From Prochlorococcaceae cyanobacterium jk18x1bzbins.87 (GTDB lineage: Bacteria; Cyanobacteriota; Cyanobacteriia; PCC-6307; Cyanobiaceae), in NCBI GenBank assembly GCA_022826535.1, contig JAJDUS010000006.1:1-64000 (forward strand): 64,000 bases of DNA. Reading direction: 5' to 3'. A program made the position numbers and the translations under genes. Every line of letters begins with the position of its first letter. The first letter of the stretch is position 1. Positions 1 to 64,000 of the stretch are shown piece by piece. The notes under the pieces are model-generated. The model did not search any database, was not told the DNA's origin, and saw only the letters and a list, made by a program, of their open reading frames with translations.

Positions 1-56
<56 letters not shown>

Positions 57-60
57 AAAT

Positions 61-141
61 GGGCCGGGTTGGATTTGAACCAACGTAGGCAGAGCCAGCG
101 GATTTACAGTCCGCCCCCATTAACCACTCGGGCACCGACCC
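61..141 (-). tRNA. tRNA-Tyr (GTA), long variable arm
   Basis: Reverse complement GGGTCGGTGCCCGAGTGG...CGGACTGTAAATCCG...GGTTCAAATCCAACCCGGCCC; class II tRNA with GTA anticodon. Confidence 0.92.
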
Positions 142-939
142 ATGCCAGAGCCTCCTACCTTAGCAGACCAGATGCCCCGGTCACTGGGCATGGCGCTTCT
201 CACCATCCTTGGCGTGGGACCGGGTGACCCCGATCTGATCACCATGGCGGGTCTTAAGGCACTGCGCCAAGCCCGCACCGTGGCCTATCCCGTTGCGCAG
301 CCAGGGGGGGAGGGCATGGCGGCACGGATTGCCGCCCCATGGCTTCAGCTTGAACAACGGCATCTCCCCCTCCATTTCCCCATGACCACCGCCCCAGAGC
401 CCTGTCGGCAGGCCTGGCGACGGGCTGCGCAGCGGTTGGCGCAGGCGGTGGCGGAGAGCCCGCCAGTGGTGCTGCTGTGTGAAGGGGATGTTTCCCTCTA
501 TGCCTCCGCCAGTTATGTGGTGCTCCAACTGCAAAGGATGGCCATCCCCCAACTGAAGATGCGCCTGATTCCAGGGGTGACGGCCATGGCAGCGGCCGCG
601 GCGGCAACCCATTGGCCCCTGGCTCTCCAGACGCAGCAGTTGCTCATCGCCCCGGCGCCGGAAACCCCCACTGCCCTGGATGTCCTGTTGGCCAAGGCAG
701 AGGTGCTGGCAGTCCACAAAGTGGGTCAGCGCTGGGCCTGGCTGCGGGAGGCCCTGGAGCAGCGCGGCCTCCTCCGCCAAGCCCTGGTGGCCGAACGGGT
801 GGGTTGGCCGGATCAGCGCCTCATCCCTGCGGCGGAGCTTCCCCCTGGGGCATGTTCCTACTTCTCCCTGGTGCTGGTGCGTCAGGCCTGGCCCCCGGTG
901 CTCCCATGGGACAGGGATGACGCCGGCGCCACCGGCTGA
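142..939 (+). CDS. cobI: precorrin-2 C20-methyltransferase (start may be 190)
   Basis: Motif LLTILGVGPGDPDLITMAGLKALRQA and SAM-methyltransferase pattern of the CobI/CbiL family. Confidence 0.85.
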   Translation: MPEPPTLADQMPRSLGMALLTILGVGPGDPDLITMAGLKALRQARTVAYPVAQPGGEGMAARIAAPWLQLEQRHLPLHFPMTTAPEPCRQAWRRAAQRLAQAVAESPPVVLLCEGDVSLYASASYVVLQLQRMAIPQLKMRLIPGVTAMAAAAAATHWPLALQTQQLLIAPAPETPTALDVLLAKAEVLAVHKVGQRWAWLREALEQRGLLRQALVAERVGWPDQRLIPAAELPPGACSYFSLVLVRQAWPPVLPWDRDDAGATG

Positions 940-956
940 AGACGGCATCGGTTTTC

Positions 957-2225
957 ATGGTAGCTTTCCCTGTGGCGCGTGTGCCGTCCTCAACATCCTT
1001 CCCCTGGGGCGCCCCATGGCTCCAGCGCTACCCTCCGGCCCTGGTCTGGTCATGTCTGTTGCGGGGGCTGGCCCTGATGGCCATCACCGGGATTGGCTCC
1101 TACCTGGGCATTGCCTATGGGGACCGTCTCAGTGGCACTGCCCTGGGGCATGGCTTTGCAGTGGCTGCTGTCATGGGTGTTGTGAGCCGTTGGGTGGCGG
1201 GGCGTTCCCTGGATAGCGGCCTCCATTGGCGCCACATCCTGGCCGGTGGTGGTCTGCTCACGGCAGCCAGCATGATGCAACTGCGGGATATCAACGACTG
1301 GCCTGCTCTGCTCCTGGGAATGGCCTTACAGGGGTTGGGTCTGGGTCTGTTTTGGCCTGCCGCCGAGATCGCGGTGGCCCAAACCCATGGCCCTGTCCCC
1401 CTGGGCAAGGCGTTCACCCTGGCCCGTTTTTGCGAGGCTGTCGGGTCGGCCCTCGGGGTGCTGGGCACCGCAGCATTCACTGCGGCGGGTCGGCCCTCCT
1501 GGGCGTTTCTCACTGCCGCGGCCCTGCTGTTCCTTCTGGCGGGGGCGGCCCTGCTGAGCCCCCACACCGTTGGCCGTCGGGCGATCTCTGGTGGTCGGAC
1601 AGACCCACAAAGGCGTCAGGAGAGCTATTGGGGCCTCACCAAGGCGCCGGGCTTGCCTGCCGTGCTGTTGATCAGCATCATGGCCACCTCCATCATCATC
1701 CTGCAGCAAAGCGCCCTGCCTCTGGATCTGGTGCGCGGCAGCCTGGGGCGGCCTGCCCTGGAGCCTGTGATGAGCAATCTGATGGTGGCTGTGCAGTTGG
1801 TGTTGCTGGTGGTGATGCAGCTTCCCGTGGGTCGTCTGGTGAGCCGTTGGCCCACCAGCGCAGGCCTGCGCTGGTCCTTGTTGGCCTTTGCCGGTGGCCA
1901 GGCCCTGATGACCCTGTCCGGCTTTCCCAGGGCGCCGGGTCTGTTGCTGGTGTTGGCCGCCCAGATGCTCACGGCCCTAGGCACTGCCGCTTTCCTGCCC
2001 ACCGCCAGCACAGCTTGTCTGGAGCGGGCCCCCGCTACTCTGCAAGGCCGGGCCATGGCAGCCTACTCCGAGTGTTGGGCCATCAGCGCAGTGGTGGCCC
2101 CACCTGTAGCCGGGTGGCTACTGGAGACCCAGGGTCATGGCGTAGGCCTGTGGTTACTGCTGACCACCTTGTGTCTTGCCGCCAGCCGCCTGAACCCTGA
2201 TCAATCAGTTGTAGCGGAACCATAA
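957..2225 (+). CDS. MFS-type membrane transporter
   Basis: About 12 hydrophobic segments, GxxDxxGRR-like loops; long ORF with no competing frame. Confidence 0.7.
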   Translation: MVAFPVARVPSSTSFPWGAPWLQRYPPALVWSCLLRGLALMAITGIGSYLGIAYGDRLSGTALGHGFAVAAVMGVVSRWVAGRSLDSGLHWRHILAGGGLLTAASMMQLRDINDWPALLLGMALQGLGLGLFWPAAEIAVAQTHGPVPLGKAFTLARFCEAVGSALGVLGTAAFTAAGRPSWAFLTAAALLFLLAGAALLSPHTVGRRAISGGRTDPQRRQESYWGLTKAPGLPAVLLISIMATSIIILQQSALPLDLVRGSLGRPALEPVMSNLMVAVQLVLLVVMQLPVGRLVSRWPTSAGLRWSLLAFAGGQALMTLSGFPRAPGLLLVLAAQMLTALGTAAFLPTASTACLERAPATLQGRAMAAYSECWAISAVVAPPVAGWLLETQGHGVGLWLLLTTLCLAASRLNPDQSVVAEP

Positions 2226-2415
2226 TTTGTCCTCCCTGAATAGCAGATGAAGAAACGAAGACGGGGAGGGAGATAGTTCCGGATCGGATGGATGGGTTGA
2301 TTCCCTGGGACAAAAAGAGTGGGGCCATGGCAATGCTCCGCTCTGCGTTGCTATGAACAGGGCTTCTCAAAAAGCAAAATTGGGAGCAGAGGGGTGTTAA
2401 GCAGGTGAGGCCACC

Positions 2416-3543
2416 CTAGCGACTACGGCGGCCGCGGCTGTTGGAGCGGGGGGAAGATTGGCCTGTCTCCGGGGAGCCCACCTTGGGGCTGAGCTGACCA
2501 AACATCATGCGGCCAGAATTGGTTTGCAAGGCGCCAGTGATGGTCACATTCCGGGACTGGCCAATGAGCGCTTGGGCCCCATCCACCACCACCATGGTGC
2601 CGTCCTCCAAGTAGGCAATGGCCTGCTCCGGCTCTTTGCCCTGGCGCACCAGCTTCAAGTGGAATTGATCGCCGGGCTGGGCATTGGGCCGCAGGGCCAC
2701 CACCAGTTCACTCAAGCTGAGCACCCGCAGATTCCGCAGGCGTCCCACCTGGGCCAGGGTGTAATCCGTGGTGATGAGGATGCCGCTGGTGTCACTGGTC
2801 AACTGAAGCAGCTTCTCATCTACGGTCTCGCCGTCATAGCGGGTGCTGTTGGTGACGATGCGGCGACCATAGTCACGGCGCAGGGCAGACAGACTGTCCA
2901 GCCCCCGTCGGCCGCGGCTGCGTTTTTCCCCTTTTCCCGAATCTGCCAGAGTTTGCAACTCCTCCAGCACCACCTGGGGGATGATCACTTGACCCTCCAG
3001 GAGACCGGAGTCCAGAAGGGGACCAATGCGCCCATCAATGGCGGCGCTGGTGTCAATAATTTTGGGTGCGGATCGTTGCACCAGGTCCCCTTCCAGTAGT
3101 AATGTTTCACTGCTGGTGGACCCCAGAAGGTGGCGCAGGGCTTGTCCCCGCAGTTGGCCCACCGTGAGACCAGCCACACCCAGCGACAGGTTCACCAGGA
3201 CAAGGGCAAAGGGTTTGACCGGTTGCAACGACTCCGGCAAGGGCAGCAGCAGCAATGGCGCCACCAGAAGATTGGCCAGCACCAACCCCAAGCTGAGGCC
3301 AGCGGCACGAATGAGTAGAATGTCCCAAGGCAGTTGACGTTCCTCAGCACGGAGGCAGTTGCGCACCTGTTGGACCAGTAGACCCATGAGCAACCCCAGC
3401 ACCACCCCAAAGCCAATCAGCCAGAACCAGGGGCGCTCCAGGGAGTTGATCAGTGACAGGACCCGCTCTGATACCAGTGCGGTCATCGCGTCCGGGCCAT
3501 GGCGGCTGGACTGCGTCAGAGCCAGGCTCAGGGGATCCACCAT
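2416..3543 (-). CDS. PIN/TRAM domain integral membrane protein
   Basis: N-terminal TM segments followed by PIN motif KIIDTSAAIDGRI...LEELQTLADS...RGRRGLDSL and TRAM-like C-terminus. Confidence 0.85.
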   Translation of the reverse strand: MVDPLSLALTQSSRHGPDAMTALVSERVLSLINSLERPWFWLIGFGVVLGLLMGLLVQQVRNCLRAEERQLPWDILLIRAAGLSLGLVLANLLVAPLLLLPLPESLQPVKPFALVLVNLSLGVAGLTVGQLRGQALRHLLGSTSSETLLLEGDLVQRSAPKIIDTSAAIDGRIGPLLDSGLLEGQVIIPQVVLEELQTLADSGKGEKRSRGRRGLDSLSALRRDYGRRIVTNSTRYDGETVDEKLLQLTSDTSGILITTDYTLAQVGRLRNLRVLSLSELVVALRPNAQPGDQFHLKLVRQGKEPEQAIAYLEDGTMVVVDGAQALIGQSRNVTITGALQTNSGRMMFGQLSPKVGSPETGQSSPRSNSRGRRSR

Positions 3544-3588
3544 GGCGGCTCTGCGCTGGGGTGATCTCTAACAATCAAAACAGGTGCT

Positions 3589-4854
3589 GTGGAGGAAGGG
3601 CAACGTTTTGAACCGGATTGCCACACCATGGTGGCCTCTTCACAGCCCCGCAGTGCATATGTGCATATTCCCTTTTGCCATCGCCGTTGTTTTTACTGTG
3701 ATTTTCCCGTGGTGCCCTTGGGGGATCGGGGGGATGGGACCACATCCCGCTCCGTGGCAGAGTACTTGCGATGGTTAGAGGAAGAAATCAGCAGCAGCCC
3801 GCCGGGTCCCCCCCTCTCCACTGTTTACATCGGTGGCGGCACCCCTTCCCTGCTGGCTGCCAACCATGTGGTCTGGCTGTTGGCCCTGTTGAACCACCAG
3901 TTTGGTCTGGCTCCTGGTGCGGAGATCACCATGGAACTGGATCCGGCCGATGTTTGTGCTGAGCGGTTGCAAGGCTACCAGGGGGCGGGCGTCAACCGCA
4001 TCAGTCTTGGGGCGCAGAGCTTTGACAATGGGTTGCTGATGGGCATAGGGCGACGTCACAGTTGCCAGGACATCAAGACCGCCGTGGCGCTGCTGAAAGC
4101 CCAAGGCCTGAGCCGGTGGAGCCTGGACCTCATCTCCGGTTTGCCAGGACTGACCCCGGCCCTCTGGGAAGCAACCCTGGACAAGGCCCTGTCCCTGTCT
4201 CCGCCCCATGTGTCCCTCTATGACCTCACCATTGGTGAGGGAACAGTCTTTGATCGCTGGCTGGAGCAGGGGCGTCTCTCCTTACCGCCAGAAACCACAG
4301 CCGCCGCCATGTTGGATCGTGCGGCGGAGAAGCTGGAGGCGGCTGGCTTACGCCGCTACGAAATTTCCAGTTATGCCCTGCCCGGTCATGGGTGTCGTCA
4401 CAATCGGGTGTATTGGGGAGGCGGTCACTGGTGGGGCTTTGGCATGGGGGCCACCAGCAGCGAGGCGGGGCGACGGCTGACCCGCCCCCGTACACGGGGC
4501 GGTTATCAGGCATGGCTCCATGGGCCACGGGCGGCGGCGCAACGCCCCTGCAGCCCCAAAGAGCGCTTGGAGGATTTGCTGATCACGGGATTGCGCCGCA
4601 GTGAGGGGGTGAACCGCCAGCAACTGGCACAGCAGTGCTCTTTACATCTGGAAGCCTTGATGACCTTGTCTCCACGCCTGGAGAGAGACTGCGCCCAAGG
4701 TTTGCTGTGCTGCGAAGGACCCTATCTGCGCCTGAGTCAACCCCAAGGCTTTCGTTTCAGTAACCAGGTCTTGGCGGATTGTCTTCTCTGGGTGGACGAG
4801 CTGTTTGCTCCCGGTGGCGCTGCTCATGGCACCAGCCTCGTAGCTCCTGCTTAA
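3589..4854 (+). CDS. hemW: radical SAM heme chaperone HemW-like (coproporphyrinogen III oxidase-like)
   Basis: AYVHIPFCHRRCFYCDFPV radical SAM CxxxCxxC motif; YIGGGTPSLL; RISLGAQSF. Confidence 0.9.
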   Translation: MEEGQRFEPDCHTMVASSQPRSAYVHIPFCHRRCFYCDFPVVPLGDRGDGTTSRSVAEYLRWLEEEISSSPPGPPLSTVYIGGGTPSLLAANHVVWLLALLNHQFGLAPGAEITMELDPADVCAERLQGYQGAGVNRISLGAQSFDNGLLMGIGRRHSCQDIKTAVALLKAQGLSRWSLDLISGLPGLTPALWEATLDKALSLSPPHVSLYDLTIGEGTVFDRWLEQGRLSLPPETTAAAMLDRAAEKLEAAGLRRYEISSYALPGHGCRHNRVYWGGGHWWGFGMGATSSEAGRRLTRPRTRGGYQAWLHGPRAAAQRPCSPKERLEDLLITGLRRSEGVNRQQLAQQCSLHLEALMTLSPRLERDCAQGLLCCEGPYLRLSQPQGFRFSNQVLADCLLWVDELFAPGGAAHGTSLVAPA

Positions 4855-5581
4855 ACATCTCTGCCGCCTGAAGTCGTGGCTTCACGAAGGGGGGCTGACT
4901 GGGGGTCAGTCCCAGCAGGTCAGCCGTCACCAGAATCTGACCATCACAGTCTGGGCCAGCACCGATGCCGATCACGGGAATGTTCAGCTCCCGCCGTAGC
5001 CCACTAGCCAGTGCCGACGGGATGTGCTCCAGCACCAGGGCAAAGCATCCCTGCTGCTGGAGGTCCAGGGCTTTCTGCCGTAACCGCTCCTGATCAGAGG
5101 CACTGCAAGCCTGACGACCCCAGCCCAGGCGATGGACAGACTGGGGGGTGAGTCCCAGGTGACCCATCACCGGGATGCCGGTCCGCACCAGCCGACTGAT
5201 CACCGCCATCGTTTCCGGTTCAGCCCCCTCCAGCTTGACGGCTTGACATGGAGTTTCCTTGAGAAAACGACCCGCCGCGGCCACAGCCTGCTCGGCCCCA
5301 CACTGATAGCTGAGGAACGGTAGATCCGCCACCAAGAGGGGCCGATGGATGACCCGACCCACTGCTTGGGCATGATGCACCATGGCCCCCAGGGAGACGG
5401 GCAGCGTTGTGGGATACCCCAGGCTCACCATGGCCAAGGAGTCTCCCACCAGAGCCACATCACACCCTGAGGCTTCCACCCAAGCCCCACTCAAGGCATC
5501 CCAAGCGGTCAGGGCTGTGATGATGCGTCCCTGGCGCTTGTAATTCTGTAAATCCCGCGTCGTGAGAGGCAAACGGCCCAC
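4757..5581 (-). CDS. panB: 3-methyl-2-oxobutanoate hydroxymethyltransferase
   Basis: ITALTAWDALSGAWVEASGCDVALVGDSLAMVSLGYPTTLPV; VMGHLGLTPQSVH; IGIGAGPDCDGQILV. Confidence 0.93.
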   Translation of the reverse strand: MGRLPLTTRDLQNYKRQGRIITALTAWDALSGAWVEASGCDVALVGDSLAMVSLGYPTTLPVSLGAMVHHAQAVGRVIHRPLLVADLPFLSYQCGAEQAVAAAGRFLKETPCQAVKLEGAEPETMAVISRLVRTGIPVMGHLGLTPQSVHRLGWGRQACSASDQERLRQKALDLQQQGCFALVLEHIPSALASGLRRELNIPVIGIGAGPDCDGQILVTADLLGLTPSQPPFVKPRLQAAEMFKQELRGWCHEQRHREQTARPPREDNPPRPGY

Positions 5582-5610
5582 TGAGCAATGCAGATGCTAC
5601 TATTGACATG

Positions 5611-5708
5611 ACTCGGACCCATGCGCTCCAGACGCCCAAACCTGGTCAGAGCCGGAAGGCAGCAGCCACACGGGATGCTCCGGATTGGCGTGGACTCCGG
5701 GTCACCTC
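5611..5708 (+). ncRNA. ffs: signal recognition particle RNA (4.5S type)
   Basis: Core GGTCAGAGCCGGAAGGCAGCAGCCACACGGGATGCTCCGG with the GGAAG/AGCAG bulge of SRP domain IV; flanking arms ACTCGGACCC/GGACTCCGGGT; followed by a T-run. Confidence 0.88.
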
Positions 5709-5737
5709 TTTTTGTCCAGACCATCTTTTCCGACCAG

Positions 5738-6510
5738 GGCCTGTGGCCAAAAGGATTGATCTTGATGCAATGAGGTTGCCACCAGATTCCCGTTCGCGGC
5801 ATCACTCCTGCCAGCTTTGTCATGACGGGTGGCAATGCCCCGATACTCCTTGACCCTGGCAAAATTTGCGATCAGATGGGGCCATTTGCAGGCTTCCTTG
5901 TCGCAGGCCCTCTGGTCTTTGCGACTGTCCTTTGGGGGGATGCCTGCTGTTGCTCCACGGGCATCCAATCTCTGTGAGCAGCCGATCACTGTCAAATGCT
6001 TTGTCGGCCAGCGGAGCGCCAAAAGGCACGTTGTTAATCAGTGGCGTTATTCCTTTGCTGTGGTGGGTCTGCCCCGGAAGCAGGAGGAAGCGAATGAAAG
6101 TGCCCACCGCGTCCACCAATGTCACGTCCTCGTGGTCAACCCGCTGCGGGATCAATCAATGGACTAGCGTTAAGTCCCCCTTTCGCGCCAGAGGCCTTCT
6201 GGTGAACCAGGACAATGGCGCCGTTGATGAGAGCGTACTGCAGATCGGGATTCCCACTGAGGGCCTTGAACAAATACTCAAACACACCGCTGGTGGCCCA
6301 CCCCCGGAAGGGGCGGAACTGACTGTTCCATTGGCCAAAGCAAGGGGATCGATCCCGCCAAAGCGCACCAGCACCCACACTTCGGAACACGGCTTCGAGA
6401 AACAGACGGTTGTCCCGGGCTGTAAAGCCGGCACCCCTGGCCTTGCCTGATCGCAGTGGGACAATACCGCTGTCAGGAAAAGTCGGGAAAACCCCAAAGG
6501 ACCCCTTGCC
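5738..6510 (-). pseudogene. decayed IS5-superfamily (IS427-like) transposase
   Basis: Minus-strand fragments in shifted frames: TARDNRLFLEAVFRSVGAGALWRD, FGQWNSQFRPFRGWATSGVFEYLFKALSGNPDLQYALINGAIVLVHQKASGAKGG, PLADKAFDSDRLL, NFARVKEYRGIATRHDKA. Confidence 0.82.
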
Positions 6511-6589
6511 TCCCCCCATCGGTCTGAGGATGGTTAGACCGAGTGTGAATTCGGAAGGAAAGGATGGAAGTGAAGGAGCAGCAGGTGTG

Positions 6590-7005
6590 GAGTTCAGCGA
6601 CTGGGAGTGTAGCCCCATGAGGAAGCAGACCAGGAAGGAGAAGTTCCTCTGTGAGATGGAGGCAGTGCTGCCGTTCTCAACCCTGGTGAAGGCGATGCAG
6701 AACTGGTGGGGTCCCTGAGGGACAATGCCCTGATTGATAGCAGCACCATCCGCCGCTTCGCCGGGATTGATCTTGCTAAGGATAACATCCCGGATGCCAC
6801 CACCATCTTGGCGTTCCGCCATTTTGTGGAACAACATCAATTGGCCGAGGAGATCTTCAAGACGGTGGGGCAGTACTTGAGAGAGAAGAGCCTGATGTTG
6901 TGGGAGGGGACGGTGGTGGATGCCACCATCCCCGGCAGATGGGCCGCTCCGCCGGTGCCTGCGATGATCACCTTCAAGCCCCGCTCAGCAGCAGTTCTGC
7001 CATAG
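6590..7005 (+). pseudogene. IS5-group transposase N-terminal fragment
   Basis: Fragments MRKQTRKEKFLCEMEAVLPFSTLVKAM and [65 protein letters not shown], frame-broken and lacking the DDE C-terminus. Confidence 0.82.
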
Positions 7006-7116
7006 TCCACCATCTCAAGGGGTGTGCGATGCCCACAGGGGGAACGCTGCTCGGGACTGTGAAGGGGCTGTGTTCATCCATGGCGGGCCAACAACAGCCT
7101 GGACTCCTGGAGCAGG

Positions 7117-8172
7117 CTACTTGTCCTGCCTCTCCACTTGATTGACGTAAAGCGTTTGGGTGGGGAAGGCAAAGCTGATACCCCGCTGGGCAAAGGCCCG
7201 CATAATACCCAAATTCACCTCTTGTTGCACATCCATAGCCTGAATATAGTCATTCGTGGGAATAATGTAGCAAAGCTCAAAATCAAGGCTGCTGGAGCCA
7301 AACTGTATGAAATGGCAGCGATTAAATATTGCATTATCTGTTTCGTTGATGACATCATGCACCAGCTTGGGAATGCATTCCATGCTCTCCAAAGGCGTAC
7401 TGTAAACGACACCAAAACGATAAATCAAGCGACGATGCTCCATGGCGCCATGCTCTGTGGGTGGTGGTATTCGATGAGAGTTCCCATGGTTGCGCAGAGG
7501 CTGATTCATGAGAGAAGAATTGGTCATGATCACCAACTCCCCCCTGAGGCTGCGCAGGCGGGTGGAGCAGATTCCCACATGCTCCACCCAGGCCGAAATC
7601 CCTCCCACATCAAGTAGGTCTTCCCCCTGGAAAGGCTTGTCGAGCAAAATGTAAATGTATTCAAAAAACTCTGCGGCGGGTTTTTGCAAGGCAAGGCCAA
7701 CGCCAATGCCACCGGCAGCCAACACGGTCCAGATGGCCTCCAGCTTGACACCAATGCTTTGCAGGTAATAGACAAATCCGATAGCCCAGAGGAAGACCCG
7801 AAGCATGGGCTTGAGAGCCTTGAGGATCTCGTGTCTGGCGCTGCTGCTGCCGTGGATATGCAGCAAAAAGTTGGCCAGTAGACGGATGAGCATATGGTGA
7901 ATAACATGGATCGTGACAATGACAGTCGCCAGCCGGGCCAGGCCATAAACAATCTGGTCGCCAATGCCCTCCTAGGGGACAGTATCCCAGGCCCAGACCG
8001 CCACCGCCGTCCAACTGAACAGCATGAGTGCCTGAACGGTAGTCCGCACCACTTGGCGCCGATCCTTGCTGTTGCCCACCAGACGCAGGGTCAGGTGTAA
8101 ACCTGCTCGACTCAATAACCATGCAGCCAACCAGCCAGCCGTCAGCTTGCCCAGTGCAGTGAGCCATAGCAT
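7117..8172 (-). pseudogene. MscS-family mechanosensitive channel interrupted by an in-frame TAG
   Basis: Conserved VLAAGGIGVGLALQKPAAEFFEYIYILLDKPFQGED...ISAWVEHVGICSTRLRSLRGELVIMTNSSLMNQPLRN; same frame continues upstream through TAG at 7972-7974. Confidence 0.78.
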
Positions 8173-8298
8173 AATTCAGACCCCATTGACGTGCGCAGTA
8201 TAGATTGGGGAAAACACAGGCAGAATCGTTAGATAAGGCCTAAGCCTAAGATGATACCCACAGACGTGGTAGACCATATGTAGAATCCTGGGCTGTAG

Positions 8299-10718
<2,420 letters not shown>

Positions 10719-10774
10719 TCAACTCTGTTCCCATCTTACATTGAGCGCCACCACCACGGGACTGTCTGGGGATC

Positions 10775-11734
10775 GTGGACTGTCCCATGGGTCACAGGCA
10801 ACCAGGCCTCATCGTCATCCTTGGTCCCACAGCCAGCGGCAAGTCTGCCCTGGCCCTGGACATGGCCTGCCGCCTCAACCTTCCCATCCTCAACGGGGAC
10901 TCCCGCCAAGTGTATCGGGGGATGGACGTGGGCACCGCCAAGGCCACCCCGGCACAGCAGCGCCTGGCTCCCCATTGCCTGCTGGATCTGCGGGATCCCG
11001 ACCAGCCCATGACGGTCCAGGAGTTCCAGGCCCAGGCCCAGGCGTGCATCCTTCAGTTTCATAGCCAGGGCACGACCCCGCTGCTGGTGGGGGGAAGTGG
11101 ACTCTACATGGCAGCCATTACCCGGGGACTGCGCCCCCCGACGCTGCCACCCCAGCCAGCGCTGCGGCGCCAGCTCACCGCCCTGGGTCAGCCCCACTGC
11201 CATGGGCTGCTGCGCTGCGCTGATCCCATGGCCGCCCACCGCATTCACCCCAACGACACGGTACGCACCCAAAGGGCTTTGGAGGTGGTCTACGGCACCG
11301 GCTGTGCCCACTCCCTTCAGCAACGGCGCCAGCCTCCCGCCTATCCCATCCTGGAAATTGGCTTGGCCCCGGAGGATTTGCACCAACGCATTCACCAGCG
11401 TACCGGGGCCATGGCCGCTGGCGGCCTGCTGGAAGAAACACAACGGCTCATGGAGCGTTTCGGGGCGGAGCTGCCGCTGTTGCAGACCATGGGGTACCGG
11501 GAAGCCTGCCAACTGCTCATGGGACGCATGGACCACCAGCAGGCTGTGGCTGCCATCAATCGCCGCACCCGTCAGTATGCCAAGCGGCAACTCACCTGGT
11601 TTCGTGGGCAACATCAGGCCCACTGGCTCACCAGCGCCCAGGGGCAAGGCTGGGCAACCCTCCCCACGGATCTGCGACAAAACATTGTCGATTTGGTGAG
11701 AAAACCCACTGACAGTCCACCCATCCCGGCTTAG
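10775..11734 (+). CDS. miaA: tRNA dimethylallyltransferase
   Basis: VILGPTASGKSALALDMA; NGDSRQVYRGMDVGTAKAT; GGSGLYMAAI; RQYAKRQLTWFRGQ. Confidence 0.95.
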   Translation: MDCPMGHRQPGLIVILGPTASGKSALALDMACRLNLPILNGDSRQVYRGMDVGTAKATPAQQRLAPHCLLDLRDPDQPMTVQEFQAQAQACILQFHSQGTTPLLVGGSGLYMAAITRGLRPPTLPPQPALRRQLTALGQPHCHGLLRCADPMAAHRIHPNDTVRTQRALEVVYGTGCAHSLQQRRQPPAYPILEIGLAPEDLHQRIHQRTGAMAAGGLLEETQRLMERFGAELPLLQTMGYREACQLLMGRMDHQQAVAAINRRTRQYAKRQLTWFRGQHQAHWLTSAQGQGWATLPTDLRQNIVDLVRKPTDSPPIPA

Positions 11735-11790
11735 GATAAAATCCGATTCAGGGCTTCCCTACAGCCCTCATTTCACCCACCTCCGCGAAT

Positions 11791-12498
11791 TTGGCCCCTC
11801 GTCCCCGCTTTGATCGCCGCCTCCCGGTCCGGGAGCTTCCCAACATCAACGAGCGAATCACCTATCCCACGCTGCGGGTTGTTGATGCGGACGGAACCCA
11901 ACTGGGCATTATTGACCGGGATAAGGCTTTACAGGTGGCCCAGGACCGGGAGCTGGATCTGGTGCTGGTGAGCGAGAAGGCCAATCCTCCCGTCTGTCGG
12001 GTGATGGACTATGGAAAATTCAAGTTTGAACAGGAGAAGAAGGCGAAGGAAGCCAAGAAAAAATCCCACCAGACCGAGGTGAAGGAGGTGAAAATGCGCT
12101 ACAAAATTGACCAGCACGACTATGATGTGCGCACCAAGCAGGCCAGCCGGTTCCTCAAGGCTGGGGATAAGGTGAAATGCACCGTCATCTTCCGTGGCCG
12201 AGAGATCCAGCACGTCAGCTTGGCGGAAAAGCTTCTTCTGCGGTTGGCCAGGGATCTGGAGGAGCAGGCGGAGATTCAGCAGATGCCCAAGCGGGAGGGC
12301 CGTAACATGATCATGTTCCTGACGCCGCGCCGCACACCGCTTGTGAAGACCAAGCCAGCCCCGTCCAGCAGCAATCCAAATGTGAAGAGTAGTGCGGCGG
12401 CGCCTTCCAATGGGGAGCACCAGCACCTCCGGTCCCGTACCCGTCGCCCCTTGAACTCCAATCCAGCCGTTGTGGCCCGTGATCGCACAATGCCGTAG
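11791..12498 (+). CDS. infC: translation initiation factor IF-3 (TTG start)
   Basis: [71 protein letters not shown]. Confidence 0.95.
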
Positions 12499-12509
12499 GC
12501 TTGTGACAG

Positions 12510-13556
12510 TTGCCAACTGTCTACGTGCGCTTCCAGGTCCAGCCCTGTAGCTCTGTATCAGCGTCTTTGCAGTTGTACAGCCAACTGTCTTTTGCCATTG
12601 CATCCCGGTTTTACCTGCCTGGACATCGCTTACCCAGTACACGGCAGTTGGCCATGCAAACCAACCTGCACCGCAACACGGTCAGCAAGGTCTATCGGCA
12701 ACTGGAAGCCCATGGCATCGTCCAGGCGGTGGCCGGCTCAGGGGTGTATGTGCGGGGCCAAATCCCCATCAACCTGAAGAATACAGCCGACCAGGCCAGT
12801 GTTGCCGAGTCAGCCCCTGGCCAAGGCCATGCCCAGGAGGTGGGACGCTGCATCAATACCCTGCTCCGTAGCGGCCTCACCCTGCAAGAGGCCCTTCACC
12901 AGCTCACCACGGAAATCAACTGGCGCATCAGTTGTGGCGCCCAGGTGCTGGTCAGTACGCCCCAGGAGGACCTTGGGGCTGCACGGCTCATGGCCAGGGA
13001 ATTGATGACGCTGCCGGTTCCGGTGACCGTGGTTTCTCTGGAATGTCTAGGCCAACGCCTGGCCACCCTTGCCCAGGACGGCAAGAAGGCCACGGTGGTG
13101 ACCAGCCGCTATTTCCTGAAATCAGCCGAGGAGGTGACCAGGGTCCATCAAATGCGTTGCCTGGCCCTGGATCTCAACTCCTTTGCCCATGAGCTCAATG
13201 TGGTTGCACAACTGCGCACGGATAGCTGCGTGGGCCTGGTGAGCATCAGTTCCGGGATCCTCCGCGCAGCAGAACTCATTCTCCAGGCCCAGCGCGGGCA
13301 AGAGTTACTGGTGATGACCGCTGTGGTGGACACGGACAACCCCCATACCGGAAGAAAACAACTGCTGAGTCTTTGCAGGGCCTCAAGCACGGTCCTGTGT
13401 GACCAGCCCAGCCATCCTGTGGTGGAGGCTACCATTCGTCAATACCGTTCCCAGATGCTGCGGGTCCCGACTCTCCACTGTGTGGGCCACTACCTGCGCC
13501 CGGAAACAGTAGAGGTACTGAGCAAGGAGATGAGCCTTAGCTGTCACGCTGCCTGA
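12510..13556 (+). CDS. GntR-family transcriptional regulator
   Basis: Winged helix FYLPGHRLPSTRQLAMQTNLHRNTVSKVYRQLEAHGIVQAVAGSGVYV. Confidence 0.85.
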   Translation: MPTVYVRFQVQPCSSVSASLQLYSQLSFAIASRFYLPGHRLPSTRQLAMQTNLHRNTVSKVYRQLEAHGIVQAVAGSGVYVRGQIPINLKNTADQASVAESAPGQGHAQEVGRCINTLLRSGLTLQEALHQLTTEINWRISCGAQVLVSTPQEDLGAARLMARELMTLPVPVTVVSLECLGQRLATLAQDGKKATVVTSRYFLKSAEEVTRVHQMRCLALDLNSFAHELNVVAQLRTDSCVGLVSISSGILRAAELILQAQRGQELLVMTAVVDTDNPHTGRKQLLSLCRASSTVLCDQPSHPVVEATIRQYRSQMLRVPTLHCVGHYLRPETVEVLSKEMSLSCHAA

Positions 13557-13578
13557 TGGGACCAGCCATTCTGCACAG

Positions 13579-14484
13579 GTGGGATACAGGCTGTCAGGAT
13601 GGATGCTGAGTCCACCCATGGCCGCCATGCGCACGCTTTTGGCTGATTTCCGGATGATTCGGGAGCGGGACCCGGCAGCCCGGGACTGGCTGGAGTCCCT
13701 GCTCTGCTACCCAGGCTTCCATGCTCTGGTGCTTCATCGCTTCAGCCATAAGCTCTGGCGCCTGGGACTGCCGCTGCTGCCCCGTCTGATTTCCCATGTG
13801 GGACGTTTTCTCACAGGGGTGGAGATTCACCCTGGGGCCCGCATTGCTGCAGGGGTGTTCATTGATCACGGCATGGGGGTGGTGGTTGGCGAGACCACGG
13901 AAATTGGCGAGGGTTGCACCCTCTACCAGGGGGTGACCCTGGGGGGGACCGGCAAGGAGACCGGCAAGCGCCACCCCACCCTGGATCGCAATGTGGTTGT
14001 GGGCGCTGGCGCCAAGGTGCTGGGGGCCATTACCATTGGGGCCAACACCCGTGTGGGGGCTGGCTCGGTTGTGGTGAAAGACGTGCCTCACCACTGCACG
14101 GTGGTGGGTGTGCCGGGCCGGGTGATTCACCGCTCCGGGGTGCGGGTGGATCCCTTGGCCCATTCCCAACTGCCGGATGCGGAAGCCCGGGTCATCCGCA
14201 ACCTCATGGACCGCATTGACGCCCTGGAAGGGGAAGTGGTTGCCCTGCAGGAGTGCCTGCGGGATGTGGCGGCTGGAAGGCCACTGCGCCCCCGCTGTGG
14301 AGGGCAGGCCCAAAATCTGCAGGACCGGGAGATCATCGAATTCTTCAGTGGCCAGGACCATGGCCAGGATGGTGATTCCTGCCCCCAACCCACGGCGGAC
14401 GATACTGCATCTCAGACGATCACATCTCCACGGGAGGGGGTAGACACTGCCGGTGGCCGCGGTTCAAACATGAACATGGAGTAG
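13579..14484 (+). CDS. cysE: serine O-acetyltransferase
   Basis: [56 protein letters not shown] left-handed beta-helix hexapeptides. Confidence 0.93.
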
Positions 14485-17267
14485 ATGACATTACGGCGCA
14501 TTTGGGTCATCATGTCCAAAAACATGGTATATCCTTCATTTTTGTACTCCATGAGGGGATCTTTCTGGCCATATCCCCGTAAATTCACCGATTCCCGTAG
14601 AGCATCCATACTCTGCAAATGTTCACGCCAAAGAGTGTCAATCTGCTGCAGAATAAAGAAGCGCTCAGCCTGACGCATCAGATTAGACTGGATTTCATTG
14701 ACTTGGAACTCCTTGATGTCGTAGGCACTGCGTAGTTGCTCGCAGAGAAAAGCCTTGAGCTCTTCAACCTTGAGGTCACGGAGGTCCTGGGGTTGTAGAT
14801 CACTGAGCAGGTGAACAAACTCTTTCACTTTGCCCACCAGCAGATCCAGTGGCCATTCCTCCGGGGGGAGCTCAGGGTCCACATAGGCATCAACAATGTC
14901 TTCCATGGTGCGCTCTCCATAACTCAGAACCTGTTGTTTCAGTTGGTCTCCCTTCAACACCCGGCGCCGCTCCGCATAAATGGCGCGCCGCTGGTTATTC
15001 ATGACTTGGTCGTAATCAAAGACTTGTTTGCGGATATCAAAGTAATAGGTTTCCACTTTCTTTTGGGCAGATTCCAGGGAGCGGGTGAGCAGACCGGATT
15101 CAATGGGCATGTCCTCATCAACGCGGAAGGCGTCCATCACCTTGGCCACCCGCTCACCACCAAAGATGCGCAACAGGCTATCCTCCAAAGACAGGAAGAA
15201 CCGGCTGCTCCCTGGATCTCCCTGGCGCCCGGAGCGGCCCCGCAGTTGGTTATCCACCCGCCGAGACTCATGACGTTCCGTCCCGATCACATGGAGCCCC
15301 CCGCGATCAGTCACCTCCTCCTGCTCACGATTGGTTACCTTATCATATTCCCCACGAATCTCCTGCATCAGTTCCCGTAGTTTCTTGATTAAATCATCCT
15401 GAATGGGGGCCTTCTCTGCCGCCACATTGAGGCGCTCATCCAAAGTGATGAGGCTCAACTGCTTCTCTCCCCAAGCCTCCACCAACTCAACCTTCAGTTG
15501 GGCCAACTGCTGCCCTGTCCCTGAGCTGATGGGGCAAGGAAACAGTTTGGCCAGGCGGCGGGACTGCTCCTCTTGCCGCTTACGTCGTCGGGCTTCTACT
15601 TGCAGGGGGGGCAACTGCTGCTTGTCCAGCCCGTCACCCCGTGTGAGCTGGGGATCCTCCGGGTTCACCAACTGGGGGAGCAATTCCTCACGGATGCGCA
15701 GACGGGCCATATAGTCCGTGTTGCCGCCAAGAATAATGTCCGTGCCGCGGCCCGCCATGTTGGTGGAGATGGTTACAGCCCCGGCGCGGCCCGCCTGGGC
15801 GATAATCTCTGCTTCTCGTTCCACATTTTCCGGCTTGGCATTCAAGAGGTTGTGGGGAATGCTGCGCTCCTTCAGCAAACCGCTGATCAACTCGGACTTC
15901 TCCACACTGGTGGTGCCCACCAGGACTGGTCGCCCCATCTCGTGTTCCTTGGCAATCTCATCGGCAACGGCACGCCACTTGGCCGCTTCTGTCTTAAACA
16001 CCTGATCTGGTAAATCGTTGCGAATCAAGCGGCGATTGGTGGGAACAACTGCAACTTCAAGGTTATAGGTTTTCTCCAGCTCGGTTTCCTCTGTTTTGGC
16101 GGTGCCGGTCATGCCGGCAAGGCGGGGATAGAGAAGGAACAGGTTTTGATAGGTGATGGTGGCCATGGTCTGGGTTTCTGCCTGGATCTCCAGATCTTCC
16201 TTGGCTTCAATGGCTTGATGCTGGCCATCACTCCACCGTCGTGTTGGCATCACGCGCCCGGTGAACTCATCCACAATCACTGCTTGACCCTCACGGACAA
16301 TGTAATTTACGTCTTTGGTAAATAATTCTTTGGCTTTGAGGGCGTTGTTAATATAATGTGCCCAGGGATCCTTGGGATTGAACAGATCCTTAACCTGTAA
16401 CAGTGTCTCCACCTTCTCAAAACCTTGATCCGTCAGCATCACATTACGCTGTTTCTCGTCCACCTCATAGTCCCCCTCAGGTTCCACCCCGTCCTTTGTC
16501 ATCCCTTCAGCCCGTAGCAACTGGGTGGCAATGGCAGCGGCTTCTTTGTATTTTTCCTGGGGACGCTCCACCTGGCCGGAGATAATCAGAGGGGTGCGGG
16601 CCTCATCCACCAAGATGGAATCCACCTCATCAATAATGCAATAATGAAAGTCCCGCTGCACCAGATCCTTGAGATCCGTGGCCATATTGTCCCGTAGATA
16701 GTCAAAGCCCAACTCGCTGTTGGTGACGTAGGTGATATCGCAGGCATAGTTGCGCTGACGCTCCCCAGGGCTCATCTCCTGCTGGATCAAGCCGACGCTC
16801 AGGCCCAAAAAACGATGAATCTGGCCCACCCACTCCGTATCGCGGCGGGCCAGGTAGTCATTGACGGTGACAATATGCACACCCTGCCCCGTCAAGGCAT
16901 TGAGATAGGCGGGCAGGGTGGCCACCAGGGTTTTCCCCTCCCCTGTTTTCATCTCGGCAATTTGGCCGTCATGGAGCACCATGCCGCCAATGAGCTGCAC
17001 ATCAAAGTGACGCATGTCCAGCACACGCTTGCCCGCCTCCCGCACCACAGCGAAGGCTTCCGACAGCAGTTCATCCATCAGCTCAAGGCGCTGCTCCGGC
17101 TTCCGAAGGCCTGCAAACCTCTCTCGGAATGTCTGGGTTCGCCCCTGCAACTCCTGGTCGGAGAGGGCTGCGATCTCCTCCTCAAGGCCGTTGATCTGGG
17201 CCACAAAGGGCTGGTATCGTTTCAGCTTGCGGGCGTTAGGGTCACCCAGAAGCAGCTTGAGCATCAC
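14412..17267 (-). CDS. secA: preprotein translocase subunit SecA
   Basis: [79 protein letters not shown]. Confidence 0.97.
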
Positions 17268-17462
17268 GCATCTCCAGCGGCAAAGGCTCCTTGACAGTGG
17301 ACTGAGCTGTCAACAGGCCGCCTTCATTGGTGCCAACATCCTACCATCACCCCGTCCCTGGAGGGGCAATCTGTCCCAGGCAAGGCTAAGCTCTGATGCA
17401 AGCTGGGTCGCCAACCCGTGGTTTCCAGACCTCCCTCCCCCTGCCTGGGCCAGGTGATCGCC

Positions 17463-17948
17463 ATGAACAAAGACCCCAGCACACTGCGCAGCTTCTCCCA
17501 TGGCCGCTGGCTCTTCTGGCTACCTGCCCTGCTGCGGACACCCCTGCAAGGGGTCCTGGAGGGGCACCCTCTGCCGGTGGGTCAGTTGCAGGCGCTGTTC
17601 AGGGACAACAGCTTCTGGGGACGGGAACGGCGCCCTGCCGGTTTGCTGCGCAGTCTGCGGGGCTCAGACGTGATCGTGAGCACCTGGGATGGGGAAGATT
17701 TGGTGGCTGTGGGGCGCGCCACCAGTGACGGAATCTACCGGGCTGTGCTCTGGGATGTGGTGGTCCGTCAAGATTGGCAAGGTCGTGGCGCGGGCCGGGC
17801 TATGGTGAGCCGCCTGCTGGCGGCGCCGCCAGTGCGCTGTGCTGAGCGGGTCTATGCCATGACCACCCATGGGGTGGGCTTCTATCGGCGGCTGGGTTTC
17901 CATGAGGAAGAGAAGCAGCATCTCATGCTGTTCCGGACGGGCTTCTGA
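17463..17948 (+). CDS. GNAT-family N-acetyltransferase
   Basis: LWDVVVRQDWQGRGAGRAMVSRLLA motif A; GVGFYRRLGFHE. Confidence 0.82.
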   Translation: MNKDPSTLRSFSHGRWLFWLPALLRTPLQGVLEGHPLPVGQLQALFRDNSFWGRERRPAGLLRSLRGSDVIVSTWDGEDLVAVGRATSDGIYRAVLWDVVVRQDWQGRGAGRAMVSRLLAAPPVRCAERVYAMTTHGVGFYRRLGFHEEEKQHLMLFRTGF

Positions 17949-17973
17949 GCCTCCTGGAGTCAACTGGAATCAA

Positions 17974-18044
17974 GCGGATGAAGAGACTCGAACTCTCGAC
18001 CCTCTCCTTGGCAAGGAGATGCTCTACCACTGAGCTACATCCGC
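17974..18044 (-). tRNA. tRNA-Gly (GCC)
   Basis: Reverse complement GCGGATGTAGCTCAGTGGTAGAGCATCTCCTTGCCAAGGAGAGGGTCGAGAGTTCGAGTCTCTTCATCCGC, complete cloverleaf. Confidence 0.95.
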
Positions 18045-18110
18045 AGCCGGCTGGACAACGCCGTGCCTGGGGATCCATCATGAACCACGGAGGGCCTATC
18101 TGTCAATGGG

Positions 18111-18695
18111 TCAGGGAACGATGGGGGAGGGGGAGGAAGGAAGCACCCCCATGAGGCTGGCCATCTCCAGGGCCTCAAGGCCGTAGGTCCAGCCCAGATT
18201 GCTTTTGATGCCAGCCCGCTCCAGGGCCTGCTGCAGGGTATCGGTGGTGAGAACCCCAAAGATCACCGGGATGCCACTGTCGCGGGCAACACTGGCCACC
18301 CCCTTGGACACCTCGGCAATGACCACATCAAAGTGGGGCGTGTCGCCACGGACCACGGCCCCCAAGGCAATGATCACCTGATAGCGGCCACTGCGGGCCA
18401 GGCGTTGAGCCACCACAGGGATTTCAAAACTCCCTGGCACCCACACCGTATCCAATTGGGAACTGGTCTCACCGGTGTCAATGCCGTGGCGGGTCAGGCA
18501 GTCGAGGCAGCCGGAAAGCAGACGGGTGGTGATGAGATCATTGAAACGAGCCACCACCAGACCAATGCGGACACGATCCAGCTCCGGAGCAGAAAAGCTC
18601 CCTTCAAACGTGGTCACTTGCGGGGGTGCTCCTGGCCAATGCAGCCTAGATGGTGGAGCCTGGATCCTCAGGCCACAAAAACACTCATGCCCCAA
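18111..18695 (-). CDS. ribH: 6,7-dimethyl-8-ribityllumazine synthase
   Basis: [61 protein letters not shown]. Confidence 0.93.
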
Positions 18696-18856
18696 TTGAG
18701 CAGCACCAGGCCAATCCAGACCGCACTGCCCAAAAGAATCAACCGATTGGAGCGACCGCTATCTTCACCGCTGGCATAAAGCACAGGCACGGCCACCACC
18801 ATGGCAAAGCTCATCACCACCAGGAGGAACACAGTGAACACATTGAGAATCTGCAT
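18668..18856 (-). CDS. psbZ: photosystem II protein PsbZ (Ycf9)
   Basis: [62 protein letters not shown]. Confidence 0.92.
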
Positions 18857-18944
18857 GGGTACGCAGTAGGGATAGGAGACTCCGTAAATCAGTCTTCCAT
18901 GAAAACCATGCACTTGCGGTTTTCTGCCTACGATCCGCAACAGC

Positions 18945-21743
18945 TTGTGGGAGTTGGAGAAGATGGGTGGTGAAGCAGAGCCCCATCACAATCAGCAGTT
19001 GGCCTTCATTGGCCTGGAAGCCGTCCCAGCGAATCCAGGCCCCATCACTACCGTGGCCAGCACCAAACCAGCGGCGCCGGCGCGCCGTCAGGACCCCATG
19101 GCTGGGCAGCAGAACCAGCAGAACTCCGGCGAAGAGGTGTTGAACTCAGGTCCCCGCTGGCGTCACCACAGCCAGGTGCCCTTCCCGGCCCTGACGCCCA
19201 TGCTCCGCCACTACGTGGACCTTAAGCGTCAACATCCCCAGCGCCTGCTCCTGTATCGCCTGGGGGACTTCTACGAGTGCTTCTTTGAGGATGCCATCAC
19301 CGCCTCCACTGTGCTGGAGCTGACCCTGACGGGCAAGGAAGGGGGGCGCGCCATTGGTCGGGTGCCCATGGCCGGCATTCCCCATCATGCCCTTGAGCGC
19401 TATACCACCCAGTTGCTGCGCCATGGGTGCAGTGTGGCCATCTGTGATCAGTTGGAGACCACCCCCAGCCATGGGGGCCTCCTGCGACGGGACATCACCC
19501 GGGTGCTCACCCCTGGGACAGTGCTGGAGGAGGGGATGCTGAGCGCCCGGCACAACAATTGGCTGGCCGCAGCGCTTGCCGGTGAAAACGGCCATGGGCC
19601 CGCCTGGGGGCTTGCTGTGGCGGACGTGTCCACAGGGGAATTCCAGGCCACCCAGGTGCGCAACAGTAGCCAGTTGAACCAGGAGCTGCTCCGCCTACGG
19701 GTGGCGGAACTGCTGCTTCCCCAGGGGGGCGACCCCGGTGAGGACAGGGCAGCCATGGCGCCACCGCCCTGGTGCCCCAAGGGGCTGGCGGTGGGCACAG
19801 TCCCCCGCCGGGCCTTCCAGCGCATGGCGGCGGAGACCGTGTTGCAGGAGCGCTTCCAACTGACGGGAGTTTCCGGACTGGGACTCCATGTGCTCCCCTT
19901 GGCTCTCGGTGCCTGCGGCGGACTGCTGCACTATCTGCAAGATACCCAGCGGGGCATGACTGTTCCCCTGGCCATGCCCAGAACCTATTCCCTGGAGCAG
20001 CACCTGCAGATCGATCAGCAAACCCATCGCCATCTGGAACTCACGGAAACCCAGCGGGATGGCCAGTGGCAGGGATCCCTGCTCTGGGCCATTGACCACA
20101 CCCTCACAGCCATGGGGGGACGCTGTCTGCGCCGCTGGTTGCAACGGCCCCTGGTGGATCTCCAAGCCATTGCCGCACGGCAGGAGACCATTGCCACGCT
20201 GATGGCAACACCCGAATTGCGGCAAGCCCTGCGCCGGGTGCTGCGTCCCATGGGGGATCTGGAGCGCCTGGCGGGGCGTTCAGCCAGTGGCACAGCGGGG
20301 GCCCGGGATCTGATGGCCCTGGCGGATGGCCTGGAGCGGCTGGGGCAGTTGGCGGGCCTGCTCCGTGATGCCCCTGGTCCCTATTTCCAACCCTTGCGCC
20401 ACCGGGATCCCGCCTTGGGGGCACTCATGGAGACCACGCGACGGACACTGGTCAGTAGTCCACCTCTGTCCCTGTTGGAGGGGGGGCTGATCCAGGACGG
20501 GGTGGATGATCGTCTGGACGAGATGCGCCAACGGCTGGGTGAAGATCAAGCCTGGCTGAACCAGTTGGAGCAGCGGGAACGACAGGCCACCGGTATCAGC
20601 AGCCTGCGCCTGAACCTGCACCGCAGCTTCGGCTATTTCATCAGCATCAGCAAGAGCCGGGCCCACCAAGCTCCGGAGCGCTACATCCGCCGCCAGACCT
20701 TGGCCAATGAGGAACGCTTTGTCACACCGGAATTGAAAGAGCGGGAGGGACGCATCCTGTCCTTGCGCTCCCGTACAGCCCAGCAGGAGTATGATCTCTT
20801 TTGCGGTCTGCGCCACCAGGTGGGGGAGCAGGCCGGTCCCATCCGCCACCGGGCCGCAGCCGTGGCAGCCCTGGATGCCCTGGTGGGTCTGGCGGAGTTG
20901 GCAGCCACCCACAACTACTGCCGTCCCCAGATGGATGACAGCCGCACCATCGCCATCACCGCAGGCCGGCACCCGGTGGTGGAGCAAAACCTGGTGCAGG
21001 GGACCTTTGTGGCCAATGACCTTGCCCTCGCCCAACCTCAGGGCGCCGATCTGATCATTCTCACAGGTCCCAATGCCAGCGGCAAAAGCTGCTATCTGCG
21101 GCAGACGGGACTGCTGCAGATCCTGGCCCAGATGGGCAGTTATGTGCCGGCCACTGCAGCACGCCTGGGCCTCTGTGACCGGATCTTTTCCCGGGTTGGC
21201 GCTGTGGACGATCTGGCGGCAGGGCAATCCACCTTCATGGTGGAGATGAGTGAAACCGCCAATATCCTCCACCACGCCACGGATCGTTCCCTGGTGTTGC
21301 TGGATGAGATTGGCCGTGGCACCGCCACCTTTGATGGACTGGCCATTGCCTGGGCCGTGGCGGAAGACCTGGCCACCCACCTGGGGTCCCGCACCATCTT
21401 TGCCACCCACTACCACGAACTCAACCACTTGGCCCGTCACCTGAGCAACGTGGTGAATCACCAGGTGATTGTGGTGGAAAAGAACGACCAACTGGTGTTT
21501 CTTCACCAGGTGCGCCCAGGTGGCGCAGACCGCAGCTATGGCATTGAAGCTGCACGCCTGGCGGGAATGCCGAGCTCCGTGGTGCTGCGGGCCCGTCAAG
21601 TGCTCAGCACCATTGAGGCCAATAGCCACTTGGCGGTGGAGCCGGTGGAGGCGCCTTTCTCTTCCCGTCCCTCTGGGTGTAGAGCCTTTCAAACCACCTG
21701 CAAAGACCATGGCGCCAGTGTCGGTGGCCCCGATCAATGCTGA
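18945..21743 (+). CDS. mutS: DNA mismatch repair protein MutS (true start probably downstream of 18945)
   Basis: [85 protein letters not shown]. Confidence 0.95.
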
Positions 21744-22050
21744 AAGCAGAAGGAGGAGGTCAATTGATACAGAGCCATGCTGCTCTTCATGTAATCGCTA
21801 CGACCAGAATGCTTTCGTGCGCACGCGACGTTGGCTTCCCTGGGCTTTCCCATCGCCCAAAGTGGACCCCATACGGGCAGGACATTGGTATTGTCAGAGT
21901 TGACATCGCTCCTTAAGGAGAACGTGTTGGGCAAACCCACAGCCTTCAGCCACCAGGAGACCGCCAGCCGGCTGAAAGCCCTCTATGGCCTTACCCTGTC
22001 CCTATTCCGGGTTCTGCGCTGATTGATTATGGGTCTGGAGTCCTCAATGC

Positions 22051-22153
22051 AAACACTGGCAACCCCCTTTCCGGGTCAGTCCTGGCTTTTCAAAAGCCTT
22101 GCTGTAAGATGAGGAGTGAGAGTCTTCTGTGAAAGCGCCTTGAAGTTTTCCAG
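22051..22153 (+). repeat. copy A of a 103-bp dispersed repeat (inverted relative to 41521-41623)
   Basis: Aligns by eye to the reverse complement of 41521-41623 with few mismatches; contains GGCTTTTCAAAAGCC hairpin. Confidence 0.85.
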
Positions 22154-22229
22154 CCTGTCCCAACCTATAAACTCTGGCGTGACCTCCTTAGCGATCCCAG
22201 CCGCCATTGGGAGGTCCCAACCCGGGGGA

Positions 22230-22496
22230 TCATTGGGGAATGGCACGGAGCATGGCCACCAATGTGCGATGGGCGTCCTCGCTGTCTTGCAATGGGTGAT
22301 CAAAGGCAATCCTCAGGGGTTGCCCATCCACCTCCAGATCCATCCATTCCGTGGTCACGGCTGCCAGTCGCGCTGTGGAGACCTGGGGGCAACCGCCGTA
22401 GTGGCGCGCATAGGCGGCAACTGCACTGCTGTGGTCGGCATTCATGTGGCGGCAGATGCGTTCGCTGACAGCAGGGGTGAGGGGATCAGCAGCCAT
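22230..22496 (-). CDS. DUF2470-like domain protein
   Basis: SERICRHMNADHSSAVAAYARHYGG...LAAVTTEWMDLEVDGQPLRIAFDHPLQDSEDAHRTLVAML. Confidence 0.72.
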   Translation of the reverse strand: MAADPLTPAVSERICRHMNADHSSAVAAYARHYGGCPQVSTARLAAVTTEWMDLEVDGQPLRIAFDHPLQDSEDAHRTLVAMLRAIPQ

Positions 22497-22532
22497 AACG
22501 CTGGATAGGTGGTCATCCCATCCTGCACCAGA

Positions 22533-22646
22533 TCAGGACTGCCACCGGGCCCAGAGCAAACCCAGGAGTCTTAGACCACTGAAGCCCACATAGCTTGTCA
22601 GGATCAGAAACAGGCTGATGGACACAATGGCTTGCAGACGCTTCAT
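22533..22646 (-). CDS. possible 37-aa single-TM membrane protein
   Basis: MKRLQAIVSISLFLILTSYVGFSGLRLLGLLWARWQS*; below the ORF-track length cut-off; family not recognised. Confidence 0.4.
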   Translation of the reverse strand: MKRLQAIVSISLFLILTSYVGFSGLRLLGLLWARWQS

Positions 22647-23007
22647 GGGGTGCCCTCCGGCAACACAGGGGAGATTTTCCCCCAGTCTGACGACCCAAGG
22701 GCTGATTTCTGCTTGCTTGTCAAGGCTTGGCCGCCACGAGGTTTTCCAGCACCTGATCCAGCTTGTCGCCCAATATCCGGTTATCCGCCTTGAGGTCCAG
22801 TTTCACCATATCCGTCTGCTAGCTCAGCCTGGTTTCCGTATCCCTGATGTCACCCCTCAGGGATTGAAGCCGGTACACCAACGGTAACCAGGGGAATCAA
22901 CACTGTGGTGATGATAATCACCGTCACTGGAGGCTCCAACCATTGACGTCACCAGGGGTTCCTTGCCCGTGGGTCAACCGTTGTCGGGACATCGGCTTCC
23001 CCAGGCC

Positions 23008-23058
23008 TGGCGGGTGGCGGGTGGCGGGTGGCGGGTGGCGGGTGGCGGGTGGCGGGCT
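23008..23058. repeat. 7-bp tandem repeat (GGGTGGC)n
   Basis: cctggcgggtggcgggtggcgggtggcgggtggcgggtggcgggtggcgggct, about seven units. Confidence 0.95.
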
Positions 23059-23089
23059 GGGGTCATCACACCTCAAATTCAGGGGATCA

Positions 23090-24349
23090 TCAGGAGAGTT
23101 CAGGGCCATAAAGTCCCCGACGGGCCAACTGGGCGGCGCCGGAGGCAGTGGATGCATGGGGCCGGTTGAGGACGGGGCAACCCAAGGCCTGTTGGCGCAG
23201 TTGCCGCCATGCGGGATTCCGGGCCCCTCCACCCACCGTCAGGACCCGCTCCACAGCCGGGGCGCCCAAGGCTTGCAACCGTGCCCAACCTCGCGCCTCA
23301 ATGGCGGCGATCCCCTCCAATAACCCTTGCAGAAACAAGGCGTCACTCACGGGGCGTGGCTCGAGGCAGGGCATCAGTTGAGGATCATCCACCGGGAACC
23401 GCTCACCGGGGGCAGGGAGGGGCAGGTAATGGAGGCCCGTGGGATGGCGAGGGTCAAGTTGACGGCTCAGGGCAGCGATGGTGGCGCTGTCGAAGAATCG
23501 ACCCAATACCCCACCGCCACTATTGGACGCCCCACCCACCAGCCACTGGCTGCCCATGGGGTGGCTATAGACGCCAGAGCCTTGTAACGGTTCAGAACAC
23601 AACTGCTTCAGGGCCATGGTGGTTCCCAGGACCGTGACCCCATCACCAGGATGGGGATCCACCGCCAGGACGGCAGCATTGCTGTCGGTGGTCCCGGCCA
23701 CCACCTGCGCTGTGATGGGCAGGCCCAGTTGGTGGGCCGCCGGGGAATGGAGGGGACCCAGGACAGTGCCGGAGCGCACCACCCGGGGCAGCAATCCGGA
23801 CCATGGTTGGCTGCCAATGGCGCCACTCCAGCCACCCTGCACCGGATCCCAGCCCAGCTTGAGGCTGTTGTGCATATCTCCCCAGTGCCACTGCCCCAGT
23901 AACCACCCCGTCAGCCACTCCCCCTGGTGGCGGAGGCCATGGGCATGGGGGTGGCGCTGTTTGAGTTCCAGGGCTCTGGCCATGGTCCCGCTTGCCGAAG
24001 CGGCGGGATGGCCCGGTTCCGCCAACCGCTGACACTGGCTGATCCATTGGGGCTGGGGCGCGTTGTAGGGCAAAGCATCCCCTAAGGGATGGCCTTGGGA
24101 ATCCATAGCCAGGAGGGTACCGGAGGTGCCCGCCACCGCCAGACCAGCAACTTGGCGCCGCAGTGGCAACGGGATGGCGCCGCAAAGCTGAATCAATCCC
24201 TGTTGCCATGTTTGGGGCCGCACAAAGGGGCCGGGGTAGGCACAGTTGACTTGATGGTGGAGGTTTCCCCCGGAATCCATGAGGGCCACCCGCAGACCAC
24301 TGGTCCCCAAATCCACCCCCAGGACAAGATGTGTGGCGTCACCTGCCAT
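23090..24349 (-). CDS. FGGY-family carbohydrate kinase
   Basis: LVLGVDLGTSGLRVALMDSGG; GTTDSNAAVLAVDPHPGDGVTVLGTTMALK; RVLTVGGGARNPAWRQLRQQALGCPV. Confidence 0.9.
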   Translation of the reverse strand: MAGDATHLVLGVDLGTSGLRVALMDSGGNLHHQVNCAYPGPFVRPQTWQQGLIQLCGAIPLPLRRQVAGLAVAGTSGTLLAMDSQGHPLGDALPYNAPQPQWISQCQRLAEPGHPAASASGTMARALELKQRHPHAHGLRHQGEWLTGWLLGQWHWGDMHNSLKLGWDPVQGGWSGAIGSQPWSGLLPRVVRSGTVLGPLHSPAAHQLGLPITAQVVAGTTDSNAAVLAVDPHPGDGVTVLGTTMALKQLCSEPLQGSGVYSHPMGSQWLVGGASNSGGGVLGRFFDSATIAALSRQLDPRHPTGLHYLPLPAPGERFPVDDPQLMPCLEPRPVSDALFLQGLLEGIAAIEARGWARLQALGAPAVERVLTVGGGARNPAWRQLRQQALGCPVLNRPHASTASGAAQLARRGLYGPELS

Positions 24350-24526
24350 GACAACCCTGGATTTGATGTCCTCCCCGCTGTGAAGAGGAGAGATTCCTTC
24401 TCCACTGAGAGCTTAAGCACGGCAGCGTTCAGATGGGGTCGCTCCATGGCCCACTGGCGCCTGAGGGACAGTCTGACGCGGACTCCACGAAGGACGACAG
24501 GGCCTGTATCCCGGGACAGCGGGTGT

Positions 24527-25765
24527 TCAGGAGGAATGCGCCATCTGTCGCAGCGTGTTGGCCATGGCCGTCACATCCTCCCAAGGGGCCTGGAGATCCC
24601 TGCGACCAAAATGACCATAGGCAGCGGTGTCCTGGTAAAAACGACCGCCTCGTTCAGCGCAGATGGTGGACAGGCCAAAGTTCCGAATGATGGCCGCTGG
24701 CCGCAGATCAATCTGCTGTTGAACCAGCTCCGTCAACTTCCCACTGCCCAGTTCGCTGGTGCCAAAGGTGTCTACAAGGATCGACACGGGTTGGGCACGG
24801 CCAATGGCGTAGCTGAGTTGCACCTCCACCCGTCTGGCCAGATCCGCTGCGACGATGGACTTGGCCACAAAACGGGCGGCATAGGCTGCTGAGCGATCCA
24901 CCTTGGTGGGATCTTTCCCGGAGAAAGCACCACCCCCATGGCGGGCATAGCCTCCGTAAGTATCAACAATGATCTTGCGGCCGGTCAGTCCGGCATCCCC
25001 CTGGGGTCCGCCAACCACAAACTGACCAGTGGGGTTCACCAGGAATTGGGTGGTGTTCCGCTCAGGCTTGAGGGGGAGATCAGCGGTGGCCGGCTCAACA
25101 ACATGGGTCCAGAGATCGTCGCGGATATGCTCATGGATGGCTTTGGCCTCGCGGAGACCGGCCACCTCGCTGGTGTGTTGGGCGGAGATGAGAATCGTGT
25201 CAATGGCCACCGGCTGATCGTCTTCATAGACCACGCTCACCTGGGTTTTGCCATCCGGCAAGAGATAGTCTAGAAGGCCGGTTTTGCGAACACGGGCCAG
25301 CTGCAACGCCAAGCGATGGGCCAGGCTGATGGGCAGGGGCATCAACTCCGGCGTTTCTTTGCAGGCATAGCCAAACATGATGCCCTGGTCACCGGCCCCT
25401 ACCCTGTCCAGGGGATCCCCGTCATGGTCAACTGCCTCATCGACCCCCTGGGCAATATCCGGCGACTGCTGATCCAAGGCCACCAGAACTGCGCAACTGT
25501 GGGCATCAAAACCACCGGACCGGGCGCTGGTATAGCCGATATCGGCAATCACCCGCCGCACAATGCCAGGGATATCAATGTGGGCCTTGGTCCTTATCTC
25601 ACCCGTGACCAGACAAAGGCCCGTGTTCACAACCGTCTCACAGGCCACACGACTGTTGGGATCGGCGCTGAGCAGGGCATCAAGCACAGCGTCACTCACT
25701 TGGTCGCAGATCTTATCGGGATGTCCCTCAGTGACGGATTCCGAGGTGAACACATAGCGGGCCAT
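24527..25765 (-). CDS. metK: S-adenosylmethionine synthetase
   Basis: [61 protein letters not shown]. Confidence 0.97.
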
Positions 25766-25830
25766 GGGGATCCGAGCTCAGGGAGGAGACGCACCATCCC
25801 ATGAACTGACGGGATGGGGCCGGAGGAATT

Positions 25831-26604
25831 TTAAGTGCTGGCCATCAGCGTCACAGCACCCCAGTCTGCCAACAAGGCATCAAAGCCATGGAGCCGGGGG
25901 TGTGTTCGCCAGCCACCGGTGTACCCCACCACCGCACCAACACCTGCTGCACGGGCCATGGCCAAATCCTGGGCCGAATCACCACAGAGGAGACAGTCCT
26001 GCGGGGTAACACCAAGATCACGACAAAGATGAAGGGCAGCTTGGGCCGCTGGCTTGGCTGGCAGCTGGTCCCCACCACGGAAAACTGTGATGGCATTGTC
26101 CAGGTTCCAATGCTGCAGAAAGCCTGCAATACCCTGGCGGCAATCCCCGCTGATGATGCCGCAGGGCAGACCCAGATCCTGGGCGCGACGCAGCAGTTGT
26201 TGAACACCGGGCAACGGTGGGGTGAGTTGGGCTCTGGAAAGATGGTCATCCAGGGGTTGGGCATGGATGGTCTGGGCTTTGGCCAAGGCCTCACTCCAAC
26301 TCAGGCCCACCTGGGTCAGACAGGTGGCCGTGCTGATGAGGTTATGGCCCGCGCTGGCCACAGCCGTGGCCCCACCGGGATCCAGGCCCGACCCCCCCTG
26401 TCCCGCCGATAGCCCGTAGGCCCGCTGCAGGAGATCCACAAGTTGGGGACGCAGACCCATGGGAACCTGCTCGAGCGCCGTGGCCAGGCGGGCCTGGGCC
26501 ATGGCCATGAGAAAGGCTTCGCTGTTGGCAAGGGTACCGTCTTTGTCAAAAAGAATGGCCCGCAGCGGGCCAAAGCGCTGGGGACCAATCTGTAGCCAGG
26601 CCAT
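25831..26604 (-). CDS. HAD-superfamily hydrolase (phosphoglycolate phosphatase-like)
   Basis: ILFDKDGTLANSEAF; GIISGDCRQG; LLCGDSAQDLAMARAAGVGAVVGYTGG. Confidence 0.88.
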   Translation of the reverse strand: MAWLQIGPQRFGPLRAILFDKDGTLANSEAFLMAMAQARLATALEQVPMGLRPQLVDLLQRAYGLSAGQGGSGLDPGGATAVASAGHNLISTATCLTQVGLSWSEALAKAQTIHAQPLDDHLSRAQLTPPLPGVQQLLRRAQDLGLPCGIISGDCRQGIAGFLQHWNLDNAITVFRGGDQLPAKPAAQAALHLCRDLGVTPQDCLLCGDSAQDLAMARAAGVGAVVGYTGGWRTHPRLHGFDALLADWGAVTLMAST

Positions 26605-26616
26605 GGGGGGACTTGC

Positions 26617-27774
26617 CTAGCTTTCGTAGACCATCTCGGTACCCATGGCCACGGGTTCCCCTTCCACTTGCTCTTCCAGCATCTGCTTGTAGAGCGCAGC
26701 CATTTCCTCGGCCCGGTCAAACACTTTCTGGGGATCTGTCAGCATGTCGCCCGGCTCCGGTTCCAGCGCTTTGGTGGATAGGGAAATACGGCCCCGCTCA
26801 GCATCCAGATCAATGATCATGACCTTCAGTTGATCCCCCACATTGAGGACGGCGTGGGACGTCTCAATGTGCTCATGGCTGATCTCGGAGATGTGCAACA
26901 GTCCGCTGACGCCACCGATATCAATAAAGGCGCCATAGGGCTTGATGCCACGCACATTGCCCACCACCACTTCGCCCACTTCCAGGCGATTCATCTTCCG
27001 CTCCACCAGGGCGCGACGGTGGCTGAGCACCAGGCGGTTGCGTTCCTCGTCCACCTCAAGGAACTTGAGGGGGAGCAACTCCTCCACCAACTCCTCCTTG
27101 GGCTTGCGGGTGCTGATGTGGCTGCCGGGGATAAAGCCCCGCAGCCCTTCCACCCGCACCAGGGCCCCTCCCCGGTTGGTGGCAAAAACTTCACTGTAGA
27201 TGGTGGCGTCTTCCTTTTGCAGTTGCCGGACCCGCTCCCAGGCCATCTGGTACTCAATCCGGCGGATGGACAGCATCAGTTGACCATCTTCGTTCTCTTC
27301 CGAGAGGATGAAGAACTCCCGCACATCCCCCGGCTGGAGCACATCCGCCAGGTCCTCCACCCGGTTGATGGAAGCTTCTTGGAGGGGCATGAAGGCCGCG
27401 GTCTTGGCGCCAATATCAATCAGGCTCCCCTTGGGTTCCAGATTAAAGACAGTGCCACTCACAATATCACCAGGGTTGAAGTGGTAGTCGTATTGGCTCA
27501 GCAGCGCTGTGAACTCTTCCATGGTGAAGCCCACATCGTCCAGATCTCTGCTGTCATCTCTGGATTGAGGCCTTTCTTCAGCGGCGACAATGATGCTGTC
27601 GTCCTCCTGCTCGTCAAGGGGCTGCTCGTCAAAGGGAGCAGCATCAATCTCGTCAGACCTTGAGCCTTCCTCAGCGTCTTCCTCGGCAGGATCCAGGGTG
27701 TTTGTTGGAAGATCAGCGGATGGGGTGACGTTCAGTGGATGGTCGTCAGAACTGGAAGTGGGTGTGGAAACCAT
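26617..27774 (-). CDS. rpsA: 30S ribosomal protein S1
   Basis: Repeated S1 domains: GDIVSGTVFNLEPKGSLIDIGAKTAAFMP and VVVGNVRGIKPYGAFIDIGGVSGLLHISEISHEHIETSHAVLNVGDQLKV. Confidence 0.95.
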   Translation of the reverse strand: MVSTPTSSSDDHPLNVTPSADLPTNTLDPAEEDAEEGSRSDEIDAAPFDEQPLDEQEDDSIIVAAEERPQSRDDSRDLDDVGFTMEEFTALLSQYDYHFNPGDIVSGTVFNLEPKGSLIDIGAKTAAFMPLQEASINRVEDLADVLQPGDVREFFILSEENEDGQLMLSIRRIEYQMAWERVRQLQKEDATIYSEVFATNRGGALVRVEGLRGFIPGSHISTRKPKEELVEELLPLKFLEVDEERNRLVLSHRRALVERKMNRLEVGEVVVGNVRGIKPYGAFIDIGGVSGLLHISEISHEHIETSHAVLNVGDQLKVMIIDLDAERGRISLSTKALEPEPGDMLTDPQKVFDRAEEMAALYKQMLEEQVEGEPVAMGTEMVYES

Positions 27775-27866
27775 TGACTGGGCGGCAGCCTGCCGGGGGC
27801 AGGGCGAAAACTGTGAAGATCCCTGGCGACTGCCGCACCGCCATGACCAGCATTTACCTTAGCAAC

Positions 27867-28367
27867 TTACGGTTCTGGCGTTGAGAGGTTTGGGCGCAGC
27901 CGCAACGCTTCCCCACTCCGCTTCTTCAGAAGTTGGAGGATGGCTGAAAAGTCTTCCACACTGGCAAATTGACCATAGACCGAGGCAAAACGAATGTAGG
28001 CCACATCACTGAGTTGGCCCAGCCTGTCCAGCACCAGTTCCCCCAGGTCCTTACTGGTAATTTCCCTGTAATTACGCTGCTGAAGGAGATTTTCCACATC
28101 CTCAACGATGAGATTGACCTGCTCCGGCGTGACTGTTGTTTTTTCACAGGCTTGGCTCAGGCCATGGAAAACCTTGCTGCGACTAAATGACTCACGTCTA
28201 CCATCGCGCTTGACCACTGTCAGTGGAATGACTTCGACCCGCTCATAGGTGGTAAAACGCTCATGACAGCGAAGACACACACGGCGGCGACGCACACTGC
28301 GGCCGAGGTCAGCGGAACGTGACTCAAGTACGTGGCTTTCTGGATGCCGACAGGCTGGACACTGCAT
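27867..28367 (-). CDS. nrdR: transcriptional repressor NrdR
   Basis: MQCPACRHPESHVLESRSADLGRSVRRRRVCLRCHERFTTYERVEVIPLTVVKRDGRRESFSRSKV. Confidence 0.96.
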   Translation of the reverse strand: MQCPACRHPESHVLESRSADLGRSVRRRRVCLRCHERFTTYERVEVIPLTVVKRDGRRESFSRSKVFHGLSQACEKTTVTPEQVNLIVEDVENLLQQRNYREITSKDLGELVLDRLGQLSDVAYIRFASVYGQFASVEDFSAILQLLKKRSGEALRLRPNLSTPEP

Positions 28368-28583
28368 CAGGGCTGTTTAAGCCATGGGGAAAGTATAGAC
28401 ACCAGTCGCACCATCTCCTGCCAATGCCCCAAGCAGAGTTGACAGCGGTTGGCGGCACCAGCTTCATTCCAGCCACACGTTGCTGCTTGTGATCAGGGTT
28501 GATCATCCTGGAATGCCATTGGCCATTCAGTTTATTCAGGGGCTGGGCTTTCTTAACAATTTTAAGGGTCGGAACCAATAGAA

Positions 28584-28610
28584 AAAGCCCCAACCGTTAC
28601 GGTGGGGCCT
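28584..28610 (-). terminator. Rho-independent terminator downstream of psbB-psbT
   Basis: aaaaaGCCCCaACCGttaCGGTGGGGC: stem-loop followed by U-run when read on the minus strand. Confidence 0.7.
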
Positions 28611-28642
28611 GAACAAGGCTGCTGATTTCAGCAGGGGGCCAT

Positions 28643-28738
28643 CTATTTGCCGATTTTGGGAGGATCCCGGAAGACAATGGCAAAGAACAGTGTGGAGAGG
28701 GCCAGGAAGAGAATGAGGATGTAGGAGAGAGATTCCAT
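28643..28738 (-). CDS. psbT: photosystem II protein PsbT
   Basis: [31 protein letters not shown], directly downstream of psbB; absent from the ORF track because of length. Confidence 0.95.
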
Positions 28739-28754
28739 GTTGGGCTCCTAGGGT

Positions 28755-30317
28755 TCAGCGAATGGGTGTTCCAGTTTGGGACGGAGTCGCCTCTGCGGGA
28801 AGGCGGCGGGTGGATTCGTCACCAAGTTTGCGGAACAGGCCAAATTCCACCTGATCTCCCAGATCGGGATCAATGCCGGCGAACACATCCCGATAGAGGG
28901 TGCGTGCCCCGTGCCAGATGTGGCCAAAGAAGAAGAGCAGGGCAAAGCAGGCATGGCCAAAGGTGAACCAGGCCCGGGTGGAACTGTGGAAGGTGCCGTC
29001 GGAGTGATAGCGCTCCAGATCGAATGCAAAGGGCTCACCCAGTTGGGCGGCCCGCGCCAATTTCCTCACCTCGGCAGGATCCGTGACAGTTTCCCCGTTG
29101 CGTTCACCGCCATAGACATTGGCCGTGACACCTGTCTGCTCGAAGGAATAGCGCGCCTCAGCCCGGCGGAAGGGAATATCAGCCTGAACCATCCCGTCGC
29201 TGTCTTCCAGAACCACCGGGAAGTTCTCGAAGAAATTGGGCAGACGCCGCACAGACAACTCCCGGCCTTCCCCATCGGTAAAGACCGGATGGCCCAACCA
29301 GCCTGTGGCCAAGCCATCCCCATTGACCATGGGACCGACGCGGAAGAGGCCGCCCTTGGCAGGGCTGTTGCCCACATAGTCATAAAAGGCAAGCTGCTCA
29401 GGAATGGTGGACCAGGCCTCCTCCCGTGTTGCCCCATTGGCTTCTTCCACCGCCACCCTGCGGTTGATCTCCTGCTGGAAGTAGTTCTGGTCCCATTGGT
29501 AGCGGCTGGGACCAAACAACTCAATGGGGTTGGCCGCGCTGCCGTACCACATGGTTCCGGCCACAACAAAGGCGGCAAAGAACACCGCGGCGATGGCGCT
29601 GGACAACACCGTCTCGATGTTGCCCATGCGTAGGGCCCGGTAGAGGCGTTGGGGGGGGCGGCTGGTGATATGGAAAACACCGGCGATGATGCCAACAATG
29701 CCGGCGGCAATATGGTGGGCCACGATCCCACCGGGATTGAAGGGGTTAAACCCGCCAGGACCCCAGTCCGGTTGCACAGGCTCCACATGTCCGGTGAGGC
29801 CGTAGGGGTCGGAGATCCACATCCCCGGACCAAAAACACCGGTCAGGTGGAAGGCGCCAAAGGAAAAGCAGCCCAGTCCGGCCAGAAGCAGATGGATGCC
29901 AAAAATCTTGGGCAGGTCAAGGGCTGGTTCACCGGTTCTGGGGTCGTACCAGATCTCCAGATCCCAGAAGGTCCAATGCCAGATGGCGGCCAGGAACATC
30001 AAGCCGCTAAACACGATGTGGGCCGTGGCCACGCCTTCAAAACTCCAAAAGCCCGGATCTACGCCCGTGGCACCGGTGACATCCCAGCCACTCCAGCTTC
30101 CCGTGACGCCAAGACGGGACATGAAGGGCAAAACGAACATGCCCTGACGCCACATGGGATTCAGGACTGGATCAGAAGGATCAAAGACGGCCAGTTCGTA
30201 TAGGGCCATCGAGCCCGCCCAGCCGGCGACAAGAGCGGTGTGCATGATGTGGACGGCTAACAGCCGACCCGGGTCGTTGATAACAACCGTATGCACCCGA
30301 TACCAGGGCAATCCCAT
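28755..30317 (-). CDS. psbB: photosystem II CP47 chlorophyll apoprotein
   Basis: [71 protein letters not shown]. Confidence 0.98.
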
Positions 30318-30540
30318 TGTTGGTTCCAGGGGTGATCTGCGAGAAGTGGAGAACCAGATGGCTCTGGTTCAAGGGAGAGCGACCGATGGCCGATCAGGGC
30401 ACCAATGTAAGAGCAAGACCGTGGCCCTGGGCTGCCCCCGTCGTGAACTGCAACCTGGCCCGTAACACACGCCTCAACCTGTCTCACCTCGCACTCATCA
30501 GGGGCTTCTGTCCAGAATCGTCTTTCCCCCCCTCTCAACC

Positions 30541-31005
30541 ATGGTCACCATCCACTTCTTGCGAGAACAACTGGATATTGACTGCCCCGCTGGCGTCATT
30601 CTGAGGGATGTGGCCCTGGATGCCGGCATTGAACTCTATGGCCTCAAAGGCAAGCTGGGCAATTGTGGCGGCTGCGGTCAGTGCAGCACCTGCTTTGTGG
30701 CCGTGGCTGGCCAGGACGAGGACACCTGTCTCACCCCACGGACGGCGCCGGAGCAACGCTTCCTCAAGAAACGGCCTCCAAATTGGCGCCTCGCCTGTCA
30801 AGCGGTGATTCGGAATTCCCTGGTGGTGGTGACCCGTCCCCAGATGGGTTGGCCTGGCGGTGATGAGGCCCTGGCTGCTGCCGTGAACGCCATGCCCATG
30901 AACGCTGTGCCGAGTGCTAAGGATAGTGAGCCAGATGATCACAAGGGCCCAGGTCAGGATGATGATGGCGCTGAGGCTGGAATTGAGAGCGGAGAGCAGG
31001 ACTGA
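30541..31005 (+). CDS. 2Fe-2S ferredoxin-like protein with acidic C-terminal extension
   Basis: KLGNCGGCGQCSTCFVAVAG...RTAPEQRFLKKRPPNWRLACQAVIRNSLVVVTRPQ; tail EPDDHKGPGQDDDGAEAGIESGEQD. Confidence 0.87.
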   Translation: MVTIHFLREQLDIDCPAGVILRDVALDAGIELYGLKGKLGNCGGCGQCSTCFVAVAGQDEDTCLTPRTAPEQRFLKKRPPNWRLACQAVIRNSLVVVTRPQMGWPGGDEALAAAVNAMPMNAVPSAKDSEPDDHKGPGQDDDGAEAGIESGEQD

Positions 31006-31358
31006 GGGCTTGCTTGACCACCGGCTCTGCCCTGAGACACAAGGCCGGTCCTGAAGGACAGCTTTTGTGTGCTGCACCGCCCTGGACATGTGAGCGCCCT
31101 CGGCACCCCCCGCTGCCAGGCTGGCGGGCTGGCGGAGAGGTACAACAAAACAGGTGTGGAGCCTACGTCAGCCTGTCTCAGGCAGCAGCCGGCCATGAAG
31201 CGTCACCCCCCCTGAACGTTGAGTGCTCAAGCTCTCGGCGAAGCAGGGACTCTCTGTCCTTCAGGGCGGGGAGGAGGTCAAAAACTGCAAAGCCCATGGT
31301 TGCCAGTCCGCTGCCCATGGGCCGTAATGGTAGGCTCACCTTGCTCTGCCCTTCTCGG

Positions 31359-31463
31359 ATGGAAACGAACCCCCTGGGTTTCATCACCAGCCTTTTATTC
31401 GTCCTGGTGCCGGCCCTGTTCCTTGTCATTCTTTACATCCAGACCAACAAGCCACAGACCTGA
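31359..31463 (+). CDS. psbM: photosystem II protein PsbM
   Basis: METNPLGFITSLLFVLVPALFLVILYIQTNKPQT*. Confidence 0.94.
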   Translation: METNPLGFITSLLFVLVPALFLVILYIQTNKPQT

Positions 31464-31525
31464 CCGCTGACCATCCCGATGGCCTCAGTCAGGCGGACCA
31501 GGTCCGTGAGAGTTGGCCATGGGAG

Positions 31526-31906
31526 CTAGCCGTTACAAGTTGGTTGGTGGAGCGGGCGACGCATCCCCAGTCTGGATACGCCGTGGCGCCCGATTCGTAG
31601 GACGGCACGGCCGATCATGTCTTCCCGTCCCACATCTCCCATGTGGTTGCTGTCCGTGGATAGGGGAGAAAGTCCATGGAGCCTGAAATGTCCCGGCCTG
31701 ACTTCTTCGCCGAGGAGCTTAATGATGGTTCCCAGGCGCTGGTGGCGAACAATGACAATCCTTCCAGCGGAGGGATTGTTAATCGGCAAGAGCCGGCAAA
31801 AAAGGACGAAGTCCCCATCCTCCAGTGCCGGCACCATGCTGAGCCCCGATACACGAACAACCCCGAAGCCCAGCAGTGTCCCAATGCCTTGAATCAGGCG
31901 GATCAA
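31526..31906 (-). CDS. sodX: nickel-type superoxide dismutase maturation protease (S26-like)
   Basis: VVRVSGLSMVPALEDGDFVLF...GRIVIVRHQ...HGLSPLSTDSNHMGDVGREDMIGRAVLRI; TTG start overlaps the sodN stop. Confidence 0.88.
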   Translation of the reverse strand: MIRLIQGIGTLLGFGVVRVSGLSMVPALEDGDFVLFCRLLPINNPSAGRIVIVRHQRLGTIIKLLGEEVRPGHFRLHGLSPLSTDSNHMGDVGREDMIGRAVLRIGRHGVSRLGMRRPLHQPTCNG

Positions 31907-32403
31907 AGCACCGGATAGACCACCTCAAGGCTGGGTGGGTAAGGACAGGTTTTCCTTGTGATCTTGATGCCCTTGGTTGCCCAGAACATCTCGGCAAACT
32001 GGTTGACCGCGTCCACCAGTGCTTCCCCATCAGCGCGGTTGACGCCTTGCTTGCAGGCGCCACCCAGCAACATGATTTTGTGAACCACATTGTTGGCTTC
32101 CGGGAACGCCTCAAACTGGGGCGCCTTGAAATAGTCACCCCAGATGATCCGCACCTCGTGCTTTACCTTCTCCGCTTCCTCCTCCTTGCGCATGATGCAC
32201 CGGGCAACGCTGTTTTGGGTCGCCAGGGATGTCATGCCGCCGCCTTCGGACTTCTCCTTCATGATGTCCATCAAGCGCACAACCGATAGGGCTGCGATCA
32301 AGGCTGTGGAAGGATCATAGATCTTGCAAGGGATGTCGCAATGGGCTTCAGCCCGGGGGAATGGCTTGGTGGCGTCCAGAGACTGCAGAAGACTGTGAAG
32401 CAT
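31903..32403 (-). CDS. sodN: nickel superoxide dismutase
   Basis: Ni-hook HCDIPCKIYDP after a short propeptide (AEA|HCDIPC); C-terminal four-helix sequence. Confidence 0.94.
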   Translation of the reverse strand: MLHSLLQSLDATKPFPRAEAHCDIPCKIYDPSTALIAALSVVRLMDIMKEKSEGGGMTSLATQNSVARCIMRKEEEAEKVKHEVRIIWGDYFKAPQFEAFPEANNVVHKIMLLGGACKQGVNRADGEALVDAVNQFAEMFWATKGIKITRKTCPYPPSLEVVYPVL

Positions 32404-32750
32404 GGTTTCCTTCCTGGCCTGGTTCATTCTGTTGGCATGGGATCGTTGCTGGCAAGGGGAACGCGACGACCTGAGAACAGATGTTATCAGGTCTTGCCCT
32501 GAAGCGTCTCGGTTCAGGGGGTTTCCTCTTGCTACCTTTGGCCCATTGGTTGTTCGTGCCGGATTCGGCCAAGTGGGACAGCAACCGAAACCCCATCAGG
32601 GCCAGGCCGTGATGGGGGCAGCTCTTGGCGTGCATCTCCAGCGGACTCAGCCGCCTTAAGACAGGGGCGCTCTAGCAGAACCTTGAGATGGGGGCGGCGC
32701 CATGGGGTTGCCGCCAGGCTAGAGTTTCGGCAATTGGGTCCTTCAGGTCT

Positions 32751-33881
32751 ATGGGGTGGGCGTTCCGCCGAAGAATCAAGATCATACCTGGCGTCTCCAT
32801 CAACATGAGCAAGAGGGGCATCAGCTCCAACGTGGGGGTCAGAGGCGCATCCCTCACCTTCAGTTCGGATGGTGTCTACCAAAACCTGGGTTTCCCAGGA
32901 ACAGGCATCTACAGCAGGGAGAAGATCGGTGCATACCGCAGGCAAGGGTCCGCCAGCCCAAGGGATCAAAGCCATGACTCCCCAACGCTGGATCCTGTCC
33001 AGCAGGCCCCCGACTCTTCCTTCATGAGTGCGGATCCCCTTGAGGTCACCAGTGAAGGGCTGCTCGGTCTCCAACAAGCCGTCATCGATGCCAGCCGGCA
33101 GAGGGAAGAGCTGGGGAAGGATGTTGCCTCCATCAACCAGTCACTCGTCTCCCTGAATCGGGTGGCTCTGCTGGCCAAGGTGTGCCTGCTCTACTTCTTT
33201 GTGGCCCCTATCAGGAAGAGCCTTCAATCCGGCATCAAGGCAAGACGAGAAGCGCTTGCAGAAATCCACCAATCCATCGAGAACTCGTCAGTCAGTCTTT
33301 CCATCGCAATGGACGATGATTGTCGCGCTTCCTTCAGGGCCTATGGGAACGCTTTTGACAGATTGTCCAAGTGCCAGTTCGCATGGGATCTTACCTCTGC
33401 CAGCACTGTGGATCAGGTGCGATCCAGATCCGCCACATCCATCAGTTTCGACAGATGCCTTACCCGGTGCCACCGCAAGGCCCTGCCTGGCATCACATCC
33501 CCTGAGCCGCCCCTCGTCTTCCTAAATCGCAATGGGGCAGACATCTACATCTATCCAGGATTTTTCGTCATGTATGACTCTCCATCCAGCATGGGGATCC
33601 TGGATATGGCTGAACTGGAGGTGGATTACAAAACTAACTGCTTCATTGAGCAGGAGACCATCCCTCAAGACAGCAAAAGAGTGGGGGAGGCCTGGGAAAA
33701 ATCCAATAAGGATGGGAGCAGGGACAAGCGTTACTCGGAGAACCGACAGTTCCCTGTCATGGAGTATGGAGAAGTCACCTTCAGGTCCGGATCAGGGATC
33801 CATGAGAAGTACATGTTCAGCAATGCTGAGGCCGCAAAAAACTTTGTCGATTCACTTCTGGAATTCAAGAATATGATTTAG
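32751..33881 (+). CDS. DUF4236 domain-containing protein
   Basis: N-terminus MGWAFRRRIKIIPGVSINMSKRGISSNVGVRGASLTFSSDGVYQNLGFPGTGIYS matches the DUF4236 signature; long uncharacterised C-terminal part. Confidence 0.8.
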   Translation: MGWAFRRRIKIIPGVSINMSKRGISSNVGVRGASLTFSSDGVYQNLGFPGTGIYSREKIGAYRRQGSASPRDQSHDSPTLDPVQQAPDSSFMSADPLEVTSEGLLGLQQAVIDASRQREELGKDVASINQSLVSLNRVALLAKVCLLYFFVAPIRKSLQSGIKARREALAEIHQSIENSSVSLSIAMDDDCRASFRAYGNAFDRLSKCQFAWDLTSASTVDQVRSRSATSISFDRCLTRCHRKALPGITSPEPPLVFLNRNGADIYIYPGFFVMYDSPSSMGILDMAELEVDYKTNCFIEQETIPQDSKRVGEAWEKSNKDGSRDKRYSENRQFPVMEYGEVTFRSGSGIHEKYMFSNAEAAKNFVDSLLEFKNMI

Positions 33882-34130
33882 GGCCTGTGGCCAATGGTGG
33901 ATTGCCAGGCTGGTGGGATGTCTGCTTGAACCTTCAGAAAGAAGGTTTGCCATGGACGACCAACGCTTGGTCATCAGTGATGGGCTCTGGCAGCCCATTG
34001 TCCCACTGCTTCCAGGTAAGGTCACGGATGCTGGCATGACAGCAGGGGACAATCGCCTGCTTCTCGAAGACCTGTGCCGGAGAGTGGACAAGGGTTCCCC
34101 CTGGGTTGTATCCCGAAGCTGGTAGAAATT
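33881..34130 (+). pseudogene. IS5-superfamily transposase 5' fragment with IS terminus
   Basis: DDQRLVISDGLWQPIVPLLPGKVTDAGMTAGDNRLLLEDLCRRVDKGSPW; preceded by gggcctgtggccaa, identical to the IS end at 5738. Confidence 0.75.
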
Positions 34131-34354
34131 GAAGGGGGCGTAATCTCCGGGTCACTCAAACCACCCACTGGCGGCTGGAACCGCCAAGGAGATCGCGCCA
34201 TGGGAGCGCTTAGAGGAAGACAGAGCTATCCCTGCTTTCCTGTAAAGAGGGTTCCCATCGAGGACCGCCTGCGTGGGCGCATCTGCACTACGATTGAGGC
34301 GGTAGTCGAGGAGAAGTGGATGCCTTCCCGACCCCAATTCTGGATAAGGTCAGG

Positions 34355-34570
34355 AGAGGTTAGGGTCAGGACTCATCACCAGAAGAGGGCAATGGGGTGG
34401 CCAGGAGAATAGCAAAACGGAAGACGTGGGCGCAGCGGTCGTAGCGGGTTGCAAGGGGCCGCCAGTCCTTCAGCCTGGAAAAGGAGATTCTCGATTTTGT
34501 GACGTCTTGCGGCAGCGACAGGGCAGGATGCCCTGCTGGGCCAGCATCTTGCGGATTTTGGCCCTGTCAT
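34355..34570 (-). pseudogene. IS5-superfamily transposase 3' fragment with terminal repeat
   Basis: HKIENLLFQAEGL...RPLRPRLPFCYSPGHPIALFW resembles a transposase C-terminus; bounded by tagggtcaggactcat. Confidence 0.65.
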
Positions 34571-34670
34571 ACCCTTGATCTCGAATCACCGCGGCCGCAG
34601 GCGACATCCTTCAGCACCCCATCAGCGCCAGTGAAGTCACTGCATTGCCCCTCACTCAGATGGAGCCGTA

Positions 34671-34850
34671 GGGTCAGGGCTCATATACGAGGAATGATCC
34701 TCTCAGCAGAGAGGGATCCCTAAGGGAGCACCAGGAGGAGATGGGTGATGGCCCAGTTTTTTGACCCAGCGCGGAGCAGGTTGTCCGCATCCGCCCCTTG
34801 TTCCCCAAGGAACGAGTGTGAAGCGGGTAGATGCCCGCAAGGTTTGCACG
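34671..34850 (+). pseudogene. IS5-superfamily transposase 5' fragment
   Basis: tagggtcagggctcata terminus, then gcaccaggaggagatgggtgatggcccagttttttgacccagcgcggagcaggttg... homologous to 49680-49800 and to the reverse complement of 50200-50380. Confidence 0.72.
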
Positions 34851-34853
34851 GCA

Positions 34854-35387
34854 TCAAGTGGGCACCCGTTTCTGCAGGGCGCTCACTTTGAGGAATTCCG
34901 TGTTAATCCCGGACGACCGCTCCAAGGCTATTTTGCCAGTGCGGACGATTTGTAAAATTCCAAATGGCGCCAACACCTGCTCCAGCGCCAGAAGCTTGCC
35001 GGGATCACCGGCAACTTCCAGGGTGAGGGCATCCTCCGCCACATCCACCACCTTGGTGCGAAAGATGCTGACAAGCTCAAGGATTTTGGAGCGGTTGTCC
35101 TGGTTGGCCGCCACCTTGAGAAGCATGAGTTCGCGCTCCACCGAGGGAATGTGGCTCAGGTTCTGAACCATGAGCACATTCACCAGTTTGAGGAGTTGCC
35201 TGGTCATCTGCTCAATGACCTGGTCATCACCAGCCACCACCATGGTGAGGCGCGAGATGCCGGGTTGTTCCGCATGGCCAACGGCAAGGCTCTCGATATT
35301 GAATCCGCGGCGGGCAAAGAGCCCCGCAATGCGGCTCAACACGCCTGCCTCATCCTCCACCAATACGGAAAGGGTCTGCTTCATCAA
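34854..35387 (-). CDS. ilvH: acetolactate synthase small subunit
   Basis: [53 protein letters not shown] domain. Confidence 0.96.
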
Positions 35388-35417
35388 GGGGCCTATGCAA
35401 TGGTTGAGATTAGGGGG

Positions 35418-36323
35418 TCATGGAGGCAAGGTTTCCCCCAGCCAAGCCAAAACAATCCCGTTGAAACGCTTTGGATCCTCGTCATGGGGACAGTGGCCGC
35501 AATCTTCCAGAACCTGTAATTGCAGATCAGGGCGCAACCGGACCACGGCTTTGGCCATGGCCCGAGGCGCCAAGCGATCCTCCTGCCCCCAGAGGACCAG
35601 CACAGGGCAAGTGACCCGTCTTAAAAGTTCAGGGGCTGTTTCTTGTGGGGGGCGTCTGCCCATCCCCATGGTCATGCCCGCCAAGCTTCTGGCGGCGCCA
35701 GGGCGGCGACAGGGACGGGCAAAGAGGCGCAGAATAGCCTGGTCCAGGCGGTGATGCTGTTGATAGGCGGCCTTCAGCCCCCAAGCCAGCAGCCATGTCC
35801 GGGAAAATAGCCAGAGGATCAGCCGCCACGGCACCAGCCACCGCTGGAGAAGCATCAAGAACTGCTGCCAAGGGCGGCGGCGAGGCTGGGGCTTCAACAG
35901 GGCTGGATCCTGCAACGGGGCCAGCACCAGGGCCTTCACCAACTCAGGGCGCGCCACCGCGGCGGTCAGGCCCACCAGGGCCCCCAGGGAATGGCCCACA
36001 ATCACCACGGGCTCCTGGATGCACTGCTCAATGAGGTGCAACACCTGCTGGGCCCATGTGCGGTTGTCCTGCACCAGGAAGGGTTGAGCCGATGCGCCAA
36101 ACCCCAGCAGATCCACGCCATAGACCCGCCAGCCGGCCGCGGCAAATGCAGGAGCATTGGCACGCCAATGGCCGGCCGCGGCGGCAAAACCATGGACCAG
36201 CACCAGGGGCGGATCATCGTCACAGCCCAGTTGACGCACCTGTAACAGCTGACCTTGCCAGTGCAACACACTGACCTGTCCCCAATCAGTGGTCTCATCA
36301 GTGGTCTCACCTGCGGTAGCCAT
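35418..36323 (-). CDS. alpha/beta hydrolase
   Basis: PPLVLVHGFAAAAGHWRANAPAFAAAGWRVYGVDLLGFGAS; VIVGHSLGALVGL; VLVLWGQEDRLAP; LEDCGHCPHDEDP. Confidence 0.92.
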   Translation of the reverse strand: MATAGETTDETTDWGQVSVLHWQGQLLQVRQLGCDDDPPLVLVHGFAAAAGHWRANAPAFAAAGWRVYGVDLLGFGASAQPFLVQDNRTWAQQVLHLIEQCIQEPVVIVGHSLGALVGLTAAVARPELVKALVLAPLQDPALLKPQPRRRPWQQFLMLLQRWLVPWRLILWLFSRTWLLAWGLKAAYQQHHRLDQAILRLFARPCRRPGAARSLAGMTMGMGRRPPQETAPELLRRVTCPVLVLWGQEDRLAPRAMAKAVVRLRPDLQLQVLEDCGHCPHDEDPKRFNGIVLAWLGETLPP

Positions 36324-36459
36324 GGGGTTCAGAAGAGTGGGGTCCGTCGGGATGCTCCATCAACTATGGAATGGGCAACTCGCGGCTGCCCGGGCGGGCA
36401 TCAGGGCCCCATCCTGGGCCTTACCACCGGACGGAACGGCGGGGGCACGGAACGGGAAC

Positions 36460-36574
36460 AGTGCTGCGGCTCAAGACCATCGGTGTCAGCGCCCCCACGG
36501 CAGGTCCCCAAGCCTTGAACAGCACTGAGGTGACCAACGCTGTGGAGGACTCATTACCAACAAGGCCGAGGCGG
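36460..36574 (+). pseudogene. partial duplicate of the neighbouring ycf39-like gene
   Basis: caagaccatcggtgtcagcgcccccacggcaggtccccaagccttgaacagcactgaggtgacc aligns to 38030-38095 of the intact gene. Confidence 0.8.
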
Positions 36575-36901
36575 ATTCACGACGAATCCGCGATTATTTC
36601 CCCATCTGTCGCCGCAGAAGTCCAAGTCGGATAGCTTCCATACCCGGCCCTGCCACTTATCGGTGAACACGGCTGTCCATGCGCCACCGGCCTTGCAAAA
36701 CGCACTCACGCGGCAGATGAGTTGTTGATTGTTATCGATGTATGCGTACTGGACGGATACGTCCCTGCACTTCCTGGCCGCCTCGCTCTTCCCCCATGCC
36801 TTGTCGCGTCGGTTTTGGAACTGGTTTGCAAACGACTCGGTGGGCAACAACAGTTTAATCCACCCGGCCATCAGGAGTGACGGGATGCGCATTTTTCCCA
36901 T
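36554..36901 (-). CDS. small hypothetical, possibly secreted protein
   Basis: ORF with hydrophobic N-terminus (MRIPSLLMAGWIKLLLPTESFA) and Cys/Trp-rich body. Confidence 0.45.
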   Translation of the reverse strand: MGKMRIPSLLMAGWIKLLLPTESFANQFQNRRDKAWGKSEAARKCRDVSVQYAYIDNNQQLICRVSAFCKAGGAWTAVFTDKWQGRVWKLSDLDFCGDRWGNNRGFVVNPPRPCW

Positions 36902-37268
36902 GATTTAGGCTCCACAGGTGGGGCATCCAAAGCATATTGCCACATCCGAGTCCATGCAACCCACCACTCTGGCTCATTTTACCGCAAGGGGACGAATCGC
37001 AGCACCTCCCTCGTGCCACTCTACAGGGGTGGATCGGGGTGTGCCTGGATCACCGGCTTGCCCTGGGCTGCCATGGCCGAGGGCGTGCATGAAGCCTACA
37101 GAAACACCGCCCCCCCAGCCCAGTGCTCTATCCCCTGAAATGCCCCAGCCCCTGTGGGGGGCCATGCCAAGACAGTGATCCCAGGCGGAGGCATCACTCT
37201 GTTGCAGCGGTATCCCCATGGTGCGGAAAGGTCAGGCAAACTGGATAGCTGATTTCCATGACCACGCC

Positions 37269-37379
37269 ATGGCTGGTGAAATTTTCGGTACGGCTGCCCT
37301 GTTCTGGCTCCTCATCCCTGTGGGATTGCTTGGTGGATTGGTTGTGCTCAAGTTCCAGGGGGACAACTTCGCGGATTAG
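37269..37379 (+). CDS. petM: cytochrome b6-f complex subunit 7
   Basis: [36 protein letters not shown]; not in the ORF track because of length. Confidence 0.92.
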
Positions 37380-37457
37380 GGCAGGACAGAGGCCACAGGG
37401 GCATGTGATGGGCTTTACGCTTGATGCTCCACAAATCCACTGTTCTGCCCAGCCTCC

Positions 37458-38417
37458 ATGAAGGTCCTGATTGTCGGCGCCACCGGAACCCTGGGAAGGC
37501 AAGTGGTCCGCACGTGTATCGATCAGGGGCATGGGGTGCGCTGCCTGGTGCGGATTCCCCGCAAGGCAGGCTTTTTGCAGGGGTGGGGTGGGGAGTTGGT
37601 CCAGGGGGATCTGCTGCAGAGCGATAGCCTGGATCGCGCCCTTAAAGGTTGTGAAGCGGTCATTGATGCCGCCACAGCACGGGTGGATTCTGAGCACAGC
37701 GTCTACGCCGTGGACTGGGACGGCAAGCTGAACCTGTTGCGCCGTATGGAAGCCGCTGGCGTTCAGCGGCTGGTGTTTCATTCCATTCTCAAGGCAAGCG
37801 AGCACCGCTCCGTGCCCCTGATGGATATCAAATACTGCACGGAAGACCTGCTACGCCATTCCGACGTCCAATACACCATTCTTCAGGTGTCCGGCTTCAT
37901 GCAGGGACTCATCAGCCAGTTTGCCATCCCCATTCTGGATTGCCGAAACGTCTGGGTCAGTGGCAGCAGCAGCATTGCCTACATGAACAGCCAGGATGTG
38001 GCCCGTTTTTCCGTGGCTGCGTTGGAGCGACCCAATACCATCGGGCTCAGCGCCCCCACGGTAGGTCCCAAAGCCTGGAGCAGCGCTGAGGTGATCCAAC
38101 TCTGTGAAAGACTCGCCAATAAGGAGGCGCGGGTGCTCAGTGTCTCATCTTTTACCATCAGGATCTTGCGCGCTGTGGTCTCCGCCTTTGAAGCCGGGCT
38201 CAATGTGGATGATCGCCTGGCTTTTGCGGAGGTGAGTGGTGGGGCCACCTGCCTGGACGCCCCCATGGAGGAGAGCTATCGGGCATTTGGTCTGGATCCA
38301 GCCGACACCACAACCCTGGAAACCTACCTGAAGGAGTATTACGACACCATCACCCGGCGCCTCCGGCAGATGGAGGCGGATCTTGGCAAAGAAGACCGCA
38401 AGCGTCTCCCCTTCTGA
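37458..38417 (+). CDS. ycf39: NmrA-like / Ycf39 photosystem II assembly factor
   Basis: MKVLIVGATGTLGRQVVRTCIDQGHGVRCLVRIPRKAGFLQGWGGELVQGDL; adjacent to petM. Confidence 0.9.
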   Translation: MKVLIVGATGTLGRQVVRTCIDQGHGVRCLVRIPRKAGFLQGWGGELVQGDLLQSDSLDRALKGCEAVIDAATARVDSEHSVYAVDWDGKLNLLRRMEAAGVQRLVFHSILKASEHRSVPLMDIKYCTEDLLRHSDVQYTILQVSGFMQGLISQFAIPILDCRNVWVSGSSSIAYMNSQDVARFSVAALERPNTIGLSAPTVGPKAWSSAEVIQLCERLANKEARVLSVSSFTIRILRAVVSAFEAGLNVDDRLAFAEVSGGATCLDAPMEESYRAFGLDPADTTTLETYLKEYYDTITRRLRQMEADLGKEDRKRLPF

Positions 38418-38447
38418 GGTTGTGGCAGGCAGTCCAGTTGTCCCCTG

Positions 38448-39194
38448 TCAGGGATCGGAGGCGTGGTGAATGCGCTTGATGTCCTCCTGGCTGCCCATGA
38501 CCACAAGCACATCATTGGGACTGAGAATCATGGAGGCGGGTGGATTGACCCGCAGATCCCCCTGGCTGCCAGCGGCCAACACACTCACCCCATAATCCTT
38601 ACGCAGATTGATGTCCCGTAGGGACCTCTGAACAAACTCCTTGGGCACCTGAACTTCTTCAATGCTGTTTTTGCTGTCCAGCTGTAGACGATCCAGCAGG
38701 CTGGGGCGCACAAGCTGCTCCCCCAACTGCCTCCCCTGTTCCCGGGACGGGAAGGTTACCCTATCGGCGCCAACGGCTTTCAGCATGCGTTCATGGAGGA
38801 CATTACTTGCTCGGGAGCAGACCGTCTTCACTGTGGATGATGTGCCATGTTTGGCGATGTAGGTGGTGGTGAGGCTCGCTTCCAAGGGCTCCCCCAGCGC
38901 CACCACAAGGGTGTCCACATCCAGGGCGCCCGCCTCTTTCAGTTCTTCTTCCACCGTGGAGTCCACGCTCAGGGTGACAGCGCTCTTGAAATCATCATCT
39001 CGCCGCAGCAGCATCTCCACGAGATGAGTGTCCTTGTCGATGGCAATGACGCTCTTCTCGGATGCAATCAACTCCTTGCACACCGCCAGTCCAAAGCGTC
39101 CCAAGCCAACCACGGCGAAGGTTTGCTGGGGGCCCACCCTGGTCTTCCACCAAGGTCTGGTGCTGTCACGGCTTGGGGAGCTTGATAAAGACAT
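38448..39194 (-). CDS. TrkA/KtrA-type potassium uptake regulatory protein
   Basis: FAVVGLGRFGLAVCKELIASEKSVIAIDKD RCK-N domain; C-terminal RCK-C. Confidence 0.9.
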   Translation of the reverse strand: MSLSSSPSRDSTRPWWKTRVGPQQTFAVVGLGRFGLAVCKELIASEKSVIAIDKDTHLVEMLLRRDDDFKSAVTLSVDSTVEEELKEAGALDVDTLVVALGEPLEASLTTTYIAKHGTSSTVKTVCSRASNVLHERMLKAVGADRVTFPSREQGRQLGEQLVRPSLLDRLQLDSKNSIEEVQVPKEFVQRSLRDINLRKDYGVSVLAAGSQGDLRVNPPASMILSPNDVLVVMGSQEDIKRIHHASDP

Positions 39195-39209
39195 GGGCTG
39201 GGATTAGGC

Positions 39210-40679
39210 TCAAACAGTGAGTTGTTCCCGTGGATAGCGCACAAGCGTGGTCTTGGGGAATGGCTGGACAATGGCGGAGAATAAAAGGAGAAGTCCCAGA
39301 CGCCCCACGAACATGCCCACCATCAGCACCAACTGCCCCCAGAAATTGAGTTTTTCCAGAAAACCCACATCAAACCCCACCGTAGCAAAAGCGGAGATGC
39401 AGGTGAACAGGGTTTCCAGGAAGGTGAACTCCTGATGGGAACCAACAGTGATCAGCAGCACCATGGTGCTGATAAACAGCAGTGAACTCACCACCAACGC
39501 CGTGGCCTGAACCACCAGTCTGGTCCCAATGGTGCGGGAGAGCAGCACCACGTCTTCACGGCGCCGTAGGGTGGAGGCCGTGGCCGCCAGGAGAATGGCC
39601 ATGGTGGAGGTTTTCAAGCCCCCCCCCGTGCCGCCTGGGCTGGCGCCAATGAACATCAGCAGCATGAGCAGCACCAGACTTGCGCCCGAGACATGGTCCA
39701 GGCCAAGGGGAATGGTTTGGAACCCGGCAGTACGGGCCGAGACCGATTGGAACAGGGCGCCCCAGAAGCGCTCGGAGGTGGAAAGATCCTGGAACGAGAG
39801 ATGGGCGCTGTTGAGGCTTTCATACAACAGCAGGCCCAGCCATCCCACCAGGATCAGCAACAGGGACGAAAGGAGAACCACCTTGGCTTGAAGGTCCAGA
39901 CGTCGCCAACGCAACGGGAACCAATTCCTATGATCCCAGAGCTCTGCATGGACCCGATAGCCCAGCCCACCACTGATGATCAAGCCCATCACCACCAACT
40001 GGGCCGGGAGATTGTTGGCAATGCCCTTCAGGCTGTCGCTCCAGAGGGAGAAGCCGGCATTGTTGTAGGCGCTGGCTGCATGGAACAGACAAAACCAGAC
40101 CCGTCGCGGCAGAGAGGCCTCATTGGCGGCAAAACCCAGCAGAAACAGCAGCAGGGCGCCGGCAACGATCAAGCCCAGTGCCACCCCGCCAATGTGCCAA
40201 AAGGTGCGGCCCACGCCACCCACGCCAAACTGATCCAGGATTTTCTCACCACTGTCCACCCGCCGTCTGAGGCGGGCCCCCTGCTGGACGAAGCCCTGCA
40301 GGTAGATGGAAATGGCCATCAAGCCCAGGCCACCGATAAGAATCAGCACCATCAGGGTCAACTGACCAAAGCCCGTCAGGTCGCGGCCGGGATCAATGAT
40401 GGACAATCCCGTGACGGTGACCGCGGAGGTGGCTGTAAAGAGGGCTTGCCAGTAGGAGATAGGCTGGCCATGGGACCACGGGAGCCAGAGCAGGAGGCTG
40501 CCCAGTATGACCACCAGAACACCACAAAGGGTCGTGAACTGGGGCACCGTCAAGCGGGACAGGGCGTCCTTTTGCTGAATGGCCCAGAAGGGAAGCCCGT
40601 TGAAAAAACGACGAACAACCAAGGTTGATTCCCCCAGACCCTCCCAGGATGGCGACCCACGGGCAGGCCGAGGGGACAC
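39210..40679 (-). CDS. TrkH/KtrB-type potassium transporter
   Basis: ATSAVTVTGLSIIDPGRDLTGFGQLTLMVLILIGGLGLM; FHAASAYNNAGFSLW; SARTAGFQTIPL. Confidence 0.92.
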   Translation of the reverse strand: MSPRPARGSPSWEGLGESTLVVRRFFNGLPFWAIQQKDALSRLTVPQFTTLCGVLVVILGSLLLWLPWSHGQPISYWQALFTATSAVTVTGLSIIDPGRDLTGFGQLTLMVLILIGGLGLMAISIYLQGFVQQGARLRRRVDSGEKILDQFGVGGVGRTFWHIGGVALGLIVAGALLLFLLGFAANEASLPRRVWFCLFHAASAYNNAGFSLWSDSLKGIANNLPAQLVVMGLIISGGLGYRVHAELWDHRNWFPLRWRRLDLQAKVVLLSSLLLILVGWLGLLLYESLNSAHLSFQDLSTSERFWGALFQSVSARTAGFQTIPLGLDHVSGASLVLLMLLMFIGASPGGTGGGLKTSTMAILLAATASTLRRREDVVLLSRTIGTRLVVQATALVVSSLLFISTMVLLITVGSHQEFTFLETLFTCISAFATVGFDVGFLEKLNFWGQLVLMVGMFVGRLGLLLLFSAIVQPFPKTTLVRYPREQLTV

Positions 40680-40710
40680 CTGGCGACCCCCTGCCCATGG
40701 GCGGGCGCCC

Positions 40711-41352
40711 CTACTTGTTGGGCTGTGGCGTCATGCGCAGGTAGGGTTTGATCTCCGTCACGCCTTTGCTGAACTTCTTCTTGGCGTCCTCCGTGGAGAT
40801 GGCGGGCAGCACCACGCAGTCTTCCCCATCCTTCCAATTAACCGGCGTGGCCACGGAATGGTGATCCGTGAGCTGGATGGAGTCGATCACCCGGAGGATC
40901 TCGTCAAAGTTGCGGCCCGTCGAGGCGGGGTAGGTAATCTGAAGGCGCAGCTTCTTGTCGGGATCAATGATGAAGACAGAGCGCACCGTCAGGCTGTTGG
41001 AGGCATTGGGGTGGATCATCCCGTAGAGACCACTCACCTTCCTGTCCTCATCCGCAAGGATGGGGTAATCAACGGTGGTTCCCTGGGTCTCGTTGATGTC
41101 GCCGATCCATCCCGTGTGGCTTGTGGCGGAGTCCACACTCAGGGCAATGGTCTTGACGTTGCGCTTGTCCCACTCGGCCCGCAGCTTGGCCACTTCCCCC
41201 AACTCCGTCGTGCAGACAGGGGTGTAGTCCGCAGGATGGGAAAACAGAACCACCCAACTGTCACCAGCGAAGTCATAAAAATTGATGTCGCCCTGTTGGG
41301 AACCCTGGGTAAAATCGGGAACGGTGTCACCAAGCTGGAGAGCCATGGCCAA
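40711..41352 (-). CDS. 1-Cys peroxiredoxin
   Basis: LGDTVPDFTQGSQQGDINFYDFAGDSWVVLFSHPADYTPVCTTELGEVAKL. Confidence 0.94.
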   Translation of the reverse strand: MAMALQLGDTVPDFTQGSQQGDINFYDFAGDSWVVLFSHPADYTPVCTTELGEVAKLRAEWDKRNVKTIALSVDSATSHTGWIGDINETQGTTVDYPILADEDRKVSGLYGMIHPNASNSLTVRSVFIIDPDKKLRLQITYPASTGRNFDEILRVIDSIQLTDHHSVATPVNWKDGEDCVVLPAISTEDAKKKFSKGVTEIKPYLRMTPQPNK

Positions 41353-41520
41353 AAATACAGGTTACTCGGTAGTCCCTTTTACACTCCAGCCCCTGCCCCT
41401 GGCAACCCACAGGGTGGATTTTCCAGAATTTCTTTCTGTCCGGCCTTGGAGAGGGAGGTCGCTGGTGGCTTCATGCTGGCACCTTAAATAGACCCGGCAG
41501 GACTTTTCTTTAGGGAAAGC

Positions 41521-41623
41521 CTGGAAAACTTCAAAGCGCTTTCACAGAAGACTCCCACTCCTCTTCTTACAGCAAGGCTTTTCAAAAGCCAGGACTGAGC
41601 CAGAAAGGGATTGCCCAGTGTTT
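41521..41623 (-). repeat. copy B of the 103-bp dispersed repeat
   Basis: Reverse complement aligns to 22051-22153. Confidence 0.85.
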
Positions 41624-41659
41624 CCTTCATGGGTTGGGACAAATATGATAGGTCCCTGA

Positions 41660-42052
41660 TCACTTGGGGCGTCTCCGCCTGCTGGGGGCGGCAAACCCCA
41701 GTGCTTGAAACTGCTGCTCTGCCAGGTATTGGCGCAGTTGTTCCAGTTGTTCGTAGTTCACCCAGTGAATGCAGCTCACTGGGCAGGTATCAATGGCTTC
41801 CTGGAGATGCTGGGTGGAATCCCCATCTTGACGAACCGCACGGGAGCGCCCGAAATCCGGCTCGATCAAAAAGGTATTGGGGCATACATTGGCACAGTAG
41901 CGGCAGCCAATGCAAACGGATTCATCCACCCAAACCGCCTTCTCCCGCAGCACCCCGCCCAGCAGTGGCTCCAGACCCGTTGGGCGGCTGGAGCCATCAG
42001 TGGGGATGGTAAAAGCAAGGGATGGATCCATGTTCAGCAAGATGGGCGCCAA
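41660..42052 (-). CDS. bacterial-type ferredoxin
   Basis: KAVWVDESVCIGCRYCANVCPNTFLIEPDFGRSRAVRQDGD...AIDTCPVSCIHWV. Confidence 0.92.
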   Translation of the reverse strand: MAPILLNMDPSLAFTIPTDGSSRPTGLEPLLGGVLREKAVWVDESVCIGCRYCANVCPNTFLIEPDFGRSRAVRQDGDSTQHLQEAIDTCPVSCIHWVNYEQLEQLRQYLAEQQFQALGFAAPSRRRRPK

Positions 42053-42074
42053 TCCTCAGAGTCAGCCTGAGGTG

Positions 42075-42473
42075 TCAGCCATCCCAACGGGTCACCACCA
42101 GCTCAATGGAGCCATCAGCGGTGTTTTTTTGCTCACACACCTGGAAGCCCTGCTGCTGGGTGGCTGCGAGAATGGTATGCAGGGCATAACGCTGGGTGAG
42201 CTGTGCAAGAAAGCGCTCCACTGGCAGGCTTTGCTTCCAAAGTTGCAGGTCCGTCACCAGTTCATAGCTGCTGCCGTTCCAACGGAAGCCAATATCGGCG
42301 CCATTGGGCTGACGGATGGCCAGTTGGGCTTCCACCATTTGCCCGCGATAGCCTCGCAGTTGCTGCTGGCCAGCCTCAGGCTCGTAACCCATCTCCGTCA
42401 GAGCAGCGGCGAGATTGTCAAAGTTGCGCAACTCAGTTTTGATCGTGCTGAAGTGAGACATGGTGTGCAACAA
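42075..42473 (-). CDS. ycf35: DUF1257 protein (Ycf35)
   Basis: MSHFSTIKTELRNFDNLAAALTEMGYEPEAGQQQLRGYRGQMVEAQLAIRQPNGADIGFRWNGSSYELVTDLQLW. Confidence 0.92.
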   Translation of the reverse strand: MLHTMSHFSTIKTELRNFDNLAAALTEMGYEPEAGQQQLRGYRGQMVEAQLAIRQPNGADIGFRWNGSSYELVTDLQLWKQSLPVERFLAQLTQRYALHTILAATQQQGFQVCEQKNTADGSIELVVTRWDG

Positions 42474-42476
42474 AAG

Positions 42477-42689
42477 TCAGGAAAACTGGCCAAGAGAAGC
42501 GGTCTGAAGCTGGCGCTGGCAACCCACGGCGGCGTAGTGATCTTCAGTGGGGGCGCTGCTGGTAACAGCGCCAAGCCTGGCCTCAAGGTCCGCTGTCAGC
42601 TTCTGGCAACGGGTGCCTTTGAGGCCTTTTACCTGCTCTTCCACACGGCCATCCGGATGAATCCGGAAGCGGATGGTCTGCAAGGCCAT
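42477..42689 (-). CDS. DUF2997 domain protein
   Basis: MALQTIRFRIHPDGRVEEQVKGLKGTRCQKLTADLEARLGAV, directly upstream of ycf35. Confidence 0.85.
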   Translation of the reverse strand: MALQTIRFRIHPDGRVEEQVKGLKGTRCQKLTADLEARLGAVTSSAPTEDHYAAVGCQRQLQTASLGQFS

Positions 42690-43056
42690 GGGCCAACTTA
42701 AAATCTCTGGCCAAATAATAACTGCTTTCCTGCCTTGATGGGGTGGCGTCTCAAGGTCCTTGGCAACAGGCCATGAAACCATTTGCCACACGCTGGGGTT
42801 TCCAGGCACGTCACGGCATTTTGTCTTTCAACCGAGACTTGGGCCTGGGAGCCTGGGTTTTCACTGACATGGGCTTGCAAGCTGCAGGGCAGCCTCCGCC
42901 TTGTGCCCTGGGATTGGTGCATCTCAGGGGCCAAGGAGGACCATGCTTGAACTTGTAAGACTCCGTGAAGTTTTGGCAAGACTCGCTCCAGCAGACGGTG
43001 GCGGTCAGCCTAAAGGCCGTGACACTGGCACTTCCGCTGACCACGCTGTGGTGACC

Positions 43057-43854
43057 TCAGCTCAGGAGACCATCATCCAGGAGAGTTTTGACCTTGGCCA
43101 TGCTGGCGGGATCATCCAGTTGCTCAAGGGCTGTGCGGGCATCCTCGGCCACACCTTGGTCCGGCTCCCCCAGCATGGCTTGAATGAGTGCTTGCACCAG
43201 TTGGTGCTGCTCTGTGGGACTGTCTCCACAAGCGCCATGGAGACGGCTTAAGCTCCAGGCACAGTTGCTGCGCACCACAGCATTGTTGTCAATGCGCAGG
43301 GCTTCCCTCAGCACCTGGCTGGCCCGTACCGCATCCGCTGGATGACCAGCGGCCACATCCACAAGGGAGCTGGCTGCCCAAAGGCGCACCGCCGCAATGT
43401 CTGTGGTAAGAGCCCGACTCAACGCCTGCAAGACTGCTGTTCCGGGATAGTTGCCCAAGCTCCAGGCCACGGCTTTGCGGACAAAGCCATTGCTGTCCTG
43501 CAGAAGTTGCAACAATCTGGATTCAGCTTCAGACGTGGGGTTGCGGCCCAAGGCATAAGTCGCACTCATCCGCGTGATGGGGCAGGGGGCGTGCAGTTGG
43601 GGCAGTAGCAGGGGAATGGCCCGGTGATCACGGTACTCGCAAAAGATGCGCAAGCCCTGCATCACCTCATCACGGCCGCCACGCAAATAGGCAAGGCCGG
43701 CACGGATTTCAGCATCCGGATCCGGACGGTCAACAGCAACGGAATCCAGGGGATCATCAAGGGGGGCATCAAGAAGATCCTCAGGCTCCAGGGCTTCAGC
43801 CAGCAAGCCCGGATCCAGGTCTGGGGTGTGATCGGGAGCCTTATCCATGGCCGT
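43057..43854 (-). CDS. HEAT-repeat protein (CpcE/lyase-like)
   Basis: AIPLLLPQLHAPCPITRMSATYALGRNPTSEAESRLLQLLQDSNGFVRKAVAWSLGNYPG...VVRSNCAWSLSRL. Confidence 0.85.
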   Translation of the reverse strand, partial: TAMDKAPDHTPDLDPGLLAEALEPEDLLDAPLDDPLDSVAVDRPDPDAEIRAGLAYLRGGRDEVMQGLRIFCEYRDHRAIPLLLPQLHAPCPITRMSATYALGRNPTSEAESRLLQLLQDSNGFVRKAVAWSLGNYPGTAVLQALSRALTTDIAAVRLWAASSLVDVAAGHPADAVRASQVLREALRIDNNAVVRSNCAWSLSRLHGACGDSPTEQHQLVQALIQAMLGEPDQGVAEDARTALEQLDDPASMAKVKTLLDDGLLS

Positions 43855-43935
43855 AGGCCCATTGTGTCGCCATTGTTCCACACCTCTCTAGCCGCCTGCA
43901 TGGGGTAGAGACTAGAAATCCCATGGACTGAAGGC

Positions 43936-44061
43936 TCAATGGACTGGGGCTGGCGCTGCCATATCCGTGGGCAGCCAGATGCGGGCCGAGACAATGAACA
44001 GGGTGAGGCCGAACACCAACACCACGAAGGCCATCAGCAGGGCAGCACGGCAAGAGGCCAT
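43936..44061 (-). CDS. 41-aa single-TM membrane protein
   Basis: MASCRAALLMAFVVLVFGLTLFIVSARIWLPTDMAAPAPVH*; same strand as its neighbours, not in the ORF track. Confidence 0.6.
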   Translation of the reverse strand: MASCRAALLMAFVVLVFGLTLFIVSARIWLPTDMAAPAPVH

Positions 44062-44170
44062 GGACCAAAAGACGATTCAGTCCAGTTTGGCCTCAGCACC
44101 GCCTGGCTCAGGGGCACTGGCTGAGGCAGGTGTGCCCCAAGCCCCCCCTTTGTCCAGGGCTGTACCCACC

Positions 44171-45676
44171 TCAGCCGTCGAGCGCCCAGGAGGCGGCACT
44201 GGAGGCGGGACGCGCTTTGCCGGAGGAGGCCCATTGTTGAAGCGCCTGCAATTGCTCCGCGGCAGTTCGCGAGAGGGGCACCAGCTGGGCAGCGGCCTGG
44301 AGAAGGTCGTCTTGCACAAGGGGACGTTCCCCGTCCCCAAAGGCCAAGTGCATGGATTCAATAAGCACCTGCTCCAGCTCCGCCCCGGAAAAGCCCTGGC
44401 AACGCTCCGCCAAGACATCCAGATCCAGGTCATTCTGGCTGGGGCGTAAGCGCGTCAGGTGGAGCCGCAAGATCTCTTTTCGCTCATGGAGCGTTGGCAG
44501 ATCCAGCAGGAAGATCTCGTCAAAGCGTCCCTTGCGCAGCAATTCCGCTGGCAGAGCTTCAATCCCATTGGCTGTGGCCATCACAAAGACGGGGCTCTCT
44601 TTTTCTGCCATCCACGTGAGCATGGTGGCCAAGACCCGCTGGCTGGCGCCACCGTCACTGCGACTGTCGGACCCAAAGCCTTTATCCATTTCATCGATCC
44701 ACAACACGCAGGGGGCCATGGCCTCCGTGGTGCGAATCATCTCCCTGGTGCGGGCTTCACTGGCGCCCACCAGGCCGGCAAAGAGGCGCCCCACATCCAA
44801 CCGCAGCAAGGGCATCCCCCAACTATGGGCCACAGCACGGGCTGTCAGGGATTTTCCAGTGCCCTGGGGGCCCAGGAGCAGAACCCCCTTGGGATGAGGC
44901 AAGCCATAGGCCCGTGCTGCTGGGGAAAAGGCCAGCCGCCGCTGCTCCAACCAGCGCTTGAGTTGGTCATGCCCACCGATATCAGTGGTGTTGGTGGCTG
45001 TGCTGCAGTATTCCAGAAGCTCTGTGCGGCGCACCGCTTGGCGTTTTTCCTCCAGGATGTCGGCCTGGTCATCCAGGCCCAAGGCACCCCGCTGGGCCAG
45101 GGCACGGGCTGCCACTTGGCGGACCCGCTCTTCAGGAAGCCCAGTGCAACAACGGCTCAAGGTTTCGCCCACTTCAAAGGGGAGGGGCTGGCCAGTGGCG
45201 TTGGCAATCCCCTCCAGAAGGGCACGGATCTCGGCGCTACTGGGGAGGGGCAACTCCAGAAGGGAAACCACGGTTTCCAACTCCGGAGGAAGGCTGAGAT
45301 CGGGAGCGCTAATGACCACTGTATGGGGTTGGCGACGCAATTCCCTGGCCAGATTCCGCAGACGCCGGTTCACCGCCACGTCCTCAAGGAAGCGATGGAA
45401 GTCCAGAAGAAGCAGGATGGCGCTCCGTCCCGTGGCCATGGTGGAGAGGCTGTCGAGGGCGGCCAAGGGATTGCGGTCTGCTGCGCCAACACGGTCACTG
45501 GGGGCGTCCAAGCCACCAATGAAATCCCAACGCATCACAAGACGGTCCTGGAGTCGCCGTGCAGCGGAGCGCACCAGATTCTCCAGGCGTTCTTCCTCTT
45601 GGGTGGGAACCCAGATGATTGGCGTGCGGGCCCGGATCAAAAGATCCAACTGCTTCAGAGGACCTGCTTGGACACT
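44171..45676 (-). CDS. ycf46: AAA+ ATPase, Ycf46-like
   Basis: LKQLDLLIRARTPIIWVPTQEEERLENLV; VLLLGPQGTGKSLTARAVAHSWGMPLLRLDVGRLFAGLVGASEARTREMI; CVLWIDEMDKGF. Confidence 0.92.
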   Translation of the reverse strand, partial: SVQAGPLKQLDLLIRARTPIIWVPTQEEERLENLVRSAARRLQDRLVMRWDFIGGLDAPSDRVGAADRNPLAALDSLSTMATGRSAILLLLDFHRFLEDVAVNRRLRNLARELRRQPHTVVISAPDLSLPPELETVVSLLELPLPSSAEIRALLEGIANATGQPLPFEVGETLSRCCTGLPEERVRQVAARALAQRGALGLDDQADILEEKRQAVRRTELLEYCSTATNTTDIGGHDQLKRWLEQRRLAFSPAARAYGLPHPKGVLLLGPQGTGKSLTARAVAHSWGMPLLRLDVGRLFAGLVGASEARTREMIRTTEAMAPCVLWIDEMDKGFGSDSRSDGGASQRVLATMLTWMAEKESPVFVMATANGIEALPAELLRKGRFDEIFLLDLPTLHERKEILRLHLTRLRPSQNDLDLDVLAERCQGFSGAELEQVLIESMHLAFGDGERPLVQDDLLQAAAQLVPLSRTAAEQLQALQQWASSGKARPASSAASWALDG

Positions 45677-45822
45677 CATCGGTCTCACTGGAGTGGAATC
45701 CAGGTGTCCAGGCCATTGCGGTAGCCTTGGAGACGCCAGCACGTCCCGTGACGGAGTTTGGCCAACTCCAGCAGAAATACAGCCTCCAGAGAATCAAGGC
45801 AGGGGACCATTCACCCTCTCCC

Positions 45823-47088
45823 TTAGGCCTTGGATTTCTTCTGTCGCAGCCCCTTGCGCCGGCCAGGCTTACTGGGCTTGGCTGCGGGTTTCTGCGGCGG
45901 TGGGGGCAAGAATGTCTGTGCAGTGCGCTCCTCTTTCAGGAGACCACGAAACCCCTCCTCCTTGCTGACAGGTTCTGCCGGCACCGTGAGGGCTGATCCG
46001 GAGGCGGAAGCGGTGGCCTCCTGGGCGGCCAACTGCTGTTTCAACAGAACCTGAAGGTTCTCCGGTAGCGCTTCCCGGGTCATCAGGAAGGTTTGCAGCG
46101 CCTGGAGCAGATTGGCCACCACCATGTACAACAGCACCCCTGCTGGCAGGGGGAAGAACAGGAACATGCCAGTCATCATGAAAGGCAGTACCCGGTTGGT
46201 GGTGTCCTGCTGGGGATTCTTGGGCATGCCCCAGCCGGAGAGGACCTGAGAGACAAACAAGGTGGCCCCAAAGCCCCCCACAAGGATGGCAATATCCCAA
46301 TTAACCTGGCCATCCACATAAAAGCCCACCTGGCCCAAGGCCTTGATAAATAGAAAGCCGGTTTTCGAGGCCACGCCGGGGACCTTGCCTTCCACCGTTG
46401 CATTGCCCAGACCGACTGCCGTAATGTGGCCAGATTCATCAACGCGGACCACATCCGCACCCCGGGTCACCTGCCAAGTGGGGGTGATGGGGACCGCATG
46501 GTCCGTATGCTCCTGCACCCTCGCCAGGGATTCTCCGTCCCGGGTTTGCAAGTGTAGTGCGGCGGTCTCCCCAATGGACAGGTGATTGCCCTCAGGCAGG
46601 CAGGCCATCACTGGCACATGAGCTGTTTTGGAAAGGAAAATCGAGTGACTGGCAGTGGTGAAGGTCTTCACATCCTCCTGGATCACCTCCTCCGAGGACG
46701 TCACCTTGATGGGGATGGTGTAGGCCACATCGGCAAAAGGGGATCCCCGCAGGGTGGCGAAGAGGGCAAAAAGAATGGGCATTTGCACCAGCAAAGGCAA
46801 GCAGCCCGCCAGGGGATTGCCAAACTCCTTCATGAGTTTGCCCAACTCCTCCTGCTGTCGCTTGGTGTCATTGGCGTACTTGGCCCGAATTTCCTCTTGC
46901 CGTTGTTTCATTACGGGCTGGGCAATACGCATCCGCCGGGCATTGCGGATGGATCCGGCGCTGAGGGGGAAGAGGGCCAGCCGGATCACCACAGTTAAAA
47001 AGACAATGGCCAAGCCGTAATTGGGCACCAATCCATAGAAAAAATCCAGGATGGGCAGCAGAAGATTGTCGGAGATGTAGCCAATCAC
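45823..47088 (-). CDS. yidC: membrane protein insertase YidC/Oxa1
   Basis: [61 protein letters not shown]. Confidence 0.94.
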
Positions 47089-47159
47089 AGGAGTGAAGCA
47101 GTGGAGAGTGGGTATCCAGCGGGATCAGTGCCCCCTATGGAAGCAACTGGATTCAGCAT

Positions 47160-47621
47160 TCAGTGGGAGAAACCAGCTTGACCTGAACGCTGGCTTGCGG
47201 TCTTGGAGCGTGTTGGACAGCGCTCTTCAACCAGATCGCGCCAGCGGCGGTAATCGGGCAGAGACCGCATTTCCAGAGCGCCTCCCCCCTTGAGCAACAA
47301 CACCATGTCGCCATAGAGACCAAAGCCACGGGACACCGAACGCACCTCTTGAATCTGGCCATAGCTGACAGTGGTTGCGGTCTGCCCCAGAAAGCCGCCC
47401 TTGACAGCAATCGTCCGATCCGTGATGCGGAAACGTAGCCAGGTGGCCCGCACAATGGCTCCCACAGCCAGGGGGATGCCCACCACGGTGAGGGCAGCCA
47501 GGAGGCCAAACAGCAGATCCATGGGATGGGGACCACCATCGTAAAATACCTCTTCCGGGGCCACGACCCCGGTGGCTGGGGAAGGGACCCTTGATTCTGT
47601 GGACTGGTCAGACTTGGACAT
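47160..47621 (-). CDS. PH-domain membrane protein
   Basis: WLRFRITDRTIAVKGGFLGQTATTVSYGQIQEVRSVSRGFGLYGDMVLLLKGGGALEMRSLPDYRRW. Confidence 0.8.
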   Translation of the reverse strand: MSKSDQSTESRVPSPATGVVAPEEVFYDGGPHPMDLLFGLLAALTVVGIPLAVGAIVRATWLRFRITDRTIAVKGGFLGQTATTVSYGQIQEVRSVSRGFGLYGDMVLLLKGGGALEMRSLPDYRRWRDLVEERCPTRSKTASQRSGQAGFSH

Positions 47622-48084
47622 GGGGTTCAGCAGGGATCAAGGCAGCAGGTGGATGTTGTTCATGCCCACAGCGCAGGCCGGATCGCTGCAGAACATCACT
47701 CCACTCTTGCAGCAATTGATCCTCGCTGCGCTGGGCAGCGCCTGGTTTAAGGCTGAGGAGGAGCCAGTGGCCTGGCCGCAAATGGGGAACATTCCTGATG
47801 AAAGCTTGATGGAGAAGGCGGCGCAGCCTGTTTCTCACCACTGCTCGCTTGCTCACCTTTTTGCTCACCACCACGGCAAACCGTAAATCCCCTTGGCACG
47901 CTGCGGCACTATTGTGCTGTACAGCGGCGCGGTTACGGGATCCCATGAGGCCAGGTTTGAGATAGTGAAGTTTGGGTGAACCGACCCTCAGCACCAGGTT
48001 GTTGCCATGAAAACGCGCCCTGGCCCTGTAGAGATGGTCAAAAACCATGGTTCCACTGAGGCGATGGTCCCGAGAAAGCACCAT
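47608..48084 (-). CDS. rnpA: ribonuclease P protein component
   Basis: LRFAVVVSKKVSKRAVVRNRLRRLLHQAFI. Confidence 0.9.
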   Translation of the reverse strand: MVLSRDHRLSGTMVFDHLYRARARFHGNNLVLRVGSPKLHYLKPGLMGSRNRAAVQHNSAAACQGDLRFAVVVSKKVSKRAVVRNRLRRLLHQAFIRNVPHLRPGHWLLLSLKPGAAQRSEDQLLQEWSDVLQRSGLRCGHEQHPPAALIPAEPHVQV

Positions 48085-48104
48085 GGCGACCTGCAAACAC
48101 CCCC

Positions 48105-48242
48105 TCAAACCGCAAGCCTTGCACGGCCTCGCTTGCGTCGACTGCGGATGACGCGGCGGCCTGTGTGGCGTCGCATGCGCACACGAAATCCGCTGACTCG
48201 CTTGCGTTTACGGCTAGTTCCTTCAAGGGTCCGTCTGGTCAT
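48105..48242 (-). CDS. rpmH: 50S ribosomal protein L34
   Basis: [45 protein letters not shown]. Confidence 0.95.
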
Positions 48243-48352
48243 GGTTCCGTGCGTGCTGTGTGTGTCCAATGGGCAAGAATTTTACCTGCCTCTGGCCAAT
48301 CTTGTGTGGTTCCGACGTCTTCCTTGGCCTTCATTTGGCTTTCGTTTGCCCT

Positions 48353-48751
48353 TCATTGGCGATCCGGGCGCAAGGAAACAGCCCCGCGCAGATAAGGATG
48401 CTCCGGAAACTGCCCCTTGGGTAACCAGCCATGGGCAAAGAGGCGGATGCAGTGGTTCAGGTCGCCCGGCACATGCATTTGCTGGGTATCCAAAAGAGCG
48501 ATTCCTTCCCAGCCTGGCCGTTGTCGTGCCACGGAGGCGGGAAAGAGGGCATCCAAATCTGCCGTCACCGAGAAAACCATGGAAATGAGGTTGCCGGGCT
48601 GGAGCTGATTGCGTGTGACCAGGGCATCGAGCAACTCCGATACGGCTTGTTCAATGGCCGAGACAGTGTTTTCTGTGGCCGTGGTGGCGCCACGCCACGC
48701 CACCAATTGGTCAGAGGTGAAAGATGGTTCAGTCATGGACGGTGCAACCAT
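48353..48751 (-). CDS. aroH: chorismate mutase, AroH class
   Basis: AWRGATTATENTVSAIEQAVSELLDALVTRNQLQPGNLISMVFSVTADLDALFPA. Confidence 0.92.
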   Translation of the reverse strand: MVAPSMTEPSFTSDQLVAWRGATTATENTVSAIEQAVSELLDALVTRNQLQPGNLISMVFSVTADLDALFPASVARQRPGWEGIALLDTQQMHVPGDLNHCIRLFAHGWLPKGQFPEHPYLRGAVSLRPDRQ

Positions 48752-49554
48752 AGGGCGCTAGAGCCATGAAGAAGCTCCAGCTCCAGTTCCTGATTCAGGC
48801 GACCGAGCAGCCGGGAACTGGGGAGGAGCCGCCGCCATCCCTTGGGCCGATCCTCAAGTTTGACCAGACGAGCCTTGTCAGGGTCCAGGCCCGCCAGAGT
48901 AGCTGCACGGCGCCGGGCCAAATCCTCGTCCCCCAGGTGATCCACCAGGCCCAACTCCCTCGCCTGGGCCCCAGTGAACACCCGTCCATCCGCAAATGTC
49001 TTGACCGTTTCCATGTCAAGGCCACGGTCCTGGGCAACAGCCTCCACAAACTGAAGATAGCTGGAGTCAATCAGATCCTGTAAAAGCTGGCGTTCTCCAT
49101 CGCTGAGGGGGCGATCCGGGGACAGGATGTCCTTGTAAGGACCACTCTTAACGGTTTCAAAGCGTACCCCCAGCCGTTGCAGAAGCTCTGAAATGTTGCT
49201 GCCCCGCAGGATGACTCCGATGCTGCCGGTGATCGTTCCGGGATTGGCCACCACTTCCTTGGCGGCAACACCCACATAGACGCCACCAGATGCGGAAATA
49301 TTGCCGTAGCTGGCCACCACATGGCAGCCATGGTGCTGTTGGAGTCGGTACAGGGCCTGGTGAATTTCCTGACTGTCCCCCACAGTGCCCCCAGGGCTAT
49401 CGATGCGCAAAACCAGGGCGGGGAACCCGCCGGTTTCCACCTGCTTCAGCAACTTGAGAACGGCTGTGCGGGTGCTGGCTGTGATGGGACCGCGGAGTTC
49501 AATGCGTGCGATTTGGCGCCGTTTGCGATATCGCCAGGGCCGAAGCCAAGACAT
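48733..49554 (-). CDS. sppA: signal peptide peptidase
   Basis: LVLRIDSPGGTVGDSQEIHQAL; VVASYGNISASGGVYVGVAAKEVVANPGTITGSIGVIL. Confidence 0.94.
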   Translation of the reverse strand: MSWLRPWRYRKRRQIARIELRGPITASTRTAVLKLLKQVETGGFPALVLRIDSPGGTVGDSQEIHQALYRLQQHHGCHVVASYGNISASGGVYVGVAAKEVVANPGTITGSIGVILRGSNISELLQRLGVRFETVKSGPYKDILSPDRPLSDGERQLLQDLIDSSYLQFVEAVAQDRGLDMETVKTFADGRVFTGAQARELGLVDHLGDEDLARRRAATLAGLDPDKARLVKLEDRPKGWRRLLPSSRLLGRLNQELELELLHGSSALWLHRP

Positions 49555-49619
49555 GGCAGAAGCCTTCAGATGGGCTGATCCTATGCCTCGCTTGCGCCAT
49601 TGGGCTCCATGGGTGGCGC

Positions 49620-50380
49620 ACCCTAGGGTCGGACTCGTCATGGAAGGAGTGACTCTCCCACCAGAGAAGGAGGCCCAAGAGAGCACCAGGAGCATGGGTG
49701 ATGGCCCAGTTGTTTTGGCCGAGCCAGGAGCAGGTTGCCCGCATCCGCCCCTTCTTCGCTCAGGAACAGGGTGTGAAGAGGGTGGGTGATCGCAAGGTGT
49801 TGAGCGGCATCATCCCTGTGACCCGGAGGGGTCTGCGCCGGGTGGATGCCCCGGCTGCCGATGGCTTCCATACCCCCCCTACAACCGTTGCCGCCGCTGG
49901 TCAGATAAGGGTGTTTTTGATCTGACCTTTTCCAAGTTGTCAGCATCCGATGCCACAGAACCATCCGACGCCATGGAGCCGGAGGTACTGATGATTGATG
50001 CCACCGAGCTCAAAGCCCATCGCAGCGCATCCAGCCTCAACAAAGGGGGTGCCCCCGCCTGATTGGTCGCACCAAGGGGGGCATGACCAGCAAGCTCTAT
50101 GGGGTCTGCCACAGCAAAGGTGGTCCCCTGCGGCTGTACCTGAGTGAGGGGCAATGCGGCGACTTCGCTGGCAAGGTGTTGAGCGTCATCACCCATGTCA
50201 TCCACCCTCTTCACACCCTGTTCCTGACCGAAGAAGGGGTGGATGCAGGCAACCTGCTCCGCACTGAGCCCCAACAACTGGGCCATCACCCATCTCCTCC
50301 TGGCGCTCTCTTGGGGGTCCCTTTCTGCCGAGAGAATCATTCCTCACATTATGAGTCCTGACCCTAGGCTCTGGCAAGAA
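49620..50380 (+). mobile_element. degenerate IS5-superfamily element, internally rearranged
   Basis: Plus strand: MAQLFWPSQEQVARIRPFFAQEQGVKRVGDRKVLSGIIPVTRRGLRRVDAP and RTKGGMTSKLYGVCHSKGGPLRLYLSEGQCGDF; minus strand at 50200-50370: VMAQLLGLSAEQVACIHPFFGQEQGVKRV, giving inverted ends. Confidence 0.8.
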
Positions 50381-50432
50381 CCCATTCCCCTGTCGCTGCC
50401 GCACAGGCGGTTTTTCTCCACTCCACCCCGTC

Positions 50433-51344
50433 ATGCCCCAACGTTGGATCCTCATGGTGCTGCCCTTTGCGCTGTGGGGCAGTTCCATGGTGGCCATGAA
50501 GCTGGTGCTCGACCATGTGGATCCTTGGACTGTGGCCTGTTTACGCATCTTGCCGGCCGCCCTCGCCATGGTGTTGCTGCTCCCCATGGGGGGCATCTCC
50601 CTGGTGGTGGCCCGTGGGGATTGGGGCTGGTTGGCCCTGTTCTCCCTTGTGGATGTGAGCTGTGGCCAGGGTCTGCTCAGTGCCGGCCTGCAGACGACAG
50701 GCGCCGGACTCAGTTCCGTTTTGATCGACACCCAGCCCCTGCTGGTGGCCTTGTTGGCCCGTCAGATCTTTGGTGAAGCCATCAATCCCGTTGGCTGGCT
50801 GGGTCTGTTAGTGGGGCTGGGGGGCGTGGCCTGCCTGGGCCTGCCTGAGCCCTTCCTGAAGAACCTTTGGCTACAAGGGCCAGCTTTGGATAGCTTGTCC
50901 TGGAACAGGGGGATGGCTCTGCTGCTGGGTTCTGCCATGTCCATGGCCTGTGGTGCTGTCCTCTGTCGCTTTGCAGCCCGCCAATCCCATGTGCTCAGCG
51001 TAACCGCCTGGCACCTACTGCTGGGTGGGATGCCCCTGGTGGGGATGAGCGCATGGCAGGGCTCCGGGCTGCAAACACTGCTTCCTCAGGACTGGTGGCT
51101 CATGGCCTATGCCAGCGGTGGTGGCACGGCTCTGGGCTATGGGTTGTTCTTCTGGTTTGTGACGCGGAGGGAACTGACAGCATTCACAGCACTCACCTTC
51201 CTGACGCCAGTGTTTGCCTTGGCCTGCGGCTGGCTGGTACAGCATGAGCATCTGGATATGACTCAGTGGATTGGGGTTCTGCTGGCTTTGGCAGCGGTCA
51301 CGCTGATCACCCGTCGTCAGCAGCTTTGGGCGCCAAACCCATAG
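50433..51344 (+). CDS. EamA/DMT-family transporter
   Basis: MPQRWILMVLPFALWGSSMVAMKLVLDHVDPWTVACLRILPAALAM and about 10 TM segments. Confidence 0.88.
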   Translation: MPQRWILMVLPFALWGSSMVAMKLVLDHVDPWTVACLRILPAALAMVLLLPMGGISLVVARGDWGWLALFSLVDVSCGQGLLSAGLQTTGAGLSSVLIDTQPLLVALLARQIFGEAINPVGWLGLLVGLGGVACLGLPEPFLKNLWLQGPALDSLSWNRGMALLLGSAMSMACGAVLCRFAARQSHVLSVTAWHLLLGGMPLVGMSAWQGSGLQTLLPQDWWLMAYASGGGTALGYGLFFWFVTRRELTAFTALTFLTPVFALACGWLVQHEHLDMTQWIGVLLALAAVTLITRRQQLWAPNP

Positions 51345-51735
51345 GAAACTGGTGAAACAGTCGTCCAAGCCACCGGAAACAAGAAACGGATCCAGCAATT
51401 GAGGGGAGGCCAACCCAAGTAAAATGGCGTGGCATTCTCATGCTGAAACAAGCGGGAACCCATCACCCTTCCCATGAAAGTGCCATTGCCAGCCCCCCTG
51501 CCTCTGCACATGGTCTCGCAAGTGTCTTGATAACGGTGTAGAGCCGTTCGTTGATCGCTGTTCTCCTTGCCTCCCGCCCTCTTGGCCAACTGATTACAGC
51601 CCGATGCTCTGGTGACTGCCGCTGTTGGGGGCATGGGGCTGGGAACACTGCCTTGGCCCAGGCCGAGGAGTCTGCTGGAGCACAACAGCACTCTCCTATT
51701 TTACAGCCGGTGGCCAAGCCCATGGCGTTGATGCG

Positions 51736-52005
51736 ATGCTGAAGAGAATGGAAGGCGTTGCTGTTGACCTGGCCATGCCCTTACGTTGGATCGGTGAGCC
51801 TGATCCTGAGGATCTCCGCTATCAGGATCTGGAGCGGCGGGTCAATCTGGCTTTGCACGGGGCCCTCTACGCCGCCCTCAATTCCGGTCTCTGGTTCACC
51901 CAGTTATTGCGACATCCCTGGTCCCACCTAGGCTGGTTCAGCCTGGTGTGGCTCTTGGCACTGCTGGTTCATCTGGCAGTGGTAGCGCAACGGCAGGTCC
52001 GCTGA
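51736..52005 (+). CDS. small 2TM hypothetical protein
   Basis: DLRYQDLERRVNLALHGALYAALNSGLWFTQLLRHPWSHLGWFSLVWLLALLVHLAVV. Confidence 0.65.
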   Translation: MLKRMEGVAVDLAMPLRWIGEPDPEDLRYQDLERRVNLALHGALYAALNSGLWFTQLLRHPWSHLGWFSLVWLLALLVHLAVVAQRQVR

Positions 52006-52019
52006 AGCCTGGCTGGCGA

Positions 52020-52595
52020 CCGATGCAGAATTGACCTCCTCCCTGCCCTGAGAGGGGCGGGCATTCCTTCTACGCTCAGCATGCCTGCTCAGTGATCCGG
52101 TGGGTGGTGCTTCACAGCCTGCCGCCACCATAGGGGCGGCCTTATGGATGGTTCCACGTCTGCTTAAACTCTCCACCAGTCCGGCAGCAAGGAGCATCTT
52201 GACAGCATTGATGTCGCGGGCGTGAACTGCACCGCAACTGGAGCAAACTGGAGCACTGCCATTCCCTGACGGACAGTTCTTTTTGCCGTCATGATATCCA
52301 CAGTGCCCCACCAGTTGCGTAAAGTCCGCTCCAAGTTGCCCATGGACTGCTGCAAGGCCATGTACGTTGCCGGGATCTGCCAGCATGGTCGGCCGCTCAG
52401 GGGTCTGCTTGGCTTGGGTCATGCAGAGCCCCATCAACTCTGAGCCACTTGTTTTCTACCCCTCTTTTGCAGTTCACGGCTTTTGGCCAGGGCGTAGGCC
52501 ATGGGACTACAGCCAAACACCTTTGCCAGCGCTACTTGCTGATGGGGGCCAACCTGCCAGAACGCCCTCCTGAAGGAGGGGGTTTTGTATCCCGG
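52020..52595 (-). mobile_element. IS200/IS605-family TnpB (OrfB) relic with both ends
   Basis: N-terminal HQQVALAKVFGCSPMAYALAKSRELQKRG and VALQQSMGNLERTLRNWW-like text, C-terminal CSSCGAVHARDINAVKMLLAAG zinc-finger region; RE hairpin GAATGCCCGCCCCTCTCAGGGCAGGGAGGAGGTCAATTC; LE hairpin CCTCCTGAAGGAGG. Confidence 0.82.
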
Positions 52596-52619
52596 AACAG
52601 CGGGAAGTCAGAGGCCGGG

Positions 52620-52907
52620 ATGCCGATAGGGTTGGGCAACAACGACATGGTCGTCATGCTGGTCATTGAGATCATCAACACCCGCGAGGTGATGCGCAAA
52701 CGCATTGGGCCACTGGGAGAGCGTCTCATTGGTCGGGTTCTTGACCATGAGACAGAGGTGGAGAAAGCCGTGATTCAAGAACTGGAGACAGCTTTTAAAT
52801 CCTTTGGCATTGAAGCCAATATTCTGTCTGTGGAGGGCATGGAACTCATGGGAAGTCGCTTGGAGGTTCCCCTCAAACTGCGGGAACAACGGCAAGTGAT
52901 CCCCTAG
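52620..52907 (+). CDS. conserved hypothetical protein
   Basis: MPIGLGNNDMVVMLVIEIINTREVMRKRIGPLGERLIGRVLDHETEVEKAVIQELETAFKSFGIEANILSVEG. Confidence 0.7.
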   Translation: MPIGLGNNDMVVMLVIEIINTREVMRKRIGPLGERLIGRVLDHETEVEKAVIQELETAFKSFGIEANILSVEGMELMGSRLEVPLKLREQRQVIP

Positions 52908-52928
52908 GCAAGCAGCAACACCAAGTGG

Positions 52929-54677
52929 TCAGTCCCCGTCTGGTCTGGGGATTGCGGTGCCCTGCCCCCTGAAGCGGCGGCGGAGCAACCGCAACAACTC
53001 CTCCGCCTCAGACACCCCCAGGTGCTGGGCCAGAAGGCCATAGCTCACCAAGCCCAGGCCAGCAGAGGCCATGAGTTCCAACACGCCACCCACAAATCCT
53101 TGGGGCCAAGCCACCAGTTGACTTGCCACCAGGGCCGCCAGGACCCCCGCGGCTGTGGCCAGCAGCAGCGCCAGACCATCCCGCAGCAGCGCCCCCCAAG
53201 GGAGTGGGCGACCATGGCGCTTCAGGCTGATCATCAGCACCAAGGCTGCGCTCATGTTGACCCCCATGGTGGCCAGCACCAGCCCCGCCGCCCCAAAGTT
53301 GAAGGGCAGCAGTGGCCCAGCCGGGGTCAGCCCCCCTGTGAGACCCCAATCCAACACAGCGTTGAGGCCAATGCTCACCGCTGCAACGAGAAAGGGGGTG
53401 ACGGCATCTTCCAAGGCATAGAAGGCCCGCACCAACACATCCCTGACCAGGTAAGCGGGCATCCCCAGGCCATAGGCCACCAGCAGGGTCCCCACCATCT
53501 CCGCCGCCCGGCTGTCAAAGGCGCCATGGCCATAGACGGTGCGGGTCAGTGGTTCCGCCAGCACCATGAGCATTGCACCCATGGGCAACATGGCGGCAAT
53601 GCTCACCATGAGGCCCCAGCGCAGTTGCCTGCAGAAGCCCTCCCCATCGGCGGCCCGCACCAGACGGGACAGGGTCGGGAGCAATGGCACCAGCACCATG
53701 CTGGAGACAATACCCAGTGGTGTTTGCACCAGCAAATTGGCGTAGCTCAGCCCGGCGGCCACCCCCTGCTGGGGCAGGAGGGATGCGAAGAAGAGATCTG
53801 TAACGACGGCGATATAGAGCATTCCTGAGGACAAGGTGGCAGGACCCATGAGCCGCAGTACCTCCCATACCCCCGCATCCCGCCAGTTCCAGCGCAGCCG
53901 CGGCCAGCCCAACCCCAGTCGACCCATGGCCGGCAACTGCACCAGCCACTGCAAGAGCCCACCCAGTGTGGTGGAAATGCCGAGAACGATGCCCCCCAGC
54001 AGGGCGTGTTCAGGGGCGTCAAGGTCTCCTCCCAGTTGCCACCAAAGCCAGCCCAGCCCCGCCAGAATTGCCCCGCTGGACAGGAGGGGGCTCAGGGAAG
54101 GAAGCCAAAACGCATCAGCGGCATTGAGGGCGCCAAAGCCAAGACCCACCAATCCAGCCACCAGCGCCAAGGGGGCCATGAGTCGCACCTGAAGTACAGC
54201 CAACTGGCGCATGGTTTCCTTTCCTGCCAGGGTCAGGCCGGGAGCTGTGATGTCAATAATGGGTTCGGCCCCCAGGACCAGCGCCAGAGTCACCAGCAAC
54301 AGCGCCGCCCCCAGCATGGTGTTGACAGTCTCCAGAAGCCGCCGGGCCTGTTGACGGTCTCTCTTGGCCAACACCGACACCATGGCGCTATGGAAGGGTC
54401 CGTTGATTCCCCCCAGCAGGATCAGCAGGAATCCGGGGACCACATAGGCATAGTTGTAGGCGTCATAGGCCGGGCCAATGCCCAAGGCTGCCGCCAGGGC
54501 CACTTGGCGCACCAGCCCCCCCAGTTTACTCAAGCTGGTGGCGGCTCCAACAATCAGCCCAATCCGGCCGAGGGAACGTGCAGAGGGGGAATGGGCCATG
54601 GGGGGCTGCCACTGGTGCAGGATAGCTGGGTGCGGAATGGGGGCCGGGAATGGGTCAGACAGAGACGGAGCAGTCAC
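52929..54677 (-). CDS. murJ: lipid II flippase MurJ/MviN (true start likely near 54600)
   Basis: SLGRIGLIVGAATSLSKLGGLVRQVALAAALG; 14-TM MOP-type pattern; PLGIVSSMVLVPLLPTLSRL. Confidence 0.92.
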   Translation of the reverse strand: MTAPSLSDPFPAPIPHPAILHQWQPPMAHSPSARSLGRIGLIVGAATSLSKLGGLVRQVALAAALGIGPAYDAYNYAYVVPGFLLILLGGINGPFHSAMVSVLAKRDRQQARRLLETVNTMLGAALLLVTLALVLGAEPIIDITAPGLTLAGKETMRQLAVLQVRLMAPLALVAGLVGLGFGALNAADAFWLPSLSPLLSSGAILAGLGWLWWQLGGDLDAPEHALLGGIVLGISTTLGGLLQWLVQLPAMGRLGLGWPRLRWNWRDAGVWEVLRLMGPATLSSGMLYIAVVTDLFFASLLPQQGVAAGLSYANLLVQTPLGIVSSMVLVPLLPTLSRLVRAADGEGFCRQLRWGLMVSIAAMLPMGAMLMVLAEPLTRTVYGHGAFDSRAAEMVGTLLVAYGLGMPAYLVRDVLVRAFYALEDAVTPFLVAAVSIGLNAVLDWGLTGGLTPAGPLLPFNFGAAGLVLATMGVNMSAALVLMISLKRHGRPLPWGALLRDGLALLLATAAGVLAALVASQLVAWPQGFVGGVLELMASAGLGLVSYGLLAQHLGVSEAEELLRLLRRRFRGQGTAIPRPDGD

Positions 54678-55429
54678 GCCAGGTGTTGTCCTTTGACCCC
54701 CTCACCGAAGGGGTCCTGCTGCGGCGCTACCGGCGCTTCCTGGCAGATGTGCGGCTGGCTGACGGGACGGAGGTGACGGCCCACTGTCCCAATACGGGTC
54801 CCATGACCGGGGTCTGTCAGGTGGGCTCCCCGGTACGCATCCGCCATGACCCCAGCCCCCACCGAAAACTGGCCTGGACCTGGGAGCAGATCCAGGTCTG
54901 CGGTGATGGAGAGCAGCCTGAGTGGGTGGGCATCAACACCGCCCTGCCCAACCGTCTACTGGAGCAGGTCATTCGTCAAGGGAGGCTGGACGCCCAGCTT
55001 GGCCCCTACGAAACCATCCGCCGGGAGGTGGCCTACGGCCGCCAGAAGAAGAGCCGCATTGACCTGCTGGTTGAGGGTGGAGAGCGCCCCGTCTATCTGG
55101 AGGTCAAGAACACCACATGGAGGGAGGGGCCAGTCGCCTTGTTCCCGGATACGGTGACCCAGCGGGGGCAGAAGCACCTGCAGGACCTCGTGGATGTGCT
55201 GCCCACGGCCCGGGCCATGCTGTTGCTGTGTGTCAACCGCAGCGACTGCCCCAGCTTTGCGCCCGGCGATCATGCTGATCCCCGCTATGGAGAGCTGTTC
55301 CGCACGGCGCGCAGCGCTGGGGTTGAGGTGTATGCGCCGCGCTTTGCCCACCGGAGGGATGGGGTGGACTGGTGTGGGCTGGCAACGGTTCTGGATCATC
55401 AACCTGATGCTCCTGCCCTAGGGAAATAA
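54650..55429 (+). CDS. sfsA: sugar fermentation stimulation protein homolog
   Basis: LLRRYRRFLADVRLADGTEVTAHCPNTGPMTG; SRIDLLVEGGERPVYLEVKNTTW. Confidence 0.92.
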   Translation: MGQTETEQSRQVLSFDPLTEGVLLRRYRRFLADVRLADGTEVTAHCPNTGPMTGVCQVGSPVRIRHDPSPHRKLAWTWEQIQVCGDGEQPEWVGINTALPNRLLEQVIRQGRLDAQLGPYETIRREVAYGRQKKSRIDLLVEGGERPVYLEVKNTTWREGPVALFPDTVTQRGQKHLQDLVDVLPTARAMLLLCVNRSDCPSFAPGDHADPRYGELFRTARSAGVEVYAPRFAHRRDGVDWCGLATVLDHQPDAPALGK

Positions 55430-55449
55430 GGCCGTGGCGCTGTCCTGGG

Positions 55450-57039
55450 GTGAAATCCTGTAGCAGTGGCTACAAAACTTCCTCCTCCGGGCCTGCAATG
55501 TGTCGCAAGAGTTGGCGACATTCGCCGACGCCTCTTCTCTTTGCACGTGCTTTATTTCGTATGACGCTTGCAATGCATCGCCCGCGAGTGACCGCGGCCC
55601 AGCAGTTGGCCCAGAAGAGCCTGTTAAACGGTGTCGCTCAACTGACTGAATTCATCACCAAGGGCTCTTTCAACCGGTTGGCCTGGTTGGCCTGCGCGCC
55701 CTTGGGCCTCCTGGGCCTGGGCCTGTTTAATCTTGCCGCCAAGGCCCAGGAGGCCACGGCAGCCGCTGAGCCGGAAATCAGCGCCGCCTTCCTGGCCAAC
55801 AATCTCTGGTTGCTGATCGCCACCATCCTCGTCATTTTCATGAATGCGGGTTTTGCCATGGTGGAGGCGGGGATGTGCCGACAGAAGAATGCCGTCAACA
55901 TCCTGGCGAAGAACCTTTTCGTGTTTGCCTTGGCGGTGAGCGCCTACTGGCTCATGGGCTACTCCATCATGTATGGGGAGTCCATAGCCGGTGGATGGCT
56001 GTATTGGAACCAGTTCTTCTTTGATCCCTACGTCTCGCCAGAGACCATTGCCGAAGCAGGGCTGGTGCCGACGGTAGACTTCCTCTTCCAGGCGGCCTTT
56101 GCCGGCACCGCCGCCACCATCGTTTCCGGCTTGGTGGCGGAGCGGATCAAGTTTGGCGAGTTCGTGATCTTTTCCCTGGTGCTGACCGGGATCATTTACC
56201 CAATCTCGGGAAGCTGGCAGTGGAACGGCGGCTGGCTCTCGGAAATGGGCTTTATCGATTTTGCCGGCTCTTCCATTGTTCACTCCGTGGGCGCTTGGGC
56301 CGGTGTTGTTGGCGCTGCTCTCCTGGGTCCCAGGATTGGCAAGTTCGTTAATGGTCAGGCCCAGGCCATCCCTGGTCATAACATGGGAATTGCCACCTTG
56401 GGCTGCCTGGTGCTCTGGATTGGCTGGTATGGCTTTAACCCGGGCTCCGAGCTGGCCATGGACCAGTACGTGCCCTTTGTTGCCGTGACCACCACCCTGG
56501 CAGCCGCTGGCGGGGGCATTGGCGCGGCCCTGCTGTCCAAGATCACATCCGGCAAGCCCGACCTGACCATGATCATCAATGGCATCCTGGCGGGTCTGGT
56601 GAGCATTACCGCCGGCTGCGGCAACATGACCCTGGTGGGCTCATGGGTGGCTGGCTTTATTGGCGGTCTCATCGTGGTGGTCTCCGTTGGCATTCTGGAC
56701 AACATTGGCATTGACGACCCCGTCGGTGCATTCTCCGTTCACGGCACCTGTGGCATCTGGGGAACACTGGTGATTGGCCTCTGGGGTGTTGAGGGCATGG
56801 ATGCCGGAGCCGCTGGAATCGGCCTGCTCAATGGCGGCGGCTTGGGCCAACTGGGTTTTCAGATCGTGGGCGTCCTGGCCTATGGCATCTGGACCGTGGT
56901 GACCTGCTTCATCGCTTGGAAGATCATTGGCGCTATCTTCGGCGGCATTCGGGTGACCGAAGAGGAAGAGCTCACGGGTCTGGATATCGGCGAGCACGGC
57001 ATGGAGGCCTACCCGGAGTTTGCATCCAGCAACAGTTGA
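55450..57039 (+). CDS. amtB: ammonium transporter (start likely internal, near 55561)
   Basis: [76 protein letters not shown]. Confidence 0.95.
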
Positions 57040-57132
57040 GCTGTTTTGAACCCGTTGTTCCGAACTTGGCGCCAGGGTCCAGCATCAGGTCGCTTCTTTT
57101 CCTGACTTCCCTTGGTACCCCCCATCAAAAGG

Positions 57133-57163
57133 CTCCGGACTATCCTGGTCCGGGGTCTTTTTT
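57133..57163 (+). terminator. Rho-independent terminator after amtB
   Basis: ctCCGGACtatcctgGTCCGGggtctttttt. Confidence 0.82.
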
Positions 57164-57206
57164 CCTGCTTTGCCCATACACTGCTCACCTATCCTGCTGT
57201 GCTGCT

Positions 57207-58436
57207 GTGGCTGAAATCATTGATACTCAGGCATTCCGCCGCACGCTCCACCACTCCGGCAACTACAACCGCCGTGGCTTTGGCCGAGCCAACGAAGTGG
57301 CGGGCACTCTGGAAAATGCCTACCAGTGCGACCTGATCCAGCAGATTCGTGCCAACAACTACAAGCTCACCCAGGGCCACCTCACCATTCACCTGGCTGA
57401 GGCCTTCGGTTTTTGCTGGGGCGTGGAGCGGGCCGTGGCCATGGCCTATGAGACCCGGCGCCATTTCCCCCAGGAGCGCATTTGGATTACCAACGAGATT
57501 ATCCATAATCCCTCTGTCAACCGCCATCTGCGCCAGATGGGTGTGTTGTTCATCCCGATTATCGAGGGACGCAAGGATTTTTCAGCGGTGGAGCAGGGGG
57601 ATGTGGTCATCCTCCCCGCCTTTGGCGCCACGGTGGATGAGATGCAGTTGCTCAACGAGCGCCAATGCACCATCGTGGACACCACCTGTCCATGGGTGTC
57701 CAAAGTGTGGAGCGCCGTGGAACGCCACAAGAAGAGGGAGTTCACCTCCATCATCCATGGCAAGGTGAAGCATGAGGAAACCATGGCCACCAGTTCCTTT
57801 GCCGGCACCTACCTGGTGGTGCTTAACCTGGAGGAAGCCCATGTGGTGTGTGAATACATCCTCTCCGGTGGGGATCGCCAGGTGTTTCTGGAGCGCTTCA
57901 AAAACGCCTGCTCTCCTGGATTTGACCCCGATAGGGATCTGGTTCGGTTAGGGGTAGCCAATCAAACCACCATGTTGAAGACGGAAACGGAAGCCATTGG
58001 CCGGTTGTTTGAGCAGACCCTATTGCGTCGCTACGGCCCCACATCCCTGAAGGAACACTTTCTAGCCTTTAACACCATCTGTGATGCAACCCAGGAGCGG
58101 CAGGACGCCATGTTTTCCCTGGTGGAGGAAAAGCTGGACCTCATGGTTGTCATCGGTGGTTACAACTCCTCCAACACCACCCATCTGCAGGAAATCGCCA
58201 TGGAGCGGGGCATTCTCTCCCTCCACATTGACGCTCCCGAGCGCATTGGCCCTGGCAACGCCATTGAACACAAACCTCTCGGGCAGAACCTGGAGCGGCT
58301 CTCCCCCTTCCTGCCGGAAGGGGAGATCACCGTAGGCGTCACCTCAGGCGCATCAACCCCTGATCGGGTTGTGGGGGAAACCATCCGCGCTCTGTTTGAA
58401 ATTGCCAACGATGGCTTGTCCCAAGAAGGGTTTTGA
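57207..58436 (+). CDS. ispH: 4-hydroxy-3-methylbut-2-enyl diphosphate reductase (GTG start)
   Basis: [60 protein letters not shown]. Confidence 0.95.
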
Positions 58437-58439
58437 GCG

Positions 58440-58901
58440 TCAGCGCTCCACCCAAATCCTGTTGACGATCTCCATGCCCGTCAGGGCTTGCCAGAGGAAG
58501 AGGGTCATGACGCCCATGTTCAGCCCCACATGGGCTTTTCGCGCCACCGTATTGCCCTGCTGCATCAGGGGTGCGAGAGCCGCAGCCAGAGCGATCATGC
58601 AGGCCATGGCGGCGCCTGTCAGCAGATGGGGACCCACAAACAGCTTGCCGTTGTTCAGATAGGTGACCCCCATGCCAACGAAGGTTCCCAACACCATCAA
58701 GGCCAGAACAAGGGATCCCGTAAGAAAATGACGCTGGCTCACCTTGCTCTTGGCCAATTGTTTGCGCAGCTCCGCATCCTTCGTGGTGCGCAGTGCTTTG
58801 CTGCGGATTCCCAAGAACAGGGCATAGCCACTCAAGGCCAGGAGGGTCCACATTATGAAGGGGTGGACAAAGTTGAGGCTGAAGCCAATGGTCTCCGGCA
58901 T
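58440..58901 (-). CDS. DUF4079-like membrane protein
   Basis: HPFIMWTLLALSGYALFLGIRSKALRTTKDAELRKQLAKSKVSQRHFLTGSLVLALMVLGTFVGM. Confidence 0.75.
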   Translation of the reverse strand: MPETIGFSLNFVHPFIMWTLLALSGYALFLGIRSKALRTTKDAELRKQLAKSKVSQRHFLTGSLVLALMVLGTFVGMGVTYLNNGKLFVGPHLLTGAAMACMIALAAALAPLMQQGNTVARKAHVGLNMGVMTLFLWQALTGMEIVNRIWVER

Positions 58902-58973
58902 GGGGAGGTCAGGGGCATGGTCGCTGGTTCAAGTTAGGAACTTACCGCCTGACATGTGCCTTAAGGCACGGCC

Positions 58974-60506
58974 CTAATGGAGAAAATGACGGCGACCCGT
59001 GCAGATCATCACCAAACCATGGGCATTGCAGGTCGCAACAGACCCCTCATCCCGCTTGCTGCCACCGGGCTGAATGAGTGCGCGGATGCCGGCAGCGGCA
59101 GCCAACTGCACCGTATCGGAGAAGGGGAAAAAGCCATCACTGGCCAGCACAGCACCGTGGGCCCCCTCTCCAGCCGCCGCCAGGGCCAGCTTCGCCGCAC
59201 CAACGCGATTCATTTGCCCCGCACCGATGCCGAGGGTCTGCTGATCCTTGGACACCACAATGGCGTTGGAGCGCACATGACGCACCACCCGCCAGGCAAA
59301 GTCCAACTCCGCCAGGAGTGGAGCATCGGGCTGTGCTGTGGTGACCACCTGCCAACTGGAATGATCTACAGGCCCCTGGTCCCGCTGCTGCACCAGAACG
59401 CCCCCCAGGATGGTGCGCAGTTGCTGGCTGGATGCGGCGGCAATTGCCCCAGGGTCTATGGCAAGAAGACGCAGATTGGGCTTCCGGGCCAGGCCCTCAA
59501 GCGCCTCTGCTGTAACGCCAGGGGCCACCACGCACTCCACAAAAATGGCAGCCAACTGAGCGGCGGCGGCGGTATCCAGGGGCTGGTTCACCGCCACAAC
59601 ACTGCCGAAGGCAGACACCGCATCCGCCGCCAAGGCCCGCTGCAGCGCCGTGGCCAGATCGGCCCCGGTGGCCACGCCACAGGGATTGGTGTGCTTCACC
59701 ACCACAGCAGCAGCCTGGTCCGGTGGAAATTCCTGCACACCGGTGAGGGCAGCGTCCAGATCCAGCAGATTGTTAAAGCTCAGTTGCTTGCCCTGAAGCT
59801 GCCGAGCGGCGCCCCAGCCAACCTGGGATTCCCCGTACCAAAGTGCGGGCTGATGGGGGTTTTCCCCATAGCGCAAGCACTGGCGCTGTGGCAGGGTCAA
59901 CTGCAACTGGTCCGGTTCCTCCAGTTGGGCGCCCAACCACTGGCTGATGACAGAATCATAGTGGGCAACGTGACGAAAGGCCGACAAGGCCCAATGGCGA
60001 CGATGCTGAAGATCCACGCCACCAGCGGCCAGGGCCTCCAGGAAGGGTACATATTGGCTGGGCGCTGTCAGCACACTGACATGGGCATGGTTTTTGGCGG
60101 CGGCCCTGACCATGGCTGGCCCGCCAATATCAATGACCTCAATGGCCTGATCCCAAGTCACCGTGGACCCCGCCACCGTTGCTTCAAAGGGGTAGAGATT
60201 AACCACCACCAGATCAATGGGGACAATGCCCTGGCCTTGCAGATCCGCCAGGTGCTCCGGCTTGTGACGGTCCGCCAGGATACCGCCATGGATGTGGGGA
60301 TGTAGCGTTTTGACCCGACCGTTGAGCAACGCCGGAGCGCCGGTGTGATCCGCCACGGCGGTGACCGTCAAGCCCGCCTCCCCCTGTAGGAGTTGGGCCG
60401 TTCCCCCACTGCAGATCAACTGGAAACCATGGCGCTGCTGTAAGGTTGTGGCCAAATGGACCAGGCCGGTTTTATCAGAGACGCTGAGCAGTGCAGTGGG
60501 AGCCAT
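58974..60506 (-). CDS. purH: bifunctional AICAR formyltransferase/IMP cyclohydrolase
   Basis: ALLSVSDKTGLVHLATTLQ; NGRVKTLHPHIHGGILADR; VVVKHTNPCGVATG; ASDGFFPFSDTVQLAAAAG. Confidence 0.96.
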   Translation of the reverse strand: MAPTALLSVSDKTGLVHLATTLQQRHGFQLICSGGTAQLLQGEAGLTVTAVADHTGAPALLNGRVKTLHPHIHGGILADRHKPEHLADLQGQGIVPIDLVVVNLYPFEATVAGSTVTWDQAIEVIDIGGPAMVRAAAKNHAHVSVLTAPSQYVPFLEALAAGGVDLQHRRHWALSAFRHVAHYDSVISQWLGAQLEEPDQLQLTLPQRQCLRYGENPHQPALWYGESQVGWGAARQLQGKQLSFNNLLDLDAALTGVQEFPPDQAAAVVVKHTNPCGVATGADLATALQRALAADAVSAFGSVVAVNQPLDTAAAAQLAAIFVECVVAPGVTAEALEGLARKPNLRLLAIDPGAIAAASSQQLRTILGGVLVQQRDQGPVDHSSWQVVTTAQPDAPLLAELDFAWRVVRHVRSNAIVVSKDQQTLGIGAGQMNRVGAAKLALAAAGEGAHGAVLASDGFFPFSDTVQLAAAAGIRALIQPGGSKRDEGSVATCNAHGLVMICTGRRHFLH

Positions 60507-60561
60507 GGGCCCATTCGGACAGAGGACATGCTAGAGAAGCGCCAGAGCAACCTAGCGGACT

Positions 60562-61210
60562 GTGGCTGAGGAAACGATGTTACGGTGGGGCAAGCCCGGA
60601 CCTGGTCGTTTGGTTTTGCTCCATGGCTGGGGCGCCAACGGCCAGGATCTGTTGCCCCTTGGCATACACCTCATGGAGGGCCTGGGGGATGTAGTGGCCT
60701 TGGAAGCTCCGGAACCTCATCCCCATGTGCATGGCGGGCGACAGTGGTATCCTCTGACCCAAGAGGCACAGGAGCAGGGCTGGCCTGGTGTGCCCAGTGC
60801 CCTGGCCACAATCAACCATCACTTGGTCTGCTTGCAGCAAGAGTACCCATGGCCCCGAACCGCTTTGCTGGGCTTTTCCCAGGGGGCTGCCATGGTCTTG
60901 GAAGCTGCCGTTGATAAGCCCTTGGCGGGGGTAGTGGCTTGCAGTGGGTATCCCCATGGCCATCCACCCGTTGCAGGGGATTGGTGCCCCAGTTCTGCTG
61001 ATCCATGGCCAGAGCGACCCGGTGGTTCCCTTGAAAGCCAGCCTGGGCCTCCAGCAACGTCTGGAGGCCCAGGGATGTGATGTTGCCCTGCGAAGCTTCG
61101 CGGCTGGTCACACCATTCCATCGGAGGCCCTTGCGCCAATCCGTCAGTTTCTTGAGCGGTGCTTCATGCCCACGTCAGGTGAAATCTCCGCATTGAAGGC
61201 CAAGGCGTAG
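60562..61210 (+). pseudogene. phospholipase/carboxylesterase-family hydrolase split by a frameshift
   Basis: Frame 1 has the nucleophile elbow ALLGFSQGAAMVLEAAVDKPLAGVVACSGYPHG; frame 2 has PVLLIHGQSDPVVPL...FAAGHTIPSEALAPIRQFL; the switch falls near 60960-60985. Confidence 0.82.
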
Positions 61211-61263
61211 GCCCAGGGAAGGGGCTGGTTCCGGTGGCGTTGGGTCAGCGGTGTGGAGCGTTC

Positions 61264-61632
61264 CTAGACGAAGGCGTAGTCATAGTCTTCCATTTCGTCC
61301 CAGTCGTCGGAGATATTCTCGAGACCAGCATAAATGGTGTCTTCGCCAACGCTTTCTACAATTGTTTTCAAGGAAGGAAAAAGAAAATGGTTTTCCGCGG
61401 CGTAATGGGCGCTAAACACCCCTTTCTCAGCCAAGAAGAAACGATCTGTTGTATGCTCGTTGCGCCGCACGTTGATCAGCGCAGGGGGCTTCAGTTCTTG
61501 GGTGGCAATGTAATGGCGGGCCGCCGTCACAGGCTTCAACTCGCCAGTATCCAGGTGGAATGAAGGCACATAGGAGAGAACCCGCTGGCCGGCCAGTCGC
61601 CGACGACTGACCCGCTTCCTTTTTTTTGACAT
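61264..61632 (-). CDS. DUF3155-like protein
   Basis: MSKKRKRVSRRRLAGQRVLSYVPSFHLDTGELKPVTAARHYIATQELKPPALINVRRNEHTTDRFFLAEKG. Confidence 0.8.
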   Translation of the reverse strand: MSKKRKRVSRRRLAGQRVLSYVPSFHLDTGELKPVTAARHYIATQELKPPALINVRRNEHTTDRFFLAEKGVFSAHYAAENHFLFPSLKTIVESVGEDTIYAGLENISDDWDEMEDYDYAFV

Positions 61633-61815
61633 AGAAAAATGGCCGGAATTCGGGATTCCTTTGCCCATGAACAACGGTGCCTAGGCTAAAGCATTTTTGT
61701 GATTCCAGCAAGGGTTCCGCGATGCATCGTTAGGGGCCAGGTGTAATGCAGAGGGGAACGGTGACATGGGCCTGATTTTTCCTAGTCTGCATGGAAAGTT
61801 TCTGCACAACCCCTG

Positions 61816-62982
61816 GTGGCCCTTGGCGTTTCTGCTGATTATCGGTCCCTAGCCCAGCATTTGTTGGAGTCCTTTGCCAGTGGCGGTGAGTTGCGCTGCC
61901 TGGCTGTGTACATGGCCCTCAGCGATGCCTCAGGCCTGCTGCACCTGGAGGCCGTGGCCTGCTGGCCTGCTGGCCTCCAGCGCCTGCCAGAGTCCCTGAG
62001 CGACCCGGCTTTACAGGTTCCGGAGCAGGGACGGCGTTGGCTGCCCTTGCGCAATGGCAACCACCTGCTGGGGGCCCTGTTGGTGGAAACTGCGGCCTTA
62101 TCCTGGCCGGATTCCTTCTCCCAACGGCTCGGCCACCTGGCCATAGCCCTGGCCACAGCCCGCACCTTGGATCTTCGCTATGAAAATATGGCGCTGGATC
62201 TGGAGCACCTCAAGAGACAACAGACCGAGCGGGAGCACCAGTTGGCAGCCCTGACCCACCAAATGCGTAACCCCCTGGCGGCTCTGCGCACTATCGCCCA
62301 GTTGCTGCGCCGGCGACTGAATCAGGATTCCAAACACCAACACCTGGTGACCAGTCTTTTGGATGAGGGCCAGCAGTTGGAGCATTACCTGAAGGCACTG
62401 GAACAATTGCCCCGTCAGCGCCTGAGCACAGAACTGGAGAAGCCTCGCCTGCTGCCCCCCTTCCGCTCCAGCCGGGTGGACGGTCAACTGCAGGAGCGTC
62501 TCCCCCCCTTGCTGCGCCGGGCCCAGTCCAGTTGTGAAGCCTCGGGACACCCTTGGCATCAACCCCAAGCATTGCCCCAGTGGACGGGGGATGTGGACGC
62601 CGTGGCGGAAATTCTTGCCAATCTCATTGAAAATGCCCTCCGCTATGCCCCACCACAGGTGCCCATCGGGTTTTGCTGGTCTACCGACACTGAAGCAGTG
62701 CAGTTGCTGTTGTGGGACGGTGGTTGCCCCATTCCTGAGCCGGAGCGGGAGCGGATTTTTTGCCAAGGCCAGCGGGGCACCACCGGCGCTGGCCACCAAG
62801 GTACAGGCTATGGCCTCAGTCTTGGCCGCCAGTTGGCCCGGAGCCTGGGGGGCGCCTTGACGTTGATTACCCAACCGCAGCTATTGTGTTCCGAGGCCAC
62901 ACCCCAAGGCAACGGCTTCCTGCTCACCCTGCCGACTTCCCCTCAGGTAATCCCCACAGGCGCCGCCAAAGCCAGGCCATAG
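61816..62982 (+). CDS. sensor histidine kinase
   Basis: H-box LAALTHQMRNPLAALRTIAQLLRRRL; N-box ILANLIENALRYAP; G-box GTGYGLSLGRQLARSLGG. Confidence 0.9.
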   Translation: MALGVSADYRSLAQHLLESFASGGELRCLAVYMALSDASGLLHLEAVACWPAGLQRLPESLSDPALQVPEQGRRWLPLRNGNHLLGALLVETAALSWPDSFSQRLGHLAIALATARTLDLRYENMALDLEHLKRQQTEREHQLAALTHQMRNPLAALRTIAQLLRRRLNQDSKHQHLVTSLLDEGQQLEHYLKALEQLPRQRLSTELEKPRLLPPFRSSRVDGQLQERLPPLLRRAQSSCEASGHPWHQPQALPQWTGDVDAVAEILANLIENALRYAPPQVPIGFCWSTDTEAVQLLLWDGGCPIPEPERERIFCQGQRGTTGAGHQGTGYGLSLGRQLARSLGGALTLITQPQLLCSEATPQGNGFLLTLPTSPQVIPTGAAKARP

Positions 62983-63764
62983 AGCCAGAGGCAAGCGGTG
63001 GCGCTCCACTCCAGCGTGGCCCCCAGGCTGTCGCCACTCTGCCCCCCTAGCAGATGACCCAGGATCAGTGTCACCACAATGCTCGCCACGCCCCCCAGGA
63101 GCACCCAGAGACCAAAGCCAAGGCTGAAGCCCACCAGGAGCAGGCTGGAGGGCAGCAGCTCCCAGGCCAATGCCTGCTGTTGGGCGGCATGGTGGGCGCC
63201 GCTGCCCCCCAGACGTAAGGGCGGCCACCAGGCCAGCGCCAGCAGAGGCGCCGTGCGGGCCCACACCGCCACGGTCAACAGGACGGCCACCATGGGTCCA
63301 TCAGCCTCCGCCAGCCAAAGCCATCCCCCAAATCGCAACAGCAGCAAGGCCGCCACCGCCATCACCCCCATGGCCCCCACCCGACTGTCGGCCATGGCTT
63401 TGCGTCGTGCGGAGCCGGCACTAAGGCCATCCGCCGTATCCATGACGCCATCCAGATGCAAGCCCCCCGTAAGACCCACCTCCACAACCATCAGCAGGCT
63501 GATGCCGCTGGTGATCGGCAGATGGAACGGCTCCACCAGTTGCCAGAGCAGTCCTTGAATCAGGGCAATGGCGACACCCACCAACGGGGCGAACCGCGCA
63601 ATGCGCCCAAACCGTGGCCGCACCAATGGCAGGGGGGGAAGGCGAGAATAAAACATCCAACTGCCCGCCAAGTCGTTCCACCAGTGGCCAGGAGACGGAT
63701 CAGGCACGGGCTGATGGGGCCAGAGTAGGGCCAACGCTCCACCCCAGCCTAGGGTGCGGTCCAT
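62943..63764 (-). CDS. cobS: adenosylcobinamide-GDP ribazoletransferase
   Basis: [69 protein letters not shown]. Confidence 0.93.
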
Positions 63765-64000
63765 GGGTTTTCGTTTTGCAATCCGCCACCGCTGCCCTGT
63801 GACCCAAGCCCGTCTGGGACAACTGCAGACACCCCACGGCCCGGTGGAGACGCCCCGCTTCATGCCGGTAGGCACCAGCGCCACCGTGAAAGGCCTGACC
63901 ACGGAGCAACTGGGCCAGACCCAGGCGCAGATGATTTTAGCCAACGCCTACCACCTCCACCTGCAGCCTGGTGAAGACTGCGTTGCCGCAGCAGGGGGTC
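63763..64000 (+). CDS. tgt: queuine tRNA-ribosyltransferase, 5' part (truncated by the window end)
   Basis: [73 protein letters not shown]. Confidence 0.94.

Follow-up and report, generated by a model that had tools for sequence, protein, structure and literature searches.

Ycf46-type AAA+ ATPases, Ycf35 (DUF1257) and DUF2997 proteins form a probable functional unit in cyanobacteria, plasmids and phages

The window, a stretch of 64,000 nucleotides from a Prochlorococcaceae cyanobacterium, contains six co-oriented genes on its minus strand, and both ORF calls and Pfam searches confirmed the order in which they were first described. From upstream to downstream they are ycf46 (44171–45679), encoding a 502-aa AAA+ ATPase (AAA and AAA_lid_3, E 1e-32); a gene for a 41-aa protein, S41 (43936–44061); a gene for a 263-aa HEAT-repeat (PBS-lyase-like) protein (43057–43848; HEAT_2/HEAT_PBS, 2e-20); a gene for a 70-aa DUF2997 protein (42477–42689; 2e-19); ycf35 (42075–42461), encoding a 128-aa DUF1257 protein (2e-41); and a fed7-type gene (41660–42031), encoding a 123-aa single [4Fe-4S] ferredoxin (Fer4_13, 2e-17). 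The ycf46 gene had originally been extended to 45742, where a GTG is found, and the likely start is instead the ATG at 45679; the likely starts of the HEAT, DUF2997, ycf35 and fed7 genes are at 43848, 42689, 42461 and 42031. The original prediction of spacings of a few to about 20 bp held for the 15 nt between the DUF2997 stop and the ycf35 ATG, but 43 nt separate the ycf35 stop from the fed7 ATG, and this distance shrinks to 22 nt only with a TTG as start codon. Upstream of the DUF2997 gene lies a gap of 367 nt (42690–43056), which measures 68–341 nt in relatives. No conserved element was found in it, and its minus strand showed no promoter- or terminator-like pattern. A regulatory RNA in the gap was rejected, as Rfam gave none there; the single Rfam match, not credible (E 0.13; 20.4 bits against a cut-off of 80), fell inside the HEAT gene.

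The three downstream genes are already known as a cluster. DUF2997–ycf35–fed7 is the published, nearly universal cyanobacterial 'cluster g' (Cassier-Chauvat and Chauvat 2014, PMC4284462), and the window carries the same genes in the same order and on the same strand as Synechocystis ssl1263-sll0661-sll0662. The window differs in having ycf46, S41 and the HEAT gene directly upstream, and the ycf46 neighbourhood is no such published, near-universal arrangement; as far as it was consulted, the paper makes no link from the cluster to Ycf46, Hsp70 or plasmid and phage cassettes. In the paper library searched, DUF1257 and DUF2997 appeared together as a gene cluster only in PMC4284462, and no Ycf46–Ycf35–DUF2997 link was found. 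The three Synechocystis genes are co-regulated by SigD (PMC8875361). Cysteines 40/43/46/83 plus 87 of the window Fed7 have a spacing identical to that of C53/C56/C59/C96 plus C100 of Synechocystis Fed7, which PMC4284462 places in a ferredoxin-thioredoxin-glutaredoxin redox relay. The same paper reports, for Synechocystis only, that Fed7 binds the DnaJ protein Sll1384 and ferredoxin-thioredoxin reductase; it also reports that Fed7 is required to tolerate iron limitation; and that it is dispensable and absent from some cyanobacteria. The relay and the DnaJ contact are no less suited to a redox sensor than to the electron supplier that had been proposed, and we did not retain the latter role.

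DUF2997 proteins share the motif F.I..DG.V.E.V.G..G..C...T..IE..LG.V, the cysteine of which was invariant in 105/105 distinct homologues. DUF1257 proteins have no conserved cysteine and begin with MSH in all 80 rows of two alignments (A1 and A5). A PDB sequence search revealed no credible relatives of either family. The DUF2997 model was too poor for a structure search (pLDDT 60), whereas the DUF1257 model was good (pLDDT 82.5); it gave no confident fold match in the PDB (best E 0.23) and a single confident match in a viral structure library, to an unnamed 147-aa protein.

Ycf46 has an intact AAA domain (Walker A, GPQGTGKS; Walker B, VLWIDE), the nearest solved relatives of which are the VCP/Cdc48 remodellers, preceded by an N-terminal region of ~230 aa. 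In the tree it forms a clade (99/97) with the 'class A' Ycf46 proteins, which stand alone in other cyanobacteria, and it is their orthologue, with 50–54% identity and homology over the full length, N-terminal region included. By the same tree and identities it is the orthologue of Slr0374, for which a phenotype in CO2 use and membership of the stress operon slr0373-slr0374-slr0376 have been published (PMC7496141), whereas the window ycf46 lies after yidC (45823–47088, minus strand), its conserved upstream partner in the family, and before the fed7 block. In other Cyanobiaceae, rnpA–PH–yidC–ycf46 and S41–HEAT–DUF2997–ycf35–fed7 are separate blocks; only in this genus are they joined, so that the triad of ycf46, ycf35 and the DUF2997 gene is linked with S41 and the HEAT gene in between. 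Because ycf46 joins the fed7 block only here, the adjacency in the window is weak evidence, and we accepted it neither as proof of an operon nor, as had first been done, as a sign of joint function. Most cyanobacteria show no linkage of class A Ycf46 to ycf35, so class A is matched with this DUF1257 by elimination.

Linkage and co-occurrence were found elsewhere, in a comparison set of some 150 genomes, with plasmids and phages in addition, in which the triad outside Cyanobacteriota was sampled through plasmids, phages and one Paenibacillus locus only. In most cyanobacteria a Ycf46 paralogue is encoded directly beside a DUF1257 paralogue (DUF1257-B follows the Ycf46 paralogue), and the class divisions correspond between the Ycf46 and DUF1257 trees, with modest support in the latter. 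Plasmids of cyanobacteria and of Bacillus/Paenibacillus, chromosomes, and phages of Rhizobium and Pseudomonas carry a three-gene cassette of a full-length Ycf46 homologue, DUF1257 and DUF2997; the closest of these homologues show 33–43% identity over ~500 aa. A second scan of genome contigs returned only the one Paenibacillus locus. A DUF1257-DUF2997 fusion was seen once, on a Nostoc plasmid, and had no relatives in the genome-contig search. Copy numbers of the triad members co-vary across 117 genomes (Spearman 0.88 and 0.89); all three families occurred in 49/49 oxygenic genomes sampled; and among 68 genomes outside the oxygenic-cyanobacterial class DUF2997 was never found without the ATPase (19/0/6/43, p 5e-12, uncorrected for kinship). 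Triads and pairs that are linked in several other lineages, on plasmids and in phages, together with the matched copy numbers, support the original prediction that the ATPase acts with the DUF1257/DUF2997 pair, and Ycf46, DUF1257 and DUF2997 very probably constitute one functional unit.

Two kinds of neighbor recur beside the triad. Hsp70 genes were found at 12 loci, one of them fragmentary, which span at least 7 families, and GrpE-like genes at 10; they accompany class C cassettes, not class A, and are absent from the window locus. A radical-SAM Fer4_12 ([4Fe-4S]) gene lies at 13 loci of non-photosynthetic relatives and Bacilli. While the module itself is well supported, we infer, more tentatively, a chaperone mechanism in which Ycf46, Ycf35 and the DUF2997 protein would be the housekeeping form, in cyanobacteria, of a three-component module that is widespread. 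Ycf46 would form an AAA+ ring of the VCP/Cdc48 kind and pull on a client protein or remodel it, and the DUF1257 and DUF2997 proteins, probably together and in a physical complex with it, would serve as its adaptor or regulator. Clients would be passed to, or received from, an Hsp70 system: dedicated genes for Hsp70 and a GrpE-like protein accompany some of the cyanobacterial copies, and the window copy may rely on the general DnaK, reached by way of the DnaJ protein that binds Fed7. Under thioredoxin-type redox control, Fed7 would tune the activity to redox or oxidative stress. We consider this full Hsp70-coupled, Fed7 redox-tuned mechanism plausible but still doubtful.

The proposed logic of an AAA+ ring with Hsp70, a J-protein and GrpE resembles that of ClpB/Hsp104 with DnaK-DnaJ-GrpE. 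ClpB/Hsp104 disaggregases possess two AAA domains and a coiled-coil middle domain, and we know of no small DUF1257/DUF2997 partners in such systems. The window Ycf46, with a single intact AAA match of the Cdc48/VCP type and no Hsp100 domain in Pfam, was rejected as a member of this group. The DnaJ-Fer proteins CDJ3-5 of green algae and plants bind [4Fe-4S] and HSP70B, and tie a Fed7-like domain to Hsp70 via a J domain (PMC3564930, PMC6006212); the two domains are fused in plants but encoded separately in cyanobacteria, and Ycf46/Ycf35 were not implicated in that work. The MoxR-vWA chaperone pairs of jumbo phages (PMC7824862) likewise combine a phage-borne AAA+ protein with a partner, but belong to another AAA clade, and no vWA domain was found here. 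With somewhat less confidence than for the mechanism, we suggest that Ycf46-DUF1257-DUF2997 may represent an AAA+ machine of an undescribed class, equipped with a small adaptor pair of its own and coupled in some cases to Hsp70/GrpE and in others to a [4Fe-4S] redox or radical-SAM protein, in cyanobacteria, non-photosynthetic relatives, Bacilli, plasmids and phages; plastid ycf35 and ycf46 might then be remnants, and the cyanophage pair might redirect the host ATPase. Three families of 'unknown function', two of which (ycf35 and ycf46) are kept in the plastids of algae and have no agreed biochemical role, would thereby become a single testable system with Hsp70 and Fe-S partners, the compact plasmid and phage versions of which suit biochemistry.

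The [4Fe-4S] partner, in its two forms of Fed7 in oxygenic cyanobacteria and the radical-SAM protein elsewhere, is also compatible with a module in which the ATPase and the DUF1257/DUF2997 proteins insert or modify an Fe-S-dependent or thiol center, with the invariant DUF2997 cysteine serving as a ligand or carrier or being itself modified, and with Fed7 or the radical-SAM protein as chemical partner. The need for Fed7 under iron limitation would fit. However, no Fe-S neighbor was seen in the Hsp70/GrpE-type and phage versions, DUF1257 lacks a conserved cysteine and that of DUF2997 may be structural, and we judge this module unlikely, though it is the strongest of the alternatives. It is less likely again that ycf46 works by itself, in the regulation of inorganic carbon or stress for instance, beside a separate DUF2997-ycf35-fed7 redox unit to which a genus-specific rearrangement joined it: the separate blocks of other Cyanobiaceae and the published Ycf46 phenotype agree with this, but the linked triads and pairs recurring in several other lineages, on plasmids and in phages, and the matched copy numbers do not.

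In viral loci DUF2997 directly precedes DUF1257 in 147/157 cases, and cyanophages carry the pair without the ATPase or Hsp70; the triad link suggests a reason for its presence in marine cyanophages. Photosynthesis genes were rejected as regular neighbors: P-SSM7 is not typical, because psbA, hli or petF lay nearby in just 11 of the 157. An origin of the triad as a plasmid- or phage-borne mobile or conflict system, later domesticated in cyanobacteria, would account for its many plasmid and phage copies and for the DUF4007, RloB and zeta-toxin genes that adjoin one cassette. We nevertheless consider it quite improbable, given the presence of all three families in every oxygenic genome sampled and of ycf35 and ycf46 in plastids (PMC5940233). 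In PADLOC the ATPase showed no more than a generic AAA similarity to IetA (E 6e-22), and DUF1257/DUF2997 had no match. IetAS anti-phage defence pairs the IetA ATPase with a subtilisin-like protease, IetS; no protease is encoded among the six genes or their immediate neighbors, and an IetAS identity was rejected.

The 41-aa ORF is a genuine and conserved gene, and its product appears to be a membrane protein, as first proposed. S41 has one apparent transmembrane segment and is found at the same place in the eight same-genus genomes with the locus, in all other Cyanobiaceae genomes examined and in a further family; it carries the motif SARIWLP(G/T)DMxAPAP and has a pooled pN/pS of 0.20. The HEAT gene is kept beside the DUF2997 gene in all Cyanobiaceae examined, and S41 accompanies this block, not the triad. 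The membrane role first assigned to the cluster was not supported, S41 being the only one of the six proteins in which a membrane segment is evident. A membrane-remodelling machine linked to redox, with the ferredoxin as electron source and S41 as anchor, as the gene order and the conservation of S41 might suggest, is highly improbable: S41 stays with the HEAT block even where ycf46 sits elsewhere and was not seen in plasmid and phage triads, and no electron acceptor enzyme is encoded beside the cluster. S41 is also unlikely to be an accessory subunit of a sodium:solute symporter, because it persists without one in genome G012 and a symporter search of the present genome, run without a positive control, returned no match. 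In several relatives, a sodium:solute symporter gene lies upstream.

The original prediction listed six co-oriented minus-strand genes, and ORF and domain matches recovered all of them in order: on the minus strand of the window, yidC is followed by ycf46, encoding an AAA+ ATPase, then by a 41-aa ORF (S41), a HEAT-repeat gene, and the genes for DUF2997, DUF1257 (ycf35) and a ferredoxin, with unambiguous Pfam domain matches. The gene set was correct, but start codons and two spacings were not: ycf46 starts at 45679, and 43 nt separate the ycf35 stop from the fed7 ATG. The cysteine spacing of the ferredoxin equals that of Synechocystis Fed7, the C100 equivalent included (PMC4284462); the Fe-S partner at this locus is Fed7. 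Cassier-Chauvat and Chauvat described DUF2997-ycf35-fed7 as 'cluster g', which almost every cyanobacterium that they list carries (PMC4284462), and in Synechocystis ycf35, ssl1263 (DUF2997) and fed7 depend on SigD (PMC8875361). Fed7 binds the DnaJ-like Sll1384, requires its cluster for tolerance of iron limitation, and has been proposed to work within a ferredoxin-thioredoxin reductase-glutaredoxin relay (PMC4284462). Synechocystis ycf46 (slr0374) belongs to a stress operon and is tied to CO2 utilisation (PMC7496141); our literature search found no paper tying Ycf46 to both Ycf35 and DUF2997. The locus is a largely known cluster, newly arranged, and its value is the module that it exposes, an AAA+ protein with dedicated small partners plus chaperone or redox links.

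By tblastn, the order rnpA-PH-yidC-ycf46-S41-HEAT-DUF2997-ycf35-fed7 was found in same-genus genomes whose contig is long enough, and nine other genera of the family retain S41-HEAT-DUF2997-ycf35-fed7 without adjoining ycf46. At those of these loci that were read, rlmN or a sodium:solute symporter gene lies upstream, and in the two genomes checked (G018 and G135) rnpA-PH-yidC-ycf46 sit together at another site. The position of ycf46 beside DUF2997-ycf35-fed7 is therefore a derived arrangement; since only this genus joins the two blocks, adjacency in the window is weak evidence alone.

The association itself was borne out elsewhere, and Ycf46, DUF1257 and DUF2997 very probably form a functional unit. 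All three genes lie within a few kilobases on plasmids of Bacillus licheniformis, B. halotolerans, Paenibacillus, Planktothrix, Trichormus, Pseudanabaena, Geminocystis and Nostoc, and on a Paenibacillus genome contig. The plasmid ATPases are Ycf46 homologues by BLAST, the closest aligning nearly full-length (alignment A4). In Rhizobium phage L338C and Pseudomonas phage SM1, where DUF1257 and DUF2997 are unannotated, one or two genes intervene in the order ATPase-DUF1257-DUF2997; the Ycf46-like ATPases of these and a Mycobacterium phage (L219-L221) are of full size. Most oxygenic cyanobacteria carry a second Ycf46 (class B) with a second DUF1257 gene about 200 nt after it, and each class groups on its own in the Ycf46 tree as well as in the DUF1257 tree, with modest support in the latter. 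Across 117 genomes, relatedness ignored, ATPase copy number correlated with that of DUF1257 (Spearman 0.88) and DUF2997 (0.89), and in 68 genomes outside the class, again ignoring relatedness, DUF2997 never occurred without the ATPase. At several loci in genomes of the same phylum but another class, which we label 'Gastranaerophilales-like' as a guess, it is chiefly the ATPase and DUF2997 that speak for the triad, because DUF1257 was detected weakly (HMM E-values 5e-4 to 0.014 at L288-L290) or by clustering only. On viral contigs DUF2997 lies directly upstream of DUF1257 at 147 of 157 loci, the exceptions being mostly at or close to contig ends; Ycf46 was not found beside these pairs within the stretches covered.

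Neighbour clustering and Pfam placed Hsp70 at 12 loci, in one case as a partial gene, and a GrpE-like protein at 10, spanning at least seven families and usually ordered ATPase-DUF1257-DUF2997-GrpE-Hsp70; two loci keep DUF2997-GrpE-Hsp70 and lack the ATPase. In non-photosynthetic relatives and Bacilli, 13 loci encode a radical-SAM Fer4_12 protein. In plants and green algae a J domain is fused to a Fed7-like domain; CDJ3 and CDJ4 each carry a [4Fe-4S] cluster and have HSP70B as an interaction partner (PMC3564930, PMC6006212). Gene neighbourhood and published protein interaction, each independent of the other, thus both point to Hsp70. The solved structures nearest to the Ycf46 AAA domain are VCP/Cdc48 remodellers. 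In our preferred reading Ycf46 is the ATPase of a remodelling module in which the DUF1257/DUF2997 pair would serve as adaptor or regulator, with a coupling to Hsp70 and redox tuning via Fed7; as a whole chain this is tentative, at somewhat under even chances. The strongest rival, a cofactor or thiol module, would centre on the one DUF2997 cysteine that is invariant in 105/105 distinct aligned sequences, and we consider it unlikely. DUF2997 is predicted, with low confidence, to fold as beta-beta-alpha. An exposed, invariant DUF1257 N-terminus would suit ATPase contact: alignments A1 and A5 have MSH there in 80/80 rows, and the wider matches in 73/79. The AlphaFold model of DUF1257 is confident except at this N-terminus, and a structure search returned no confident PDB match.

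S41 (43936-44061, minus strand), an un-annotated single-TM protein, is a real small membrane protein. Every Cyanobiaceae genome examined has it, as does G028 from another family (loci L031-L047, L057 and L325), with an almost invariant stretch SARIWLPxDMxAPAP, in the form SARIWLP(G/T)DMxAPAP, and a pN/pS of 0.20, indicating purifying selection. No Pfam or NCBIfam family covers it, two NCBIfam matches (E 0.04) falling far under the cut-off. Its position before HEAT is unchanged where ycf46 lies elsewhere, and it is at most a candidate member of the triad.

Ycf46-DUF1257-DUF2997-Hsp70 cassettes at L269-L276 are flanked by proteins that have a VLGG/HEAT-like module at the N-terminus and differ in their C-termini (FGE-sulfatase, pentapeptide repeats). 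At L288-L299, in non-photosynthetic relatives of the same phylum, the ATPase and several TPR/helix-hairpin-helix neighbours end in a common tail, GR-x-[ILV]-D-[FIVW] (for example GGRALDV and LGRTIDF), perhaps a tag for docking or for clients; similar repeats occur in a Mycobacterium phage neighbour (L219:6594-7394).

A Nostoc sp. C052 plasmid encodes a natural 188-aa DUF1257-DUF2997 fusion (L229:5001-5567) adjoining a Ycf46-like ATPase, which adds to the evidence for the functional triad. In G125 a 557-aa repeat protein ends in DUF1257 (L284:3602-5275), another natural domain fusion. On a Treponema succinifaciens plasmid a DUF1257 gene (L222:6001-6408) lies within a phage tail gene cluster, with neither ATPase nor DUF2997 in the stretch read. 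On Nostoc plasmids (L252, L254, L255) tandem DUF1257 genes precede DUF2997, which suggests a heteromeric small-subunit arrangement.
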